A stretch of DNA of 64,000 nt from Leeuwenhoekiella aequorea (GTDB lineage: Bacteria; Bacteroidota; Bacteroidia; Flavobacteriales; Flavobacteriaceae), in contig NZ_QOVM01000005.1 of the NCBI RefSeq assembly GCF_004104375.1, forward strand, positions 1-64,000, given 5' to 3'. Of this stretch, positions 1-64,000 are shown piece after piece (within the stretch, counting starts at the first letter, position 1; each line of letters starts with the position of its first letter). The notes beneath the pieces were generated by a model. The model was not told the DNA's origin. It ran no database searches and saw only the letters and a program-made list of their open reading frames with translations. A program made the translations under genes and the position numbers.

Positions 1-1707
1 ACAGCCAGTGGCGTTGCTACTGCAGTAAGTTGTAATGGAGGCAGCGACGCATCAATTGATTTAGCTGTTGTTGGCGGAACTGCATCTTATACTTATCTAT
101 GGAGTAACGGTGCTACCACCGAAGATCTATCAGGTCTAACGGCCGGTACTTATGATGTTACGGTAACCGATGCCAATGGTTGTACAGCAACTGCTTCGTT
201 TGTCATTGAGGTTATAGATAGCTCTTCTCCTTTGGCATTAACCAGGGACATCTCAGTAAATCTTGATGCAAATGGTTCGGCTTTAATCACAGCAGGTGAT
301 ATTGACAATGGTTCGTATGATAACTGTAGTATAGCTTCACTTGAAATTGATCAAACAGAATTTTCTTGTTCTACTTTGGGAGAAAATACGGTAACACTAA
401 CAGTAACGGATACGAATGGTAATGTAAGCACAGCTACTGCAGTTGTAACCGTAACTGGTTGTGCACAGCAGGGGATTACTTTTGAGGATGAATCTTTTAC
501 TTACGATGGGACGGTTCATGCTCTTGCAGTAAATAACCTGCCTACAGATGCAACGGTACGTTATACCAATAATGAGAAAATAGACGCTGGTGTCTATACT
601 GTGGAGGCTGTGGTAACCAGACCCTACTATCTTGACTTAATACTAACGGCTAGCCTTAGCATTCAACAAGCTTCACAAATCATCAGTTTTGATGAACTTC
701 CTATGGTAAGCCTTGAAACGGATCCTGATTTTCAGCTTCAAGTTACGGCTTCATCCGGGTTACCGGTAAGTTATAGCTACACGTATAGTTCAACTGTACC
801 GGCAGCAATGGTTAGTGAATCTGGTTTTGTAAGCCTGGTACAATCGGGTACCATTACCATAACTGCTACTCAGGCCGGCAATGAAAACTACCAGCCCGCA
901 ACTCCCGTATCTCAGGAGTTTATTGTAACCAGTGCAGATGCATCCATCACACGCCTGACTATTGGAGACTCTGAATACCTCAATCCCGATGCAATAATTA
1001 CCTATGTCATTGATTGTGGTGAAGACGTGCAGACGCTCTACGTCACTTACGAGACGGAGGCCAATGCAACCGGCAATATGCCGAAGACCTTCAGTGTACC
1101 GGTACCTCAGCCGGGTATCTACCGCACCACGCTGGTAGTTTCCTCGCAAGATGGGATGGTGAGCAGAACTTATACCATCGAGATTCACAAACGTTTCTTA
1201 TTTGGAGAGATCGTGGTGCAAAAGTTCAACAATACCCTGGTGGTCAATAACAATTCGCAGACTAATGGCGGCTATCGCTTTACCGGCTACCAATGGTATA
1301 AAAACGGAAGACTAATAGGCAACGAGCAGTATTTTTCAGAAGGAGATTTATCAACAGATATGCTTGATCCGTTTGCGAGCTACCGCGTGGAGCTAATCAC
1401 TGCAGGAGGGGATGTGCTGAGCACCTGTGCTTTTAACATTGAATTGCAGGCTAGTGGCAAGATACACCTGGCCCCAAACCCGGTACGGGCCACTTCCTCG
1501 GCAACCTTGTTTGCTGAATTTGATAGGGAAGAGCTTAAAGATATGAAAATATCCATCCATAGCCTTCAGGGCACCCTTGTTGACACTTTTTACACCAGTG
1601 GCTCTAGCACAACTGTGCAGATGCCAGCGGGTATTCAAGCAGGAGTTTACGTATTGGTCTGTGAGACCAAGAAACAAACCCAAACCATTCAATTTATTGT
1701 TAACTAA
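1..1707 (+). CDS. C-terminal part of a SprB-repeat, T9SS-secreted adhesin-like protein (5' end outside window)
   Basis: The frame is open from base 1, so the protein starts upstream; the first in-frame start-like codon inside (TTG at 232) is not the real start. The first ~70 residues form a SprB-type repeat ([16 protein letters not shown], then [13 protein letters not shown]). An HYR/Ig-like module ([16 protein letters not shown]) follows, then an MBG-like module ([10 protein letters not shown] ... YTVEAVV), then a bacterial Ig-like stretch. The last ~75 residues are a type A T9SS sorting domain, starting [11 protein letters not shown] and ending QTIQFIVN. Known for such proteins: export across the outer membrane by T9SS, removal of the C-terminal domain and attachment to the surface, as for SprB in gliding flavobacteria. 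Ligand unknown. G+C is clearly above the rest of the window. The gene 44 bp downstream encodes an outer-membrane barrel, a common partner. Confidence 0.85.
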
Positions 1708-1751
1708 ATCAACCTCTACAGATGAAGTTTTTCATAACTAGAATTATACAA

Positions 1752-2591
1752 ATGAATAGATTAAAAGGAGTACTCTTTGTTTTAGGACTGGGATCCCTTC
1801 CGTTGCAGGGGCAGCAAAACAATGAGGTGCTGGTAAACATAAACGGGCCTGTTTCCATATTGGAATATGAAGGGGTAGATAACAGCGCAGCGCTGGATGA
1901 TGGGATTGGTTTTGGCTTGGAATACGGGTATTACCTTTCACCGAAATGGAGTTTAAGGACTGGCTTTGCATTGCAAACCTATCGAGGTAATGCAAAGCTT
2001 GATAGAATCAACGCGGCTTATGTAACTCAGGATTCAGAAGCGGAAGTTTTTGAGTTCCGCTACCAGTTTACTAATTATCGGGAAACCCAGAAGGCGAGAT
2101 ACATTCAAATCCCGATTTTGGGGCAATACGAGACTTCCGGTACCAATCGGTTTTTTGTTTTGGCAGGGGTAAAGTTAGGTATTGTTGTTGACAGCCAATA
2201 CAAATCAAGAGCTACAGGTCTGACTACTTCGGGTTATTATGAGCAATACGATGTTTTGCTAGAGGCGCCACGTTTTGCTGGGTTTGGAGACTTTGGCAGC
2301 TACAGTTGGGAAGCAGACGAGCTTGATCTTAAAACCAATGTGATTCTGAGTTTAGAAACCGGGCTGAAATTACCGATCAGCACGGGGAGTCTGGTGTATT
2401 TAAGCGTGTATGTAGATTACGGACTCACCAATGTATTTGAAGATACCAAATCAAACCGCTTGCTGGAGTACAAAGCGGAGCCTGAAGTAAATTTTACAGG
2501 CAATAGTGTGCTGACCACTCAGGTCGGAAATGTAGACGAGATTAAAACTCTTTCCCTTGGGTTTAAACTCAAATACGGTTTTTCCTTCTAA
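1752..2591 (+). CDS. Outer-membrane beta-barrel protein
   Basis: 279 residues from the chosen start. The N-terminus (MNRLKGVLFVLGLGSLPLQG followed by Q) is a good signal peptide; an in-frame ATG 30 bp earlier (1722) would put ten residues before it and is less likely. The remainder alternates hydrophobic and polar residues (GFGLEYGYYLSPKWSLRTG, RYIQIPILGQYE, FFVLAGVKLGIVVD, LSLGFKLKYGFSF) and ends in an aromatic residue, as outer-membrane barrels assembled by the BAM complex do. It resembles PorT/OmpA-like barrels of Bacteroidota, not the PorP/SprF family. It directly follows the T9SS adhesin and shares its higher G+C, so joint expression is likely. A strong hairpin terminator follows. Specific function unknown. 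Confidence 0.75.
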   Translation: MNRLKGVLFVLGLGSLPLQGQQNNEVLVNINGPVSILEYEGVDNSAALDDGIGFGLEYGYYLSPKWSLRTGFALQTYRGNAKLDRINAAYVTQDSEAEVFEFRYQFTNYRETQKARYIQIPILGQYETSGTNRFFVLAGVKLGIVVDSQYKSRATGLTTSGYYEQYDVLLEAPRFAGFGDFGSYSWEADELDLKTNVILSLETGLKLPISTGSLVYLSVYVDYGLTNVFEDTKSNRLLEYKAEPEVNFTGNSVLTTQVGNVDEIKTLSLGFKLKYGFSF

Positions 2592-2614
2592 TTAAGCAAT
2601 ACTATTAATTAATC

Positions 2615-2644
2615 AAAAGCCTTCTTAAAAACGAGGAGGCTTTT
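2615..2644 (+). terminator. Rho-independent terminator of the adhesin-barrel unit
   Basis: AAAAGCC pairs with GGCTTTT and the stem continues through four more pairs (one G-U) to a short A-rich loop, then runs into a T-rich tail. It lies 24 bp after the barrel stop codon. Confidence 0.8.
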
Positions 2645-2784
2645 AATTATGAAAATAATTTATTATTTATATTTTTATTTGAAAAGGAAACTGTCGATTA
2701 TACTCTTAAATGGTGATAGGAATGTTCAATTCACTCACTCAATTTCTCTTCATTTAGCAAAAGACTCCTCCCGAAATTTCGAGA

Positions 2785-2983
2785 TTGGAAATCCATTAAA
2801 AGAACGGCGTGGGATCCTCTTAAGATTACTCAATCACATATCGCTGATCTGGCATATGTAAGCGTGAACACGTTGTACAAAACTGAGCGAGATTAAGCGA
2901 ATCCAAATTTAGATTCTTTAGAAAAATACATTGATATACTTGGTTTAGAGCTTAATCTTAAACTCAAACAAATTAAGTTATGA
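2785..2983 (+). pseudogene. Decayed HipB-like XRE antitoxin
   Basis: Reading across two frames recovers an XRE/HipB-type helix-turn-helix protein: IGNPLKERRGIL, then after a +1 shift near 2820 KITQSHIADLAYVSVNTLY, KTERD, an in-frame TAA at about 2892, then ANPNLDSLEKYIDILGLELN and LKLKQIKL. Order and spacing match antitoxins of the form KERR-TQ-LA-VS-TLYKIE-G-NP-LE-LLGLEL. The final TGA overlaps the ATG of the next fragment by four bases, the usual antitoxin-toxin arrangement. One frameshift plus one nonsense codon indicates a dead gene. The frame calls come from manual translation and alignment to the remembered family pattern. Confidence 0.75.
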
Positions 2984-3730
2984 GAATGTCAAGAGCTTTC
3001 TTTAAAATAGAAAAAGCTGAATTAATTGAACAAAGATCCAATCGAAGTTTTGAATTTATCTATTTAGAAAACTGGCTCAATACTAAGGATAAAATTGCAA
3101 TCAGTTTAATGCTGCCAAAATCGAAGCAGGTCTATCAATCTCTCTATTTATTCCCCTTCTTTAACAATGTGTTGCCTAAAGGTATTAATAAACACGGGAT
3201 CTGTAAAAAAATGTATAATGATAAGATGATTATTTTGGGTTGTTGCCCAACAATGCATTAGGGAACTCTTGCCGAAGGCTAAGACTCTTATAGCTGGAAC
3301 TGTCTAAAACGCATGTTTACTATTTGGAAAGCGACACTCATCACTCCTTACGATTCCCCAAATGGTAAATATGACGAAAATCAAATCTTTAGAATTAATC
3401 AAAAGCGTATTTCCATATCGGGTGTTCATGAGAAGTTTTCAGTTCTTTTAAAAAAGAATAAGTTGCGACTTATTAAAGAAGGGGAGCAGGGAAATTATAT
3501 TTTAATGCCATTCCCAATGCTGCTAAACGCAGTGATCAAATGCCGGCTAACGAACACCTCAAGATGTAAATAGCACAGCAGGTGTATCAAATTGAAACTG
3601 CAGAGAACGCTTTGATATTTTTAAAAACGGGGGAGCAGGCCTATTATTGAAATTTCTTTTATCAATGAACTGCCCAAATGTACTACCTACAAGCCTATTA
3701 AATGCGATTTAAGCGTTTGAGCCCGGAACG
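2980..3730 (+). pseudogene. Decayed HipA/HipBST-like toxin (short N-subdomain plus kinase fragment)
   Basis: The first part (2980-3261) matches the HipA N-terminal subdomain: SLMLPKSKQVYQSLYLFPFF then NNVLPKG. A frame change near 3225 would restore DDYFGLL, the family's next motif. The second part (3313-3573) carries the kinase N-lobe pattern KRISISGVHEKFSVLL and GNYILMPFP, equivalent to ISGVQPKLS and YILKP. After another shift MPANEHLKM reads into a TAA, then IAQQVYQIETAENALIF and a TGA. The rest of the kinase, including the catalytic loop, is absent. Intact relatives phosphorylate a translation target such as glutamyl- or tryptophanyl-tRNA synthetase. Several frameshifts, stops and missing catalytic residues make this an inactive relic; it sits next to the boundary of the mobile element. 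Confidence 0.75.
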
Positions 3731-3810
3731 TTAGATACAGTTAACTCCGTAACGTGAGAAAACCCTTAAAAAATTAACTCTTCGATTTAAACCCCAAACC
3801 TTTCCCATCA

Positions 3811-3863
3811 TTTTTTCTTTCGAAAAGGCCTTCACTAAAGACAGGTTTTTTTGAAAGAAAAAA
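3811..3863 (-). terminator. Imperfect inverted repeat, probable terminator of the mob operon
   Basis: TTTTTTCTTTC (from 3811) is complementary to GAAAGAAAAAA (ending 3863), with a partly paired interior. On the minus strand it follows the last mob-operon gene by 18 bp and ends in T-runs. It could also mark the left end of the mobile element; no copy of the tRNA-Asp 3' end is visible here. Confidence 0.5.
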
Positions 3864-3880
3864 TTAATTCTATTTTTGAA

Positions 3881-4201
3881 TCAGTGCAGCAAGAGGTAAG
3901 CTATAGCAAATGCTAGTGAAAGAAAAAGAATTAGAATTAGAACTAGTACAATAAGCCAATTGGGAATCGTCCGGGAATGCTTAATAATTTTCAATATTTC
4001 TTCTCGGTTTTCCTGTTGAGCAGTTTGATCAACTTCCAGTTTTCTAAAATGATCCGCAATCAGCTTTTCTATCTGGGTGCTATCTGCTTTTATTGACGTA
4101 TCCTTTAGGCTTTTTTCAATCTTTTCTAGACGGTTGACTTCTTCCTTAAAGCTGTGTAGCTCTTCCACGAGCAGTTCTGATAGGATTTCTAATTTAGTCA
4201 T
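3881..4201 (-). CDS. Small coiled-coil membrane protein of the mobilization operon
   Basis: 106 residues. Residues ~5-75 are rich in Glu/Lys/Leu with heptad-like spacing (EELHSFKEEVNRLEKIEKSL), suggesting a coiled coil. The C-terminus is one strong membrane segment (WLIVLVLILILFLSLAFAIA), so it is probably a tail-anchored inner-membrane protein. The ATG overlaps the relaxase stop by four bases, so translation is coupled. Small proteins of this shape often end mob operons of Bacteroidota elements, but I do not recognise a characterised family. A role in presenting the relaxosome to a helper conjugation machine is only a guess. Confidence 0.7.
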   Translation of the reverse strand: MTKLEILSELLVEELHSFKEEVNRLEKIEKSLKDTSIKADSTQIEKLIADHFRKLEVDQTAQQENREEILKIIKHSRTIPNWLIVLVLILILFLSLAFAIAYLLLH

Positions 4202-5025
4202 ATTCCAATTCCTTTATTGATTACTAGTTTGATTACTCTTTTAGCAATTGCTTTAACCAGACTTGGTGCTATAGGAATACTTTTTCCACCAATTAGAACA
4301 TTTTTTTGACGAACTATTGATTTCAATAAATTGCTTGCTGACATCGATCGGTGCACTTCGCTTCCTTTCAAACTTTGCCCGTTATATTCAAATCGAAAAC
4401 CCTGAAGTCCTTTTGATTTATTAATAACCGGGATTACTGTAATCTGTTTTTCCTGCATTCGGTTGATGTATGTTTGTAAATCTTTAGCTCCTTCCTTGCC
4501 AATAGTTTGCTCGTGTGCCTTCTGTAGTTCACTTCGGATGCTCCCGAGCGCTAGATTCTTTTCATACTGAACATCTTTTACCGTTTGAATTCCCAGTTCC
4601 CTTGCAGTTCGCTCTGCTGCCAATTGACTTTGTTTGCCAATAAAACTATCCTTATACGCTTTTCCATTTAGATCAATACGATTAACATATAGATGCACGT
4701 GGGTATGCTCTTTATCGCGATGCACATACCCCACTGCCTGTTGGTCTTGTAATTTCATGTGTTGAATAAAGGTTTTAGTGAGTTTGCCTAAATCCTCATT
4801 ATTCATATTTGCTCCGTCTTTAACTGTTGGGCTTAGAATAAAACTCAAGGTATTGCGCTCACAGTTTTGATTCAGGTGTTGTACCGCTTCAAACTCTCTG
4901 GTGATTTCTTCTGCAGTATCTCCAATGATTAGGTAACTGTATACCAGCTCCGCTTCTTTATCTGGATTATTACCGTATCTCAAGGCTCCGAGTGTACTAG
5001 ATATGGAACTTCCTTTGCCTATCAT
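4198..5025 (-). CDS. Relaxase/mobilization nuclease (MobP-type)
   Basis: 275 residues. The three-histidine metal motif is clear: HRDKEHTHVHLYVNR, the HxDxxHxHxH...NR signature of MOBP/Bacteroides-type relaxases, which nick oriT and stay covalently bound to the 5' end. Candidate catalytic tyrosines near the N-terminus are in the LRYGN and VYSYLI segments. The C-terminal third (GFRFEYNGQSLKGSEVHRSM) is typical of the family; the protein is at the short end for relaxases and has no helicase or primase domain. It starts in a 4-bp overlap with the MobC gene and ends in a 4-bp overlap with the small membrane protein gene. With no type IV secretion genes nearby, the element would need a helper for transfer. 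Confidence 0.88.
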   Translation of the reverse strand: MIGKGSSISSTLGALRYGNNPDKEAELVYSYLIIGDTAEEITREFEAVQHLNQNCERNTLSFILSPTVKDGANMNNEDLGKLTKTFIQHMKLQDQQAVGYVHRDKEHTHVHLYVNRIDLNGKAYKDSFIGKQSQLAAERTARELGIQTVKDVQYEKNLALGSIRSELQKAHEQTIGKEGAKDLQTYINRMQEKQITVIPVINKSKGLQGFRFEYNGQSLKGSEVHRSMSASNLLKSIVRQKNVLIGGKSIPIAPSLVKAIAKRVIKLVINKGIGI

Positions 5026-5318
5026 GGGATGATGCTTTTAAGATGTTTCTTGATTTCTTCAGCCACCAGAACTACTTCCTCACTGAGCTTTGGATTCCCT
5101 TTTTTATACATATTTCCAATACGTTTAAAGTTGTTGTGATACTTCACCAGCATTTTATAGGTCTTGATATGATCTTCATTCATCCGCTCTATGATCTGTT
5201 GTTCCATTAGGCTATTTCGGCAAAAAGCACTAAGGCTTTTACCTGCAGCTTTTGCTTTTACCTGCAGCAGTTTTTTCTCATATACGCTGCATCTGAATTT
5301 GATAAGTGCTCGTTTCAT
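5022..5318 (-). CDS. MobC-like relaxosome accessory protein
   Basis: 98 residues, basic. The N-terminus (MKRALIKFRCSVYEKKLLQV then KAKAAGKSLSAFCRNSLMEQ) has the strand-helix-helix layout of ribbon-helix-helix MobC proteins, which bind oriT DNA and help the relaxase. The C-terminal half (YHNNFKRIGNMYKKGNP) contains the N-L/I-N-Q/RIG-type segment common in MobC. It lies immediately upstream of and overlaps the relaxase gene. The origin of transfer usually lies upstream of mobC, which here would be the 5319-5406 interval, although no confident nic site can be named. Confidence 0.8.
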   Translation of the reverse strand: MKRALIKFRCSVYEKKLLQVKAKAAGKSLSAFCRNSLMEQQIIERMNEDHIKTYKMLVKYHNNFKRIGNMYKKGNPKLSEEVVLVAEEIKKHLKSIIP

Positions 5319-5406
5319 CGTTTGTATTTTTTCTTTGCAACCATCGGGAGCAAAGCAAGATTGTGGCCACAGCTACACATCTTGCCCTGCTCTCCAGAAA
5401 TCAGTT

Positions 5407-6261
5407 TTATTTCCTTTTCATCAGCCAGACATTCAGGTCTTTTTCAGCAGAATAGAACTCAGATTTATCAATGCATTTTGGCGTTGAATTCAAGAAGAAA
5501 GCTGTGGTTTTTCTTCCGGCCTCATCCCGATCCAAATAGAGCTCTATCGTTTTATAATTATCTAAAATGGGAAGTGCTTTGTCTGCAAAAGCAATGGAGT
5601 TTAAAATCAAAAAGTCAGCTTCTCGTTTTAAATTTGGATAGATTGTTATCAGTGATAATAGATCAAACATTCCTTCCAGAACCATCAAATTCTGGGATTC
5701 ATTTTTGATCCAAGTCAGATCTTTTGGTGAGCTTGAAGATTTGAAATATTTGTTTCTAAGTTCCCATCCTTCAGAATTGTTTTTGAGTCCAATGGAAAAA
5801 CAATATTTATTACCAATAGTATAATGAACCTCCCTGCAAAAGGTATTAGCTATAGTCAGGCTGATTTTTCGTTTAGTCAAATACTGTAATAAAGCTGGAT
5901 GTTGAATGAATTTTACATCTTTGATTTCAATTCCAGATTCCTTTAAATTAGAACGTTGCTGTTTTGAAAGATCGTAATTCACTGTTTTAAGTTGAGCTAA
6001 AATTTCTAGAGCCTGACTCACCGATACTTTTGAAAGCTCACAAATGAGATCTATGATGTTCCCGCCAATCCCCAATCCGTGATCGTACCAGAAGTTTAGT
6101 TTTTTGGAAACTTTAAAGGATGCTTGGGTTTCTGACCGCAGGGGACTTAGAAACCAAGCTTCCTTTTCCGAATTGCGAGTGGGAAGGTGTCCTAAAAATT
6201 CCAGCGCCTTTTCGATGGGAATTTTTCGGGCATTTTCACACGATAGTTTTTCTTTTTTCAT
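5407..6261 (-). CDS. Toprim-domain primase of the mobile element
   Basis: 284 residues from the ATG at 6261; an upstream TTG (6285) is less likely. The N-terminal region (AWFLSPLRSETQASFKV, then FWYDHGLGIGGNIIDLIC) matches the CHC2-like DNA-binding fold of DnaG-type primases, but the zinc-binding cysteines are not evident. The C-terminal half holds the Toprim core: LMVLEGMFDLLSL with the catalytic Glu, then IELYLDRDEAGRKT with the Asp-x-Asp pair. Such primases make RNA primers for replication of excised or newly transferred single-stranded elements. It follows the VirE-type ATPase gene across a 250-bp repeat-rich gap and precedes the mob genes. Confidence 0.82.
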   Translation of the reverse strand: MKKEKLSCENARKIPIEKALEFLGHLPTRNSEKEAWFLSPLRSETQASFKVSKKLNFWYDHGLGIGGNIIDLICELSKVSVSQALEILAQLKTVNYDLSKQQRSNLKESGIEIKDVKFIQHPALLQYLTKRKISLTIANTFCREVHYTIGNKYCFSIGLKNNSEGWELRNKYFKSSSSPKDLTWIKNESQNLMVLEGMFDLLSLITIYPNLKREADFLILNSIAFADKALPILDNYKTIELYLDRDEAGRKTTAFFLNSTPKCIDKSEFYSAEKDLNVWLMKRK

Positions 6262-6288
6262 TTGTAAATAGTTTAAAAATCCCAAAAC

Positions 6289-6479
6289 ATCCTACCATCT
6301 TACCCATCCCAGTAAACACGGGGCTTAATGATATGGGTAAGTCCTTTTTTCATCCTACCCATCCTACCACACATTTGGGGTAAGATGGGTAGGATTGTGG
6401 TAAGATGACTTCTTAAGATCCTACCACAAATGAGCCTACTGTTTATAGGGTCTTAGAAGATTTGTGGTAGAATGGTAAG
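6289..6479. repeat. Cluster of CCTACC-type direct and inverted repeats (candidate replication origin)
   Basis: The gap between the ATPase and primase genes contains at least seven copies of a CCTACC(A/C)-like motif: forward at 6291, 6354, 6363 and 6420; reverse at 6387-6393, 6397-6404 and 6464-6470. Longer arms also pair: CCTACCACAAAT at 6420-6431 faces ATTTGTGGTAG at 6460-6470. Iteron-like clusters beside a primase and an AAA ATPase are typical of origins of excised mobile elements. The repeats are visible; the role is inferred. Confidence 0.55.
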
Positions 6480-6515
6480 AGGATTTATTCTTTTTTCTTT
6501 CATCAGCCTAGTTCA

Positions 6516-7565
6516 TCAGCCTAGTTCGTAAGGCGATTCTATAAACTTCCGCTTTGCTAAGTACCCGTAAATCCTGCGTTTCGTGTGTTTGATCTTCTGA
6601 AAACCAAAGCCTGAAAGGGCACGTCCCAGATTGATCTGACTAATGCGTATATTCAGACAATTCAGGCTCACCATAATGTCTGTGGCCGTTACAAAATCTT
6701 TTTCGTGGGTAGACTTTTCATAGTACTTGGCAATAAGTTCCTGCTCGGTGGTCATTTTGGTATACCGCTGGTTGCGCTCCTCATTTTCATTAACATCTTT
6801 TACGGTGAGCTCCGAATTGAAATTGGGATCTTTATAGGCTAAGTGATAAGCCTGACTCCAGACCTCTCGAATAGCTACTTCTTTCTTATAATCAAAATCG
6901 ATTGCTCCCATCAGTTCAAAACACAACCAACGCACAGAACCTGTTTCATCATTTAAAAAGGAAGACATATTGGTCGAACCCATAAAGGAGCAAATTCTGG
7001 GTAGTATGGTATTCTTGCGGTCATAGGGCAAACGCTCGTTGATAAAGGTCTTTGAGAAAAAAGCTTTAAGCGCATTCACATCATTCTTCGAAAGTACAGC
7101 CAGCTCATCGAGATTATAAAGAAAATTTCGGCACAATTGAATACGCGCATCTTTATCGCTATTGATGTCTTCGGCCATATATTCGGCTAATTCCGGTGGG
7201 CAGAGATATCGGCACCAGGTTGATTTACCTGAGCTTTGGCCGCTATGACTGATAATTAGAGCCTGCTTATTGAAATACGCAGGCTCCAAGGCACATTTGA
7301 TAGCTCTAACCAGCCATTTCTTGAAATGATAAACGAATACTTCGTGTTCATAAAGCGGCACAAATGAAGCGAGCTTCTCGATGTGATCTTTGCCATCCCA
7401 AGCCTCCAGAGATTCAAAATATTCTTTTATCGGATTATAGGAATCAATCAGCTCCGATTTGATCAGAATTTCCAATTTAGAAGTACTGATATCTATCCCG
7501 GCTTTGGTTAGTTCAATGATTAGTGAATTTAGATTTAGATAGCTCCATTGCTTTTTCTGTTTCAA
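6516..7565 (-). CDS. VirE/VapE-type P-loop ATPase of the mobile element (5' end disturbed)
   Basis: 349 residues from a TTG at 7565. It has a Walker A motif SGQSSGKSTW and a Walker B-like NFLYNLDEL, followed by FMGSTNMSSFLNDETGSVRW, the hallmark of the VirE/VapE family of helicase-like ATPases in Bacteroidota elements. The homology begins upstream of the TTG: the same frame reads EYLFEKYDILYNEISHDFQ and is open up to about 7691. The best upstream ATG (7693-7695, 16 bp after the excisionase stop) is out of frame and meets TAG after eight codons; one extra A near 7683 would join it to the open frame. So the gene either carries a 5' frameshift or starts at a rare codon. It probably unwinds DNA together with the neighbouring primase. 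Confidence 0.78.
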   Translation of the reverse strand: MKQKKQWSYLNLNSLIIELTKAGIDISTSKLEILIKSELIDSYNPIKEYFESLEAWDGKDHIEKLASFVPLYEHEVFVYHFKKWLVRAIKCALEPAYFNKQALIISHSGQSSGKSTWCRYLCPPELAEYMAEDINSDKDARIQLCRNFLYNLDELAVLSKNDVNALKAFFSKTFINERLPYDRKNTILPRICSFMGSTNMSSFLNDETGSVRWLCFELMGAIDFDYKKEVAIREVWSQAYHLAYKDPNFNSELTVKDVNENEERNQRYTKMTTEQELIAKYYEKSTHEKDFVTATDIMVSLNCLNIRISQINLGRALSGFGFQKIKHTKRRIYGYLAKRKFIESPYELG

Positions 7566-7710
7566 AGAGATTTGAAAATCGTGCGAGATTTCATTGTAAA
7601 GAATGTCGTACTTCTCAAAAAGGTACTCAATGGTGTAATCGTAAACCGTCTTTTTCTTAGGATCTGCTACTTGATAGAGTTTGTGATTTTCATAGCTATG
7701 GTTTATAGGT

Positions 7711-7998
7711 CTATGAATTTCTTTCCTCTTTTGATTTATGCGCAGCAGACTCCTTAAAATCTGAATCTGAGAACTTCTTGTTCTGCATTAACCAGTGTTC
7801 AAGCTCTTCCCGTTCAAAGTAAATAAGCTTTCCACTCGGTTTACTGTGGGGAATCATTCCTGTTGAAGTTAATTTGTAAAGATAGCTACGGGATATACCT
7901 GTATAATCACAAGCTTCTTCAAGAGTAAGTACCTTCTTATTGGCTAATAAAAGCGATTCAATTCGCTCAAGCCTTTCGTCTAATTTAATTGTGTTCAT
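7711..7998 (-). CDS. Excisionase-like helix-turn-helix protein
   Basis: 95 residues. The central section (VLTLEEACDYTGISRSYLYK then LTSTGMIPHSKPSGKLIYFE, REELEHWL) is a textbook HTH_17/excisionase domain, a winged helix of the MerR-like type with the usual SGKLIYF wing. Such proteins direct the integrase toward excision and may regulate downstream genes. A predicted N-terminal helix (LDERLERIESLLLANK) precedes it; the tail is charged and likely disordered. A perfect 16-bp palindrome lies 27 bp upstream of its ATG. It precedes the ATPase gene with a very short gap, so both are probably one transcript. Confidence 0.8.
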   Translation of the reverse strand: MNTIKLDERLERIESLLLANKKVLTLEEACDYTGISRSYLYKLTSTGMIPHSKPSGKLIYFEREELEHWLMQNKKFSDSDFKESAAHKSKEERNS

Positions 7999-8302
7999 CG
8001 TATTCGATTTGAAAGTGAATAGTGAACAAAGCGCTTTGTTTGTTTTATTAGAATTCCTGAAATAAAAGTAGAAATAGGAATAGAGGAATAGGAGATTTTT
8101 AATAAATAGTTATTCACAAATAACTGAAAACCAATAATTTGTAATGAAATACGTTTAAATGGTTTCAGAATTTATTGAATTGAATTTGTGGATCATTCAA
8201 GTAACTCTAATTAACATCAGATAAAATTGGCGAAATAGGTCAAAACTTGAGTTATTAACACGTTGAGTGATATCTGTTTTCATATTTAAGGCTAAAAAAC
8301 AC
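7999..8302. other. Intergenic control region between excisionase and integrase
   Basis: About 300 A+T-rich bases with no supportable ORF. The only clear structure is the palindrome at 8025-8040 near the excisionase start. The purine-rich stretch 8064-8095 contains short GGAATAG repeats. No terminator hairpin for the integrase gene is obvious here. Confidence 0.5.
8025..8040. promoter_or_regulatory. Perfect palindrome upstream of the excisionase gene (candidate operator)
   Basis: AACAAAGCGCTTTGTT is perfectly self-complementary and lies 27 bp before the excisionase ATG, where a repressor or the excisionase itself could control the operon. No experimental support; the symmetry is the evidence. 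Confidence 0.45.
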
Positions 8303-9523
8303 TTATTCTTTTAATATTGGAGCTTGCTTTTTAAGAAGATCCATATCTGCTCCAATTTTCGAATCCAGTACTTTAGCATAAAGTTGTGTGGTCTTGATAG
8401 AGGTGTGGCCGAGCATTTTGCTTACTGTTTCCATGGGTACACCACGAGATAAAGTAACCGTTGTAGCAAAGGTATGGCGAGCCAGATGTGTGGTCAGCGT
8501 TTTGCTAATTCCGCAGACATCTGCTATTTCTTTCAAATACGCATTCGACTTTTGATTTGTGAGTACGGGTAATAATTTATTATCCTTCAATCTGCACGGG
8601 TGATCACTATACTTATTTAAAATCTGCTCGGCTGTTGGTAGAATGGGAATGCTACTTAACGTATTCGTTTTTTGTCTCTTAGTTTTAATCCATCGTTCTC
8701 CATTTAATCCGAGTATAATATCATCGGAGGAGAGTTTGTTTACATCTGCATACGCAAGGCCGGTAAAGCAGCAAAAAAGAAAAATATCTCGCACTTGTTC
8801 CAGGCGCACTATTGAGAACTCTTTTTGAGCTAGCGTATTTAGTTCTGTTGAAGTTAAAAACTCACGCTCTTTAGTTTTCCAGTTTGATTTCCAATGAAAG
8901 AAAGGATCCTTATCTATAAACTGATTAGCCAAAGCTATGCGCATAATTTTTTTGAAATTGACAATATATTTTGTTGCCGTATTGTGAGCGCAGTTCTTTT
9001 GAGATTTTAGATAATGTTCAAAACCAGATATAAACTGATAGTCAATTTCTCGTAATGCGATATCATTTTTCTTTTTAAGAAAAAGCAAGTAATTCTCTAA
9101 ATGCGTACGGGCTGCTTTGTAACGTTGTAGGGTGCCATTTGAATATCCTTTGCCGATAAGACTCTCAATACGGTCATTATGCTCTTTAAATAGCTCTAGA
9201 AGCATTCTTTGCTCATCATCTTTACCTTGATAGATATCCCGGATAATCTGAGCGGAAACAGGCTTATCTTCTCGAATTAACCGGTCATAAATCTCATAGA
9301 TTTTAGTTCGAACATCGTCTAAGTGTCGGTTCACCATTCGAGCTTCTGCACTAGTACCCGTCATCTTTCCTAGTTTGGGATCCCATTTTTCAGTTGCCTT
9401 ATGTTGGGTTGAAAACTCGCTACGCTTTGAATCTACAGTGATTCGCGCGTAAATAGTAGCTGCCTTTAATGATTTCTTAGCTGAAGTTGGATAGAAAAGT
9501 ATTGAAATAGAACTTGCCATCAT
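8303..9523 (-). CDS. Tyrosine recombinase (CTnDOT-type integrase)
   Basis: 406 residues in three parts: an N-terminal arm-binding domain (SILFYPTSAKKSLKAATIYA then RITVDSKRSEFSTQ), a SAM-like core-binding domain (~110-205) and a C-terminal catalytic domain. Catalytic box II reads HLARHTFATT and LGHTSIKTTQLYAKV with the nucleophile Tyr. The usual first Arg is absent: the box reads FTGLAYADV, as in Bacteroides CTnDOT-like integrases that lack this residue. It would integrate and excise the element. The tRNA-Asp gene lies 250 bp away with its 3' end facing the integrase, a standard att arrangement. The gene starts ATG-ATG; either could be used. Confidence 0.93.
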   Translation of the reverse strand: MMASSISILFYPTSAKKSLKAATIYARITVDSKRSEFSTQHKATEKWDPKLGKMTGTSAEARMVNRHLDDVRTKIYEIYDRLIREDKPVSAQIIRDIYQGKDDEQRMLLELFKEHNDRIESLIGKGYSNGTLQRYKAARTHLENYLLFLKKKNDIALREIDYQFISGFEHYLKSQKNCAHNTATKYIVNFKKIMRIALANQFIDKDPFFHWKSNWKTKEREFLTSTELNTLAQKEFSIVRLEQVRDIFLFCCFTGLAYADVNKLSSDDIILGLNGERWIKTKRQKTNTLSSIPILPTAEQILNKYSDHPCRLKDNKLLPVLTNQKSNAYLKEIADVCGISKTLTTHLARHTFATTVTLSRGVPMETVSKMLGHTSIKTTQLYAKVLDSKIGADMDLLKKQAPILKE

Positions 9524-9569
9524 TTTTGTCTTTTAAATGAGGGATTTAAAATACAAAAGTCCTAATTAA

Positions 9570-9613
9570 AAAGTGTTAAAGAAAACGTGTAAGTCCTTTT
9601 ATTTTAACACTTT
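9570..9613. repeat. Inverted repeat in the integrase promoter region
   Basis: AAAGTGTTAAA (9570-9580) is inverted as TTTTAACACTTT (9602-9613); AAGTCCT also occurs twice (about 9557 and 9591). These are plausible arm-type integrase sites or an autoregulatory operator just upstream of the integrase start. Inference from position only. Confidence 0.45.
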
Positions 9614-9624
9614 ATACGGTTTCG

Positions 9625-9659
9625 CGGTGAGTCTTTTTTGAGTTTAAAAAGACTCACCG
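9625..9659. repeat. Perfect 14-bp inverted repeat between integrase and tRNA-Asp
   Basis: CGGTGAGTCTTTTT (9625-9638) and AAAAAGACTCACCG (9646-9659) are exact inverted copies around a 7-base loop. CTCACC recurs once more at 9665-9670. It could be a transcription barrier at the element edge or part of the attachment region. Confidence 0.55.
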
Positions 9660-9715
9660 AATCACTCACCTTTTTGATGGAATTATTTGATATCAAACGA
9701 CATTAAATAAAATGA

Positions 9716-9749
9716 AAAAGCCTGTAAATCATATGATTTACAGGCTTTT
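9716..9749 (-). terminator. Terminator of tRNA-Asp (perfect 34-bp palindrome)
   Basis: A fully symmetrical hairpin (arm AAAAGCCTGTAAATCAT) lies just beyond the 3' end of tRNA-Asp on the minus strand, with flanking A and T runs. It reads as a rho-independent terminator in either direction. Confidence 0.8.
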
Positions 9750-9773
9750 AGAGGAATTTGGAATAACTCCTAG

Positions 9774-9847
9774 CGGTCTGGACGGGACTCGAACCCGCGA
9801 CCCCATGCGTGACAGGCATGTATTCTAACCAACTGAACTACCAGACC
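9774..9847 (-). tRNA. tRNA-Asp (anticodon GTC)
   Basis: The minus strand folds as a cloverleaf: acceptor GGTCTGG pairs with CCAGACC, the anticodon loop is CTGTCAC (GTC), the T arm contains GGGTTCGAGTCCC and the discriminator is G, as expected for tRNA-Asp. CCA is not encoded. Its 3' end faces the integrase, making it the probable integration target, although no second copy of its 3' end was found in this window. Confidence 0.95.
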
Positions 9848-9961
9848 AAATATTTTAAGAACTTTTGAAGATTAGAAGTGGTGATCATTTCCTTTCTTGC
9901 GGGTGCAAATATACACCCATTTTTTAAGTGTGCAAACAAAAAATGAAAATTTTTTAAAATT

Positions 9962-10891
9962 CTATAAAAACTGTTTTCTTTCGACAAGAAAAGTACTCAA
10001 GATAGGAGCAAAACCTTGCTGTATATCAGCAGCGACATATTTTATTTTATACTGTGCGCATCGCAGTTTAATAGTCTCAAAATAAGCATTTACCGCCGTG
10101 GAGTATTCTTTCTTTATATTGTCTGAGTATACATCAATGTGCTTTCCGGTCTCCACATCTTTAAAGCGTTTTGGCGAATTGTTAAAATTGAAATTTAATT
10201 CTGTAGCACTATCAAACGTGTGAAAAAAGATCACTTCATGCTTATTATACTTCAAATGCTGCAAAGCTTCAAATGTTCTATCCTGCTCCATTTCATTTTG
10301 AAATAAATCACTGAATAGAAAAACCAGCGAGCGTCTTTTTAATTTTTCAGCTATAAAATGAAGATTGGCATACGTATCTGTGGCGCTAGCTTTATCTTTC
10401 GTAGAAAGAATTGTATTTAGTTGGTCGAGTAGCATATGATGGTGCCGTTCGCTTCCTTTTTCTGGCGCGTAGTATTCAAACTTTTCGGCATAAACACTTA
10501 ATCCTACCGCATCTCTTTGTTTTTTCATTAACTGCATTATTACTGCAGCTGCTAATACTGAAAAAGCAATTTTATTGGGTTTATTTAATTCAGAATTACT
10601 TAATAGTGGATAATGCATACTACTGCTATTATCTAAAATTAAGTGGCAGCGTAAGTTTGTTTCTTCCTCGTAGCGCTTTGTATATAGCTTGTCTGTACGT
10701 GCATACAGTTTCCAATCTATATGTTTTGTGCTTTCTCCAGAGTTATAAACTTTATGTTCTGCAAATTCTGCTGAAAAACCGTGAAACGGACTCTTATGCA
10801 TTCCACTAATGAACCCCTCAACTACCTGGCCTGCGAGAAGCTCCAGATTATTAAAACCCGAAATTGCATTAAGATGTGCCTGTAAATCCAT
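9962..10891 (-). CDS. DUF58 domain (vWA-like) protein
   Basis: 309 residues. It contains the DUF58 signature around residues 40-70 (HKVYNSGESTKHIDWKLYAR then RYEEETNLRC), followed by a von Willebrand A-like fold with a partly conserved metal site (LILDNSSSMHY, then VFLFSDLF). DUF58 proteins usually accompany a MoxR AAA ATPase and Bat proteins in envelope stress or metalloprotein maturation systems; none of these partners is adjacent here. The sequence is soluble, with no membrane segment. A terminator separates it from clpP upstream, so it is probably transcribed alone. Confidence 0.85.
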   Translation of the reverse strand: MDLQAHLNAISGFNNLELLAGQVVEGFISGMHKSPFHGFSAEFAEHKVYNSGESTKHIDWKLYARTDKLYTKRYEEETNLRCHLILDNSSSMHYPLLSNSELNKPNKIAFSVLAAAVIMQLMKKQRDAVGLSVYAEKFEYYAPEKGSERHHHMLLDQLNTILSTKDKASATDTYANLHFIAEKLKRRSLVFLFSDLFQNEMEQDRTFEALQHLKYNKHEVIFFHTFDSATELNFNFNNSPKRFKDVETGKHIDVYSDNIKKEYSTAVNAYFETIKLRCAQYKIKYVAADIQQGFAPILSTFLVERKQFL

Positions 10892-10905
10892 TTTTTGAAT
10901 ATAAA

Positions 10906-10940
10906 AAAACCGGCAGTAAAATTAATTTATTGCCGGTTTT
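10906..10940. terminator. Terminator between clpP and the DUF58 gene
   Basis: AAAACCGGCA pairs with TGCCGGTTTT; the stem extends through an A/T section to a small loop. It lies 15 bp after the clpP stop on the minus strand. Confidence 0.8.
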
Positions 10941-10955
10941 GAAGTTTTACTAGTT

Positions 10956-11501
10956 CTAGATGACACCATCTACAATCCCGTAGGCTACAGACTCATCTGC
11001 TCCCATCCAATGATCGCGATTAAAGTCTTTCATAACCTTGTCAAAGTCTTGACCACAATTATCTGCCAGTATTTTTGCGCTAAGCTCTTTAGTTTTTAAG
11101 ATTTCTTGAGCGGTAATCTCGATATCACTAGCTTGACCGCGAGCACCACCACTAGGCTGGTGAATCATTACGCGAGCGTGCGGCTGTATAAAGCGACGAC
11201 CTTTTTCGCCTACAGATAATAAGATACTACCCATACTTGCAGCAAGACCTGTGCAAATAGTAGACACCGGACTCTTTATAGATTTGATTGTATCATAAAT
11301 CGCAAAACCAGAAGTTACATAACCACCCGGGCTATTGATGTAAAACTGTATTTCATCATGACTTATCGCATCAAGATATAAAAGACGGTCTACAACGTGT
11401 TTTGCACTTTTGTCATCTACCTGTCCCCAAAGAAAAACTTTACGTTCTTCCAATAATTTTGCATCTATAAGATCCTGTGGTTTTCCTTTTTTATTTTCCA
11501 T
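10956..11501 (-). CDS. clpP: ATP-dependent Clp protease proteolytic subunit (short form)
   Basis: 181 residues. The serine protease triad is visible: GLAASMGS (nucleophile Ser), RVMIHQPSGG (His), and an Asp in NRDHWMGADES. The HQPSGGARGQASDIEI section forms the handle region. ClpP forms tetradecameric barrels that degrade proteins delivered by ClpX or ClpA/C. The protein is shorter than usual (~195-220), lacks a propeptide, and no clpX follows, so this is likely a second ClpP paralog rather than the tig-clpP-clpX copy. The start ATG is preceded by A+T-rich leader DNA with no Shine-Dalgarno. Terminators lie on both sides. Confidence 0.92.
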   Translation of the reverse strand: MENKKGKPQDLIDAKLLEERKVFLWGQVDDKSAKHVVDRLLYLDAISHDEIQFYINSPGGYVTSGFAIYDTIKSIKSPVSTICTGLAASMGSILLSVGEKGRRFIQPHARVMIHQPSGGARGQASDIEITAQEILKTKELSAKILADNCGQDFDKVMKDFNRDHWMGADESVAYGIVDGVI

Positions 11502-11650
11502 TTTATAATTTTTGTTTCAATAGCTTCTTTAGAAAGAAGCATATAAATTTCGGAACAATTTTTTTAATCGCCCTAACAAGTATAAACAATATGTTCAAAA
11601 TATGCTTATAAAAGAACAGGCTGCGGTAATTGAGCTACTTCTTGATTTCT

Positions 11651-11695
11651 ATAAAATAAAAAGGTCTGACTTAATGCCAAACCTTTTTATTTTAT
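11651..11695 (-). terminator. Terminator of trxA
   Basis: A perfect 15-bp A/T-rich stem with a GG/CC core (ATAAAATAAAAAGGT and its complement) lies 15 bp after the thioredoxin stop on the minus strand. Confidence 0.75.
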
Positions 11696-11709
11696 ATGAA
11701 CGGGTAGTT

Positions 11710-12036
11710 TTAAGCTTCGCTTAATAAACCTTCTAAAGCTTCTGTGTAAGTAGCTTTAGGAGCAACTCCTACTTGGCGACCTACAACTTCACCATTTTTG
11801 AACATTAAAACAGTAGGTATATTACGCACACCATATTTTGCTGCAAATTCTTGATTAGCATCAACGTCGACTTTACCTACTACGGCTTTGCCTTCGTATT
11901 CTTTACTAATTTCCTCAATAACGGGACCTACCATTCTACAAGGTCCGCACCAAGCTGCCCAAAAATCTACAAGTACTGGTTTATCAGATTGTAATACAGC
12001 TTCGTCAAATGTTGCGTCAGTTATTTCTAGTGCCAT
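11710..12036 (-). CDS. trxA: Thioredoxin
   Basis: 108 residues, standard thioredoxin length. The active site [10 protein letters not shown] and the cis-Pro segment [11 protein letters not shown] are both intact, as is the buried Asp in LVDFWAAW. It is a cytoplasmic disulfide reductant recycled by thioredoxin reductase and supplies electrons to ribonucleotide reductase and peroxiredoxins. The start ATG directly precedes [10 protein letters not shown], typical for Bacteroidota TrxA. It has its own terminator; its upstream side is the repeat array region at 12.2-13.04 kb. Confidence 0.96.
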
Positions 12037-12201
12037 TTTATTTTTATTTAGGTTATTAATGTAAAATTAGTCAATTATTTATCTAAAGCTTACAATCAAC
12101 GAATTAGATTTGACTATGATTTAATCAGTAATATCGATTCGATAATTAAATTTCAGCTTAGGCGGAGATTAGATATTTGAGCGTGACTTCTAGTTTAATC
12201 C

Positions 12202-13039
12202 TTTTGACTAGATGTCTATTTATAGCAAAGATTACAGCGAATAGCCCAACCTGCCAGAGTAACGCCTAACTTATTAATGTGATTTCGTTTTAAATGCTTC
12301 AGAAAATATTTTGAGCGTTAGTGAGATAGGAGTAATGATATCTTTTAGGGCGTGACCACAAGGGTCGGGCTATGCATTGCAAGTCCGCGCTCGTTCCTCG
12401 CTGTGGGCTTTTCATTACTATCCCTCACGCGGTATTCTCGCTTCTTTATTCGGATTAGTTTTAGCGCTTCAGGTTATTTTATAGGTATAAATGGGCTATT
12501 AGCATTTAATAGTTTTGACTAGATGTTTATTTACAGAAAAGGTTTTTGCGTTAGGGATAGCAGCGTAAATCCTGCTTGTTGCCTATGCAAACAAGCAGAT
12601 TGCAGCGAATAGCCCGACCTGCCAAGGTAACGCCCAACTAATTAATATGATTTCATTTTTTAGCGCTTTAGGATATTTTTATAAGTAATAATAGTCTATT
12701 AGCATTTTAATCTTTTTGACTAGATGTCTATTTACAAAAAAGCGTTTAGCGTTAGGGATAGCAGCGTAAATCCTGCTTGTTGCCTATGCAAACAAGCAGA
12801 TTGCAGCGAATAGCCCGACCTGCCAAGGTAACGCCCAACTAATTAATATGATTTCATTTTTTAGCGCTTTAGGTTATTTTATAAGTATCAATAGGCTATT
12901 AGCATTTTTAAATTTTTTTTTAACTAGATGTCTATTTATAGTTAAGGTTTTGCGTTAGGGATAGCAGCGTAAATCCTGCTTAATGCCTTTGCAAACAAGC
13001 AGATTGCAGCGAATAGCCCGACCTGCCAGGGTAACGCCC
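12202..13039. repeat. Array of ~202-bp repeats with foldable cores
   Basis: Four units begin with a TTTTGACTAGATGTCTATTTA-like segment at 12202, 12513, 12714 and 12918. Units 2-4 contain an ~87-bp core (12548-12634, 12749-12835, 12952-13039) opening GCGTTAGGGATAGCAGCG and closing GGTAACGCC, so the ends pair (GCGTTA/TAACGC). Inside, CTGCTTGTTGC faces GCAAACAAGCAG, flanked by direct repeats of GCAGCG. Cores 2 and 3 are identical; core 4 differs at a few positions. Unit 1 lacks about 45 bases of the core and is followed by an inserted element. No ORF covers the array. It fills the trxA-dnaE gap. Confidence 0.8.
12315..12430. repeat. 116-bp inverted-repeat element inside the array
   Basis: The left end GCGTTAGTGAGATAGGAG followed by TAATGA, and the right end TCATTACTATCCCTCACGC, are imperfect inverted copies (~19 bp). 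The interior is G+C-rich (GGGTCGGGCTATGCATTGC; GCTCGTTCCTCGCTG). The end motif resembles the start of the 202-bp repeat cores (GCGTTAGGGATAG), suggesting a related repeat family. No coding capacity; possibly a MITE-like or structured intergenic repeat. Confidence 0.6.
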
Positions 13040-13069
13040 AACTTATAAATCTAATTACATAAAAGGCAC

Positions 13070-16000
13070 CTAATTAAGTTTAAAATTAAACCGTTGTGCT
13101 TTGAGTTCATTTAATAACTCGCTACTTATTTTTACTTTCTTCTTGCGGCTAGGCATTTGTAGTGCTATTTTCTCATCAGACTCAAAAACGTAAAAATGCA
13201 GGTTGTGATCCCCGCGATGATTAAACAACGTCTCCCGTAACACATCAATACGACTGCTCTGCACCTCTTTTAGATCCAGATTTATAGTGAGCTTTTTACT
13301 AAAGGTTTCCATCACGTCTTGCAGTTGCATAAAGTTATTAAACTGTAAACGCGGATCGCCTTTTTTACCTGTATCACGGTTTACCCAACCTTCTTTTACA
13401 AAAACACGCATGTGTATAAATGAGTTGGGGATTAAAAAGTGTCTAAATTTAAGATACTCTTCTCCAAACATTCTAAACTCAAAAGACTCTTCAAAATCTT
13501 CTACAGTAAACATCGCCCAGCCTTTTCCGTTTTTAGAAACGCGGTGTTGCACATCAGATATGACACCACCTATCGTTAATTCGCGGTTTAAATGATTGTC
13601 GAGATTATTAAAATCTTTAATTTTTCCATTACAGAAGTTGGTCATTTCCATTTGAAAGTCATCAAGGGGATGTCCACTAATGTAAATACCTACCACTTCT
13701 TTTTCTCTTCTTAACTTCTCCATAGTGCCCCATTCTTCGCAAGGAGGAACTACAGGTTCCGGAATTTGCACATCACTGGCATCGCCAAAAAGACTCACCT
13801 GCGAAGAGTTTTCATTCTCTTGAAATTTAGCGCCATATTTTACAGCTTTTTCTAAGAAAGTGACACCATCTCCTTCATCTTTAAAATATTGTGCCCGGTG
13901 TGTAGTCGTAAAACTATCCATACCACCAGCGAGAGCAAGACTTTCAAAAGCTTTTTTGTTTGCAGCACGTAAATCTATACGTTTAGCAAGATCAAATACT
14001 GAACGATACGGTCCATCTTTACGATTGTCTACAATAGTTTGTACGGCATTTGCACCCACACCCTTAACGGCACCCATTCCAAAACGAACGGCGCCGCGAT
14101 CATTTACTGTAAACTTTCTAAACGATTCGTTTACGTCAGGTCCTAATACTTCTAGTCCCATCCGCTTACATTCTTCCATAAAGAAAGTTACTTGCTTAAT
14201 ATCATTCATATTGTTTGACAATACAGCAGCCATATATTCGGCAGGGTAGTGTGCTTTACAATACGCAGTCTGGTAGGCAATCCATGCATAACAAGTAGAG
14301 TGCGATTTGTTAAATGCATATGCAGCAAAGGCTTCCCAATCTTTCCATATTTTCTCTAATATAGGTCTTGGATGACCGTTTTTCTCACCTCCATCCAGAA
14401 ATTGAGGTTTTAGTTTTTCAAGCAGAGCAAATATCTTTTTACCCATCGCTTTACGCAAAACATCGGCATCACCTTTACTAAATCCTGCAAGACTCTGTGA
14501 CAAGAGCATCACCTGCTCTTGATAAACAGTAATACCATACGTTTCTTCTAAATATTCCTGCATAGCAGGTAAATCATATTGTATTTCCTCGTCTCCGTGT
14601 TTACGGGCAATAAAACTTGGGATATACTCCATAGGACCAGGCCTATAGAGTGCATTCATCGCAATAAGATCTTCAAAAACCGTAGGTTTAAGAGCTTGCA
14701 TATGCTTTTGCATTCCGGGAGATTCATACTGAAATATCCCTACCGTATCGCCTCGTTGAAAGAGTTCGTAGGTTTTTGCATCATCTAATGGGAAATTGTC
14801 TGGATCAAGATCAATCCCATGTTTATGCTTTACAAGCTTAACGGTATCTTTAATAAGGGTAAGGGTCTTTAGACCCAAGAAGTCCATTTTTAATAGGCCG
14901 GCTTCTTCAACGACAGAGTTATCAAACTGAGTTACATATAAATCAGAATCTTTTGCTGTAGATACGGGAACAAAATTTGTAATATCATCTGGCGTGATGA
15001 TTACCCCACAGGCGTGAATACCTGTGTTACGTACCGAGCCTTCTAGCTGTCTTGCCCGGCGAAGTGTCTGACCTTCGAGATCATCACCTTCAGCAAGATT
15101 TAATAGTTCATTTACTTTGACGAGATCTTCAGAACGGAATTTCTTTTTAAGATCTGCTTCACTTTGACCAAAAATTTTGGCCAGTTTAGACATATTGGGG
15201 ATAAGTTTAGAAATGCGATCTGCATCCCCTAACGGAAGATCCAGTACTCGAGCAGTGTCTCTAATAGAAGATTTAGCTGCCATTGTACCGTAGGTGATAA
15301 TCTGCGCTACTTGATTTGCTCCATATTTTTTGATAACATAATCCATTACGCGGCTTCGTCCCTCGTCATCAAAATCGATATCAATATCAGGCATACTCAC
15401 ACGATCTGGATTTAAGAAACGCTCAAAAAGCAAATCGTATTTTATAGGATCTATATTGGTAATTCCCAGGCAATAGGCAACTGCAGAACCTGCAGCAGAA
15501 CCCCGTCCCGGTCCCACAGAAACATCCATATTTCGTGCTTCGCGTATAAAATCTTCTACGATCAAGAAATATCCAGGGTATCCTGTGTTTTCAATTACAC
15601 TAAGCTCAAAATTGAGTCGCTCCTCAATTTCAGGAGTTAAATCTGGATATCGTTTTTTTGCACCTTCAAATGTGATGTGCTTTAGAAATTTATTTTCTCC
15701 ACGTTTACCACCGTCCAGTTTGTCTTCTTCAAATCTAAACTCCTCGGGGATTGTAAATGCAGGTAATAATACATCACGCGCTAATACAAAGGCTTCAATC
15801 TTATCTACAACTTCACTTACATTACTTATCGCTTCAGGGAGATCTGTAAAAAGCGCCTTCATTTCTTCGGCAGTCTTAAAATAATACTCTTCATTATCCA
15901 GACCAAAGCGATAACCACGGCCTCGCCCTTTTGGTGTTGCAACCTTCTCACCGTCTTTTACGCACAACAGAATATCGTGAGCAGAGGCGTCTTCTTTCTC

Positions 16001-17452
16001 GATATAAAAGGTATTGTTTGTAGCAACTAATTTTACATCGTGTTTTTTTGAAAATTCGACTAATGTCTGGTTTACACGGTCCTCATCTTCTTGACCGTGA
16101 CGCATAATTTCAATGTAGAGGTCGTCTGTAAAAGTTTCTTTCCACCAGATTAAAGCTTCCTCTGCTTGTTTTTCACCTACGTTTAAAATTTTGCTGGGAA
16201 CCTCGCCATATAGATTACCGGTGAGCACAATAAGATCTTCTTTATAACGCTCCACAATTTTGCGGTCTATACGAGGAACATAATAGAAACCATCTGTATA
16301 AGCTAGCGATGCCATTTTTGCAAGATTGTGATAGCCGTTTTTATTTTTGGCTAAAAACACGATCTGGTATCCGTTATCTTTCTGACTTTTATTTGTGTGA
16401 TCAAGACATACATTAAGCTCAATTCCTACAATAGGTTTGATAACTGTTTCTGTAGGCTCTTCTCCTGCTGCAACAAGCTCTTCATTTTTTGCTAGAGCTC
16501 CTTTGTTATGATTAGTTATTGCCTTAACAAAATGAAAGGCTCCCATCATATTTCCCATATCACTTATAGCAACTGCTGGCATTTGCTGTTTTTTTGCAGC
16601 ATTTACCAGATCTTGTACACTAGAAGTTGATTGAAGAATTGAGAATTGAGAATGATTGTGCAAATGCACAAAATCTACTTTGGCAAGCTGTTTCTTATTT
16701 TCTTTAATTTCTTCTTTAGAAATATCTGCCTGATCAACTTTCTGAAGCGTTTTCCGTATTTCTTCGGAAGCTTTCTTAAGGTTTATATGTTTAAGCCCTA
16801 TAAATTGAATAGGCTGCGGATTTGCCTCCGAAAAATTTTCAAAATAACCAGCCGGGACATCTAATTCTTCTTGAGTAAATATGCGCCTGCGCACAAGCTC
16901 AAAAAAGCATCGCGTAGTTGCTTCTACATCGGCAGTTGCATTGTGCGCCTCAGAAAATGGCTTATTGAATAAGTAAAGATGAAGCTCTGTAAGAGTAGGT
17001 AATTTAAATTTTCCTCCACGTCCACCGGGTATTTGACACAGTTGTGCAGTGGTTTCAGTACAGGTATCTAAAACAGGTAAATCCTGAAGCAAATTTGTAA
17101 CATCTATCCGATGAAATTCTGCTCCCATAATATTTACATCAAAGCCTACATTCTGACCTACAACAAATTTTGTTTTGTTTAAAGCAGCTTTAAATTTCCC
17201 TAAAACCTCTCCTAATGCTAAACCATCGCGTTGTGCTAATTCTGTAGAAATACCGTGTATACGTTCTGCATCAAATGGGATGTCAAAACCATCTGGTCGT
17301 ATTAAATAATCCTCATGTTCAATACAGTTTCCCATATCATCGTGTAGCTGCCACGCAATTTGTATTGCACGGGGCCAATTGTCAGAATCGGTGATGGGTG
17401 CATTCCAGTTCTTAGGTAAACCGGTAGTCTCTGTGTCAAAAATTAGGTACAT
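13070..17452 (-). CDS. dnaE: DNA polymerase III alpha subunit with fused N-terminal 3'-5' exonuclease
   Basis: 1460 residues, longer than typical DnaE (~1160) because of an N-terminal DEDDh exonuclease (residues ~1-190: FDTETTGLP, then HNATADVEAT), a DnaQ-like proofreading domain. Next come the PHP domain (~262 on: FVHLHNHSQFSILQS) and the C-family polymerase core with GPGRGSAAGSAVAYCLGI and the catalytic MPDIDIDFDDEGR. The fingers/HhH region (GMGAVKGVGANAVQTI) and a C-terminal OB fold (LTIGGVISDVQHRVSKNGKG) follow. It is the replicative polymerase with built-in proofreading, an arrangement I associate with Bacteroidota. The start ATG reads directly into the exonuclease strand YLIFDTE, so it is secure. 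The upstream side carries a terminator from the next unit. Confidence 0.96.
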   Translation of the reverse strand: MYLIFDTETTGLPKNWNAPITDSDNWPRAIQIAWQLHDDMGNCIEHEDYLIRPDGFDIPFDAERIHGISTELAQRDGLALGEVLGKFKAALNKTKFVVGQNVGFDVNIMGAEFHRIDVTNLLQDLPVLDTCTETTAQLCQIPGGRGGKFKLPTLTELHLYLFNKPFSEAHNATADVEATTRCFFELVRRRIFTQEELDVPAGYFENFSEANPQPIQFIGLKHINLKKASEEIRKTLQKVDQADISKEEIKENKKQLAKVDFVHLHNHSQFSILQSTSSVQDLVNAAKKQQMPAVAISDMGNMMGAFHFVKAITNHNKGALAKNEELVAAGEEPTETVIKPIVGIELNVCLDHTNKSQKDNGYQIVFLAKNKNGYHNLAKMASLAYTDGFYYVPRIDRKIVERYKEDLIVLTGNLYGEVPSKILNVGEKQAEEALIWWKETFTDDLYIEIMRHGQEDEDRVNQTLVEFSKKHDVKLVATNNTFYIEKEDASAHDILLCVKDGEKVATPKGRGRGYRFGLDNEEYYFKTAEEMKALFTDLPEAISNVSEVVDKIEAFVLARDVLLPAFTIPEEFRFEEDKLDGGKRGENKFLKHITFEGAKKRYPDLTPEIEERLNFELSVIENTGYPGYFLIVEDFIREARNMDVSVGPGRGSAAGSAVAYCLGITNIDPIKYDLLFERFLNPDRVSMPDIDIDFDDEGRSRVMDYVIKKYGANQVAQIITYGTMAAKSSIRDTARVLDLPLGDADRISKLIPNMSKLAKIFGQSEADLKKKFRSEDLVKVNELLNLAEGDDLEGQTLRRARQLEGSVRNTGIHACGVIITPDDITNFVPVSTAKDSDLYVTQFDNSVVEEAGLLKMDFLGLKTLTLIKDTVKLVKHKHGIDLDPDNFPLDDAKTYELFQRGDTVGIFQYESPGMQKHMQALKPTVFEDLIAMNALYRPGPMEYIPSFIARKHGDEEIQYDLPAMQEYLEETYGITVYQEQVMLLSQSLAGFSKGDADVLRKAMGKKIFALLEKLKPQFLDGGEKNGHPRPILEKIWKDWEAFAAYAFNKSHSTCYAWIAYQTAYCKAHYPAEYMAAVLSNNMNDIKQVTFFMEECKRMGLEVLGPDVNESFRKFTVNDRGAVRFGMGAVKGVGANAVQTIVDNRKDGPYRSVFDLAKRIDLRAANKKAFESLALAGGMDSFTTTHRAQYFKDEGDGVTFLEKAVKYGAKFQENENSSQVSLFGDASDVQIPEPVVPPCEEWGTMEKLRREKEVVGIYISGHPLDDFQMEMTNFCNGKIKDFNNLDNHLNRELTIGGVISDVQHRVSKNGKGWAMFTVEDFEESFEFRMFGEEYLKFRHFLIPNSFIHMRVFVKEGWVNRDTGKKGDPRLQFNNFMQLQDVMETFSKKLTINLDLKEVQSSRIDVLRETLFNHRGDHNLHFYVFESDEKIALQMPSRKKKVKISSELLNELKAQRFNFKLN

Positions 17453-17575
17453 CTCTGGTTCTCTTTGAGTTAATTTTCTCGGGAGCGGAAAATCTGAAAA
17501 GTTTAAAATTAGTGAAAAAGAGAGGCTTTCAAAAGTTAACTTTTGGGTTGTTGATAACCTTGATGTACCAAAAAA

Positions 17576-17605
17576 AAATCCCCTTGAGAAATTCTCAAGG
17601 GGATT
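17576..17605 (-). terminator. Terminator of the DUF2383 gene pair
   Basis: AAATCCCCTTGAGAA pairs perfectly with TTCTCAAGGGGATTT, flanked by an A run and T-rich DNA, 48 bp beyond the stop at 17653 on the minus strand. Confidence 0.85.
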
Positions 17606-17652
17606 TAATTATTTATTTTAAATTGGCTAATTCAAATAAATAGAATTTTATA

Positions 17653-18099
17653 TTATGCCATTATTTTGAAAGCTTCCACTTCTTTAATGGCGCTTTTAAT
17701 AGCTTTTAATTGTGTCGATAAAATAGCTTCTGTAGTAGGTGGTAAGTGCGGCTCGCTTAGAATATTTTGATACTCTTCTACAGCATTATTTTCACCACGT
17801 ATTGCTTCTTTTAAAATTGCTTCATCACTATTACTAGAAACCGTAGATTTTAAATTCATCCACGCTCTGTGAATATCTCCAGCTACGCTCGTACCTTTAT
17901 CTGGGTCTTGACCGTAAGATTTGATTTCATTTTTAATATGATGACCAAAATCATATCGCTGCTTAGCTTGACGATTAAAATATTCTTTTAACGGGCCATT
18001 CTCGGCAGCATCAGAGGCTAGTTTATAACCAGCTTCGGCATCATAATTCTTGGTAAGTAATTCGTTTAGTTTTTTCGTAATTTCTTCAGTAAACTTCAT
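17653..18099 (-). CDS. PA2169-type four-helix-bundle protein (DUF2383), copy 1
   Basis: 148 residues, all predicted helical. It has the DUF2383/ferritin-like signature: LLTKNYDAEAGYKLASDAA, then QRYDFGHHIKNEIKSYGQDP, then AIRGENNAVEEY. Glu and His residues sit where ferritin-like bundles bind metal, but metal binding is not established. Proteins of this family are linked to general stress in several bacteria. It is a close paralog of the gene just upstream, with the same length (148 residues) and motif spacing, so it arose by tandem duplication. The two genes are 136 bp apart and share one terminator. Confidence 0.85.
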   Translation of the reverse strand: MKFTEEITKKLNELLTKNYDAEAGYKLASDAAENGPLKEYFNRQAKQRYDFGHHIKNEIKSYGQDPDKGTSVAGDIHRAWMNLKSTVSSNSDEAILKEAIRGENNAVEEYQNILSEPHLPPTTEAILSTQLKAIKSAIKEVEAFKIMA

Positions 18100-18235
18100 C
18101 TTCTTTCTTCTTTAAATTAGCGATACTTTGATTTTCATTAGATGTGTTTCGATAACATCTAAAATAAGATGAGGTTAATCTGAATTTTAATTTCTAATTA
18201 GAAACTATTGAAAACAGATTAACCACAATTATAAT

Positions 18236-18682
18236 TTATGCTAGTGTTTCTAGACCTTTTGCATCTACAAGTGCATTTTGCACGCTATCGCGTTGCTTTG
18301 CAATTATATTTGTTGTAGATAATGGTAATTCACCATTTTTGATGATCTCATTATATTCCTCAAGAGCTGTTTTTTCTCCGCGTATTGCTTCCTCTAAAAC
18401 TGCTTCATCTTTATCTGATGATAAAGCGGTCTTTAAATCCATCCACAAACGGTGTGCATCACCAGCAAGGCTTGTACCTTTGTCTGGTTCTTGACCCATT
18501 TGTCTTAATTCTTCTTTTAGTTCGTGGCCAAAATCATAACGATCCTGTGCTCTACTAAGTAAATAGTTCTTTAGAGCAGGGTTAGCTACTTTCTCTGCAG
18601 CATTTTTGTAACCTGCTTCAGCATCGTAATTTTTCTCTAATAATTCGTTGAGCTTTTTGCCCATTTCTTCTGTATAACTCAT
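18236..18682 (-). CDS. PA2169-type four-helix-bundle protein (DUF2383), copy 2
   Basis: 148 residues from ATG 18682 (MSYTEEMGKKLNELLEKNYD). An upstream in-frame start at 18727 would add 15 unconserved residues not present in the paralog, so it is rejected. Same motifs as copy 1: DAEAGYKNAAEKV, QDRYDFGHELKEELRQMGQE, EEAIRGEKTALEEY. The first gene of the pair; the region upstream (18683-18828) is A+T rich and probably carries the promoter. Function unknown beyond family-level association with stress. Confidence 0.85.
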   Translation of the reverse strand: MSYTEEMGKKLNELLEKNYDAEAGYKNAAEKVANPALKNYLLSRAQDRYDFGHELKEELRQMGQEPDKGTSLAGDAHRLWMDLKTALSSDKDEAVLEEAIRGEKTALEEYNEIIKNGELPLSTTNIIAKQRDSVQNALVDAKGLETLA

Positions 18683-18828
18683 AATGATTTTTTTAGTTGA
18701 TGTAGTAGATTTTATATCTAAACACACTTCAATTTAAAAAGTTATAATTCAGGATTTTTAGAATTAACAGGTTTTAACCGCATTTAAGTGATTTTAACAC
18801 GGTAGTTATGGAGATTTTTGTTAAAAAA

Positions 18829-18860
18829 ATAACGCTCCATCGCAATGATGAAGCGTTATA
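18829..18860 (-). terminator. Terminator of the metzincin gene
   Basis: ATAACGCTTCATC-like arm pairs with its near-complement (AATAACGCTCCATCG / GATGAAGCGTTAT), preceded by an A run; it is 30 bp past the stop at 18891 on the minus strand. Confidence 0.7.
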
Positions 18861-18890
18861 CTCACTTTATGATAGTGTATAAATTATATT

Positions 18891-21329
18891 TTAATCACGT
18901 TTAAATGCAACGTCAATACGAGCTATTAAATCTGCATAGTGATAACGGGTTAATGTATCCCTAGAATTGTTTTTACGTGAATTAAGATCAGCTCTTAATT
19001 GAGTTAGTTCACCGCGCATTAAAGGTAGAATGTCTGAAATTAAAATATCTTGTTCTCCATCTTCTAATTCATTTAAATAAGAGGTAGCGATGTCAACATA
19101 TTTGCGCTGTAAATTTCTACGATAGGCATCAGTTTGATTTCCTTGATAAAGTTCTTTGAAAATTCCTTTTCTCAAGTCGCTCATAAATGCAACCGGAGAA
19201 TACGAATCATTACCATTCTTCTCATCGAGTTCAACCATTCTCGAAAGACGCTTATCTGATAGTAAGTTACTAAGGGCATAGGTTTGAACACTTTTTACTT
19301 GGTCGATGGCGCCGTCTGATTCTATTCGGTCTAATATATTAGCGTCTAGCAACCATTCTGGTGTAGTAAATGCATTTTCATTTAAAAAGGTTACAGCTTC
19401 TTTTTGAATGGCCTTCGGTACTTGTGTGTAAACAACTCCATCCTGATCTGCGGTCTTGATGGTTTCATACACACCACCTACATTAGTTATCACATGATTA
19501 ATATAGCCGCGCCACAGGTAGTTAAGTTCTTTGTAAACTTCTTGAAGATCTGCATAACCATAACCATCCTTAGTCGTCCAGTCTATTAGATTAGGAACAA
19601 CTTTTTTCAAATTAGCTAGTCCGTAAGTACTTGCTTTAATATTGTCATCTCCTAAACTCTCAGTTTGAGAATGTGGGTCTACACCATTAGAGCTTCCGAA
19701 TTCATACCAAGGATTTCCTGCTTTTTCCAGAATCCACTTATCAAGAGTAGGTTTCTCCTCAATAGAAGTTTTAGCTTCTGGGATATATCTGTAACCCCAG
19801 TTAATTGCGTACAGGTCATAAGGTCCCATCATACGTATATACCTTACGCCATCATCTCCTGGTTGAGCTACATAGTTAACACGAGCATAATCCATAATTG
19901 ACGGAGTTAGACCGTATTTCTGAGTAAATGAGGCTACACGTAGTGAATCTGTAGGATACGCCGAACTAGCTTTCATATTATGAGGTAGGCCTAATGCGTG
20001 CCCTACTTCATGAGCAATAACCATACGCATCATTTCTCCTATCTCTTTCTCTGGCGTTTCTAGCGTACGTGCAGCAGGGTTTTGTGCTCCAGCCTCTATC
20101 ATGAAACGATTGCGATAAGAGCGCAAATGATTGTGATACCATATTACATCACTTTCTATAATTTCTCCAGTTCGTGGGTCTGAAACAGAAGGTCCTACAG
20201 CATTACGGGTAGTGCTTGCTACGTAACGAATTACCGAGTAACGTACGTCTTCAGGGCTAAATTCTGGGTCTTCTTCTTTAGTAGGTGGGTCTTTTGCAAT
20301 CACAGCATTTTTAAAACCGGCAACTTCAAAAGCTTTGTTCCAGTCTTCTATACCTTGTTTAAAATAAGGTCTCCATTTAAGTGGAGTAGCAGGATCCAGG
20401 TAATAAATAATAGGTTTTACCGGTTCTACCAGTTCTCCTCTTTTATAAGCCTCAATATCTTTAGGTACAAGTTTCCAGCGACGTATAATTCTATAATCAT
20501 CTGCCTTTAACTGCTCGGAGTCATAATTATATTTTTTAGAAGTAAACCAGCCAACGCGCTCGTCTGCTAATCTTGGAAGCATTTTATCTTCTGGTAATAA
20601 AACCATTGATTGATTCATCAATAATGTTAATGTTCCGGCTTGATCACGTTCTGGCGGCTCTTCTGCGTCATAGGTCATCACGTGCTTCACCTCAACATTA
20701 TTAGGAAAAGATGCTGCAGATTCTATATAAGTACGGGATGCATCTAGTTTTTTGATTTTGTATTCTTTGCGTAATCTTGATGATACCCCGTTGATAGCAT
20801 CGATGTCCTTTGTGAAAAGGTCGGTTACTTCAATAACAGTGCTTACAGAATCTTTACTTCTTGTCGCAATAGGAGCACTAAAAAGTATAGGGAAGAAATT
20901 ATTTGCTTCTACAGACTTCGAAATAGGATTGCTTTCATCACTTTGATTTTCAAAACTGATAACTTTTAGGTCAACAAAATTTCCACGTTTAGACCAGCGA
21001 ATTACCTGCTCATTTACTTTAGAGCCTGCATTTACATATCCACCACCAAATCCCGAAGGAACTTTAGCAATGCGACTTACCAGAAGTAAATCTTTACCCA
21101 GTAAAGAATCTGGGATTTCAAAATAGAGCTTTTCATCAATAGTATGAGTTGTGAAAAGCCCTTTATCTGTAAGTGCTTCTTTTGTAATTACCTTATCATA
21201 AGGCTTAATTTTTGAGTCTTTTTTCTCTGTGGTTTCGGTACCTGCGGAAGCTTTATTAGTAAGCTTTTGAGATTTGCAGCCATAGAGTAAAACACAGAGT
21301 AAGGGTAGTAGTGCGAGTTTTTTTAGCAT
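18891..21329 (-). CDS. Zinc-dependent metalloprotease lipoprotein (metzincin, DUF5117/DUF5118 type)
   Basis: 812 residues. The N-terminus is a lipoprotein signal (LLPLLCVLLYGC, Cys at about 18). Residues ~40-330 correspond to the DUF5118 and DUF5117 regions found ahead of this catalytic domain. The active site is HEVGHALGLPHN, the full HExxHxxGxxH metzincin zinc motif, followed by a Met-turn candidate (SIMDYARVNY). A helical C-terminal domain follows. Family members are envelope-anchored proteases of unknown substrate in Bacteroidota. It stands alone, with its own terminator, and the acidic-lysine tail after the lipobox (KSQKLTNK) gives no clear surface-export signal. Confidence 0.9.
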   Translation of the reverse strand: MLKKLALLPLLCVLLYGCKSQKLTNKASAGTETTEKKDSKIKPYDKVITKEALTDKGLFTTHTIDEKLYFEIPDSLLGKDLLLVSRIAKVPSGFGGGYVNAGSKVNEQVIRWSKRGNFVDLKVISFENQSDESNPISKSVEANNFFPILFSAPIATRSKDSVSTVIEVTDLFTKDIDAINGVSSRLRKEYKIKKLDASRTYIESAASFPNNVEVKHVMTYDAEEPPERDQAGTLTLLMNQSMVLLPEDKMLPRLADERVGWFTSKKYNYDSEQLKADDYRIIRRWKLVPKDIEAYKRGELVEPVKPIIYYLDPATPLKWRPYFKQGIEDWNKAFEVAGFKNAVIAKDPPTKEEDPEFSPEDVRYSVIRYVASTTRNAVGPSVSDPRTGEIIESDVIWYHNHLRSYRNRFMIEAGAQNPAARTLETPEKEIGEMMRMVIAHEVGHALGLPHNMKASSAYPTDSLRVASFTQKYGLTPSIMDYARVNYVAQPGDDGVRYIRMMGPYDLYAINWGYRYIPEAKTSIEEKPTLDKWILEKAGNPWYEFGSSNGVDPHSQTESLGDDNIKASTYGLANLKKVVPNLIDWTTKDGYGYADLQEVYKELNYLWRGYINHVITNVGGVYETIKTADQDGVVYTQVPKAIQKEAVTFLNENAFTTPEWLLDANILDRIESDGAIDQVKSVQTYALSNLLSDKRLSRMVELDEKNGNDSYSPVAFMSDLRKGIFKELYQGNQTDAYRRNLQRKYVDIATSYLNELEDGEQDILISDILPLMRGELTQLRADLNSRKNNSRDTLTRYHYADLIARIDVAFKRD

Positions 21330-21407
21330 CGTTTAATTTTAGATGCATAATTTACAGAATCATTACTAAATCTTAACTCAAAAAATTATTGAAAATTTGA
21401 ATTCTTA

Positions 21408-22007
21408 TTAATAGTAGTTTTTCAGAATAAACAAAAACGATTGCGCTGCTTCTCTAAATTTTCTTTTAGAATCTGGGTTTAATGACTTTTTATATTCTTT
21501 TCCAGTTTCTGCAAAGCCAAAAGTATATGAGTTTATAAGTTTTGTGGTGAAAAAAGCTATTTCATCTTCAGAGATACGCGTTCGTAGATTACAAGCATAT
21601 CCTTTATTTTGTTTTGCAATTTCAGAACAATTTTCCAGAACAAATGTTAGAGTAGTGCCATCTTTAAAATCTATTTTAAGGGTGTCGCCTACTTGTGTTT
21701 GAACAAGATCTTTGCGTGTGCCCAAAGTTAAAAAATGATCTTTTAAAATAGATTGAAATCCAAGGCGCAGAGAATTATCATCTGTGAGGCTTATTTTATT
21801 GGCGCTATAAGTACGCGTAGCATTAAAATAGAGGCCCGTATTCTCACCATCTGTTTGATCAATACTAATTATAGAATGACCGCCCATAGTATACTCGGTT
21901 CTATCTTTAAATTTTTGAGATTTTACAAGATAGTTAGGAGCGAATAAAACGTTATGTTTAAGACCGTTATCATTAGATTTTGATCTTTTAAAAAACTTAG
22001 AAAGCAT
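21408..22007 (-). CDS. Hypothetical protein
   Basis: 199 residues with no signal peptide or membrane segment. The N-terminus is basic (MLSKFFKRSKSNDNG); the middle looks beta-rich (GLYFNATRTYSANKISLTDD, DTLKIDFKDGTTLTFVLENC), and the end is helical (KRKFREAAQSFLFILKNYY). I do not recognise a family. It sits between the metzincin gene (78 bp away) and the tRNA-Leu terminator, same strand as the metzincin, and could be cotranscribed with it. Codon use looks like its neighbours. Confidence 0.65.
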   Translation of the reverse strand: MLSKFFKRSKSNDNGLKHNVLFAPNYLVKSQKFKDRTEYTMGGHSIISIDQTDGENTGLYFNATRTYSANKISLTDDNSLRLGFQSILKDHFLTLGTRKDLVQTQVGDTLKIDFKDGTTLTFVLENCSEIAKQNKGYACNLRTRISEDEIAFFTTKLINSYTFGFAETGKEYKKSLNPDSKRKFREAAQSFLFILKNYY

Positions 22008-22106
22008 AATGGAGTCAATTTTTCAAAATAAAAAAATAGCGCTATTATGTAGGGGAGTTTTGAAGTTACTTCAAAATTAGCCAATATAGCATTGGCTTTT
22101 AATAAA

Positions 22107-22130
22107 AAAGCCTCCCTTTTGGGAGGCTTT
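22107..22130 (-). terminator. Terminator of the tRNA-Gly/tRNA-Leu unit
   Basis: AAAGCCTCCC pairs with GGGAGGCTTT around a TTTT loop, directly 3' of tRNA-Leu on the minus strand and preceded by A's that become a U tail. Confidence 0.88.
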
Positions 22131-22131
22131 G

Positions 22132-22215
22132 TACTCGGGACGGGACTTGAACCCGTACGAACTAATGTTCATTGGATTTTAAGTCCAACGTGTCTACCAA
22201 TTCCACCACCCGAGC
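22132..22215 (-). tRNA. tRNA-Leu (anticodon TAA)
   Basis: The minus strand begins GCTCGGGTGG and ends CCCGAGTA. The anticodon loop CTTAAAA gives TAA; a long variable arm (GAACATTAGTTC) is present as required for leucine tRNAs; the T loop reads GGGTTCAAGTCCC. The first acceptor pair is G-U. CCA is not encoded. Confidence 0.93.
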
Positions 22216-22259
22216 GTGGGCTTTCAATTAAACACTATTCAAAAATAGTGCGGTTTTAG

Positions 22260-22331
22260 AGCGAAAGACGGGATTTGAACCCGCGACCCTCACCTTGGCA
22301 AGGTGATGCTCTACCCCTGAGCTACTTTCGC
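22260..22331 (-). tRNA. tRNA-Gly (anticodon GCC)
   Basis: The minus strand reads GCGAAAGTAGCTCAGGGGTA ... with anticodon loop TTGCCAA (GCC), T arm GGGTTCAAATCCC and acceptor end CTTTCGC plus discriminator T, all expected for tRNA-Gly. It is 44 bp upstream of tRNA-Leu; both probably share one transcript. Confidence 0.95.
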
Positions 22332-22422
22332 AATTCATTAAACTGTCTCGCTTAATGCGGATGCAAATTTACAAGAATTCTTCAATCTACAAAGCAATTT
22401 TCAAAAAAAAATAAAACTTTTA

Positions 22423-25044
22423 TCAAGCCTTATTTTTTTTACTTCTTACAAGCATTCTTTTAATCTCATTTAATTTCATCAAAGCTTCTACAGGAGTGAG
22501 CGTATCTATGTCAATATGAAGTATTTCCTCTTTAATTTCTTCAAGTAACGGATCGTCAAGGTTAAAAAAGCTTAACTGCATTTCGTCTTCACTATTTTCA
22601 ATTAAAACTTTTTGGTTTTCTTCCTTGCGGCTAGAATTTTCTAATTTCTGAAGCATTTTGTTTGCTCGATGTAATACCTGCTGAGGCATTCCTGCCATTT
22701 TAGCAACGTGTATACCAAAACTATGCGCACTACCTCCTGGGATTAATTTTCTAAGAAATAAAACATTATCCTTTAACTCCTTAACTGAAACATTGAAGTT
22801 CTTTATACGTAGAAATGTTTCGCCCATATCGTTAAGTTCGTGATAATGGGTGGCAAATAATGTTTTTGGTCTTGCAGGATGCTCGTGAAGGTATTCACTT
22901 ATCGCCCAGGCAATCGAGATTCCATCATAGGTGCTGGTACCGCGACCTATCTCATCTAGTAAGACTAAACTTCTGTCTGAAATATTATTTAGAATACTCG
23001 CTGTTTCATTCATCTCTACCATAAAAGTAGATTCGCCCATCGAGATGTTATCACTTGCTCCCACACGCGTAAAAATTCGATCTACTAGACCTATGCGTGC
23101 CGCGCTGGCCGGAACAAAACTTCCTATTTGAGCCAGTAAAACAATAAGTGCGGTTTGCCTTAATATTGCAGATTTACCAGACATATTGGGACCGGTAATC
23201 ATTATCATTTGCTGCTTATCGCGATCTAAGTAGGTGTCATTTGCTATATACGCTTCTCCCAGTGGCAATTGCTTTTCTATAACCGGATGTCGCCCATTAG
23301 TTATTTCTAACTCAAAAGTCTCGTCGATCGTAGGTCTTGCGTAATCATTTTCTTTAGCAAGACAAGTAAATGATCTAAGACAATCCAATTGCGCAATAGT
23401 AGTAGCATTTGTTTGCACGGGATCTATGAACTGTGTGATCCACGTAACTAGTTGGTTAAAAAGTTGCTGTTCAATAGCTAAAATACGCTCTTCTGCTCCT
23501 AGAATTTTTGCTTCATATTCTTTAAGTTCTTCTGTTATGTAGCGTTCTGCATTAACTAATGTTTGTTTGCGTATCCAGGTATTAGGAACTTTATCTTTAT
23601 GCGTATTACGAACTTCAATATAATAACCAAAAACATTATTTGAAGCTATCTTTAAAGAGGTAATCCCGGTTTGCTCGGTTTCTCTGGCGAGCATTTTATC
23701 TAGATAATTTTTACCTGAAGTTGCAAGACCTCTTAGTTCATCTAATTCTTCGTGAAAACCTGTTGCGATCGTATTTCCTTTAAGAACATTCACAGGTGCT
23801 TCCTCGGTGAGAGTCTCTTTAATCTTAGCTCTTAAATGGTCTAAATTATTTATTTTTTCAGCTAAAATCTGAAGAGCTTCATTTTCTGAATTTTGAGCTA
23901 ATGTTTTTATAGGAACCATAGCTTCAAGTGAATTCTTAAGCTGAATTATCTCTCGTGGTGTAACTTTCCCTGTGGCTACTTTTGAAATTAAACGCTCAAC
24001 GTCGCCTATTTTCTTAATGTGTTGAGAAAGCTTATTATAAAAATCAGGGTTTTTTAAGATGTATTCTACAATCTCATGCCGCTCTTGTATAGGCGCAATT
24101 GATTTTAATGGTAGTGCCAGCCAACGTTTAAGTAAACGACCGCCCATAGGCGATATCGTTTTGTCGATTACGTCTAATAAAGTTATCGACTTTGCTGAGG
24201 TTCCTTGATAGAGCTCTAGGTTACGAATGGTAAAACGATCCATCCAGACATATGCATCCTCTGCAATACGACCTATTCTTGAAATATGCTGTAATTTATG
24301 ATGTTGCGTTTCACTCAAGTAGTGAAGGGCAGCACCTGCAGCGATAATTCCTTCATCTATATCTTCTATACCAAAACCTTTTAGAGACTTAGTGTTGAAA
24401 TGTTTATTAAGACTTTCTCTGGCAAAGTCAATTTTAAAAACCCAATCTTCTTGGTAGAAAATATGAAAATCGGTACCGAAGCTGTTTTTGAAATCAGTTT
24501 TATTGCTTTTACTAATTAATAACTCACTAGGATTAAAATTCTGAAGCAACTTATCAATATAAGCGATATCTCCTTGGGTTGTTAAAAACTCGCCGGTAGA
24601 AACATCTAAAAATGAAAGACCGATAAGTCGCTTTCCAAAATGTAAAGCACCTAAAAAATTGTTAGTTTTAGCATTTAAAACTTCGTCGTTTAAAGCAACT
24701 CCCGGAGTTACTAATTCTGTAACTCCTCTTTTAACTATGGTTTTGGTTGTTTTAGGATCTTCTAATTGATCGCAAATGGCAACCCTACAACCTGCTTTGA
24801 CAAGTTTTGGTAAATACGTATTTAAAGAATGATGTGGGAAACCAGCTAGCTCTGTACGCTCGCCGCCATTATTTCTGTTTGTGAGAATTATGCCAAGAAT
24901 TCCAGCAGCTTTAACTGCATCTTCCCCAAAGGTTTCATAAAAATCACCTACTCTAAACAATAATAAAGCATCAGGATATTTTGTCTTTATCCCATTGTAT
25001 TGCTTCATTAAAGGAGTGACAGTTTTCTCTTTTTTCTTAGCCAT
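22423..25044 (-). CDS. mutS: DNA mismatch repair ATPase MutS
   Basis: 873 residues, typical MutS1 length. Mismatch-binding domain I has the Phe-x-Glu motif in [16 protein letters not shown]. Connector, lever and clamp domains follow. The ATPase domain carries Walker [14 protein letters not shown], the dimer-interface loop [15 protein letters not shown] and Walker [17 protein letters not shown]. It recognises base mismatches and recruits MutL. The start ATG gives [20 protein letters not shown], the normal N-terminus. The upstream neighbour is a divergent SpoU methyltransferase; the 170-bp gap holds both promoters. Confidence 0.97.
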
Positions 25045-25202
25045 ATAGCGTATTTGCCGTGTTAAATCTTAGCGAGGATAAATTTATAGAATATCAGCTC
25101 GATGTGCCTATATGCAGACTAAATGTTATTTGTTTTTTTCAACAATTACATTCAATTCTCAAACTTTATAAGATAGTTTAAATCATAAATTTGTTGAAAA
25201 TG

Positions 25203-25210
25203 TATTTTTG
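25203..25210 (+). promoter_or_regulatory. -7 element TATTTTTG very close to the trmH-like start
   Basis: Matches the Bacteroidota -7 consensus TANNTTTG and ends 4 bases before the ATG at 25215, so transcription would begin at or next to the start codon (leaderless). No convincing -33 TTG at ideal spacing, so moderate confidence. Confidence 0.4.
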
Positions 25211-25214
25211 CTGA

Positions 25215-25754
25215 ATGAATAGAAAATTGAAGAATAGCGAACTGGATCGTAAGTCTGTTGACGAATTTATTAAGGCTGAGAAAACTCCCATAATTATTGT
25301 TTTGGATAATATTAGAAGTCTCAATAATATTGGTTCCGTTTTTAGAACGTCTGATGCTTTTCTTATTGAAGCTGTTTATTTGTGTGGTATTTGTGCACAA
25401 CCACCCAATAAAGAAATCACAAAAACTGCACTAGGAGCTACCGAAACCGTAAGCTGGAAATATTTTGAGAATACACTAGACGCAATAGCAGAGTTAAAAT
25501 CGATGGATTTTAAAATAGCCTCAATTGAGCAAGCCGAGAACTCAGTTATGCTTGACAAGTTTGAGTATGTAGCCGCTTCTAAACTTGCAATAATTTTTGG
25601 TAATGAAGTTAAAGGGGTGAAACAGAGCGTGATCGATGTATCTGATGTGGTTATTGAAATTCCGCAGGTAGGAACAAAGCACTCTTTTAATATTTCAGTA
25701 AGTGCGGGTATCGTTTTATGGGATCTGTGGTCAAAGATGAATAAAAGTAATTAG
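25215..25754 (+). CDS. TrmH/SpoU-family RNA 2'-O-methyltransferase
   Basis: 179 residues. The three SpoU motifs are present: VLDNIRSLNNIGSVFRTSDA (motif 1, with the catalytic Arg), LAIIFGNEVKGV (motif 2) and VIEIPQVGTKHSFNISVSAG (motif 3). The fold is a SAM-binding trefoil knot (SPOUT). It transfers methyl groups to ribose 2'-OH in tRNA or rRNA; the exact nucleotide cannot be predicted. It has no extra N-terminal substrate-binding domain, so it resembles the short TrmL/TrmH class. Divergent from mutS; a -7 element abuts its start. Confidence 0.9.
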   Translation: MNRKLKNSELDRKSVDEFIKAEKTPIIIVLDNIRSLNNIGSVFRTSDAFLIEAVYLCGICAQPPNKEITKTALGATETVSWKYFENTLDAIAELKSMDFKIASIEQAENSVMLDKFEYVAASKLAIIFGNEVKGVKQSVIDVSDVVIEIPQVGTKHSFNISVSAGIVLWDLWSKMNKSN

Positions 25755-25878
25755 TATTATTATTAAAAATACAAATTGTTAAAGAATATAAAATTATATT
25801 AATACTTTCCTAAACTCGTCGATGTTTGAAATTTATTATGTCATTTTTGCGTTACCGACTTAATAAAATCCCAACATA

Positions 25879-26010
25879 ATGAACGTTAAAAATTTTGATT
25901 ATGCATCCTACGAAAAAGGTGCAAAAGATGGGCGCAAGCTAGGAGTAATGCTAGGAATAGTAATTGGTCTGGCCTTTATGATCGCCTTGTTAAGCTTTAT
26001 TTATTACTAA
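25879..26010 (+). CDS. 43-residue single-pass membrane protein
   Basis: Starts MNVKNFDYASYEKGAKDGRK, then one hydrophobic helix (LGVMLGIVIGLAFMIALLSF) ending IYY. The basic residues before the helix predict the N-terminus inside. The ORF has an ATG, ordinary flavobacterial codon use and a stop 8 bp before the converging folK-dNK end, in a gap that would otherwise be empty. Too small for family assignment; conserved small membrane proteins of this kind are often missed. Reality inferred from composition and position only. Confidence 0.5.
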   Translation: MNVKNFDYASYEKGAKDGRKLGVMLGIVIGLAFMIALLSFIYY

Positions 26011-26018
26011 TAAATAAA

Positions 26019-27146
26019 CTAGCTATTTATCAGATTTAAAATCGATAAATAATCCGCTCTGTTTTGAACAAAATCGAGCTCAGAAATATCAATTATTTTA
26101 ATTTTATCAGGGCTACTGTTTTTCATCATATTCAGATAGCCCTTATTTATTTTCAAAAGATAATTTTCTGAAATATCCCGCTCAAAAGTTCTTCCTCTCT
26201 TTTTAATGTTTTCTAGTAAACGCTCCGGATTTTGATATAGATATACATACAGATCAGGTCTGGCGATCTCTCTGTACATAATGCCGTGCAATTTTTTATA
26301 AAGGCTATATTCTTCTTCTGTAAGGGTTATGTTTGCGAAGATTAGCGATTTATAGCAATCATAATCTCCTATCATAAAATCTTTAAACAAATCATATTGG
26401 CCTATATCATCCAGTAGTTGTTGATAGCGATCTGCTAAAAATGACATTTCTAATGGAAATGCGTAGCGAGATTGATCTTCGTAAAATTTAGGAAGAAAGG
26501 GATTGTCTTTAAAACGTTCCAGAATAAGTTTAGCATTAAAATCTTCAGAAATCATTGTTGCCAATGTGGTTTTACCAGCTCCTATATTACCTTCAATTGC
26601 AATATAATTGTAAGCGCTCAAATTGTAGACTTCTTGCGGATTCTTAAGCCACCTCTGTTGCTTTTCGGGTGATTCTTTATCTGTAGTTTCTTTCAATAAC
26701 TGGCCTATTTCTTTTTTTAAGATAGGATGTTCGTATGATGTCGCTACATCATTAAGAGGAAATAATACAAAATTGCGAAGATGTAATCTGGGGTGCGGTA
26801 CTTCTAGCTTTTGAGAATTGTAAATCTTATCGCCATAGAATAGAATATCGATGTCTATTATACGATTTGTGTAGTTTGAGTCTGTAGAACGCGTGCGTCC
26901 AAGAGCTGCTTCAATTTCTAAGATAAGGTCAATAACAGTCTCACCTGCTAGACGGGTTTGAATAGCAATAACACAATTGTGAAAATCTTCACCTTCAAAT
27001 CCCCAGGACTTCGTTTTATAAACTGGAGATATTTGGGAAACACTTCCAATTTTTAGAAATATCTCATCAATGGCATTTTGGAGATTCTCAAATGAATTTC
27101 CTTGATTGCTTCCTAGAGATAAGAGTATGTTTTGTAGCGCTTTAAT
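26019..27146 (-). CDS. folK: Fused HPPK (FolK) and deoxynucleoside kinase, apparent ATT start
   Basis: One open frame encodes 375 residues. The N-terminal half is HPPK: LLSLGSNQGNSFENLQNAID, then YKTKSWGFEGEDFHNCV and RIIDIDILFYGD, which pyrophosphorylates 6-hydroxymethyl-dihydropterin in folate synthesis. The C-terminal ~210 residues are a deoxynucleoside kinase with Walker A IEGNIGAGKTTLATMI and the LID-like RGRTFERDISENYL. The fusion is known in Bacteroidota. No ATG, GTG or TTG occurs in frame before a TTG at 26696, which lies after the whole HPPK domain; an in-frame TAA sits 12 bases upstream of ATT at 27146. ATT is therefore the best start (IKALQNILLSLGSNQ), placing HPPK ten residues from the N-terminus as usual. 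Confidence 0.8.
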   Translation of the reverse strand: MKALQNILLSLGSNQGNSFENLQNAIDEIFLKIGSVSQISPVYKTKSWGFEGEDFHNCVIAIQTRLAGETVIDLILEIEAALGRTRSTDSNYTNRIIDIDILFYGDKIYNSQKLEVPHPRLHLRNFVLFPLNDVATSYEHPILKKEIGQLLKETTDKESPEKQQRWLKNPQEVYNLSAYNYIAIEGNIGAGKTTLATMISEDFNAKLILERFKDNPFLPKFYEDQSRYAFPLEMSFLADRYQQLLDDIGQYDLFKDFMIGDYDCYKSLIFANITLTEEEYSLYKKLHGIMYREIARPDLYVYLYQNPERLLENIKKRGRTFERDISENYLLKINKGYLNMMKNSSPDKIKIIDISELDFVQNRADYLSILNLINS

Positions 27147-27240
27147 GAGTCTGTAATGTTAAATAATTTAAGAGCAATTTAAGTAAAAGCGATGTACATT
27201 CTGCTAATTTTGACCACTAGAACCTAATAAATTCAAGAGT

Positions 27241-27966
27241 TTGACGCAAGCCTCAATAAGCCAAAGAGATGCAATGGCAGCTTACCGTATTTATTTTATT
27301 TTGGGAGCCTTATTTATTTGTTCTCTGGTGGTTTCTAATCTTATTTTTCAAAAGTTTTTTTATTGGGATTTTTTTGGATTATATCGTTTTGAAATTTCTG
27401 TAGGTATTTTGCCGTATCCCATTACATTTCTAATAACCGATTTGTTGAGTGAGATTTATGGTAAAAAGAAGGCTAACCAAGTCGTGACAGCAGGTATTTT
27501 CGCTTCGCTTTTTTCATTACTTATTATATATACTTCTGCTGCGGTACCGGCAACCGACTGGTCTCCGGTAAATGACGCTTTGTTTAATACGGTGTTTGGA
27601 GCTACAGCCGTTGCAGTTCTTGCCTCTATGCTGGCTTATTTATTTGCTCAGTATATAGATATTCAACTTTACCATTTTTGGAAGCGCTTGACTCGAGGTA
27701 AACATTTATGGCTACGTAATAATTTTTCAACTTTTTTTAGTCAGTTTTTAGATACGATAACAGTACTACTGTTACTATGTAGTTTTGGAAAAATTGAATG
27801 GGAGCGATTTAGTGCTTTGTTATTGAGTGGTTTTTTATTTAAAGTTCTTATTGCACTTTGTGATACGCCATTTATGTATTTAGGCGTTTATATATTTAGA
27901 AAGCGATTTAATCTTGCGCCTAATCAAGAATTAGGTTCAGAAATTGTTACGTTTCAACAAGAATAA
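27241..27966 (+). CDS. yhhQ: Queuosine precursor transporter (YhhQ/VUT family)
   Basis: 241 residues with about six membrane helices (FILGALFICSLVVSNLIFQK, FITDLLSEIYGKK, ILASM-type helix LASMLAYLFAQ, FLFKVLIALCDTPFMYLGVY). The FLITDLLSEIYGKKKANQVV segment is the family signature. Members import 7-cyano-7-deazaguanine or 7-aminomethyl-7-deazaguanine for queuosine in tRNA. The annotated start is TTG 27241; an internal ATG at 27274 also precedes the first helix and could be used. Lies 17 bp before the AsmA-like gene on the same strand, so the two may be cotranscribed. Confidence 0.88.
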   Translation: MTQASISQRDAMAAYRIYFILGALFICSLVVSNLIFQKFFYWDFFGLYRFEISVGILPYPITFLITDLLSEIYGKKKANQVVTAGIFASLFSLLIIYTSAAVPATDWSPVNDALFNTVFGATAVAVLASMLAYLFAQYIDIQLYHFWKRLTRGKHLWLRNNFSTFFSQFLDTITVLLLLCSFGKIEWERFSALLLSGFLFKVLIALCDTPFMYLGVYIFRKRFNLAPNQELGSEIVTFQQE

Positions 27967-27983
27967 AAAATTTAGAACACATT

Positions 27984-30650
27984 ATGAAAAAGATATTTAA
28001 AATTGTGGGAATCACATTGGTCGTTTTGATCGTGGCTCTCATTGCAGCTCCTTTTTTATTTAAGAGCCAGTTAGAAGATTTATTAAAAAGATCTATAAAC
28101 GAAAATATTAATGCCACTGTGGCCTGGGAAGATTTTGATCTCACATTATTTTCAAGTTTTCCAGATGCTGCGGTGCAGGTAAAAAATTTCAGCATTGTAA
28201 ATAAAGAGCCTTTTGCAGGAGATACTTTAGCCAGCGGTGAGTTACTTCAACTTGATATGGGAGTTATGCAGCTATTCAAAACTTCATCAGGAAATCCTAT
28301 TGCATTAGATGCGATAAAATTGAACAGAGCTCTTATAAATATTAAGATAGATAGTTTAGGTAACGCTAATTATGACATTGCTAAAGAAAGCGACACGCCA
28401 GAACAAGATACTATAGCAGACAATAGCGGGAGTTTTAAGTTTGATATTCAGCATTATGAGCTGAATGATTCTCGGATAAATTATTTAGATGAAAGCACTA
28501 AAACTTATTTAAGGCTTAGTGAAGTAAATCACGAGGGGACGGGTGACTTTTCTGCAGCTGTCTCAAATTTAGATACTAAAACGGAAGCCTTAGCTTCATT
28601 CAATTTTGATGGCGTTAATTATCTAAATAATAATAAAATAAAATTAGATGCGCTTATCGAGATGAATTTACCAGAGCAGCGATATACGTTTAAAGAAAAC
28701 GAATTGCTTGTGAATCAATTACCCCTGGTTTTTGCTGGTTTTGTACAAATAAATGAAACCAATAATGAGCTGGCTCTTGCTTTTGAGACACCCTCAAGTG
28801 ATTTTAAAAATTTCTTGGCTGTAATTCCTGAAGTCTATGCAAAAAATCTTGATGGTGTAATCACTACCGGTGATTTTACTGTAAACGGAAAAATTAATGG
28901 TATTGTTGATGAAACACATATTCCTCAATTAGATATTCAGGTAAAATCAAACAATGCCTCTTTTAAATATCCTGATTTGCCTAAGACGGTAGAAGATATT
29001 GTAATTGATATGCAGATTTTAAATGAAACCGGAATTGTTGAAGACACTTACTTAAGTTTGGGGAATTTAAATCTTAGAATAGATGAGGATGTCTTTAATG
29101 CAAAAGGGCGAATAGATCGTTTAACCACAAATCCGTTAATTGATTTGGCTTTAAAAGGAAGGTTAAATCTGGCCAACCTTGAAAAGGCTTATCCACTGGA
29201 ACTCGATCAAGACCTTAACGGAATGCTTACCGTAGATATGACCGCCAATTTTGATATGGAAAGTGTAGATAAAGAGCAGTATCAAAATATAAAAAGTAGC
29301 GGTACGGCTAATTTAAAAGATTTTAAATACGTATCTCCAGAGTTGCCTAATCCGCTTAATATTGCAGCGGCTAATGTGAAGTTTAATCCGGGAACAATTA
29401 CCATCGAGAACCTGACTGCACAAACAGGTAAGACAGATCTGTCTGCAAAAGGTACCATTGAAAATTTAATCCCATTTTTGCTTTCTAAGCAAGATTTAAA
29501 AGGGCGTTTTTCAGTCAATTCTCAAACAATTAGTTTAAGTGATTTTAGCGTGATAGAAGCCCAAACTACTACTTCTACAGAAGCTAAAACTAAAACAGCA
29601 ACTTCTAAACAGGCATCAATAAAAATCCCATCATTTTTAGATGCTGGAATTGATTTTTCTGCCGGAAAAGTTCTTTATGATAATATTACTCTTTCTAATG
29701 TAAAAGGAAATATTACCATTAAAGATGAGACAGCTAGCTTAAATAATGTTCAGTCAGATATTTTTGGAGGAGCAATCGCATTACAAGGAAATGTAAGTAC
29801 AAAAACTGCAACGCCAACCTTTGGGATGGATCTCAATCTCAAAAGTGTAGATATAAGTAAATCTTTTGAAGGTTTAGAAATGCTTCAGCAATTTGCGCCT
29901 ATTGCAAAGGCACTACAGGGTGCATTGAATACAACAATAAGTCTAAAAGGAAACTTGTCTGATGATTTAACTCCCGTTCTTTCTTCTTTAGGAGGTAATG
30001 CCCTTGCTCAATTACTTACGGTGAAAGTTGATCCTGAAAAAATGAAATTACTAAATGCGCTCGATGGAAAATTAGATTTTATTAATCTTCAAAGTATAGA
30101 CCTTAGTAATTTAAAAACCCAACTGAGTTTTAATGAGGGTCTGGTAACCGTAAAGCCATTTGATTTTAATGTGAAGGGCATCAACGTGGGTGTTAGCGGA
30201 ACACATAGTCTTGAGAATACTATTAATTACGTATTAAATTTGAAAGTGCCAGGTACTTTCTTAGGTTCAAAAATCGGAAGTACGTTGTCAAGTCTAAGCA
30301 ATACCGATTTAGATAAGTACACAGTAGATTTACCGGTAAACTTATCGGGAAGTTTTACAAGTCCGCAAGTAAATGTAAACATGCAACAAGCAGTTACAAA
30401 CCTTACTCAGCAAATTGTAGCTACTCAAAAAGGAAAACTTCAACAGCAGGGTGAAGATAAAATTAAAGATGTTCTAGGAGGTTTGCTAGGTGGTAAAAAG
30501 ACAGCTCAAGATACATCAGCGACTGTCAATAAACCAAAAGATTCAGTTGTGACTAAACCCTCTACCACAACGGTAGTCAAAGATGTTCTGGGAGGTTTAT
30601 TTGGTAAAAAGTCTAAAGCTGCAGATACTACTAAAACCGGAAATAATTAA
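27984..30650 (+). CDS. AsmA-family envelope protein
   Basis: 888 residues. One N-terminal membrane anchor (IVGITLVVLIVALIAAPFLF) precedes the AsmA domain (LEDLLKRSINENINATVAWE, SSFPDAAVQVKNFSI). A long beta-rich middle with repeated strand patterns suggests the extended groove typical of AsmA-like proteins. The C-terminal AsmA_2-type region (~560-770: GNVSTKTATPTFGMDLNLKS) precedes a low-complexity tail with two near copies of KDVLGGLxG[KG]K. Family members reside in the envelope and are linked to outer-membrane phospholipid transport. A strong terminator follows. Confidence 0.85.
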   Translation: MKKIFKIVGITLVVLIVALIAAPFLFKSQLEDLLKRSINENINATVAWEDFDLTLFSSFPDAAVQVKNFSIVNKEPFAGDTLASGELLQLDMGVMQLFKTSSGNPIALDAIKLNRALINIKIDSLGNANYDIAKESDTPEQDTIADNSGSFKFDIQHYELNDSRINYLDESTKTYLRLSEVNHEGTGDFSAAVSNLDTKTEALASFNFDGVNYLNNNKIKLDALIEMNLPEQRYTFKENELLVNQLPLVFAGFVQINETNNELALAFETPSSDFKNFLAVIPEVYAKNLDGVITTGDFTVNGKINGIVDETHIPQLDIQVKSNNASFKYPDLPKTVEDIVIDMQILNETGIVEDTYLSLGNLNLRIDEDVFNAKGRIDRLTTNPLIDLALKGRLNLANLEKAYPLELDQDLNGMLTVDMTANFDMESVDKEQYQNIKSSGTANLKDFKYVSPELPNPLNIAAANVKFNPGTITIENLTAQTGKTDLSAKGTIENLIPFLLSKQDLKGRFSVNSQTISLSDFSVIEAQTTTSTEAKTKTATSKQASIKIPSFLDAGIDFSAGKVLYDNITLSNVKGNITIKDETASLNNVQSDIFGGAIALQGNVSTKTATPTFGMDLNLKSVDISKSFEGLEMLQQFAPIAKALQGALNTTISLKGNLSDDLTPVLSSLGGNALAQLLTVKVDPEKMKLLNALDGKLDFINLQSIDLSNLKTQLSFNEGLVTVKPFDFNVKGINVGVSGTHSLENTINYVLNLKVPGTFLGSKIGSTLSSLSNTDLDKYTVDLPVNLSGSFTSPQVNVNMQQAVTNLTQQIVATQKGKLQQQGEDKIKDVLGGLLGGKKTAQDTSATVNKPKDSVVTKPSTTTVVKDVLGGLFGKKSKAADTTKTGNN

Positions 30651-30667
30651 GTGATTTTATATTGCAT

Positions 30668-30695
30668 AAAAAAGCACCCATTGGGTGCTTTTTTT
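30668..30695. terminator. Bidirectional terminator between the AsmA-like and OmpA/PD40 genes
   Basis: AAAAAGCACCC pairs with GGGTGCTTTTT with A and T flanks; it serves both convergent genes. Confidence 0.88.
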
Positions 30696-30715
30696 ATATG
30701 TACTTATTAATAAGG

Positions 30716-32665
30716 TTAGAAGCTTATCACTATAAATTCTGACCTTCTATTTAATTGGTGTTGCTCTTCGGTACAATCAGAATTATTACCACAGTCATTT
30801 ATCAATTCGGTTTCTCCGAAGCCTTTACCTGAAATTCTACTGGCATCAATTCCTCTACTTATAATATATTCTGCGGTAGAACGTGCGCGTTTATCAGACA
30901 GGCTTAGGTTGTAACTGTCGTTTCCGCGGCTGTCTGTATGGGATCTTACTTCAATTACAAGGCTAGGATTGGTTTCCATTACGGCAAGAACTTTAACGAG
31001 CTCTATTGCAGCATCAGGACGTATGTTGAAGCGGTCAAAATCAAAATAAATAGGATTAAGTTTCAGCAATTTGGCTAAATCATCTCCTTGATTAATTTTT
31101 GTAATTCTAGGCTCCAATAATAAATCAACCACCATAGAATCTCCATTTGCTTTAGGAGTTGTTATCAACTGTTCTGCAGCATAATAATTAGGTTCTTCTG
31201 CTCTAATAAGTATTTCCTGATCACACAATGGATTTAAGGAATATCTACCTTGTGCATCTACTGTCGTCGTCTCTATTGTCTTCCCATTTAGATCTACCAC
31301 ACTCACGGTTGCCGTAGGAATAGGTAATAAAGTTAACTTGTCTTTTACTGTACCAGTAACTGCAACTTCACAAACGGGTAGAGGTACCGGTGTTCTTGAA
31401 AATTTGAAAATATCGTCACTTCCCATTCCAAAATATCTATTGGTAGAAAAATATCCAGTGTTGTTATATTCATCAACGATAAATCCAAAATCATCCTGCG
31501 GACTATTAATAGGCTTCCCTAAATTAATTACATACGCAACATCACCATTTTTTTTAGTAGCAACTACATAAATATCTAAACCCCCTAAGCCAGGACGGCC
31601 ATCTGATGAGAAATAAAGATTTCCTTTTTTACTGATATATGGAAAATTTTCTCGGCCTTCCGTATTAATGATAGGTCCGAGGTTTTTAGGTTCGCTGTAT
31701 TCATTATCTCCTAAAATGTCAACTACCCAGATATCAGATAATCCTTCGCTACCTGGCATATCTGAAGCAAAATATAGTTTTTTATTATCTGGACTAAGCG
31801 ATGGATGTGATACCGAATAATTGTCATCGTTAAATGGCAATTCTTTGGGAGTGCCCCAAGAGCCATTTTGCTTTACAGATTTGAAAATCTTCAATCGTAT
31901 AGTTCCGCTTTTATCTGCTCGCTTTACGCCTTGACTAAAGTTATTACGTGTAAAATACATTGTATTTCCATCTGCGGTAAATGATGGTGAAGACTCATGA
32001 AAGCGTGTATTTATATTTTCAGCAAACTTTTCTACTTTTCCAAGATCACCGGTTTCAATATCTATAGGTGCTTGATAAAAATCTAAAAAGGGTTCGTTAT
32101 TCCAGGTGTGAATATATTTTTTTCCCGTTCCGGTATCTCTTGAAGACGAGAAAATAAGTTTATTCTCATAAATCATAGGTCCAAAATCTGAATAGCGCGA
32201 ATTTGTTCTTCTTAGATTTTCAACCTCATATTCACTATCACTGTAGCTTATCTCTTCAAGATAGTCGGGTTCTTTATTAAAAAGTTCAGCACGTGAATCA
32301 CCTCCTTTGAGGCGACGAAATTCTTTCATCATCTCATCAGATTTATCGTACTGCTGAAGTGCTTTTAATGATTGAGCATATCTAAAAACATACTCAGGAG
32401 TTATAGTTTCAGGATATTTATTAAATAACTTATCAAACCATTTAGCACTTTCCTCGTATTTAGCATTGAAATAATATGAATCTCCGAGTTTTTGAAACAA
32501 CTCTTCAGACTCATAGCCCTCATTAGCTAGTCTCAAATAAATTTTTTGAGCATCTATAAAGGCGTAGCTCTCAAATTTTTTGTCTGCTTTGTTCAATTCC
32601 TTATCCTGCCCAAAAAAACAAAAGGGCATTGCAAAAAGTACCACCAGGGTAAATAACTGTTTCAT
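30716..32665 (-). CDS. OmpA-family protein with TPR and PD40 (WD40-like) repeats
   Basis: 649 residues from ATG 32665, chosen because MKQLFTLVVLFAMPFCFFGQ is a signal peptide; in-frame upstream starts add a non-signal extension. Order: TPR-like helices (~20-130), PD40 beta-propeller blades (e.g. NKLIFSSSRDTGTGKKY, NTMYFTRNNF, KKLYFASDMPGSEGLSDIWV), a CarboxypepD-regulatory-like beta domain (AVTGTVKDKLTLLPIPTATV), and a C-terminal OmpA peptidoglycan-binding domain (YFDFDRFNIRPDAAIELVKV; EVRSHTDSRGND). This architecture is shared with the T9SS-associated protein PorE and with proteins next to PorP/SprF, but no PorP-like gene is adjacent here. Confidence 0.88.
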   Translation of the reverse strand: MKQLFTLVVLFAMPFCFFGQDKELNKADKKFESYAFIDAQKIYLRLANEGYESEELFQKLGDSYYFNAKYEESAKWFDKLFNKYPETITPEYVFRYAQSLKALQQYDKSDEMMKEFRRLKGGDSRAELFNKEPDYLEEISYSDSEYEVENLRRTNSRYSDFGPMIYENKLIFSSSRDTGTGKKYIHTWNNEPFLDFYQAPIDIETGDLGKVEKFAENINTRFHESSPSFTADGNTMYFTRNNFSQGVKRADKSGTIRLKIFKSVKQNGSWGTPKELPFNDDNYSVSHPSLSPDNKKLYFASDMPGSEGLSDIWVVDILGDNEYSEPKNLGPIINTEGRENFPYISKKGNLYFSSDGRPGLGGLDIYVVATKKNGDVAYVINLGKPINSPQDDFGFIVDEYNNTGYFSTNRYFGMGSDDIFKFSRTPVPLPVCEVAVTGTVKDKLTLLPIPTATVSVVDLNGKTIETTTVDAQGRYSLNPLCDQEILIRAEEPNYYAAEQLITTPKANGDSMVVDLLLEPRITKINQGDDLAKLLKLNPIYFDFDRFNIRPDAAIELVKVLAVMETNPSLVIEVRSHTDSRGNDSYNLSLSDKRARSTAEYIISRGIDASRISGKGFGETELINDCGNNSDCTEEQHQLNRRSEFIVISF

Positions 32666-32904
32666 TCTAACTCGCATATGACTGAGTTTTTTAAAATTTA
32701 ATCGGGGGACGTAGGAGGGGTTAAATATAGCTAAAATTATACCAGTCAAATATACTATTACAAAGCTATTTTAATCGGGGTGTTTTAACTGTTTTTCAGA
32801 TATTTAATGCATTAGTAGTTTAGTAGTAAAAGAGTTAAAAAAATCAACTTTTTATAAATATAATTAATAAATAAACAGATTAATTTCTCGTTTAATATCT
32901 ATCT

Positions 32905-32912
32905 TATATTTG
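32905..32912 (+). promoter_or_regulatory. -7 element TATATTTG upstream of the nitroreductase
   Basis: Exact TANNTTTG match, 15 bp before the ATG at 32928. No clear -33 TTG. Confidence 0.4.
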
Positions 32913-32927
32913 CTTAAAAATTAAATT

Positions 32928-33485
32928 ATGATACTAGATAAAATAAAAAGTCGGAGATCTGTGTTTCCTAATCAGTTTAATGCAGAACCTATTTCGAAAG
33001 ATAAAATCGCAACATTACTTGAGGCTGCAAATTGGGCGCCCAATCATGCTAAAACAGAACCTTGGAGATTTAAAATTTTTAAAGATGATGCTCTGGAGCT
33101 ACTTACTGAAATATTAAGATCTGGTTATACAAAAACAACTACTCCAGAAAATTTTTCAGAATTAAAATTGAATAAGAGTATTGAGAAGGTGATGCAAAGT
33201 GGAGCAGTAATCGCAATTTGCATGCAACGTGATCCTAAAGCGAGGATTCCAGAGTGGGAAGAAATTGCTGCAGTGGCTATGGCTGTTCAAAATATGTGGT
33301 TAACTGCAGGAGAATTAGGTCTTGGTGGTTACTGGAGTTCTCCAGGATTTATCTCAGAACTATCAGATGAACTACAATTAAGTGCAGGGGAGCGTTGCCT
33401 TGGATTTTTCTATCTGGGTTCTTTTAGTGGACCTGCAAATGAAGGTGTGCGTACTCCTATTGAAGATAAAATCACCTGGAAGTAA
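32928..33485 (+). CDS. Nitroreductase-family NAD(P)H flavoprotein (YdjA-like)
   Basis: 185 residues, the short-form length of the family. The N-terminal KSRRSVFPNQF box and ANWAPNHAKTEPWRFKIF are the FMN-binding signatures; AAVAMAVQNMWLTAGELGLG and GYWSSPGF are the second FMN segment, and LGFFYLG the last strand. It would be a homodimeric FMN enzyme reducing nitro compounds or quinones with NAD(P)H; the natural substrate is unknown. It is monocistronic, bounded by its own promoter-like element and a strong terminator. Confidence 0.9.
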   Translation: MILDKIKSRRSVFPNQFNAEPISKDKIATLLEAANWAPNHAKTEPWRFKIFKDDALELLTEILRSGYTKTTTPENFSELKLNKSIEKVMQSGAVIAICMQRDPKARIPEWEEIAAVAMAVQNMWLTAGELGLGGYWSSPGFISELSDELQLSAGERCLGFFYLGSFSGPANEGVRTPIEDKITWK

Positions 33486-33500
33486 AACTTGGTGTTGATA

Positions 33501-33543
33501 AAATGCAAAAACCCGGAAAGTACTTTCCGGGTTTTGCATTTTA
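33501..33543. terminator. Bidirectional terminator
   Basis: A long hairpin (AAAACCCGGAAAGT and exact complement, extended by AAATGC/GCATTT with one bulged A) lies between the converging nitroreductase and aminotransferase genes. Confidence 0.88.
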
Positions 33544-33555
33544 AAATTCTATCAA

Positions 33556-34686
33556 CTAGTCTAGAAACTCTAGAATAGTTTTAGTGATATAATCTATTTG
33601 TTCATCATCTAACTCTGTATGCATAGGCAGCGATATAACTTCTTCAACAAGCATATTTGTTACAGGAAAATCTGCTTCATTGTAACGTGAATCTGCATAT
33701 GCCTTTTGTTTGTGAAGTGGAATTGGGTAATACACACCACATGGGATATCATTTGCATTTAAATGCTTAACTAACGCATCACGATCAGAATTTTTTAATC
33801 TCAATGTATATTGATGAAATACGTGACAGTCACAAACATCGCAAATCATAGGTACTGTGATCTTGTCGTGATGTGATAATTTTTGAGAATACTTTCTGGC
33901 AGCCTCTCTTCTTTTAAAATTATAACTATCTAGTAAGGGTAATTTTGCGCGTAATACTGCAGCTTGTATAGAATCTAATCTAGAATTAACACCTACCACG
34001 TCGTGGTGGTAACGTTCATACATACCGTGATTTACAATCCCTCTAATGGTATGAGCAAGATCATCATCATTAGTGAAAATTGCTCCGCCATCACCATAAC
34101 AACCTAAATTTTTTGATGGAAAAAATGATGTGCTCCCTACGTGTCCAATGGCTCCTGTTTTTACGGTAGTGCCATCTTTTTGAGTGTAATTTGCACCAAT
34201 TGCCTGAGCATTATCCTCTATTACATATAGATTATACTCTTTAGCGATTTCCATTATGGCATTCATATCGGCTACCTGACCAAAAAGATGGACTGGCACG
34301 ATGGCTTTTGTTTTTGGAGTAATAGCACGTCGAATTGCATCTACATCAATATTAAAACCGTGTGGATTTACATCTACAAGTACTGGGGTAAGTTGCAATA
34401 ACGCGATCACCTCTACGGTTGCTGCAAATGTAAAATCTGCTGTAATAACTTCATCACCAGGTTTTAGGCCAAGTCCCATCATCGCAATCTGTAGTGCATC
34501 TGTGCCGTTTGCACAAGGGATTACGTGTTTTACGCCTAAGTACTCTTCAAGTTCTTTTTGAAAAGAATGAACTTCGGGACCATTAATAAATGCAGTTGTG
34601 TCAATTACTTCTTGAATAGAGCGGTTTACTTGCTCTTTTATAGGTTCGTATTGACCTTTAAGGTCAACCATTTGAATTTTTCTCAT
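33556..34686 (-). CDS. DegT/DnrJ/EryC1/StrS-type sugar aminotransferase
   Basis: 376 residues. The PLP pocket is clear: ANGTDALQIAMMGLGL (phosphate cup), YVIEDNAQAIGANY (Asp to the pyridine N), and SFFPSKNLGCYGDGGA with the Schiff-base Lys. The C-terminal PYPIPLHKQ-type box is present as YYPIPLHKQKAY. Closest in feel to WbpE/VioA-like enzymes that transaminate a nucleotide 3- or 4-keto sugar for LPS O-chain or related glycans. The KDO transferase gene next door fits an envelope role, but donor and sugar cannot be fixed from sequence. Confidence 0.9.
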   Translation of the reverse strand: MRKIQMVDLKGQYEPIKEQVNRSIQEVIDTTAFINGPEVHSFQKELEEYLGVKHVIPCANGTDALQIAMMGLGLKPGDEVITADFTFAATVEVIALLQLTPVLVDVNPHGFNIDVDAIRRAITPKTKAIVPVHLFGQVADMNAIMEIAKEYNLYVIEDNAQAIGANYTQKDGTTVKTGAIGHVGSTSFFPSKNLGCYGDGGAIFTNDDDLAHTIRGIVNHGMYERYHHDVVGVNSRLDSIQAAVLRAKLPLLDSYNFKRREAARKYSQKLSHHDKITVPMICDVCDCHVFHQYTLRLKNSDRDALVKHLNANDIPCGVYYPIPLHKQKAYADSRYNEADFPVTNMLVEEVISLPMHTELDDEQIDYITKTILEFLD

Positions 34687-34858
34687 AGATTTTTATTCAG
34701 CAAAAAAAGCACGATGATCATCAAGGTTACAGATAATGCTTTAGCATTAAAACTATAAAATAATCAAGATGACTATTATCTAAAATCGGTTGCTTTTCTG
34801 GTTAGCAAAAATACAAAATAACAATCCGCTAAGCAATTCCTTTTTTAGCGTAAAACGC

Positions 34859-34866
34859 TATTTTTG
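34859..34866 (+). promoter_or_regulatory. -7 element TATTTTTG directly before waaA
   Basis: Exact TANNTTTG match ending 6 bases before ATG 34873; implies a leaderless or near-leaderless mRNA. No ideal -33 TTG seen. Confidence 0.4.
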
Positions 34867-34872
34867 CACGTT

Positions 34873-36114
34873 ATGCAGCATATCTATTCTTTCTTAATTA
34901 GTGTATTTCAGAGGATACTTCCTTTTATAGGGTTGTTTATTCCGAAGTTAAAAGAATTTTATACTGTTAGAAAAGATGTTTTTGCACAATTGAACCAGAA
35001 TATTGATTCAAATGCAGATTTAATATGGGTTCATGCGGCATCTTTGGGAGAGTATGAACAAGTGGTGCCTGTACTAGAAGAGCTTCAGGAGAAATACCCA
35101 ACTTATAAAATAGTCCTAACATTTTTTTCGCCTTCTGGATATAATATAAAAAAAGATACTTCTTTGGCTGCGTATGTAACTTATTTACCGTTAGATACTA
35201 AACAAAATGCTAAGCAGTTTTTGAAAATTTTAAAACCGAAACTTGCCATCTTTGTGAAATACGAGTTTTGGCCTAATTTTCTTCAGGAGCTTCATAAACA
35301 AAAGATTTATACCGTGTTGGTTTCTGGTGTTTTTAGATTAAGTCAACCTTTTTTTAAATCTTATGGAAAATGGATGCAGAAGTCACTTAATGCTTTTAAT
35401 TATTTCTTTTTGCAAAATGTTGAGTCACTTAAGAATCTGGGTCAACTAGGTTTTACTAACGCAATTGTAAGTGGAGATACACGATTTGACCGTGTAAGTA
35501 GACAGCTTAAATATGATAATAGTTTAAAATTTATTGAAGATTTTAAACAAGATAAATTAATGTTAGTGTGTGGAAGCACATGGAAAGATGATGAAGATTT
35601 ATTAATTGACTTTATAAATGAGAAGCACGATATAAAAATTGTAATAGCTCCTCATAAGATTAATTCTGAAAAGATTGAAGAGTTAAAAAAACAATTAGAA
35701 GTGTCTGTAGTCAATTACTCTGAAAAGGAATTGTACGATTTAAAAGATATAGATGTTATAATTATAGATACTATAGGGTTGCTAAATAAAATTTACAGTT
35801 ATGCAGATATTGCATATGTGGGTGGTGCAGTAGGGACAACAGGAATGCATAATGTCCTTGAGCCTGCTACTTTTAATTTACCCATAGTTACAGGAACCTA
35901 TATAAATAATTTCCCTGAGGCTATCCAACTACAACATTTGTCTGGTCTTTCTACGGTCAAAAATAAGACAGATGTCCAAATTATTTTAAATAAGCTTGTA
36001 TTTGACTCTCAGTTTAGAATTAAAACTGGAGCTATAGCAGGAGAATATGTGTCAAAAAACACAGGTGCGACTGAGATTATTATGAGTTATTTAGATCAAA
36101 CACTTACTGCTTGA
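34873..36114 (+). CDS. waaA: 3-deoxy-D-manno-octulosonic acid transferase
   Basis: 413 residues from ATG 34873 (MQHIYSFLISVFQRILPFIG); a TTG three codons earlier is disfavoured. The N-terminal membrane-associated helix precedes the GT30 Glu-base motif WVHAASLGEYEQVVPVLEEL. Next come FVKYEFWPNFL, LVSGVFRLSQPFF and SGDTRFDRV. The C-terminal nucleotide-sugar half has LVCGSTWKDDE, IAPHKI, YADIAYVGG and GTTGMHNVLEPATFN. It transfers KDO from CMP-KDO to lipid A precursor at the inner face of the inner membrane. Its last 19 bp overlap the 3' end of the convergent DUF2461 gene. Confidence 0.94.
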   Translation: MQHIYSFLISVFQRILPFIGLFIPKLKEFYTVRKDVFAQLNQNIDSNADLIWVHAASLGEYEQVVPVLEELQEKYPTYKIVLTFFSPSGYNIKKDTSLAAYVTYLPLDTKQNAKQFLKILKPKLAIFVKYEFWPNFLQELHKQKIYTVLVSGVFRLSQPFFKSYGKWMQKSLNAFNYFFLQNVESLKNLGQLGFTNAIVSGDTRFDRVSRQLKYDNSLKFIEDFKQDKLMLVCGSTWKDDEDLLIDFINEKHDIKIVIAPHKINSEKIEELKKQLEVSVVNYSEKELYDLKDIDVIIIDTIGLLNKIYSYADIAYVGGAVGTTGMHNVLEPATFNLPIVTGTYINNFPEAIQLQHLSGLSTVKNKTDVQIILNKLVFDSQFRIKTGAIAGEYVSKNTGATEIIMSYLDQTLTA

Positions 36115-36752
36115 TTTAAGTAAGATCTAAAGGGGAGCATTTCTTTGTATATTTCAATTACTTTATCTTCAAAATCGGGTGCTGTTACGATTTTCTGGGT
36201 GAGATTGTGTTGTACAGCAAATGTCTTTTTACGTAAAAGTTTTATATATCTATGCTCCTGACCATATCCTTTTGGTGAAGTCTTTAAACTATCTCCATAA
36301 TCTACTAAGTTGCCAAATAATTTTTCAAAGCTAGGTTTGTTTATGATTTCTAGAAATTCATCCCCATTATAATCTATTGCTTGCCTTATACTTTTTAGGA
36401 TAGAGGATTTTGGTTTATAGAAACCACCTGCTATAAAACTTTCAGAAGTGCCTAGATGAATATAAAAATCATTCTGTTTAGTCTCTTGATCTAATCCCGC
36501 ACCAAAATGATCTTTGTAAATGGGTTTATTGGGATGATAAAGTAAATTATTATTAATACGATTGATGGCTTGTTTTCCGGTTGTGTGGGTGTAGTTGGGA
36601 TCAACTTCTGCTAATCTGATGTCCATTTTATCGAGCCAACTTATGTAAGAATCACGTACCTCATAATAATAATTACGATTTGCATCCATCCATTCTTTAG
36701 AATTGTTTTTTTGAAGCTCTCTTAAAAATGTATATAGTTTGTTGAAGTTCAT
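36096..36752 (-). CDS. DUF2461 (TIGR02453) family protein
   Basis: 218 residues. Family pattern visible throughout: the N-terminal helix FLRELQKNNSKEWMDANR; INRINNNLLYHPNKPIYKDH; FYIHLGTSESFIAGGFYKP; and the C-terminal FRSYLNQAV. Soluble, no signal peptide. Function not established for the family; the fold is alpha/beta and the invariant Asn-Arg and Tyr-Lys residues suggest a binding site. Its 3' end overlaps waaA by 19 bp, an example of tail-to-tail overlap with no terminator between. Confidence 0.85.
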   Translation of the reverse strand: MNFNKLYTFLRELQKNNSKEWMDANRNYYYEVRDSYISWLDKMDIRLAEVDPNYTHTTGKQAINRINNNLLYHPNKPIYKDHFGAGLDQETKQNDFYIHLGTSESFIAGGFYKPKSSILKSIRQAIDYNGDEFLEIINKPSFEKLFGNLVDYGDSLKTSPKGYGQEHRYIKLLRKKTFAVQHNLTQKIVTAPDFEDKVIEIYKEMLPFRSYLNQAVSV

Positions 36753-36905
36753 TTTTTGGTAAATATAAAGGAGCCAGAAATTTCGCGTTGTTATTTATTA
36801 ACATTTAACTGAAAATTTACAGATGTTGGCAATCATTTAAGTGAAATAAAAAACTGCTTGTCGTTAAAGAGAGTAGATTTGTTAGTTCAACCAAATGAGT
36901 ATATT

Positions 36906-37121
36906 ATGAAAAATGTGATCACAATTTTTGCTTTAAGTTTTATAGCTTTCAATTCGGTTTCTTGTAGAGAAGAAAAAGAAACAGTAGTTGTAAAAGAAGT
37001 GCAGGTAGAAAATACATCTAGCGACCGTGAAGGCATATTAGAGCGTACAGCAAAAAAGGTGGATAACGAAGTAAATAAAGAGATTGACCAAAAAATAGAA
37101 ACAATCGGTGACGATAATTAA
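36906..37121 (+). CDS. Small acidic lipoprotein A (Cys-Arg-Glu family)
   Basis: 71 residues from ATG 36906; the upstream in-frame start at 36858 would spoil the signal peptide. Signal peptide MKNVITIFALSFIAFNSVS, then lipobox Cys at 20 followed by REEKETVVV. The mature part is highly charged with few hydrophobics and ends EIDQKIETIGDDN. Arg/Lys followed by acids immediately after the lipidated Cys resembles the Bacteroidota lipoprotein export signal for surface display. It is 10 bp ahead of lipoprotein B, so the two are one operon. Two further relatives lie 3.2-3.7 kb away beyond the DNA repair module. Confidence 0.65.
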   Translation: MKNVITIFALSFIAFNSVSCREEKETVVVKEVQVENTSSDREGILERTAKKVDNEVNKEIDQKIETIGDDN

Positions 37122-37131
37122 TTTATATACT

Positions 37132-37371
37132 ATGAAAAATCTAGGATTATTATCAATTCTTTTAGTAGCAACCCTTACATTCACTTCTTGTCGTGAGAAG
37201 ACAGAAAAAGAGAAACTTGTAGAAGAGATGAAAGAAGATGGTGCGGTTATCGAAGAAACTGTCGATGATGATGGTGACTACAAATTGAAAATGGAATCAG
37301 ACACAAAAGAGGTTAAAATAAAAGAAGACGCGGACGGCGACTCAAAGATTAAAGTTGACAACGATAACTAA
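37132..37371 (+). CDS. Small acidic lipoprotein B (Cys-Arg-Glu family)
   Basis: 79 residues from ATG 37132 (MKNLGLLSILLVATLTFTS, then Cys-Arg-Glu-Lys). After the lipobox the chain is nearly all charged: EKTEKEKLVEEMKEDG, then alternating acidic/Lys strands (DGDYKLKMESDTKEVKIKED, ADGDSKIKVDND). The DxDG-type spacing (DDDGDYKLK, DADGDSKIK) recalls calcium-binding loops but is not a complete EF-hand. It follows lipoprotein A by 10 bp and is closed by a strong terminator shared with the convergent repressor gene. Confidence 0.65.
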   Translation: MKNLGLLSILLVATLTFTSCREKTEKEKLVEEMKEDGAVIEETVDDDGDYKLKMESDTKEVKIKEDADGDSKIKVDNDN

Positions 37372-37384
37372 ATCTTAAATGCTT

Positions 37385-37429
37385 AAAATAAAAAAAGCCA
37401 CACATATAATGTGTGGCTTTTTTTATTTT
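37385..37429. terminator. Bidirectional terminator between lipoprotein B and the S24 repressor gene
   Basis: A 21-bp perfect stem (AAAATAAAAAAAGCCACACA...) with a 3-base loop; the right arm covers the stop codon of the repressor gene. Confidence 0.88.
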
Positions 37430-38190
37430 AAAGTGCGCATTTGATTTTTTAAATCTAGCATTCCTTGTTGTAATTCTCTAAGAAGATTGCTTTCTGATGG
37501 TGCATCTAAATGAAAAGTAAGCTTACTATTTACCTGCCAAAGTTCTTGTATATCACTTACCTGTACTTCAAAGGGGTGATATTCCTGATTAAGTGATATC
37601 AATAAGACTTTTGAAGGATCTGGAAGTTTTTGAAGTTTTTTTACAACTACAGCATCAGGCAATACAACAACATATACTTTATTATTGGTTGCTTCACCCA
37701 TATTTACAGTAGCTTTTCCTAATACCCAATCTTCAGGCATAAAATTAGGCATCATACTATCTCCTTCTATTTGAAAACCTCTATATGTAGCATTTCGGTA
37801 TTGTGGAAGTGGTAGGTCAAAAGCGGGCAATTGTTGATACCAATCTACATCTTGAACATTGTGAGGATAACCGGCAGCGGCTTTTTGATTAACCATTACC
37901 AGATTTTCATTGTCATTGATATCTACGGTAACTACTTTAGGACTTACATCACCTTTGCCGGCGTGAAGCAACTTCTGATTACTATACCCAAAAAGCCAGA
38001 GCGGATTAATGTTGTATAATCGTAAAAGTTCGGTTACAATATGACCAGAAAGTTTGGTGCGTCCTCGCTCTATATCTGCTGTAGAATTTTTAATACCTAA
38101 CGCTTCCGCAAATTCGGTTTGCGTTAGATTCTGTTCTTCACGTATTTGTTTGAAGCGGCGAACATCGCCTGTTACATCATTGATTCCCAT
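37423..38190 (-). CDS. XRE-type repressor with S24/LexA-like autoprotease domain
   Basis: 255 residues. N-terminal XRE helix-turn-helix (RFKQIREEQNLTQTEFAEAL then GIKNSTADIERGRTKLSG). A linker (~70-120) leads to the S24 fold with GDSMMPNFMPEDWV (catalytic Ser) and VVVKKLQKL (catalytic Lys). The cleavage site usual in CI/LexA (Ala-Gly) may be at the AAAGYPHN segment. Such proteins repress until damage-triggered RecA filaments stimulate self-cleavage. The gene is divergent from a radical-SAM putative DNA repair operon, with two identical 11-bp boxes in the 98-bp gap, so it is likely the local regulator. Phage-like origin is possible but no phage genes are nearby. Confidence 0.85.
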   Translation of the reverse strand: MGINDVTGDVRRFKQIREEQNLTQTEFAEALGIKNSTADIERGRTKLSGHIVTELLRLYNINPLWLFGYSNQKLLHAGKGDVSPKVVTVDINDNENLVMVNQKAAAGYPHNVQDVDWYQQLPAFDLPLPQYRNATYRGFQIEGDSMMPNFMPEDWVLGKATVNMGEATNNKVYVVVLPDAVVVKKLQKLPDPSKVLLISLNQEYHPFEVQVSDIQELWQVNSKLTFHLDAPSESNLLRELQQGMLDLKNQMRTLK

Positions 38191-38211
38191 ATTGTAAATG
38201 TACTATTATTT

Positions 38212-38245
38212 GGAAAAAATCCTAATTAAAGTTCGGAAAAAATCC
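38212..38245. promoter_or_regulatory. Two GGAAAAAATCC boxes, candidate S24-repressor operators
   Basis: Exact copies of GGAAAAAATCC at 38212-38222 and 38235-38245, 23 bp apart (about two helical turns). Each has GGA/TCC symmetry. A weaker related half-palindrome (AGGAAATTTTC) follows at 38253. The placement between the divergent repressor and radical-SAM genes is the natural position for shared operators. Confidence 0.6.
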
Positions 38246-38288
38246 TTTAAATAGGAAATTTTCTTTAAATTCGTAAAAATTCCACGCT

Positions 38289-39551
38289 ATGAATTTTGAA
38301 AGAATAAAAGAAAAATTATCCATACTTGCAGATGCGGCAAAGTATGACGTATCGTGCTCCAGTAGTGGTAGCAAACGTACAAACACAAATAAGGGATTAG
38401 GTGATAGTTCTGGTATGGGTATTTGCCATAGTTATACCGAAGATGGACGTTGTGTTTCCTTATTAAAAATACTACTTACAAATCATTGTATTTTTGATTG
38501 TGCATACTGTGTAAGTCGTAAAAACAATGATATAAAACGTGCTGCATTTAAAATTCAAGAGGTTGTAGATCTCACCATAAATTTTTACAGGCGCAACTAT
38601 ATTGAAGGGCTGTTTTTAAGCAGTGGTATATTTCATAATCCTGATTATACTATGGAGCGATTAGTTTCCATAGCAAAAAAACTGCGTTTAGAAGAAAATT
38701 TCAATGGCTATATTCATCTAAAATCTATACCAGGATGTAGCGATGAATTAATGCGCGAAGCTGGTTTATATGCAGACCGACTTTCTATAAATATTGAAAT
38801 TCCAACTGTTTCAGGTCTTAAATTACTTGCTCCAGAAAAAGATCATAAGGATTTTATTAAACCTATGGAAAAGGTGAAAAATGAGATCATTCAGTATAAA
38901 GCAGAGAAAAAGATCATCAAAAATACTCCGGTATATGCTCCCGCAGGACAAAGCACTCAAATGATTGTAGGCGCAACGGGAGAAAGTGACAAAGATATTA
39001 TGTATTCTGCTGTGCATTATTACAGCACTTATAATATGAAGCGGGTATACTATTCTGGATACGTACCGGTTTTAGAGGATAATAGATTACCTGCTCTAGG
39101 GACTGAGGTGCCTATGCTACGCGAAAACAGATTGTATCAAACAGATTGGTTATTGCGCTTTTATGGATTTGATGTACGGGAATTGCTAAATCATAATCAT
39201 CCTAATCTTGATATTGATATTGATCCTAAATTGAGTTGGGCTTTACGTAATATGCATATGTTTCCGGTAGATGTGAATACAGCAGATAAACAACTTTTAG
39301 CGCGTATTCCTGGTTTAGGAATGAAGTCTGTGCATAAAATTATAAATGCCAGAAAATACAGACGTCTTAATTGGGAGAATTTAAAAGCTATAGGCATAGC
39401 GATGAGTAGAGCTAAATATTTTATGGTTTGTAATTCATCAAATTTTGAAAGTAGAGATTTAGAACCCGAGCGTATTAAGAGTATGATATTACAATCCTCA
39501 CAAAGTAAATATCAGAAATTCTATAATCAGCAATTGTCTTTATTCAATTAA
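38289..39551 (+). CDS. Radical SAM putative DNA modification/repair protein (TIGR03916-like)
   Basis: 420 residues. The radical SAM iron-sulfur motif is LTNHCIFDCAYCVSRKNNDI (CxxxCxxC). The N-terminal SSGSKRTNTNKGLGDSSGMG and ICHSYTEDGRCVSLLKILL match the TIGR03916 family. The C-terminus has a helix-hairpin-helix (LLARIPGLGMKSVHKIINAR), a nonspecific DNA-binding motif shared with repair nucleases. The enzyme would generate 5'-deoxyadenosyl radicals on DNA, but the lesion or modification is not known. The stop codon abuts the ATG of the TIGR03915-like partner with no gap, and a LexA-like repressor lies divergently upstream. Confidence 0.9.
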   Translation: MNFERIKEKLSILADAAKYDVSCSSSGSKRTNTNKGLGDSSGMGICHSYTEDGRCVSLLKILLTNHCIFDCAYCVSRKNNDIKRAAFKIQEVVDLTINFYRRNYIEGLFLSSGIFHNPDYTMERLVSIAKKLRLEENFNGYIHLKSIPGCSDELMREAGLYADRLSINIEIPTVSGLKLLAPEKDHKDFIKPMEKVKNEIIQYKAEKKIIKNTPVYAPAGQSTQMIVGATGESDKDIMYSAVHYYSTYNMKRVYYSGYVPVLEDNRLPALGTEVPMLRENRLYQTDWLLRFYGFDVRELLNHNHPNLDIDIDPKLSWALRNMHMFPVDVNTADKQLLARIPGLGMKSVHKIINARKYRRLNWENLKAIGIAMSRAKYFMVCNSSNFESRDLEPERIKSMILQSSQSKYQKFYNQQLSLFN

Positions 39552-40301
39552 ATGAAAAAGCAGACATTAATATATGATGGGAGTTTTGAAGGCTTGCTAA
39601 CTGCTATTTTTCAAGTTTATGAGGAGCGCTTAAATGATGTATTTATAGTTGACGAGGTTCACTACGAACCCGATTTTTTTTCTGAACCAGTTACTGTATA
39701 TACAGATGATGGTAAGGCAAATAGAGTATGGGACAAACTTAAGGACTATAAAAATCTTAGTAAGTTGATTTATTGGTCATTTCTAAGCGAGTTTGATGAG
39801 CGTGAGCGATATATACTTGAAGCATTACACTATGTTTTAAAAACTCAAAATGAAAATGATTATGGGCACCCTGCTGTATTAATGCTTTCGCAACTTACCA
39901 AAAAAGTAGGAAGAGAAAAGCACAGAATGGAAGCCTTCGTGCGTTTTAAAAGAACTAGAGAGGATTTATATGTTTCTATTATAAGTCCAGATTTTAACGT
40001 CCTTCCTTTAATAGCTAAACACTTTAAAAATAGATATGCAGATCAGCAATTTGTAATATATGATACTAAGAGAGGGTATGGTCTTTTTTACAATTTAGAT
40101 TCAATAGCATTTATTGAGTTAGACTTTAATTCGAAAGAAGATTTAGAAAAAGCAATGCACGAAGAAGAAACTAATTACAATTTATTGTGGCAAAACTATT
40201 TTAGCAGTACAAATATTAAAAGCAGAGTTAATATGCGACTTCATAAGCAACATGTACCTAAGCGCTATTGGAAATACTTAAATGAGAAAAATCCGCTTTA
40301 A
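39552..40301 (+). CDS. TIGR03915/DUF4130-like putative DNA repair partner
   Basis: 249 residues. The N-terminus TLIYDGSFEGLLTAIFQVYE is the family signature; the centre has LTKKVGREKHRMEAFVRFKR and the C-terminus has FNLDSIAFIELDFNS-like strands and a uracil-DNA-glycosylase-flavoured layout. I recall this family as an obligate partner of TIGR03916 radical SAM proteins; the activity is not described to my knowledge. Gene start touches the upstream stop, so translational coupling is nearly certain. It precedes small lipoprotein C by 45 bp on the same strand. Confidence 0.88.
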   Translation: MKKQTLIYDGSFEGLLTAIFQVYEERLNDVFIVDEVHYEPDFFSEPVTVYTDDGKANRVWDKLKDYKNLSKLIYWSFLSEFDERERYILEALHYVLKTQNENDYGHPAVLMLSQLTKKVGREKHRMEAFVRFKRTREDLYVSIISPDFNVLPLIAKHFKNRYADQQFVIYDTKRGYGLFYNLDSIAFIELDFNSKEDLEKAMHEEETNYNLLWQNYFSSTNIKSRVNMRLHKQHVPKRYWKYLNEKNPL

Positions 40302-40346
40302 AACGAATTTGATTACTTTAGTATAGATTTCTAAATTATATACACT

Positions 40347-40565
40347 ATGAAACGATTATTATTAAGCTTGTTGTTTGTCGCTTTATTAAGTACAACCTAT
40401 TCTTGCAGAGAAACTACTCAAGAAAAAACTGAAGACGCTCTAGAGTCAATAGGAGAAGATATTGAAAACGGTGCAGAAAACGCCGGGGATGCTATACAGG
40501 AAGGAGCAGACGAACTAAATGATGAGATTCAAAGAAATGATGATGTTATGGATGATGATGCTTAA
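40347..40565 (+). CDS. Small acidic lipoprotein C (Cys-Arg-Glu family)
   Basis: 72 residues. Signal peptide MKRLLLSLLFVALLSTTYS then Cys-Arg-Glu-Thr-Thr. The mature chain is a repetitive acidic amphipathic helix (EKTEDALESIGEDIENGAEN, AGDAIQEGADELNDEI) with 7/11-residue periodicity and no basic cluster. It is 45 bp downstream of the TIGR03915-like gene on the same strand with no terminator between, so it may be cotranscribed with the repair pair. Very similar to lipoprotein D. Confidence 0.65.
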   Translation: MKRLLLSLLFVALLSTTYSCRETTQEKTEDALESIGEDIENGAENAGDAIQEGADELNDEIQRNDDVMDDDA

Positions 40566-40758
40566 TTATATCTTAATACAAAATCTGATTCTCTAAAATA
40601 TTTCTTTAACCACTAACGTAAACGTTGTCGCTTTGAAAAGTTGAGAATTTGCTGCAATTATGTTAATTGAATTGTTGTATTCCTTGCGATATTTTTATCA
40701 AAACTATAATTCGATAAAAAATTTAATATTTTTTATGATATTGTGATTTTAAATTATA

Positions 40759-40766
40759 TACTTTTG
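40759..40766 (+). promoter_or_regulatory. -7 element TACTTTTG before lipoprotein D
   Basis: Exact TANNTTTG match 35 bp before the ATG at 40801. A TTG lies at 40741, but the 15-base spacer is somewhat short for a Bacteroidota -33 element. Confidence 0.45.
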
Positions 40767-40800
40767 CGAGCAATTAACGCTAATTAAAATATTACCAATT

Positions 40801-41037
40801 ATGAAAAAATTAATTTTTAGTGCTTTCGCACTTTTACTAATGGTTTCTGTTTCTGCTTGTCGCGAAACTACTGAAGAGAAAACTGAAGATGCAATGGAAA
40901 ACGCTGCTGATGACATGGGTGATTCTATGGATGATGCTGGTGACGCTATAGAAGACGCTGCTGAAGATACAGGTGATGCTATCGAAGACGGAGCTCAAGA
41001 AGTAGAAGACGAAGTTGAAGGAAACGACGACATGTAA
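40801..41037 (+). CDS. Small acidic lipoprotein D (Cys-Arg-Glu family)
   Basis: 78 residues. Signal peptide MKKLIFSAFALLLMVSVSA then Cys-Arg-Glu-Thr-Thr-Glu-Glu. The mature part is almost entirely acidic with a repeated DAxEDAxEDTG unit (DDAGDAIEDAAEDTGDAIED), suggesting an amphipathic helix with one negative face. Clear paralog of lipoprotein C (same CRETTxEKTEDAxE start). It has its own promoter-like element and a terminator shared with the convergent fabD. Function unknown. Confidence 0.7.
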   Translation: MKKLIFSAFALLLMVSVSACRETTEEKTEDAMENAADDMGDSMDDAGDAIEDAAEDTGDAIEDGAQEVEDEVEGNDDM

Positions 41038-41054
41038 TATCTTCTCAAGATAAG

Positions 41055-41081
41055 AAAAAGCCCCTTTTAGGGGCTTTTTTT
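41055..41081. terminator. Bidirectional terminator between lipoprotein D and fabD
   Basis: AAAAAGCCCC pairs with GGGGCTTTTT around TTTTA, with a T run on the plus strand. Confidence 0.88.
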
Positions 41082-41101
41082 ATGTCTAATATTTTAGTTT
41101 C

Positions 41102-41983
41102 TTAAACTGTAGCACTACTCGTAACTGCATCACGGCTTACTTTCTTTACTAATCCTTGTAAAACTTTACCGGGACCTACTTCAATAAACTCGGTAGCTCC
41201 ATCTGCTAGCATATTTTGAACACTTTGCGTCCATTTAACGGGAGCTGTAAGTTGAAAGAGTAAATTTTTCTTTATTTCAGCTGGGTCAGACACCGCTGTA
41301 GTACTTACATTTTGATAAATAGGGCAAGAAGGAGTATTGAATGTTGTATTCTCAATAGCGGTAGCAAGTTCTTCTCGCGCAGGCTCCATTAGCGGAGAGT
41401 GAAAAGCACCTCCTACCGGTAAGATTAAAGCGCGCTTTGCACCCCTTTCTTTAAGTCGTTCGCAAGCTTCTTCAACAGCACTTAACTCACCAGATATAAT
41501 CAATTGACCAGGGCAATTATAATTGGCAGCAACAACAACTCCATCAACATCAGCACAAACTGCTTCTACAAGTTCATCTTCCAGACCTAAAATTGCAGCC
41601 ATTGTAGAAGGAGTACTTTCACAGGCTTTTTGCATTGCTTGTGCACGTTTAGAAACAAGTTGAAGTGCATCTTCAAAACTTAAAACTTCGTTGGCAACTA
41701 ATGCCGAAATTTCTCCAAGTGAATGACCAGCTACCATTTCTGGCTTGGCACTTTCTCCTAAAGATTTAAACAATGCTACAGAATGAATGAATATAGCTGG
41801 CTGGGTAACATTTGTCTGCTTTAACTCTTCTGCAGAGCCTTCAAACATAATTTTAGTAATGTCAAAACCTAGAATTTCATTAGCTCTATTAAATAAAGAG
41901 CGTGCAAGTTCTGAATTGTCATAAACATCTTTGCCCATTCCTGTAAATTGAGCCCCTTGTCCAGGGAATATATAAGCTTTCAT
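41102..41983 (-). CDS. fabD: Malonyl-CoA:ACP transacylase
   Basis: 293 residues from ATG 41983 (MKAYIFPGQGAQFTGMGKDV); the longer in-frame upstream start (42043) adds 20 unconserved residues. Catalytic Ser is in VAGHSLGEISAL, the Arg in LVSKRAQAMQ, and the His in GGAFHSPLMEPA; the oxyanion loop is PGQGAQ. It loads malonyl groups from CoA onto ACP for fatty-acid chain extension in the cytoplasm. No other fab genes are adjacent, so it is a stand-alone copy as in other Flavobacteriaceae. Confidence 0.95.
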   Translation of the reverse strand: MKAYIFPGQGAQFTGMGKDVYDNSELARSLFNRANEILGFDITKIMFEGSAEELKQTNVTQPAIFIHSVALFKSLGESAKPEMVAGHSLGEISALVANEVLSFEDALQLVSKRAQAMQKACESTPSTMAAILGLEDELVEAVCADVDGVVVAANYNCPGQLIISGELSAVEEACERLKERGAKRALILPVGGAFHSPLMEPAREELATAIENTTFNTPSCPIYQNVSTTAVSDPAEIKKNLLFQLTAPVKWTQSVQNMLADGATEFIEVGPGKVLQGLVKKVSRDAVTSSATV

Positions 41984-42148
41984 AATTATATTTTTCAAAA
42001 AATTAGAATTGTAAAAATAAGTAATGACTAAGTACAAATACAATTTTAATACTACGATTCTACTCAGACTGTATTTTCAAGATTTGATTTACGCAAGTGA
42101 TTGTATGGATAACCAATAAAAAAAAAGCTATTGAAGCTCCTTTTGTTA

Positions 42149-42649
42149 TTATAAATTTAGAGATCCCGTTTCTCCTACATCCACTTTATCTCCTGTAACT
42201 GCTGCATATCCCATTTTGAGTAAGGATACAAATTTGTTGTTTTTAGTATCCCAATATTGAGCTTGAGATGGAGTAAATTTTATGGCAGTGAGGTTAGGAT
42301 CTTCAACGCCATCAAACCATGAATCATCTGTAGTTGAATACAGTTCTTCAAGAATTGCTTTATCGCGAGTTACAAATGCTTTTCCAAATACACTTAGAAA
42401 TTGCATATCTGATGGCTTAGCGTACAGTAATTGCATATCTGCATCTTTAGCAATATTTGCATTATGATCACTATCTGCTCCACTTAGAAACCAAATATTA
42501 CCTACCTCATCTACTTTTTTTGTTGACATAGGTATTGCGTCAAGTGGTTTATTTGAAAGATTAGTAACCATCATAGCAAAGTCTATGGAAGTTGCTAAAT
42601 CCTTGAGTTTATTAATTGCATCGGTGTTTGATAAATTTTCAGTACTCAT
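42149..42649 (-). CDS. Pyridoxamine 5'-phosphate oxidase-like general stress protein
   Basis: 166 residues with the split-barrel FMN fold of the general stress protein 26 group: IDFAMMVTNLSNKPLDAIPM, NIWFLSGADSDHNANIAKDA, QLLYAKPSDMQFLSVFGKAF, and a C-terminal KFTPSQAQYWDTKN. No membrane segment or signal. Members bind flavin or related cofactors and are induced by stress; true PNP oxidase activity is unlikely since the catalytic motifs of PdxH are absent. It stands alone between fabD and folA. Confidence 0.85.
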   Translation of the reverse strand: MSTENLSNTDAINKLKDLATSIDFAMMVTNLSNKPLDAIPMSTKKVDEVGNIWFLSGADSDHNANIAKDADMQLLYAKPSDMQFLSVFGKAFVTRDKAILEELYSTTDDSWFDGVEDPNLTAIKFTPSQAQYWDTKNNKFVSLLKMGYAAVTGDKVDVGETGSLNL

Positions 42650-42778
42650 AACTTTATTTTTTTATTAAAGTTAAGATTGTGAACCTTATCATATTGATAA
42701 CAATATGCCAATAATTCTGTGTAATACGATAAAGTTTGTTAACCGAATTTAGTTATTTATGATCGGAAGAAGAGTATG

Positions 42779-43270
42779 CTAGTAGGTCTTTCTCTCGTAA
42801 GTTAAATACGAGAAAGAGTACTTATGCCGCTCGTCTTTACCGTGAAACTGAGTGTTTACAAGGTTCCAGTTTGCAGGATTAAGTTCAGGGAAAAAGGCAT
42901 CTGCTTCAAAAGTATGATGCACTCGTGTTAATTCTATATGAGTAGCGTAGGGCAAACCTAGTTTATAAATTTCACCGCCACCTATAATAAATAGATTGTC
43001 ATCATTTTTAGCATAATCTAAAGCAGCCTCTATACTATTTACCACTATAATATCTGCTCCGGCTTGATAATTTTCTTCTCTTGTGATAACTATATGAGTT
43101 CTGTTTGGCAGTGGTTTGGGAAAGGTCTCAAAAGTTTTTCTACCCATTATAATGTGATGATGGGAAGTTAATTGCTTAAATCTTTTAAAGTCATCAGGAA
43201 GATGCCATACAAGATCATTGTCTTTACCTAATGCATTATTTTCTGCAGCAGCAGCAATCATTGTAATCAT
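42779..43270 (-). CDS. folA: Dihydrofolate reductase
   Basis: 163 residues. Starts MITMIAAAAENNALGKDNDL with the Met20-loop DLVWHLPDDFKRFKQLT (substrate-binding Asp), HHIIMGRKTFETFPKPLPNR (NADPH site), and LFIIGGGEIYKLGLPYATH. It reduces dihydrofolate to tetrahydrofolate, balancing ThyA encoded 5 kb away. It is 4 bp downstream of a 2TM-domain gene in the same operon. Confidence 0.94.
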   Translation of the reverse strand: MITMIAAAAENNALGKDNDLVWHLPDDFKRFKQLTSHHHIIMGRKTFETFPKPLPNRTHIVITREENYQAGADIIVVNSIEAALDYAKNDDNLFIIGGGEIYKLGLPYATHIELTRVHHTFEADAFFPELNPANWNLVNTQFHGKDERHKYSFSYLTYERKTY

Positions 43271-43274
43271 AGAG

Positions 43275-43700
43275 CTACGAGTTTAACGGGGTGTTAGGTC
43301 TAGTATAGGTTGTGGTAGGTTCTATAATAGGGTGTTCTTGATCAACTTTGGTTTGAAGTTTAGCAATTTTATTTTTTTGCTTAGCGACAAGTTTGTCAAG
43401 TTGGTCATTTTCCCATTTTTTATTCATGAAGGATTTAAAAAGAAATACATTCAAAAAATGAATTAGAAAAAAGAAGAACCAAATCAATGTTGCCCATACA
43501 AACCAATCTATCTCAAGAGGTCTAAAATCTGCTCCAAAATCTAAAATTAAATTTAGGATGATTAAGAGTATAGCCCCGGCAAGAAAAATAACAAAATGTC
43601 TAAAAAGATTTTTTTTCTCTTTTACACGTAGTTGAGCGTATTCTATAAGCTCACGTTGATCACGATCAATTTTAGTTGTTTCCTGCTTTTTTGAGAACAT
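43275..43700 (-). CDS. 2TM domain membrane protein
   Basis: 141 residues. The 2TM domain family pattern is present: basic N-terminus (RVKEKKNLFRHFVIFLAGAI), two transmembrane helices (FLAGAILLIILNLILDFG; WFVWATLIWFFFFLIHFLNV) and a C-terminal helix (FMNKKWENDQLDKLVAKQ). A coiled-coil-like tail (KQKNKIAKLQTKVDQ) and a Thr/Pro end follow. Function not established; sometimes fused to histidine kinases. It directly precedes folA by 4 bp. Confidence 0.82.
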   Translation of the reverse strand: MFSKKQETTKIDRDQRELIEYAQLRVKEKKNLFRHFVIFLAGAILLIILNLILDFGADFRPLEIDWFVWATLIWFFFFLIHFLNVFLFKSFMNKKWENDQLDKLVAKQKNKIAKLQTKVDQEHPIIEPTTTYTRPNTPLNS

Positions 43701-43758
43701 AAGATGAGGTAAATTGTTTACAAATCAAATTTACAAGATTTAATTGCAGATCTCACCT

Positions 43759-44829
43759 ATGAAAAACTTAAAAAAAGAGTTTCCGGTTACTACAAATTAC
43801 ATTCATTTAAATACGGCAGCATCTGGTTTGCTATCAGAAACTTTGCTCGACTTTAGACAAAATCATGATCTTGATTATTTAGTAAAGGGAAGCTTGCTGA
43901 AAAATGATCAAGATAAATTTTTAGATGGCGTACGTAAGGATGTGGGGAGCTATTTTAATTGTGACGCCTCTCTGGTAGGATTAGTCCCCAACTTTTCTTT
44001 AGGTTTTAATGCGGTGTTAGAAGCGCTTCCAAAGAATTCTAAAATTGCGCTGCTTAAAGAAGATTATCCATCAATTAATTGGCCGGTGCTATCACGAGGT
44101 TTCAAAACCTGCTATGCGATTATTGATGAAAATTTGGAAAACAATATACTTGAATGTGTGACAAAGGAAAAACCAGATTTTCTATGTCTTAGTCTCGTTC
44201 AATACATTAGTGGTATTCAGGTTAATTTTGATTTTTTAAAAGAATTAAAACAAGCACATCCTAATCTTATAATTATTGCAGATGGTACACAGTACTGTGG
44301 TGTCGAGAGCTTTAATTTCAAAGAAAGCGGTATCGATATTTTAGGAGCCAGCGCCTATAAATGGATGAATGCAGGATATGGTAATGGCTTCTTTCTAATA
44401 AAAAACGAGGTGGCTTCCAATTTAAAATTGAAAACAACTGGCTTCAACTCTGTAAGGGGTGCATTTAAAGAAGAAGATGACTCGTTTATTGGCGGTCTCG
44501 AACCGGGTCATCTTGATACTCTTGCTCAAGGGAGTTTGCAGGCTTCTATTAAATTAATCAAACGTATAGGTCAAGATCAAATTACAAATCAAATTGATCT
44601 TCTTAAACAAAAGGCAATAGAAGTGTTTTCTGAAAAAAAACTAGTAGATCCTATAATTTCTAAAAGAGCGCAACATTCTTCAATTTTTAATATTAAAGGA
44701 GATCAGAAACTCTTTAATAAGCTTATTGAGAATAATATAATCTGTTCGCAACGAGGAACGGGTATTCGGGTTAGCTTCCATTATTTTAATTCTGAAGACG
44801 ATTTAACGAAGCTTTCACGGTTAATTTAG
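43759..44829 (+). CDS. Class V aminotransferase-fold PLP enzyme
   Basis: 356 residues from ATG 43759; an in-frame TTG five codons earlier is disfavoured. Class V motifs: YIHLNTAASGLLSETLLDFR, the PLP Asp in IIADGTQYCGVESFNF, and the Schiff-base Lys in GASAYKWMNAGYGNGFF. The C-terminal domain ends with RGTGIRVSFHYFNSEDDL. Reactions in this fold include cysteine desulfurase, kynureninase-type lyase and aminotransfer; the lack of an obvious active-site Cys loop argues against a cysteine desulfurase. Located 1 kb from egtD/egtB, it could supply the C-S lyase step (EgtE) of ergothioneine synthesis, but this is inference. Confidence 0.82.
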   Translation: MKNLKKEFPVTTNYIHLNTAASGLLSETLLDFRQNHDLDYLVKGSLLKNDQDKFLDGVRKDVGSYFNCDASLVGLVPNFSLGFNAVLEALPKNSKIALLKEDYPSINWPVLSRGFKTCYAIIDENLENNILECVTKEKPDFLCLSLVQYISGIQVNFDFLKELKQAHPNLIIIADGTQYCGVESFNFKESGIDILGASAYKWMNAGYGNGFFLIKNEVASNLKLKTTGFNSVRGAFKEEDDSFIGGLEPGHLDTLAQGSLQASIKLIKRIGQDQITNQIDLLKQKAIEVFSEKKLVDPIISKRAQHSSIFNIKGDQKLFNKLIENNIICSQRGTGIRVSFHYFNSEDDLTKLSRLI

Positions 44830-44971
44830 CACGCGCGACTTATTTTTAATAATTATATTTATATAAAATAATAGTATATTCTCTTTAGATAACGTTTGCG
44901 AATTAAGTAATTAAAAAACAACACTTTAATTGCGTCTATAATTCGGAAAAATATGTCTAAAAGTCTGATTC

Positions 44972-45004
44972 TTGGAAAATTATCAGTTATCATTTATAAA
45001 TTTG
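44972..45004 (+). promoter_or_regulatory. Candidate promoter of the glycogen-binding-domain gene
   Basis: TTG at 44972-44974, a 22-base spacer and TAAATTTG at 44997-45004, matching the Bacteroidota -33/-7 pattern. The ATG follows 22 bp later. Confidence 0.5.
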
Positions 45005-45026
45005 AAGAAACTTAAAACTAATAGTT

Positions 45027-45317
45027 ATGTCAATTACAAAACAATTCTTAAAATCAAAACCAGAATGTAAGGTAACATTTGTGGTAGAGAATGTAGATGC
45101 TAAGACAGTTGCTGTGGCAGGAGATTTCAATAATTGGGAAAAGGCTGAACTTAAAAAATTAAAAAACGGTTCCTTTAAGGGATCATTAAATATACCAGTA
45201 GATGCTTCTTATGAGTTCAAGTATGCTGTAGATCAAAATTGGATGACAGAGCCTGAAGCTGATGGAGCACGATGGAATGATTTTGCTGGTGCAGAGAACA
45301 GTATTTTATCTTTATAG
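45027..45317 (+). CDS. Isoamylase N-terminal/AMPK glycogen-binding-like (CBM48) domain protein
   Basis: 96 residues, a free-standing E-set beta-sandwich: CKVTFVVENVDAKTVAVAGD, FNNWEKAELKKLKNGSF, and SYEFKYAVDQNWMTEPEADG with the Trp and Asn residues that contact glucan chains in CBM48. No catalytic domain, so it may bind glycogen or act as a small regulatory subunit. The 3' end shares an imperfect hairpin with the convergent DUF427 gene. Confidence 0.8.
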   Translation: MSITKQFLKSKPECKVTFVVENVDAKTVAVAGDFNNWEKAELKKLKNGSFKGSLNIPVDASYEFKYAVDQNWMTEPEADGARWNDFAGAENSILSL

Positions 45318-45326
45318 ATTTTTTAA

Positions 45327-45360
45327 ATGTTAGTGTTTACCTAAGGGTGAACACTAACAT
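45327..45360. terminator. Inverted repeat at the ends of the CBM48-like and DUF427 genes
   Basis: TGTTAGTGTT faces AACACTAACA across a short loop; the repeat spans the DUF427 stop codon. It lacks a long T run, so it is a weak terminator or simply a paired repeat. Confidence 0.45.
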
Positions 45361-45622
45361 CTTTCCAGAAAGCTATATGATTGGCTATATTTTTTGCTTT
45401 CATATTTGGTTTAGGATAATACCAGGCGGCGTCCTTGAGAATTTCGCCTTCAATTTTTATCGAGTAGTAGCTTGCAATGCCTTTCCAAGGGCAAATGGTA
45501 TGCGTCTCTGAGTTTATTAAAAACTCTTTATAGACATCTTTAACAGGAAAGTAGTGATTACCCTCTACAAGTATCGTCTCAGCGCTTTCTGCTAGAATAA
45601 CGTCTTTCCATGTTGCTTTCAT
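45341..45622 (-). CDS. DUF427 family protein
   Basis: 93 residues. Typical DUF427 pattern: MKATWKDVILAESAETILVE, GNHYFPVKDV, SETHTICPWKGIASYYSIKI with the family's C-P-W-K-G segment, and a final aromatic DAAWYYPKP. Small soluble beta-fold of unknown function, often near metabolic genes. It is 16 bp downstream of egtD, so it is likely the last gene of the ergothioneine operon. Confidence 0.85.
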   Translation of the reverse strand: MKATWKDVILAESAETILVEGNHYFPVKDVYKEFLINSETHTICPWKGIASYYSIKIEGEILKDAAWYYPKPNMKAKNIANHIAFWKDVSVHP

Positions 45623-45638
45623 ACGCTATTGTTTTTAT

Positions 45639-46610
45639 TTATTTTATTCGGAATATGTAATCGGTAAAATAATTTTTTGGATCAGAATATTGCTTTTCTA
45701 CTACGAGTCCGGCCTCTTGCGCCAGCCAGTTTACAATCACATCATCATACTTTTGAGAAATTTCTGTGTGTATACTTTCCCAGGCTGAAAAATGAATATC
45801 AAGATCTAGATTTTGCAGGGTTACAGTTTGATCTTCGGTACTTACTAAGTAACTTTTTGTGGTTCCATTTTCAGGATCATATACGGGCCAGTGATTAAAT
45901 TTTTGCAAGTCAAAATTTGCGTTCATTTCTTCATTAATTCGAGAAAGAAGATTTTTATTAAATTCTTCAGTAACCCCTTGAGAATCATTGTAAGCATTTA
46001 AAATTACCTGAGGATCTTTTTTTTGATCAAAACCCATAAATAAAAGATCTTCCGGTTGCATAGACTTTCTAATGGTAGTCAAAAATTCGACGGCATATTT
46101 GTGAGGTAAATTGCCAATGTTTGAGCCAAGTACAACGATGACCATTTTACGGTCTTTTTGTTGTTCACTTAATTTCTTTAAAATATTAAAGTAAGTTCCC
46201 TGCTCGGTCTCAATATTTATTGAAGGCCATCTGTTTAAAACATCTTCTTCTAACTCATCAAGAACATTTTGACTAATGTCAATAGGCTTATAAGTGAAAT
46301 TTCTCTTGGTCTCAATTAATTCTTGTAATAAAATTTTAGTTTTTTTACCATCTCCTGCACCTAATTCAACAAGATCAAAACCTGCATCTCCAGAAAATAG
46401 GTTAGATATATCGGCTTTATTTTCTTCGATAATTGTGCGTTCACATTCAGTTAAATAATACTCAGGTAGAGCCATTATTTTTTGAAAGAGTTTATCACCC
46501 TTTTTGTCATAAAAATACTTTGAGGATAAGTATTTAGGGAATGCTGTTAATCCTTCGTACACTTCTTCTTCAAAAGTGTTTTTAAACTTTGTCTCTTGGT
46601 TTGATTTCAT
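45639..46610 (-). CDS. egtD: L-histidine N-alpha-methyltransferase
   Basis: 323 residues. SAM-binding signature DLVELGAGDGKKTKILLQEL, then VVLGSNIGNLPHKYAVEFL and LLFMGFDQKKDP. The N-terminal helical part (YEGLTAFPKYLSSKYFYDKK and ALPEYYLTECERTIIEENK) matches EgtD. It trimethylates the alpha-amine of histidine to hercynine, the first step of ergothioneine synthesis. It lies 12 bp downstream of egtB, so the two are one operon. The catalytic residues for histidine recognition cannot be checked without alignment. Confidence 0.9.
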   Translation of the reverse strand: MKSNQETKFKNTFEEEVYEGLTAFPKYLSSKYFYDKKGDKLFQKIMALPEYYLTECERTIIEENKADISNLFSGDAGFDLVELGAGDGKKTKILLQELIETKRNFTYKPIDISQNVLDELEEDVLNRWPSINIETEQGTYFNILKKLSEQQKDRKMVIVVLGSNIGNLPHKYAVEFLTTIRKSMQPEDLLFMGFDQKKDPQVILNAYNDSQGVTEEFNKNLLSRINEEMNANFDLQKFNHWPVYDPENGTTKSYLVSTEDQTVTLQNLDLDIHFSAWESIHTEISQKYDDVIVNWLAQEAGLVVEKQYSDPKNYFTDYIFRIK

Positions 46611-46622
46611 CTTTTTATAGAA

Positions 46623-47786
46623 TTAACGAGCAAGTCGCAGGCCGGTAAATTGCCATCTTAATTGAGGGTGAAAAAAGTTACGATAAGTAGGTCTGGTATG
46701 GTAATTTGAAGTGGCTACAGAGCCGCCTCTCAATGTTTTCTGGCTAACCATAAATTTGCCATTATATTCTCCTAATGCTCCTGGAGCTTTAGTATAGTTA
46801 GGGTAGGGTAGGTAGGCACTTTCTGTCCATTCCCAGCGCTCTCCCCAGTCAAATTGCGATTGTGCAACTTCCCATTCAAATTCTGTAGGTAGTCGCAGTC
46901 CTTTCCACTGCGCATATGCAAAAGCTTCATAATAAGAAATATGAGTAACGGGAGCCTCGAGATTTAATTTCTGTAAGCCATTCAATCCGTAGTATTCATA
47001 ATAATTGTCATTCTTGTGCCAATATAAAGGAGCTTTTATAGCATTATCATTAATCCAAGCCCATCCTTCACTATGCCATAACAGAACACTTTCATATCCT
47101 CCAGCTTCTATGAATTGTATATATTCTGAATTAGTAACTAATCTACTGCTAATTTCAAAAGAATTAAGATATACCTTATGCAAACCTAATTCGTTATCAT
47201 AGCTGAAGCCATCACCCTTGTGACCTATTTCATATATGCCTTCGGGTATAGAAAGCCATTCGGCAGGATTGGGATTCAGCTTAAATTCTTGAAATTCGCT
47301 TGAATATGTTGGGAGTAATGGATTATTCCCTAGAATGTATTTAATGTCTGTGAGTAGTAATTCTTGATGCTGCTTTTCATGGTGAATTCCTATCTCAATA
47401 AGTTGTGCAAGTTCATCGGTGTCATTTTCCTCAAGCAATGCTGTTAAAGCATTGGTAACATATTTGCGATATGCATAAACCTGATCAACCGTTGGGCGTG
47501 ATAAATTGCCACGATCTGTGCGTACCACTCGAGCTCCCATACTCTCATAATAGCTGTTAAATACAAAAGCAAAATGATCATCATAGACCTGATAATCATC
47601 TTTAAATTTTTTCAGAATAAAATCTTCAAAGAACCAGGTGGTGTGTCCTAAATGCCATTTAGGTGGAGAAACATCTTCAATAGGCTGCACAACATAATCT
47701 TCAATTTGTAGAGGTTTGCAAATTGTTTCTGTGTGCTCACGTGTTTCTAGTAAAAAGTCTAAAAGCGCAATAGAACTGGTAATCAT
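46623..47786 (-). CDS. egtB: Ergothioneine sulfoxide synthase
   Basis: 387 residues. An N-terminal DinB-like domain carries the three-histidine iron site: WHLGHTTWFFEDFIL (first His) and GIHHEKQHQELLLTDIKY (the HxxxHxE pair). The C-terminal FGE-sulfatase-like domain ends RPTYRNFFHPQLRWQFTGLR, typical of EgtB. It joins hercynine to a thiol donor (gamma-glutamyl-cysteine or cysteine) with O2, giving the sulfoxide. No egtA or egtC is adjacent. A -7-like element lies upstream at 47816-47823. Confidence 0.93.
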   Translation of the reverse strand: MITSSIALLDFLLETREHTETICKPLQIEDYVVQPIEDVSPPKWHLGHTTWFFEDFILKKFKDDYQVYDDHFAFVFNSYYESMGARVVRTDRGNLSRPTVDQVYAYRKYVTNALTALLEENDTDELAQLIEIGIHHEKQHQELLLTDIKYILGNNPLLPTYSSEFQEFKLNPNPAEWLSIPEGIYEIGHKGDGFSYDNELGLHKVYLNSFEISSRLVTNSEYIQFIEAGGYESVLLWHSEGWAWINDNAIKAPLYWHKNDNYYEYYGLNGLQKLNLEAPVTHISYYEAFAYAQWKGLRLPTEFEWEVAQSQFDWGERWEWTESAYLPYPNYTKAPGALGEYNGKFMVSQKTLRGGSVATSNYHTRPTYRNFFHPQLRWQFTGLRLAR

Positions 47787-47815
47787 AGCAATGAGGGATA
47801 ACTTTTGGTTATTCT

Positions 47816-47823
47816 CAAAGTTA
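47816..47823 (-). promoter_or_regulatory. -7-like element of the egt operon
   Basis: The complement reads TAACTTTG, an exact TANNTTTG match, 30 bp upstream of the egtB ATG. No good -33 TTG. Confidence 0.35.
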
Positions 47824-47868
47824 CAATAATATTGTGTTGCTGTTTTTTAGACTTGCGTTAACAGGGCG

Positions 47869-48282
47869 TTAAAACGTAAAGGGCATAGAATATTTAATGG
47901 CTCGAGGACTTCCTCCAGCTTGACCGGGTGTCATTTGAGGAATAGCTAAGATATTGCGTTTAGCTTCTTCTTGTAACATTTTTGTTCCGCCTTTTACCCC
48001 AAGTATTTGTGGCTTGCCTTCTTCATTTATTACAAAATCCACAATTACTTTCTCCTTTACGCTTCCTTTCTTATAACCTTCTGGAAATTGAAAATTACTA
48101 ATCACGTGATTGACTAACTCTTTCTTGAAACAAGCTTTTTTCTCAATTGCGTTCCCGGTACAACCTGGCCAAATTGGAGGTATTTCTGTGATAGAGATCG
48201 AATTACCCGACACGGTAATTCCCTCCTGAGCATATGAAATTGAACAAATAGTGAGGAATAGCGTAAAAAAAATAGCTTTCAT
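47869..48282 (-). CDS. Small exported TonB-C-terminal-domain-like protein
   Basis: 137 residues. A signal peptide (MKAIFFTLFLTICSISYAQE) is followed by a globular domain with the TonB C-terminal fold pattern: PPIWPGCTGNAIEKKACFKK, EKVIVDFVINEEGKPQILGV, KRNILAIPQMTPGQAGG and SMPFTF. Two Cys residues (GCTGN and KACFK) could form a disulfide. Such energy-transducer-type proteins without the N-terminal helix are common in Bacteroidota and probably bind periplasmic partners. It lies 17 bp downstream of thyA. Confidence 0.8.
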   Translation of the reverse strand: MKAIFFTLFLTICSISYAQEGITVSGNSISITEIPPIWPGCTGNAIEKKACFKKELVNHVISNFQFPEGYKKGSVKEKVIVDFVINEEGKPQILGVKGGTKMLQEEAKRNILAIPQMTPGQAGGSPRAIKYSMPFTF

Positions 48283-48299
48283 AATTATTAATTATATGT

Positions 48300-49151
48300 T
48301 TAGATGGCAACCGCTCCTTTTATGTGAGGATGTGGATCATAATTTTCGAGTGTGAAGTCTTCAAACTTGAAATCAAAGATATCCTTGATAGTAGGATTAA
48401 GCTTTATTGTCGGTAAGGTGCGTATTTCTCGGCTCAATTGCAAGTTTAGTTGCTCAATATGATTATTGTAGATGTGCGCGTCACCAAAGGTATGTACAAA
48501 ATCACCCGGTGCGTAATTGCAAACCTGAGCAATCATCATCGTAAATAATGCGTAAGATGCTATATTAAAAGGAACCCCAAGAAATACATCTGCACTGCGT
48601 TGATATAATTGGCAGGATAGTCGTGGTCGCTTATCCTCGCTATTGGAGTCTGCTGGTGCAACATAAAACTGAAAAAAGGCGTGACAAGGAGGTAATGCTG
48701 CTTTCCCAGCTGCTACGTTTTCTGAAAATGACTTTGAAGTATCTGGAAGTACACTAGGATTCCAGGCACTTACAAGCATACGTCTGCTGTTAGGATTTGT
48801 TTTAAGCGTCTCAATGACTTCTTTAATTTGATCGATCTCTTCGCTAGCCCAATTACGCCACTGATGACCATAGACAGGTCCTAAATCGCCATTCTCATCT
48901 GCCCACTCATTCCAGATGCGTACCCCATTTTCTTGAAGATAACCCACGTTAGTCTCTCCTTTTAAGAACCATAATAGCTCGTATATGATAGATTTGAGGT
49001 GTAATTTCTTGGTTGTAACCATTGGAAATCCTTCACTTAAATCAAATCTCATTTGATAACCAAATACGCTCAAAGTACCTGTACCAGTACGATCACCTTT
49101 TTGGATGCCATTTTCAAGAATGTGTTTTGCAAGCGCATGATACTGCTTCAT
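48300..49151 (-). CDS. thyA: Thymidylate synthase
   Basis: 283 residues. Active-site Cys in [12 protein letters not shown], dUMP-binding [19 protein letters not shown], and N-terminal [20 protein letters not shown]; the C-terminus ends HIKGAVAI with the folate-contacting tail. It converts dUMP to dTMP using 5,10-methylene-tetrahydrofolate. A short insert ([10 protein letters not shown]) just before the active site is a minor lineage feature. FolA, which recycles the folate, is 5 kb away. Confidence 0.96.
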
Positions 49152-49280
49152 GGAGTCTAAATTTTATCAGTTTTCAAAAATAGGAATAGCAAATTTGAAA
49201 AATCGTTAATAAGTTAAAATTTTCTAAAATTTAATTAAGTAAAATAAGTACTTTTGAGCTTGATAACTTATTCGTATCAT

Positions 49281-49649
49281 ATGACTATTAATAATACAAA
49301 GACGTACTCATTTGCACAGGTTACATTTTATGACACTTTTGTGCATTGTCTTTTCAATGAAGATCTCGAACTAGTTTCTAAAGAAAAGGCTTTAGAGATC
49401 GTAAATGCAGTTAATAAGTTTTATGGCAATCAGAAGTATGTTCTGATATCTGAACGCGGATTAAATACACAATTTGATTCTGAAATAATGGAATCTCTAG
49501 ATCTTCATAAAATGAAGGGTCTGGCTATTGTTTCTCCTAACGGTGATGAGAGAAGACAGCAGCTCATTAAAGAGCAAAGTTATTTTGAAGGGTCGTTCGC
49601 ATTCTTTGAAACTTTTGATGCAGCTAAAGAATGGGCATTAACCTTTTAA
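49281..49649 (+). CDS. STAS/SpoIIAA-like hypothetical protein
   Basis: 122 residues from ATG 49281 (MTINNTKTYSFAQVTFYDTF); a TTG at 49254 is in frame but unlikely. The pattern of alternating short strands and helices (EKALEIVNAVNKFYGNQKYV, LAIVSPNGDERRQQLIKEQS, FFETFDAAKEWAL) fits the SpoIIAA-like/STAS fold common in Bacteroidota, with the final AxxWL-type helix. Function unknown. Its stop codon directly abuts the stop codon of the convergent nucleoside transporter gene. Confidence 0.7.
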   Translation: MTINNTKTYSFAQVTFYDTFVHCLFNEDLELVSKEKALEIVNAVNKFYGNQKYVLISERGLNTQFDSEIMESLDLHKMKGLAIVSPNGDERRQQLIKEQSYFEGSFAFFETFDAAKEWALTF

Positions 49650-51065
49650 TTATCCAATAAGCATTCCGGCTAACGTAGCAGACAATAATGATGCTATCGT
49701 TCCACCTATAACCGCTTTTAGACCAAATTCTGAAAGCGTTTTGCGTTGTCCCGGTGCTAACGATCCTATTCCTCCAATCTGTATACCTATTGATGCGAAA
49801 TTTGCAAAACCGCATAACATATAAGTTGCCATTATAACAGACTTTTGATAGGTAAAGCTAATATCGTTTATAGGGTTTTTAAGATCTGCTAATTGTATAT
49901 ATCCTACAAATTCACTGGCAGCAAGTTTAATTCCTAGAAGTTGCCCCATGAGCATAACATCTTCTGTGGCAACACCTATAAGCCACATTAGAGGAGCGAA
50001 AATAGTTCCTAAAATCGCTTCGATAGAGAAGCTCTCATAAGGAGTATATGCTGCTAAGAAGCTATTAAGAGTGGTTACTTCACCTATTTTGTTGAATCCG
50101 TAATTTATCATTGCAATAAAAGCAACAAAAACAAGTAACATCGCACCTACGTTAGCAGCAAGCTTAAGTCCTTCTGTTGTTCCTGTTGCAATTGCGTCCA
50201 GAATATTTGAACCTATTTTATCTGAAGATACTTCTACTCGCGCATCAATAGGTTGTTGCTGCGGGTAAAGTAATTTTGAAATAACAATAGCGCCTGGTGC
50301 TGCCATAACAGAAGCAGCTAATAAATGACGTGCAAATTCTAATCGGGCAATAGGGTCATCCCCTCCAAGAAATCCTATATATGCAGCAAGAACACCTCCC
50401 GCAACAGTGGCCATACCGCCTATCATAACTAATAGTATTTCAGAACGGGTCATTCGCTCTAAATAGGCCTTAATCATTAATGGAGCTTCAGTTTGACCTA
50501 GAAAAATATTACCTGCAACCGATAAGCTTTCAGCTCCAGAAATATTCATTAACTTCGTAAGTACCCAGGCCATTCCTTTTACCACTATTTGTATAACACC
50601 TAAATAGAATAATACAGATGTAAGGGCTGAAAAGAAGATGATTGTGGGAAGAACTTGAAATATAAATATAAATCCATAGCTTTCAGTGTCCATCATTCCG
50701 CCTAAAAGAAATTCACTTCCAGCAGCAGTAAACTCTAAGATTTTGACAAAGATTTTACCTACGAACTCAAAAAGATTTTGAACAAATTCAACTTTTAATA
50801 CACCGTACGCGAGTAAAAGTTGAGCGGTAAGTCCAACTCCAATGGTTTTCCAGTTTATAGCTTTTCTATTAGCGCTTAGCAGGTAAGAAATTAATAATAA
50901 AGAAACCATTCCTAAAACACCTCGCCACAAACTATCAAATGAAAATCCTGAATTGGGTATAAGGGTTTTAGCTTCAGCAACGGGTAAGATTTCTTCAACT
51001 GTCTGGCCAATCGCGCCGTAAATAGAAATCAAAGAAATAAAGAGGTAAGAAAGTAATTTTCGCAT
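49650..51065 (-). CDS. NupC-type concentrative nucleoside transporter
   Basis: 471 residues with a signal-like N-terminus and about ten membrane helices. CNT signatures: FIFQVLPTIIFFSALTSVLF, MNISGAESLSVAGNIFLGQT, EAPLMIKAYLERMTRSE, GLKLAANVGAMLLVFVAFI, and the C-terminal NFASIGIQIGGIGSLAPGQR. Ion-coupled uptake of nucleosides supplies the salvage kinases in this window. The N-terminal ~90 residues extend beyond the shortest CNTs, as seen in other Bacteroidota. It directly follows the bifunctional-nuclease gene (6 bp). Confidence 0.9.
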   Translation of the reverse strand: MRKLLSYLFISLISIYGAIGQTVEEILPVAEAKTLIPNSGFSFDSLWRGVLGMVSLLLISYLLSANRKAINWKTIGVGLTAQLLLAYGVLKVEFVQNLFEFVGKIFVKILEFTAAGSEFLLGGMMDTESYGFIFIFQVLPTIIFFSALTSVLFYLGVIQIVVKGMAWVLTKLMNISGAESLSVAGNIFLGQTEAPLMIKAYLERMTRSEILLVMIGGMATVAGGVLAAYIGFLGGDDPIARLEFARHLLAASVMAAPGAIVISKLLYPQQQPIDARVEVSSDKIGSNILDAIATGTTEGLKLAANVGAMLLVFVAFIAMINYGFNKIGEVTTLNSFLAAYTPYESFSIEAILGTIFAPLMWLIGVATEDVMLMGQLLGIKLAASEFVGYIQLADLKNPINDISFTYQKSVIMATYMLCGFANFASIGIQIGGIGSLAPGQRKTLSEFGLKAVIGGTIASLLSATLAGMLIG

Positions 51066-51071
51066 CTATAG

Positions 51072-51680
51072 TTAATTGCGTTTAGAAATCTCATCACGTA
51101 TTTTTGCTGCTGCTTCATAGTCTTCTGCAGCTACTGCTTCATCAAGTGACGTGTTGAGTTCACTCAGTGACATTTTTTTATAATTATTACTTTCTACAGG
51201 ATCATCCTCAATGATAAGTTGATCTACCAGTAAATCATCCTCAAATCCATCTTGCTCTGATTCTGAACCTTTGAGGAAAATACCAGCTTTGTCTAAAATA
51301 TTCTTATAAGTAAATATGGGCGCATTAAATCGCAATGCTAATGAAATCGCATCGCTGGTTCTTGCATCTATAACTTCTTCAATAGTATCACGCTCACATA
51401 TAATACTACTGTAAAATACACCATCCACTAGTTTGTGGATAATTACCTGCTTCACATTGATTTCAAATCGATCTGCGAAGTTTTTGAATAAATCATGGGT
51501 GAGTGGGCGTGGAGGCAAGATTTCTTTTTCAAGTGCAATTGCAATTGATTGTGCTTCAAAAGCACCTATAACTATGGGTAGTTTCCGGTCGCCGTCAACT
51601 TCACTTAGAATTAAAGCGTACGCGCCATTCTGTGTCTGGCTATACGATATTCCCTTAATATTTAAACGCACTAAACTCAT
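51072..51680 (-). CDS. Bifunctional nuclease (DUF151) with C-terminal UVR motif
   Basis: 202 residues from ATG 51680 (MSLVRLNIKGISYSQTQNGA); a longer frame upstream (51728) is not conserved. DUF151 core: LPIVIGAFEAQSIAIALEKE, RPLTHDLFKNF, and the DAISLALRFNAPIF segment. The end has a UvrB/UvrC-type helical motif (EAVAAEDYEAAAKIRDEI). DUF151 proteins have been reported as bifunctional DNase/RNase. It sits 6 bp upstream of the nucleoside transporter and downstream of etfA, separated by a hairpin (51701-51740). Confidence 0.88.
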   Translation of the reverse strand: MSLVRLNIKGISYSQTQNGAYALILSEVDGDRKLPIVIGAFEAQSIAIALEKEILPPRPLTHDLFKNFADRFEINVKQVIIHKLVDGVFYSSIICERDTIEEVIDARTSDAISLALRFNAPIFTYKNILDKAGIFLKGSESEQDGFEDDLLVDQLIIEDDPVESNNYKKMSLSELNTSLDEAVAAEDYEAAAKIRDEISKRN

Positions 51681-51700
51681 AAGTTGCAAAAATATAAAAA

Positions 51701-51740
51701 GGCTGTTTAAAAGAGGACAAGTATCCAAATTTAAACAGCC
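51701..51740 (-). terminator. Hairpin between etfA and the DUF151 gene
   Basis: GGCTGTTTAAA (51701) pairs with TTTAAACAGCC (ending 51740) around an 18-base loop; a T run follows on the minus strand. Possible terminator or attenuator of etfBA. Confidence 0.5.
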
Positions 51741-51764
51741 CTTTGAATTGCCGAAAGTACTAAA

Positions 51765-52733
51765 TTATGAGTTATTAGCTTTAAACTCTTTTAGTTTTTC
51801 GTTAAGTCGGGGTACAATATCAAATGCATCACCTACAATACCGTAGTCTGCTGCCTTAAAAAACGGCGCTTCAGGATCCGAATTGATAACCACTTTAACT
51901 TTCGAAGAGTTAATTCCTGCCAAATGTTGAATAGCTCCGGAAATTCCAATAGCTATATATAAATTAGACGCAACGGGTTTCCCAGTTTGTCCTACGTGCT
52001 CGCTATGTGGTCTCCATCCCATATCAGAAACCGGCTTAGAACAAGCTGTCGCTGCTCCTAATATATCTGCCATTTCTTCAACCATAGACCAGTTTTCTGG
52101 ACCTTTTAATCCGCGGCCACCACTCACAACAATTTCTGCATCTGCGATGGTAACCTTATCCTTTGCTTTGTCTACCGATTTAACTTCAACATCAAATTGT
52201 GCATCTTTTAAACTAGGTTCAAAAGATTCTTCTGAAGCATCTTTCTGCGATTCTTTGATTCCGAAGCTATTTTTTGAAAGACCTACAATTTTAATGTCGG
52301 TAGTAATTTTGGTGTGATTAAATGCTTTATTTGTAAACGCAGTACGTTTAACGGTAAATGGTGATGCGCTTTCAGGAAGAGCAACAACATTAGAAGCGTA
52401 TCCTGCATTTAAATCCATAGCAAGCAATGGTGCAAGATATTTTGCATTAGCACTGCTGCTTATTACAATCACCTTAGAACTTTCCTGGTTAGCTGCTTGT
52501 GCAATTGCTTTGGCGTAGGCATTTGCATTAAAAGCATTTAATTTATCGTTTTTGATATGCAATACTTTGTCTGCGCCATATGCACCTAATTCTGATATAT
52601 TATCTGCGTTAACAGCGATTGCTGTAACTGTAGTATTCATCATATCTGCTATGCCTCGCGCATAACTCACAACCTCATAGGAGGTCTTCTTAAACTTTCC
52701 TTCTTCTGCTTCTGTATATACTAAAACTGACAT
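51765..52733 (-). CDS. etfA: Electron transfer flavoprotein alpha subunit
   Basis: 322 residues. The C-terminal FAD domain is clear: SGGRGLKGPENWSMVEEMAD, VSDMGWRPHSEHVGQTGKPV, YIAIGISGAIQHLAGINSS, VINSDPEAPFFKAADYGIVG. The N-terminal half is the beta-alpha-beta fold. With EtfB it carries electrons from acyl-CoA and amino-acid dehydrogenases to the quinone pool. It is 56 bp downstream of etfB; the two are one operon. Confidence 0.95.
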   Translation of the reverse strand: MSVLVYTEAEEGKFKKTSYEVVSYARGIADMMNTTVTAIAVNADNISELGAYGADKVLHIKNDKLNAFNANAYAKAIAQAANQESSKVIVISSSANAKYLAPLLAMDLNAGYASNVVALPESASPFTVKRTAFTNKAFNHTKITTDIKIVGLSKNSFGIKESQKDASEESFEPSLKDAQFDVEVKSVDKAKDKVTIADAEIVVSGGRGLKGPENWSMVEEMADILGAATACSKPVSDMGWRPHSEHVGQTGKPVASNLYIAIGISGAIQHLAGINSSKVKVVINSDPEAPFFKAADYGIVGDAFDIVPRLNEKLKEFKANNS

Positions 52734-52789
52734 ATTTTTAATTTTTTCTTTCCGGTTAATGAAAAGTAGTTTTTAATTCATCTCGATTT

Positions 52790-53536
52790 TTAAATAGCTT
52801 TTGCTTCGTTATGAAGGAGATCTATAAGCTCATCTAAATTGTCTGGAGAAATTAATTTTACAGCACCTTTAGGAGCCGGCTTTTCAAATGAAACCGCTTT
52901 AGTTTCTGTAGAAGCTCCTTGTGGTTCTTTTACATCTAGAGGTTTTTTACGAGCCATCATAATTCCACGCATATTTGGAATACGCAGATCACTTTCTTCT
53001 ACAAGACCTTTTTGACCACCTATTACCAGAGGAAGCTTTGCAGTTACAGTCTCTTTACCACCATCAATTTCTCGTATGGCAGTCGCAGAATCGCCTTCTA
53101 TCTCCAGACTAATGCAAGTATTTATAAAACTTGCGCCTATTAAACTGGCAAGCATTCCCGGTACCATACCTCCATTGTAATCTATAGATTCACGACCGGC
53201 AATTATTAAATCGTAATTACCTTCTTTAGCAATTACACTTAGTTCTTTTGCTACTTGAAAACCATCTAGTGCTTCTGTATTTATACGTATAGCAGAATCT
53301 GCACCTATTGCTAGGGCTTTACGAAGTGTAGGTTCTGTTTCTGCGCCCCCAACATTTACGATATCTACTGTAGCATTTTGTTTTTCTTTAAACCACATTG
53401 CTCGGGTTAACCCAAATTCATCATTAGGATTTATTACAAATTGAACACCATTAGTGTCAAATTGCGTGTCATTGTCTGTAAAGTTGATCTTGGAAGTCGT
53501 ATCAGGTACGTGGCTGATGCACACTAATATTTTCAT
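52790..53536 (-). CDS. etfB: Electron transfer flavoprotein beta subunit
   Basis: 248 residues. The N-terminus MKILVCISHVPDTTSKINFT, FVINPNDEFGLTRAMWF, and the recognition-loop area DLIIAGRESIDYNGGMVPGM identify it, followed by AKLPLVIGGQKGLVEESDLR. It binds AMP and interacts with dehydrogenase partners. Divergent from pdhB across a 195-bp gap, as in related genomes that I recall. Confidence 0.95.
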   Translation of the reverse strand: MKILVCISHVPDTTSKINFTDNDTQFDTNGVQFVINPNDEFGLTRAMWFKEKQNATVDIVNVGGAETEPTLRKALAIGADSAIRINTEALDGFQVAKELSVIAKEGNYDLIIAGRESIDYNGGMVPGMLASLIGASFINTCISLEIEGDSATAIREIDGGKETVTAKLPLVIGGQKGLVEESDLRIPNMRGIMMARKKPLDVKEPQGASTETKAVSFEKPAPKGAVKLISPDNLDELIDLLHNEAKAI

Positions 53537-53731
53537 ATATTATTTCTTTTTAGAGTAACTATTTCGTTTGCGATACGAAAATAAGCATTAATATTTGAAA
53601 TTTACTATGCGCGCATAACAAATTTTAGTTAAATCAAATTCTTTTAGGTTGATTTAATTGCTATTTTTGCTACCCCTTCAAATTTGGGGAATTTACTTGA
53701 TTTAACTGTATTATTACATCCACTTTAATAT

Positions 53732-54709
53732 ATGAAAACAATACAATTTAGGGAAGCCATTTGCGAGGCCATGAGTGAAGAGATGCGTCGGGATGACACC
53801 ATTTACCTTATGGGTGAAGAAGTAGCAGAATATAATGGTGCATATAAAGCATCAAAAGGTATGCTAGACGAGTTTGGTCCAGACCGCGTGATTGATACTC
53901 CTATCTCTGAGCTTGGTTTTGCCGGTATTGCCATAGGTAGTGCTATGAACGGTAACCGTCCTATTGTAGAATATATGACATTTAATTTCTCACTAGTAGG
54001 AATTGATCAGATTATAAACAATGCGGCAAAAATACGCCAGATGTCTGGAGGTCAATTTAATTGTCCTATCGTTTTTAGAGGTCCTACTGCTTCAGCAGGG
54101 CAATTAGGAGCAACACACTCACAAGCATTTGAAAGTTGGTTTGCAAATACTCCGGGACTTAAGGTTATTGTGCCTTCAAACCCAGCAGATGCAAAAGGTC
54201 TACTTAAAGCGGCTATACGTGATGATGATCCAGTTATTTTTATGGAGAGTGAGCAGATGTATGGTGATAAAGGAGAAGTTCCAGAAGGTGATTACCTTAT
54301 TCCTATAGGTGTTGCAGATATCAAAAGAGCGGGTAAGGACGTTACTATAGTATCTTTTGGTAAAATTATCAAAGAGGCTTATACTGCCGCAGACGAATTA
54401 GAAAAAGAAGGAATATCTTGTGAAATTATCGATTTACGTACGGTAAGACCTTTAGATATTAACACAGTTCTTGAATCTGTGAAAAAAACAAATAGATTAG
54501 TAATTCTTGAAGAAGCTTGGCCTTTTGGGAATGTTTCTACAGAAATTACTTATCAAGTACAAGAGCAAGCATTTGATTATCTGGATGCTCCTATTGTAAA
54601 AATAAACACGGCAGATACTCCTGCGCCTTACTCACCGGGACTTTTAAAAGAATGGATTCCTAATAGTAATGACGTTGTTAAAGCTGTGAAAAAAGTACTT
54701 TACAGATAG
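53732..54709 (+). CDS. pdhB: Pyruvate dehydrogenase E1 beta subunit
   Basis: 325 residues. Signatures of E1-beta: MKTIQFREAICEAMSEEMRR, GEEVAEYNGAYKASKGML, TPISELGFAGIAIGSAMNG, GAThSQAFESWFANTPGLKV-type loop (GATHSQAFESWF), and the C-terminal DLRTVRPLDINTVLESVKKT. It pairs with an E1-alpha subunit encoded elsewhere to oxidatively decarboxylate pyruvate with thiamine diphosphate. Monocistronic here with a strong terminator (54729-54766). Confidence 0.96.
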   Translation: MKTIQFREAICEAMSEEMRRDDTIYLMGEEVAEYNGAYKASKGMLDEFGPDRVIDTPISELGFAGIAIGSAMNGNRPIVEYMTFNFSLVGIDQIINNAAKIRQMSGGQFNCPIVFRGPTASAGQLGATHSQAFESWFANTPGLKVIVPSNPADAKGLLKAAIRDDDPVIFMESEQMYGDKGEVPEGDYLIPIGVADIKRAGKDVTIVSFGKIIKEAYTAADELEKEGISCEIIDLRTVRPLDINTVLESVKKTNRLVILEEAWPFGNVSTEITYQVQEQAFDYLDAPIVKINTADTPAPYSPGLLKEWIPNSNDVVKAVKKVLYR

Positions 54710-54728
54710 ACTGTTACAATTATCTTTG

Positions 54729-54766
54729 AAGCTTCATTAATCTCTGATTAATGAAGCTTTTTTTGT
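54729..54766 (+). terminator. Terminator of pdhB
   Basis: AAGCTTCATTAATC pairs with GATTAATGAAGCTT, followed by seven T's. Confidence 0.88.
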
Positions 54767-54887
54767 TAATAAAAGTTCCATTTTGCGACAAATAAAACTC
54801 GTGCGGTAAAATTGCCGTATATATAGTACTAATTAGCCCTGTAAAAAGTGCTAGACGCTCCCCAAGAGAGACCTACTTATACCATTT

Positions 54888-57380
54888 ATGAAGAGAATTT
54901 TAATCTTATTATTACTTGTCCTTCTTCCTGTACTAACTATAGGTCAGACTAAGGCAGGAGGGATAGTTTATGATGATGCCGGTAGCCCTATACCTTTTGC
55001 AAATGTTGTGTTTGCAGGTTCTACAGAAGGAACAATTACTAATGAGGATGGACGTTTTTATATTCAATCAGATGCTACCTATACAGGTTTAAAGGTGTCT
55101 TTTGTAGGTTTTCAGTCTAAAGAAGTAGCGTTGCCGCAAAAGGTTAATTATGATTTAAAAATCACTCTTGGTGAAGAAACCGAAAGTCTTAGTGAGGTTG
55201 TAATTTATACAGGTAAACAATCTAAAAAGAACAACCCGGCGATAGATATCTTGAGAAAGATCTGGGAAAATAAACGATCTAACGGCTTGAGCAATGTCAA
55301 ACAATACCAGTATGATAAATATGAGAAGGTAGAATTTGATCTCAACACTATTGATAGTGCATTGATAAATAGCAAAATCTTTAACAAGATGGAGTTTATT
55401 TTTGATCAGATGGATACTTCTAGAATTACTGGAAAGACCTATTTGCCCATTTTTATAAATGAACGTAGCAGTAAAGTTTACGGAGACAATATTCTGGGGA
55501 AAGAAAAAGAGGAATTAGAAGGCAATAGAAATAGTGGTTTTAGTACAAATCAAACTTTAATAGCTTTTATTCAAGAGCTCTATAATGAGTTTAATATATA
55601 TGACAACTACCTTAAGTTTTTTGATAAGAGTTTTGTGAGTCCTTTGTCAACAACAGGTATCGACACCTATAACTATGTACTTGCAGACAGTACATTTATA
55701 AAAGACAAGTGGTGCTATAATATTATATATTATCCAAGACGCTCTAACGAACTCACATTTAAAGGAGATTTTTGGGTAAATGATACAACCTGGGCAATTA
55801 AAGAAATAAACCTGCAGGTTAATAAAAGTGCCAATATCAATTGGGTAAAAGAGATCTACATTGAGCAGGAGTATGATGTGCTTAATGACTCGGTATTCTT
55901 AATAACGCGTGATTATTTTCTTTCAGATTTCTCACTTCGGAAAAAAGAAGGAAGTCGTGGAATCTATGGAAAGCGTACTACACTTTATGACAACTATACA
56001 TTTGATAAGAAACTAGATGAAAAAGTTTATGATGAGCGAGTTTCTAAATATGACGAGGATGTATATACTAAAGGAGATGATTTTTGGGAAGAAAAACGTC
56101 TTGAACCTTTAAGCAAAGATGAAAAAGGGGTATACGTTATGCTCGATTCGCTTAAGAAGGTTCCTAAATTTCAGCGTTTATATGATGCGGGAGCCGTTCT
56201 GGTAAGTGGATATTATGAATGGGATAAAGCAAATCTAGATATTGGCCCTGTATTTTCTGCCCTTGGCTTTAATGATGTAGAAGGATTACGAGTGCGATTA
56301 GGTGCAAGAACATATTTTGACCAAAATGATCCTTGGAGGCTAGAAGGTTTTGGCGCATATGGTTTTAAAGATGACAAATTTAAATTCGGTATTTCGGGTA
56401 AAATCCTACTAGACAATAAGGCAAGACTTATAGTTTCTGGAGGATATAGACAAGATATTGAGCAGATAGCCGCAAGTCTAACAACCTCAACAGATGTATT
56501 AGGAAGAAATCTAGCTTCATCATCTTTAGTTACTGTAGGAAACAACGACCAACTTACGAGTCTCAAACTTGCCAATTTTGCAATTGAGGCAGAATTTTTA
56601 AAGAATTTGATTATACGGTCTGATATGTCATACAGAACTTTAAAATCTGCATCACCAACATTTAACTTAGATTATTTTACAGACTTTTCACAAACAGAAA
56701 TTGCCTCTGAAGTAAAGCAAACAGAACTTGTACTGAGTGCAATATTTGAACCGGGTAAACGTACCTCAGGATACGGGGTTGAGCGCACTACCAGTAATGA
56801 ATGGTTTCCAACCCTATTTTTAGGTTATACTAAAGGAGTTGAAGGTCTCTTTAATAGTGATTTTGATTACGAGAAGCTTCAGTTCTCGTATCGTCAACCG
56901 TGGAGAATGGGTGGTTTAGGTACGTTTAGTTCTACAATCGAGGCCGGTAAAACCTTTGGTGAAGTGCCATTAGGCTTGTTGAGTGTTATTCCTGGTAATC
57001 AAAATCTATTTTCAATATACGGGACATTTCCGCAGTTGAATTATTATGAATTTGTAACAGATACGTATGCTACGCTTCACCTGGAGCATAACTTTGGAGG
57101 AAGATTATTTGGTAAAATTCCGCTACTTAAGAAATTAAATCTACGTGAGATAATTGGTTTTAGAGGTGCTTGGGGAGAAATTTCAAATGAAAACCAACTT
57201 ATCAATGCTTCTAATATAAGATATATCGCGCCAGATTCTAAACCGTACTATGAATATAGCTTTGGAGTGGGTAATATTTTAAAAATACTTCGAATTGATT
57301 TTAATTTTAGAGGAAACTATTTAGAAGTGCCAGATGCACGTAAGTTTGGGGTAACTGGAGCACTTGAATTTTCGTTCTAA
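54888..57380 (+). CDS. DUF5686 outer-membrane protein with carboxypeptidase-regulatory-like domain
   Basis: 830 residues. Signal peptide MKRILILLLLVLLPVLTIGQ; residues ~22-105 are a CarboxypepD-regulatory-like plug-type domain (AGGIVYDDAGSPIPFANVVF, EGTITNEDGRFYIQ). The rest matches the DUF5686 family, with repeated antiparallel strands at the C-terminus and a terminal aromatic (ALEFSF), expected of an outer-membrane barrel. Members are widespread in Bacteroidota and look like TonB-dependent-receptor relatives but have no defined substrate. Not linked to a SusD-like partner. Confidence 0.85.
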   Translation: MKRILILLLLVLLPVLTIGQTKAGGIVYDDAGSPIPFANVVFAGSTEGTITNEDGRFYIQSDATYTGLKVSFVGFQSKEVALPQKVNYDLKITLGEETESLSEVVIYTGKQSKKNNPAIDILRKIWENKRSNGLSNVKQYQYDKYEKVEFDLNTIDSALINSKIFNKMEFIFDQMDTSRITGKTYLPIFINERSSKVYGDNILGKEKEELEGNRNSGFSTNQTLIAFIQELYNEFNIYDNYLKFFDKSFVSPLSTTGIDTYNYVLADSTFIKDKWCYNIIYYPRRSNELTFKGDFWVNDTTWAIKEINLQVNKSANINWVKEIYIEQEYDVLNDSVFLITRDYFLSDFSLRKKEGSRGIYGKRTTLYDNYTFDKKLDEKVYDERVSKYDEDVYTKGDDFWEEKRLEPLSKDEKGVYVMLDSLKKVPKFQRLYDAGAVLVSGYYEWDKANLDIGPVFSALGFNDVEGLRVRLGARTYFDQNDPWRLEGFGAYGFKDDKFKFGISGKILLDNKARLIVSGGYRQDIEQIAASLTTSTDVLGRNLASSSLVTVGNNDQLTSLKLANFAIEAEFLKNLIIRSDMSYRTLKSASPTFNLDYFTDFSQTEIASEVKQTELVLSAIFEPGKRTSGYGVERTTSNEWFPTLFLGYTKGVEGLFNSDFDYEKLQFSYRQPWRMGGLGTFSSTIEAGKTFGEVPLGLLSVIPGNQNLFSIYGTFPQLNYYEFVTDTYATLHLEHNFGGRLFGKIPLLKKLNLREIIGFRGAWGEISNENQLINASNIRYIAPDSKPYYEYSFGVGNILKILRIDFNFRGNYLEVPDARKFGVTGALEFSF

Positions 57381-57464
57381 AATTAAGCAATGTGATAGTG
57401 AGAGTATTAGTTTGATGTAAAAAGTAGTTTGCTGGTTAACTAGATGTTACTTTTAGAAGATTTG

Positions 57465-57496
57465 TTTGTCGTAGCTTCTCATTTGGTCTATTTTTG
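57465..57496 (+). promoter_or_regulatory. Promoter of ppa
   Basis: TTTG at 57465-57468, 20-base spacer, TATTTTTG at 57489-57496; excellent match to the Bacteroidota -33/-7 consensus. The ATG lies 45 bp further. Confidence 0.6.
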
Positions 57497-57541
57497 CAGC
57501 CTATTTTACGTAAAAAAACAATAGAAAAAATATATAATAGC

Positions 57542-58069
57542 ATGACAACAGAGCAAATTTCAGCATTTGACGTTCTTATCGAAATACCGAAGGGTAGTCG
57601 TAATAAGTATGAGTATGATTTTAAGTTGAAAAAAATACGATATGACCGTATGATTTTTTCTTCAATGATGTACCCTGCAGATTACGGATTTATCCCACAA
57701 ACATTAGCGCTAGATGGTGATCCTTTAGATGTTCTAGTTTTAGTTACAGAGCCTACTTTTCCAGGCTGTGTAATGGAAGTTAAGCCTATTGGTGTATTTC
57801 ATATGACCGATGAAAAAGGTCCAGATGAAAAAATTATTTGTGTACCGGTAAGTGATCCTATCGCAAGTAGCACTAAAGATCTTAGTGAATTAAACCCACA
57901 CTTAATCAAAGAAATCGAGCATTTCTTTCAAGTTTATAAAGATCTTGAAAAGAAAAAAGTGGATGTAGGTGGTTTTGGTGATGTAAACGAGGCAAAAGAA
58001 ATTATCATTCAGTGTATAGATCGTTATAAGAATAGTGATATTCCTAAAGAAGATGTGAGTATAGATTAA
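57542..58069 (+). CDS. ppa: Inorganic pyrophosphatase (soluble, family I)
   Basis: 175 residues from ATG 57542 (MTTEQISAFDVLIEIPKGSR); the upstream frame includes the promoter and is rejected. Catalytic signature DGDPLDVLVLVTEPTFPGC with the three metal-binding Asp residues, preceded by YPADYGFIPQTLALDGDPLD and followed by KIICVPVSDPI. It hydrolyses PPi in the cytoplasm, pulling nucleic-acid and other syntheses. It is followed, 148 bp on, by a membrane pyrophosphatase gene. Confidence 0.96.
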   Translation: MTTEQISAFDVLIEIPKGSRNKYEYDFKLKKIRYDRMIFSSMMYPADYGFIPQTLALDGDPLDVLVLVTEPTFPGCVMEVKPIGVFHMTDEKGPDEKIICVPVSDPIASSTKDLSELNPHLIKEIEHFFQVYKDLEKKKVDVGGFGDVNEAKEIIIQCIDRYKNSDIPKEDVSID

Positions 58070-58095
58070 GTTCGCAAGAATTTAATAACTTATAT

Positions 58096-58124
58096 AAAAG
58101 ACCGCTAATAAGCGGTCTTTTTTT
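58096..58124 (+). terminator. Terminator of ppa
   Basis: AAAAGACCGCT pairs with AGCGGTCTTTT around AATA, followed by T's. Confidence 0.88.
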
Positions 58125-58216
58125 ATTGTATATTCTCTATAAATATTCAATTTAATTATGTTAATCGCAATTTTACTACTTTAGTATTATTGTATTAATA
58201 ATTTAAAAGCTCATTT

Positions 58217-60493
58217 ATGGAATCTAACATTATCTACGTGCCAATCATTTTGGCGATCATTGGACTGCTTTTTATGTTTATCAAAATGGCTTGGGTAAAG
58301 AGACAACCCAACGGAAATGAAAAAATGCAGGATATTTCAAAAAGCATAAAAGAAGGAGCTCTTGCATTCTTAGCTGCCGAATATAGGCTGTTACTCATCT
58401 TTGTTATTATTGCCTCCGGATTGCTGTTTGTGGTGTCGTATATGGTAGATACAACAAGCTGGATGATTGTTCCGGCCTTTATTATTGGTGCTTTTTTTTC
58501 TGCTCTTGCAGGAAATATAGGAATGCGTATTGCTACTGATGCAAATGCACGTACAGCAGAGGCTGCAAAAACAAGTTTGCCTCAAGCTCTAAAAGTAAGT
58601 TTTGGAGGAGGTACGGTTATGGGGCTTGGAGTTGCAGGACTAGCCGTTTTAGGATTGAGTCTAATTTTTCTTTTTTTAATGGAAAGCTTTTTAACTGAAG
58701 GCGGTGATTTTTATGAAGAAATGACAGTAGTATTAGAAACGCTGGCGGGGTTTTCTTTGGGAGCAGAGTCTATAGCGCTTTTTGCTCGTGTGGGAGGAGG
58801 TATTTATACAAAAGCCGCAGATGTGGGAGCAGATCTGGTGGGTAAAGTAGAAGCCGGAATTCCTGAAGATGATCCTCGTAATCCCGCGACAATTGCAGAT
58901 AATGTGGGTGATAACGTAGGTGATGTTGCCGGTATGGGGGCAGATCTTTTTGGTAGTTATGTAGCAACAGTGTTAGCAGCTATGGTTTTGGGTAACTATC
59001 TAGTACGAGATATGTCTAGAGATAGTCAATTTACAGATGCTTTTAATAATATGGGGCCGGTTTTATTACCAATTGTTATTGCAGGAGTAGGAATTTTAGC
59101 TTCAATCATCGCAACATTTTTAGTGGGTATTAAAGATAATAATGCCAAAGAAAGCCAAGTTCAACGGGCCTTAGATGCCGGTAATTGGGTAGCTATACTT
59201 TTAACCTTGGTTGCTAGTTATTTTCTTATTGACTGGATGTTACCACAATCAATGTCGATGCAATTTTTTGGAGAAGGGTATAAAGATATTCCTTCTTTAA
59301 ATGTATTCTGGTCAGCTTGTATTGGTCTTGCCGTAGGTGCTCTAATTTCTATTGTTACGGCGCATTACACAAGTTTAGGGAAGGGGCCAGTTATGAGTAT
59401 TGTAAAAAATTCTTCTACTGGAGCGGCAACAAATATTATTGCTGGTTTAGCTGTGGGTATGAAATCTACTTTTCTTTCTGTATTACTATTTGCGGCTGCT
59501 ATTTATGGGTCTTATGAGTTGGCAGGATTTTACGGTGTAGCTTTAGCGGCTTCAGCAATGATGGCAACTACCGCAATGCAATTAGCTATAGACGCCTTCG
59601 GACCTATCGCAGATAATGCCGGCGGAGTTGCAGAGATGAGTAATCTCGATGATCATGTGCGTGAACGTACCGATATTTTAGATTCTGTAGGTAATACCAC
59701 TGCAGCAGTAGGTAAAGGTTTTGCTATTGCCTCTGCAGCGCTCACAGCACTCGCACTTTTTGCGGCGTACGTTACATTTACCGGGATTGATGGTATTAAT
59801 ATATTTAAAGCAGATGTACTAGCAGCTTTGTTTGTAGGCGGAATGATTCCTGTTGTTTTTTCTGCATTAGCAATGCAATCTGTTGGTAAAGCTGCGATGC
59901 AAATGGTGCAGGAGGTACGCAGACAGTTTAGGGAAATTCCGGGAATACTAGAAGGTACAGGAAAACCTGAATATGGAAAGTGTGTTGAGATTTCTACTAA
60001 AGCTGCCTTAAGAGAGATGATTCTACCTGGTTTGATAACAATAATTACCCCCATTTTGATGGGGCTTTTATTTGGAGCTGAACCACTGGGAGGTTATATG
60101 GCGGGTGTTTGTGTCTCTGGAGTTATGTGGGCGATTTTTCAGAATAATGCTGGAGGTGCCTGGGATAATGCAAAAAAATCATTTGAAGCAGGTGTAGAAA
60201 TTGAAGGTAAAATGTCTTACAAAGGTAGCGATGCACATAAAGCAGCAGTTACTGGTGACACGGTTGGTGATCCATTTAAGGATACATCAGGCCCTTCAAT
60301 GAATATACTTATTAAACTTACCTGCCTAGTAGGATTAGTTATTGCTCCATTATTAGCTGCCGAAAATGATGAGGTTTTGGTTGATACCAATCCGATTAAT
60401 ACTGAAGTAGATGTAGCTCGAACGAATAGCGATTTAGTACGAACTGAAAAGTCTGGAGTAGCAGATGAACATATTTTAAATGCAAAACCTTAA
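58217..60493 (+). CDS. hppA: K+-dependent membrane-bound pyrophosphatase (H+ or Na+ pump)
   Basis: 758 residues with about sixteen membrane helices. Pump signatures: [20 protein letters not shown], the PPi-binding [20 protein letters not shown], and [14 protein letters not shown]-type loop ([17 protein letters not shown]). The diagnostic [20 protein letters not shown] has Ala where K+-independent enzymes have Lys, so this belongs to the K+-dependent class. Whether Na+ or H+ is pumped cannot be decided here. A ~45-residue acidic C-terminal tail after the last helix ([16 protein letters not shown]...) is unusual. Lies directly after ppa, pairing wasteful and energy-conserving PPi hydrolysis. 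Confidence 0.95.
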
Positions 60494-60615
60494 TAGTCAC
60501 TTGAAATGTAGCTGAAGGAGATTTGAAAATAACGTATTTGAATCTATTAAAAATGAAGTTAAAAAACCGAGAATTCAAATAAAAGAATAACGTATCCTTA
60601 AGACAACTTTACCAT

Positions 60616-60646
60616 TAAAATCCCGGCTAGCATGTCGGGATTTTAT
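60616..60646 (+). terminator. Terminator of hppA
   Basis: TAAAATCCCG pairs with CGGGATTTTA around CTAGCATG. Lies 12 bp before the next ATG. Confidence 0.75.
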
Positions 60647-60657
60647 AATTTAAAGTT

Positions 60658-61686
60658 ATGTTTAAAGAAGTTTTACAAAGATTGAATCTTCACGAAAAAG
60701 ACCCATTGCAAATACATGGGTATCAAAGTTATGGTACCCATGAGCATATTTATTTGTTAGGTAGGGCGCTTGAAGATGAAGGTGTTAATTTAGAAAAAAC
60801 CGGTTTTGTAAATGCATTTAAAAATGCCTACAGACAGTTTAGAAGCGATGAGCTCTCACACGCTAAGATCAAAGTTAAATTGCCAGATAATCGCGTTTTG
60901 TATACTATTACAGATGAAGAGGGTTATTTTAAGATTGATGAAAAATTAGCAAATTTAAAGGATCTTACAAATGAAGAGGGTTGGCTACAATTGGAATTAG
61001 CTTATGACGATGAAAATCAAAAGCGATTAGTAACCAATGACAATAAGTTTGCTGCTCAAATGCTTATCCCGTCTGATAAAGCTGAATACGGTGTTATTAG
61101 TGATATCGATGATACAATGTTGAAGACAGGTGTAACCTCACTTTTAAAATGGCGGGTAATTTTAAATACATTATTTAAAGGTGTGGGTAAACGTACGCCT
61201 TTTACAGGTGCTGCAGATTTCTATAAAAAATTACATTTGGGTAAATCTGGGAGTGCATCAAACCCTATGTTTTATGTGAGCAACAGTCCGTGGAATTTGT
61301 ACCACTATCTGGAAGCATTCATCAAGAATAATAGTTTCCCAAAAGGCGCCATCCTATTGCGTGATTTTAGGACTCCTTTTGATCGAACGCCAAAGCCTGA
61401 AAAACCACATAAACAACATGAAATTCGGAATATTTTAAAGACGTATCCAGATTTACAATTTGTTCTTATAGGAGATAGTGGTGAGCACGATGCTGATATC
61501 TATATAGAAATAGCCGAAGAATATCCAGAACGTATTAAAGCGATTTATTTGCGAAGTGTAACTCACGAAAAACGTGCTTTTAGAGTACGTGGCCTACTGG
61601 AAAAGTTTGAAGTAACACCAGCTCTACTTGTAAAAGATAGCACCGCTGCCGAAGATCACGCTAGAGAGCAAGGTTTAATTATCTAA
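60658..61686 (+). CDS. App1-type phosphatase (DUF2183) protein
   Basis: 342 residues. The C-terminal HAD-like core has GVISDIDDTMLKTGVTSLLK (DxDxT-type nucleophile loop), MFYVSNSPWNLYHYLEAFI, and FVLIGDSGEHDADIYIEIAE (second metal-binding pair), as in App1/phosphatidate phosphatase-like proteins. The N-terminal beta-rich half (KIKVKLPDNRVLYTITDEEG) is the family's companion domain. Likely a phosphatase of phosphatidate or related lipids in bacteria; the substrate is unproven. Monocistronic after the hppA terminator, convergent with the GH53 gene (2-bp gap). Confidence 0.88.
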   Translation: MFKEVLQRLNLHEKDPLQIHGYQSYGTHEHIYLLGRALEDEGVNLEKTGFVNAFKNAYRQFRSDELSHAKIKVKLPDNRVLYTITDEEGYFKIDEKLANLKDLTNEEGWLQLELAYDDENQKRLVTNDNKFAAQMLIPSDKAEYGVISDIDDTMLKTGVTSLLKWRVILNTLFKGVGKRTPFTGAADFYKKLHLGKSGSASNPMFYVSNSPWNLYHYLEAFIKNNSFPKGAILLRDFRTPFDRTPKPEKPHKQHEIRNILKTYPDLQFVLIGDSGEHDADIYIEIAEEYPERIKAIYLRSVTHEKRAFRVRGLLEKFEVTPALLVKDSTAAEDHAREQGLII

Positions 61687-61688
61687 TT

Positions 61689-62864
61689 CTATTCTTTTTC
61701 TGCGTATTTATAATTTTCCTTATTAAAAAAATCAAATGCCGGCAATGCTTCATTGGAATTAAACGCGTCAAAAAATGTTGCATTATCCCAGTGAGATCCA
61801 GTTCCCCATAGCGTACTTGAAGAGGAAGTAACCCAGGCTGGTTCCCAATAAATAACTCCAAGACCTCCTGCTTTTAGAACTTCATTTGTAAGCTTTATTA
61901 AGTAATTTTTCTGACCTTGAGGAGTTGCAGGAAAATTAGGAATTATAGCATCTTCTCCAAGAATATTCCCCGCAGCATCTATATTCTTAAGTGTATGTGG
62001 GTAAGCGGTTTCTACAACTACAACCTCTTTTTTATAAGTGGTTTTTAGAGAATCAATAGCGCGATGCAAATCACCTAACGCATAAGTTGACCATTTTGAA
62101 TAATAAGAAAGCCCTATGATGTCAAAATCTGTTACGTCGTTTGTTTGTGCGTCTTTAAACCAATTAAGCGCATTTTCGGGTTGTGCTATATGAAGAACAA
62201 TCTTAATTGCCGAATTAGATGATTGAGAAAAATCTCTCACAGCTTTGACACCTTTATTTAATAACAATGCATTTCGTCTCCAGTTGATCGTATCATTATT
62301 TTCAGAATTTTTAGCCTGAAGAATTTCAATATTAGTTTCATTACCAACTTGAACCCATTGTGGTTGCAGGTTTTCTTTAGCTAATTTAATAAGTGTTTGA
62401 TACGTGTAGTTATAAATACTATCAGCCATTACCTGATTATCCTGGATTTCATCCCACGCTTTAGGGCGTTCTTGTTTTTGAGGATCTACCCAAAAATCTG
62501 AATAATGGAAATCAAGCAAGACAGCAACTCCGGCATCGTGTGCACGTTTTATGGACCGTTTTACATCTTCAAAATTAGAATAAGGTGAATGTTCTGGATT
62601 ATGCCATAATCGTAAACGAATAATATTTGCACCCTTTTCAGCGAAGTAAGAATAAGGATCTATGGTATCTCCTTCTGAAGTGAAAAATGCGCTCGCATCT
62701 TCAATTTCATTAACATACGATAAATCTGCTCCTAATATAGGAGCTTTCGGCTGTTGGATTTGGTTTTTTAAATCACTCCTTTTGCAGCTCAAGAATGAAA
62801 GAGTTGCCAAGAATAGACTAAAGAATAATTTCAGATAAAAGATATTGATTCTAGAAGAGTCCAT
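61689..62864 (-). CDS. GH53 endo-beta-1,4-galactanase lipoprotein
   Basis: 391 residues. A lipoprotein signal peptide (LFFSLFLATLSFLSC, lipobox Cys at ~27) is followed by KRSDLKNQ. GH53 barrel features: GADLSYVNEIEDASAFFTSE, ANIIRLRLWHNPEHSPYSNF, AVLLDFHYSDFWVDPQKQ, acid/base Glu in VQVGNETNIE and nucleophile Glu in EVVVVETAYPHT, ending VIYWEPAWV. It would hydrolyse arabinogalactan type I galactan. No SusC/SusD or other CAZyme genes are adjacent, so it is an orphan polysaccharide gene. Its ATG overlaps the end of the deoxynucleoside kinase gene by 14 bp. Confidence 0.92.
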   Translation of the reverse strand: MDSSRINIFYLKLFFSLFLATLSFLSCKRSDLKNQIQQPKAPILGADLSYVNEIEDASAFFTSEGDTIDPYSYFAEKGANIIRLRLWHNPEHSPYSNFEDVKRSIKRAHDAGVAVLLDFHYSDFWVDPQKQERPKAWDEIQDNQVMADSIYNYTYQTLIKLAKENLQPQWVQVGNETNIEILQAKNSENNDTINWRRNALLLNKGVKAVRDFSQSSNSAIKIVLHIAQPENALNWFKDAQTNDVTDFDIIGLSYYSKWSTYALGDLHRAIDSLKTTYKKEVVVVETAYPHTLKNIDAAGNILGEDAIIPNFPATPQGQKNYLIKLTNEVLKAGGLGVIYWEPAWVTSSSSTLWGTGSHWDNATFFDAFNSNEALPAFDFFNKENYKYAEKE

Positions 62865-63465
62865 TTAATTCTGCATCTATTCTATTTATAATATCACCCA
62901 GATCTTCTGGATTGTCTACAAAATTTATGTCGTCTACATCAATAATGAGTAGGTTTCCTTTGGTATAATCGTGAATCCACGCCTCATAACGTTCGTTTAA
63001 TCTACTTAGGTAGTCTATAGAAATTGAATTTTCATAATCACGACCTCGCTTGTGAATTTGAGCTACTAAATTAGGTATGCTGCTGCGTAAATAAATAAGT
63101 AAATCAGGCGGATCAACAACGCTTTCCATCAAATCAAATAATGATCTGTAGTTATTAAAATCGCGATTAGTTAATAAACCCATTGCATGTAAGTTAGGAG
63201 CAAAAATAAATGCATCCTCATAAATTGTGCGATCCTGAATAATGGCAGTTTCACTATCTTTTATTTCAAGTAGCTGTCTAAATCGGCTATTTAAAAAGTA
63301 AATCTGAAGATTGAATGACCAGCGCTCCATCGAATTATAAAAATCATCTAGATAAGGATTGTCAACCACATCTTCAAATTGTGCTTGCCAGTTAAAATGT
63401 TTAGCAAGTAGTCGTGTAAGAGTTGTTTTTCCGGCGCCTATATTGCCTGCAATGGCTATGTGCAT
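62851..63465 (-). CDS. Deoxynucleoside kinase (dNK family)
   Basis: 204 residues. Walker A IAGNIGAGKTTLTRLLAKHF, catalytic FEDVVDNPYLDDFY, the DRS-equivalent IIQDRTIYEDAFIF, and the LID RGRDYENSI. Such kinases phosphorylate salvaged deoxynucleosides (dA/dG or dC-type). A second dNK is fused to FolK at 26 kb; the two are clearly paralogous. The gene is 3 bp downstream of the truncated gene at the window edge and overlaps GH53, so it lies in a tight operon. Confidence 0.9.
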   Translation of the reverse strand: MHIAIAGNIGAGKTTLTRLLAKHFNWQAQFEDVVDNPYLDDFYNSMERWSFNLQIYFLNSRFRQLLEIKDSETAIIQDRTIYEDAFIFAPNLHAMGLLTNRDFNNYRSLFDLMESVVDPPDLLIYLRSSIPNLVAQIHKRGRDYENSISIDYLSRLNERYEAWIHDYTKGNLLIIDVDDINFVDNPEDLGDIINRIDAELNGLF

Positions 63466-63468
63466 GAG

Positions 63469-64000
63469 TTAAAATTTAGGTAGGTTCAGTTTGTAGGTTG
63501 AGATTAAATCAGAATGGTAAAGATACAGGATTCCTGCATTCAAATAAAATGCTTTTATATCTTCCGGTAGGTATTTAATGGGTGACCAGTGCTTATTATT
63601 TATAGGCCTAATAGAGAGTATATCATCTATAACCGCTATCATTTCTCCTTTTGAATATTGAAAATCAACCAATTTATCGATAGGCTGTTTACTGAGTAAA
63701 CTACCGTATTGATTGTATTGATATAGAGTATCTGTTGTACGTACCCAGCAGGTATTATAATCGTTTGTAAGTGCTAGGGCATTTTGATTCTGAGGAGTAA
63801 AATCGGTTATGAATGTGTTGTTTAAGTAATCATATAGTTCAAGACGTTGAGCATCTACATTAAATACCCATAATCGACGATCGCTGGCCGTGCGAGCGTG
63901 ACTAATATTTCTAAAGTTTTCTAGTTCGTTAAATTGAATACGGATTATTTCATTTAAGGTATTATCAAGAATTACTGCCGTATTCGTTTCAGCATAAAAA
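63469..64000 (-). CDS. C-terminal part of a hypothetical beta-propeller-like protein (5' end outside window)
   Basis: The frame is open from the window edge to the stop at 63469, giving 177 residues of an incomplete protein; the TTG at 63672 is internal. The repeated strand-turn pattern (RRLWVFNVDAQRLELYDYL, NTCWVRTTDTLYQYN, KGEMIAVIDDILSIRPIN, AGILYLYHSDLISTYKL) suggests several beta-propeller or WD-like blades. No catalytic motif visible. It sits 3 bp upstream of the dNK gene, so cotranscription is likely. Function unknown. Confidence 0.75.
   Translation of the reverse strand, partial: FYAETNTAVILDNTLNEIIRIQFNELENFRNISHARTASDRRLWVFNVDAQRLELYDYLNNTFITDFTPQNQNALALTNDYNTCWVRTTDTLYQYNQYGSLLSKQPIDKLVDFQYSKGEMIAVIDDILSIRPINNKHWSPIKYLPEDIKAFYLNAGILYLYHSDLISTYKLNLPKF

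Follow-up and report, generated by a model that had tools for sequence, protein, structure and literature searches.

A GGA-N5-TCC box array between a LexA-like repressor gene and a radical-SAM/DUF4130 gene pair in Leeuwenhoekiella aequorea

The best explanation of the divergent locus described here, with a probability of about 0.87, is that a LexA array controls its own gene and a radical-SAM/DUF4130 operon within the general SOS response. The locus lies in the window, the 64-kb stretch of DNA that was analysed. The evidence consists of the gene content, the operator array between the divergent genes, the covariation of this array with the repressor in the family, and the sites at other SOS promoters of the same genome.

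Locus layout and operator array

The repressor gene is divergent from the radical-SAM/HhH gene across an intergenic gap of 98 bp (38191-38288), and the ATG of the TIGR03915/DUF4130 gene directly abuts the TAA of the radical-SAM gene. The ORF calls and the family matches agree with the sequence-only reading, which had described an S24 repressor, a radical-SAM/HhH protein and a TIGR03915-like partner with stop touching start. The features are as follows.

37390..37424, no strand: hairpin with an A-run and a T-run (direct sequence reading)
37423..38190, minus strand: non-canonical LexA with CI-type HTH and S24, 255 aa (domain matches and residue conservation; class after PMC8565304)
38195..38202, minus strand: -7-like element of the repressor promoter, degenerate, TACATTTA against TAnnTTTG (sequence reading)
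38212..38222, no strand: putative operator A, GGAAAAAATCC (GGA-N5-TCC), exact (sequence and ortholog comparison)
38235..38245, no strand: putative operator B, GGAAAAAATCC, exact, 23 bp from A start to start (ortholog comparison)
38254..38264, no strand: putative operator C, GGAAATTTTCT, degenerate with one arm mismatch (several other loci have an exact third box here)
38266..38273, plus strand: -7-like element of the radical-SAM promoter, degenerate, TAAATTCG against TAnnTTTG (sequence reading)
38273..38283, no strand: putative operator D, GTAAAAATTCC, degenerate with one arm mismatch (exact fourth box in loci L036-L038)
38289..39551, plus strand: TIGR03916 radical-SAM/HhH protein, 420 aa (profile matches and alignment)
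39552..40301, plus strand: TIGR03915/DUF4130 protein, 249 aa (profiles; predicted DHH/DHHA1-like fold)

The hairpin, which lies between the repressor gene and a small lipoprotein gene upstream, is likely a terminator for both directions. The two exact boxes that had been noted in the gap, 23 bp apart, were found again. Rather than twin operators, the array comprises four places: the degenerate boxes C and D extend it in 19-bp steps, and L036-L038 have four exact boxes. Both gap promoters were compared with the -7 consensus TAnnTTTG. On the repressor strand, an exact match is present in 13 of the 19 gaps with an adjacent repressor gene (the window's own gap is a miss), versus 1.5 in resampled sequences; on the radical-SAM strand it is present, close to the position of the element in the window, in 17 of them (the misses are the own gap and L010), versus 1.8.

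The covariation sample covers 30 of the 33 family genomes with a radical-SAM match, including the own genome; the other three have no locus. The radical-SAM gene is preceded by at least two boxes in 19/19 loci with the repressor adjacent (own included), in 2/5 loci with the repressor elsewhere in the genome, and in 0/6 loci without a strong repressor match, where five genomes with a weak S24 match only (E 3e-24 to 5e-25; 3e-27 to 9e-26) were scored as repressor-less and G045 and G091 among them belong to the six loci. In resampled sequences the figure was 0.00-0.07 per gap. Absence of the box from orthologous gaps, which the sequence-only reading had named as a refutation, was not seen in any of the 19 gaps with the repressor adjacent, and this comparative evidence supports a role of the boxes as operators. 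One of the five genomes in which the repressor lies elsewhere, G063, lacks a box upstream of its radical-SAM gene. Two of these five show the order repressor, boxes, and then dinB-like, dnaE2-like, radical-SAM and DUF4130 genes (names by reading); one of the two also has an SRAP-like gene and a small ORF before the dinB-like gene.

The radical-SAM protein and its DUF4130 partner

The radical-SAM protein scored 668.8 bits against TIGR03916 (cut-off 343.5) and also matched Radical_SAM and HHH_3; its gene is presumably of the COG4277 type. The CxxxCxxC motif (C67/C71/C74) is present in 78/78 rows, and C23, C46 and C55 are also invariant, giving six invariant cysteines in a set that counts at least G001 and G125 twice. 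This set is composed of 58 of 62 loci and 20 rows of A2, namely the window protein and 19 of 24 full-length radical-SAM ORFs, with the 78-aa remnant L095 left out. The HhH is located at about residues 327-356. The structure model (pLDDT 49.9) was discarded as too poor, and the search of solved structures by sequence returned RuvA twice, weakly (E 0.009 and E 0.036). The spore photoproduct lyase SplB, a radical-SAM DNA repair enzyme, shares the CxxxCxxC motif; the TIGR03916 protein has in addition the HhH domain and the three further invariant cysteines C23, C46 and C55. According to PMC8565304, SplB is SOS-regulated in several species.

The partner scored 253.2 bits against TIGR03915 (cut-off 112.25) and 165.1 bits against PF13566 (DUF4130; cut-off 27), and TIGR03915 was found in 96 of 296 genomes sampled across the phylum. 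Its structure model reached a pLDDT of 85.5. The best Foldseek hit was to DHH proteins (E 1.2e-4, TM 0.38, rmsd 10), and the best DHH matches had TM-scores of 0.38-0.42 with rmsd 7.7-10. VIA, which realigned Foldseek's candidates only, gave Z up to 8.9 and rmsd 5.0 over 192 residues. The predicted fold over residues 1 to about 206 resembles, at moderate scores, the DHH/DHHA1 superfamily (RecJ, PAP phosphatase, PggH, Cdc45); unlike that superfamily, the partner has neither the DHH triad nor a sequence-profile signal. The hhalign comparison with RecJ or NrnA showed no signal (probability 0.1%), and the NrnA-RecJ control was moderate (E 2e-4, 45%); a single chance-level row (E 0.31) was returned by the search of solved structures by sequence. 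The model weakly suggests a fold resembling DHH proteins such as RecJ and PAP phosphatase, without profile support.

An active phosphoesterase or nuclease of the DHH type would fit the predicted-fold match to RecJ, PAP phosphatase and PggH, and also the motif-I-like YDGSFDG segment, in which D9 and G14 are kept in 53/53 and Y8 in 51/53 DUF4130 sequences. It is nevertheless improbable: the DHH triad is absent from the columns with at least 95% conservation in these 53 sequences, all 53 have Ser/Thr where the second motif-I Asp would lie (as placed by the hhalign alignment, P = 0.78), and only about 206 residues of the model could be aligned. The 53 sequences are 25 of the set A1, 26 of 30 loci (the best 30 of the 96 matching genomes), and L182 and L183; the fusion L181 was dropped, and L162, L166, L167 and L172 were left out because of their ORF length, their extraction or a stop within the frame. 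The DUF4130 of L104 could not be delimited. In seven genomes without the radical-SAM gene, DUF4130 persists behind operators and has lost residues kept in paired relatives, as judged at 47 positions; these were defined on paired-type sequences, including some from family members, a choice that tilts the comparison towards the paired set. All seven orphans keep Y8, D9 and G14, a further point for an active enzyme.

The pair could also be a uracil-DNA glycosylase (UDG) operon. PMC8565304 describes COG1573-COG4277 as a 'UDG base excision repair' operon, which likewise has a COG4277-type radical-SAM/HhH gene and a partner under SOS control; and TIGR03916 and DUF4130 are also neighbours on alphaproteobacterial plasmids, for example in Paracoccus yeei, where a UdgX-annotated protein of 489 aa with a DUF4130 part lies beside the radical-SAM gene. 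The partner in the window, in contrast, has 249 aa and is DUF4130 alone. No UDG domain was found in it, nor, at E <= 10, in its 24 relatives in the alignment A1, and the two UDG-superfamily matches of the own genome (frames of 195 and 232 aa) are on other contigs. This explanation has therefore little probability, and the label 'UDG repair operon' does not suit the proteins that were tested. In one genome of the phylum, G373, DUF4130 lies in a frame of 478 aa. The pair had been described as having no known reaction, and the searchable literature, with most subscription papers outside it, indeed yielded no description of it and nothing on TIGR03916, TIGR03915, or UdgX with radical SAM, while DUF4130 and COG4277 gave one paper each.

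The repressor and its sites across the genome

The repressor matched HTH_3 (PF01381) at 42.0 bits and Peptidase_S24 at 46.5 bits; the canonical LexA DNA-binding domain was not matched at E <= 0.1. Residues A106, G107, S145 and K184 are each kept in 67/67 aligned rows, in which the window protein is counted twice (as itself and as L039). These are the predicted cleavage site (A106-G107) and the predicted catalytic residues (S145 and K184), and the invariant Ala-Gly, Ser and Lys bear out the earlier term 'LexA-like'.

The published GGA-N5-TCC motif and its non-canonical Bacteroidetes LexA class come from PMC8565304 (2021). In that paper, the group likewise has a CI-type HTH with S24, Ala-Gly and Ser-Lys, and sites at its own promoter, recA, dinB, umuDC and a DnaQ/GIY-YIG exonuclease. 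The repressor class was studied there by EMSA, site mutagenesis and RT-qPCR. For relatives, it is established that the repressor binds GGA-N5-TCC and that mitomycin induces SOS genes; the boxed-class recA of S. agarivorans, however, was not induced by mitomycin C. SOS control of a COG4277 operon was predicted. The novelty of the circuit, implied by the sequence-only reading, is not supported as regards class, motif and predicted operon control. The window adds no new class; what is described here is the divergent gap with its four places beside the radical-SAM/DUF4130 pair, an arrangement not mentioned in the text of PMC8565304 that was consulted. The repressor looks like the bacterium's own SOS master switch, of a kind already described in its phylum.

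By count alone, no enrichment of the box was seen in the 3.46-Mb genome against reversed-pattern controls: the exact 11-mer GGAAAAAATCC has 9 matches (7 for the reversed pattern), tandem GGA-N5-TCC pairs within 25 bp occur at 3 places (2), and WGGAW5TCCW has 29 matches (39). The signal beyond chance is one of position and conservation, because all three tandem places are at promoters of SOS-type genes and the orthologous gaps keep their boxes. Among the 29 WGGAW5TCCW matches, 20 are within ORFs (of at least 120 aa) and 9 outside. Seven of these nine fall at promoters of SOS type: two at recA and one each at dinB, umuDC, the DnaQ/GIY-YIG exonuclease, a UvrD helicase gene (with a Cho-like gene in divergent orientation) and the gap of the window, six promoters in all.

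These sites also bear on the idea, put forward in the sequence-only reading, of a repressor dedicated solely to the neighbouring repair pair. Divergent adjacency in 19/30 loci with the radical-SAM gene (own included) would suit it. However, boxes also precede recA, umuDC, dinB, the exonuclease and the UvrD helicase in the same genome, so the repressor is not dedicated, and the idea was rejected as very improbable. The family distribution points the same way: 54 of 149 genomes match the repressor strongly (E <= 3e-69) and 33 match TIGR03916, and 30 of the 54 are without a TIGR03916 match. It is hardly credible that the repressor is a captured prophage repressor, with phage operators and a prophage remnant around it, for although the CI-type HTH with S24 and the phage origin proposed for the class in PMC8565304 speak for it, the repressor is single-copy in 58 of the 59 family genomes matching at E <= 1e-20, its sites are at cellular SOS genes, and no relatives of the pair were confirmed in viral contigs by two scans with exact-peptide seeds, which reach close relatives only.

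Proposed mechanism and its meaning

The LexA array within the general SOS response is the preferred explanation, and the radical-SAM/DUF4130 pair is very probably under the control of the repressor. Points against this explanation are the box counts, which do not exceed those of the reversed patterns, the degenerate -7 elements and boxes C and D of the window, the uninduced recA of S. agarivorans, and the missing box in G063. LexA dimers would occupy as many as four GGA-N5-TCC-like sites that lie between the two promoters and on them; the repressor would thereby limit expression of its own gene and shut off the radical-SAM/DUF4130 operon. After DNA damage, RecA loaded on single strands would drive self-cleavage of the repressor at A106-G107. 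Both genes might then be derepressed together with umuDC, dinB, recA, the exonuclease and the UvrD helicase, and the pair may act on damaged or error-prone-synthesised DNA. The term 'damage-inducible repair pair' remains the best reading; we infer that RecA drives the cleavage of this repressor and that this operon is derepressed, and likewise everything that concerns the chemistry of the pair.

Regarding this chemistry, it is tentatively suggested that the radical-SAM protein, which its HhH would hold on DNA, performs radical repair or modification of a base or sugar; DUF4130 might be a DNA-presenting, probably non-hydrolytic subunit of DHH fold that docks on this enzyme via the conserved C-terminal and REKHR segments. 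A more detailed proposal is rather unlikely as a whole. It takes DUF4130 as a Cdc45-like, catalytically reduced DHH-fold subunit presenting DNA to a two-cluster radical-SAM repair enzyme, TIGR03916 with its three extra invariant cysteines, with an SOS-induced lesion reversal that would be unlike SplB, would need no glycosylase, and would be linked to the dinB-dnaE2 mutasome. In some flavobacteria that lost the enzyme, the DHH-like protein might survive under LexA control and shed its partner-serving residues.

What had been guessed to be a dedicated circuit is, in the preferred explanation, one case of the SOS system published for the Bacteroidetes, backed by sites in its own genome and a phylogenetic control. 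The switch is ordinary; the radical-SAM/DUF4130 pair is the less ordinary part. The possible DHH-like fold of DUF4130, the six invariant cysteines and the natural loss series offer testable handles on it.

The repressor gene and the divergent gene pair

The locus comprises a repressor gene, a short gap and a gene pair on the opposite strand:

37423-38190, minus strand: repressor, 255 aa
38191-38288: gap of 98 bp; box places 1 and 2 are exact GGA-N5-TCC (two copies of the 11-mer GGAAAAAATCC)
38254 and 38273, within the gap: box places 3 and 4, one mismatch each
38289-39551, plus strand: radical-SAM gene, 420 aa
39552-40301, plus strand: DUF4130 gene, 249 aa

The three reading frames, the gap length, the abutting stop and start of the pair and the two exact boxes were all as the sequence-only reading had given them. 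A domain search of the repressor showed a CI-type helix-turn-helix and an S24 peptidase; its nearest named relatives are nine Leeuwenhoekiella records (84 to 92% identity). The residues Ala106-Gly107, Ser145 and Lys184 were kept in 67 of 67 aligned rows (window protein counted twice), and they are shared with the GGA-N5-TCC LexA proteins of PMC8565304. The radical-SAM protein scored 668.8 bits against TIGR03916 and carries Radical_SAM and helix-hairpin-helix domains; its partner scored 253.2 bits against TIGR03915/DUF4130. Six cysteines, namely the CxxxCxxC triad plus C23, C46 and C55, were invariant in 78 of 78 radical-SAM rows (53 to 100% identity to the window protein, some genomes in twice). 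It is a fair inference from this conservation that the extra cysteines may hold a second cluster or metal site.

Small acidic lipoproteins (SCRE-type lipobox, D/E-rich) are encoded on either side, at about 36906-37371 and 40347-41037, and by a rough filter at least one was found in 39 of 66 repressor loci. The genes at 40347 and 40801 had no Pfam family above its cut-off, and the former, the only one scanned in NCBIfam, had none there either.

Predicted operators and SOS regulon

Comparison of the gap with those of relatives showed that the two exact boxes are part of a longer array, in which all four boxes are exact in three loci (L036-L038). Among the 19 repressor-adjacent loci, own included, 30 of 34 spacings between GGA-N5-TCC boxes were 22-23 or 18-19 bp; of the others, one measured 20 bp and three 40-42 bp. 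TAnnTTTG is the -7 element of Bacteroidetes promoters. Exact copies were found in 17 of the 19 gaps on the radical-SAM strand and in 13 on the repressor strand, against 1.8 and 1.5 expected in resampled sequences. The window gap has no exact copy on either strand, and its two nearest sequences are each one base off. As read from these motifs, the gap is a pair of putative divergent promoters with candidate operators between and over both.

A search of 149 family genomes gave 33 with the radical-SAM gene; in 30 of these, exact boxes were counted in the 180 bp 5' of its start. At least two boxes were present in 19/19 genomes with the repressor adjacent, in 2/5 with it elsewhere, and in 0/6 without a strong repressor match; a weak S24 match exists in two of these six. 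The expectation from resampled sequences was 0.00 to 0.07 boxes per gap. Loss of the boxes from orthologous gaps, named by the sequence-only reading as the outcome against it, was not seen in any repressor-adjacent gap. Among genomes with the repressor elsewhere, G111 and G010 carry the radical-SAM gene late in a co-directed run starting at the repressor's boxed promoter. Its order is dinB-dnaE2-radicalSAM-DUF4130, preceded in G010 by an SRAP-like gene and a small frame (names by reading translations). In G100 and G087 the repressor is far off and the radical-SAM gene is preceded by its own two boxes; G063 has none.

In the 3.46-Mb genome, tandem GGA-N5-TCC pairs within 25 bp occur at three places (two in the reversed control): the window gap, 5' of umuD-umuC and 5' of a DnaQ/GIY-YIG exonuclease. 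The single site WGGAW5TCCW was not enriched by count in this genome (29 matches vs 39 for the reversed control). Twenty matches lie within reading frames and nine outside, of which seven mark six SOS-type promoters: recA (two sites), dinB, umuDC, the exonuclease, the UvrD helicase and the window gap. The other two lie in an intergenic repeat and over a gene end. In contig C1 (about 20960; L108, 1490-1900), one copy of an intergenic tandem repeat of about 130 bp holds a box-like sequence by chance. In contig C2 (203000-210000, L136), a GGA-N5-TCC box lies in the gap from which the UvrD helicase gene and a Cho-like GIY-YIG gene diverge, with a DASH-type cryptochrome next after the latter; this locus is possibly a light-repair branch of the SOS regulon.

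Because boxes occur at six SOS-type promoters of its own genome, we conclude that the predicted role of the repressor is that of a global SOS repressor, and the word "dedicated" in the earlier reading has to be dropped. Of 149 family genomes, 54 gave a strong repressor match, and TIGR03916 was not matched in 30 of these 54.

A 2021 paper on Bacteroidetes (PMC8565304) describes S24 proteins with a CI-type N-terminus that act as LexA, one group of which, mainly in Flavobacteriaceae, binds GGA-N5-TCC. Binding by the S. agarivorans repressor was shown by EMSA with arm mutations, and mitomycin induced the SOS genes in RT-qPCR, except S. agarivorans recA. The regulon predicted there includes dinB, umuDC, recA, a GIY-YIG exonuclease (COG0847) and an operon of two genes (COG1573-COG4277) that the paper regards as a putative uracil-DNA glycosylase repair system; the regulation of COG4277 is likewise a prediction. 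Since repressor class, motif and predicted regulon are described there, the regulatory core would be a further member of that system, and comparative support that the circuit belongs to it is good.

The DUF4130 partner

PMC3765255 presents DUF4130 as a predicted mutagenesis-related enzyme linked with SplB-like radical SAM proteins and uracil-DNA glycosylases. Domain search of the window protein matched no UDG domain, and at E up to 10 the 24 other aligned proteins had none either; the label "UDG repair operon" is unfit for the proteins tested. The open reading frame is 252 to 270 aa in 26 of the best 30 phylum loci. In G373 (contig C1, about 402739-403605) the DUF4130 match lies in two pieces inside a 478-aa open frame (usual length 250-270 aa). 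UdgX-annotated proteins with DUF4130 are present on alphaproteobacterial plasmids. For example, on Paracoccus yeei plasmid NZ_CP044080.1 (L181) a TIGR03916-type gene directly adjoins the gene downstream of it, whose 489-aa product is annotated as UdgX and matches DUF4130 in its N-terminal half.

The structure model (pLDDT 85.5, pTM 0.78, 25 aligned sequences) gave three structural matches at E <= 0.001, PAP phosphatase (1.2e-4, 2.2e-4) and PggH (9e-4), all of the DHH superfamily, with TM-scores of only 0.38-0.39 and rmsd of 7.7-10. Realignment of residues 1 to about 206 gave Z 8.9 for PAP phosphatase (rmsd 5.0, 192 residues), 8.2 for RecJ and 7.5 for replisome-complex chains that we take to be Cdc45; values below 8 may reflect a common arrangement alone, as the tool warns. 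The first 24 realigned rows, which we take, in part by their titles, to be all DHH-type, weigh against that reading. Profile support was absent: hhalign gave 0.1% for DUF4130 against RecJ and NrnA, vs 45% (E 2e-4) for the control NrnA against RecJ. No DHH triad is conserved in the DUF4130 alignment. We read the modelled protein as DHH-like in fold and probably not a working DHH hydrolase.

Orphan DUF4130 genes

In seven of 30 repressor loci examined (L137-L143), a boxed gap leads into a DUF4130 gene without an adjoining radical-SAM gene, and all seven genomes fall outside the 33, of 149 searched, in which TIGR03916 was matched. At 47 reference positions with at least 95% conservation in a wide DUF4130 set, defined on paired-type sequences, 29 paired family members kept 45 to 47 vs 15 to 37 in the orphans. 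Losses were heaviest at the REKHR segment and the C-terminal segment (R-x-N, LH, H-x-P-x-R-Y-W), the latter scored lost in L141 and L143, which end at 219 aa; others were scattered. Y8, D9 and G14 were retained in all seven. The pattern fits a DUF4130 protein with two roles, one linked to the radical-SAM partner; relaxed selection by itself would lose residues in orphans too, and the seven may be a single lineage. In L095 (uncultured Aquimarina sp. 2-328, 3207-3440), the radical-SAM frame is down to 78 aa and the downstream DUF4130 frame is retained.

The observations of the sequence-only reading stand and its interpretation was right in part; the remaining interest is the reaction of the radical-SAM/DUF4130 pair.
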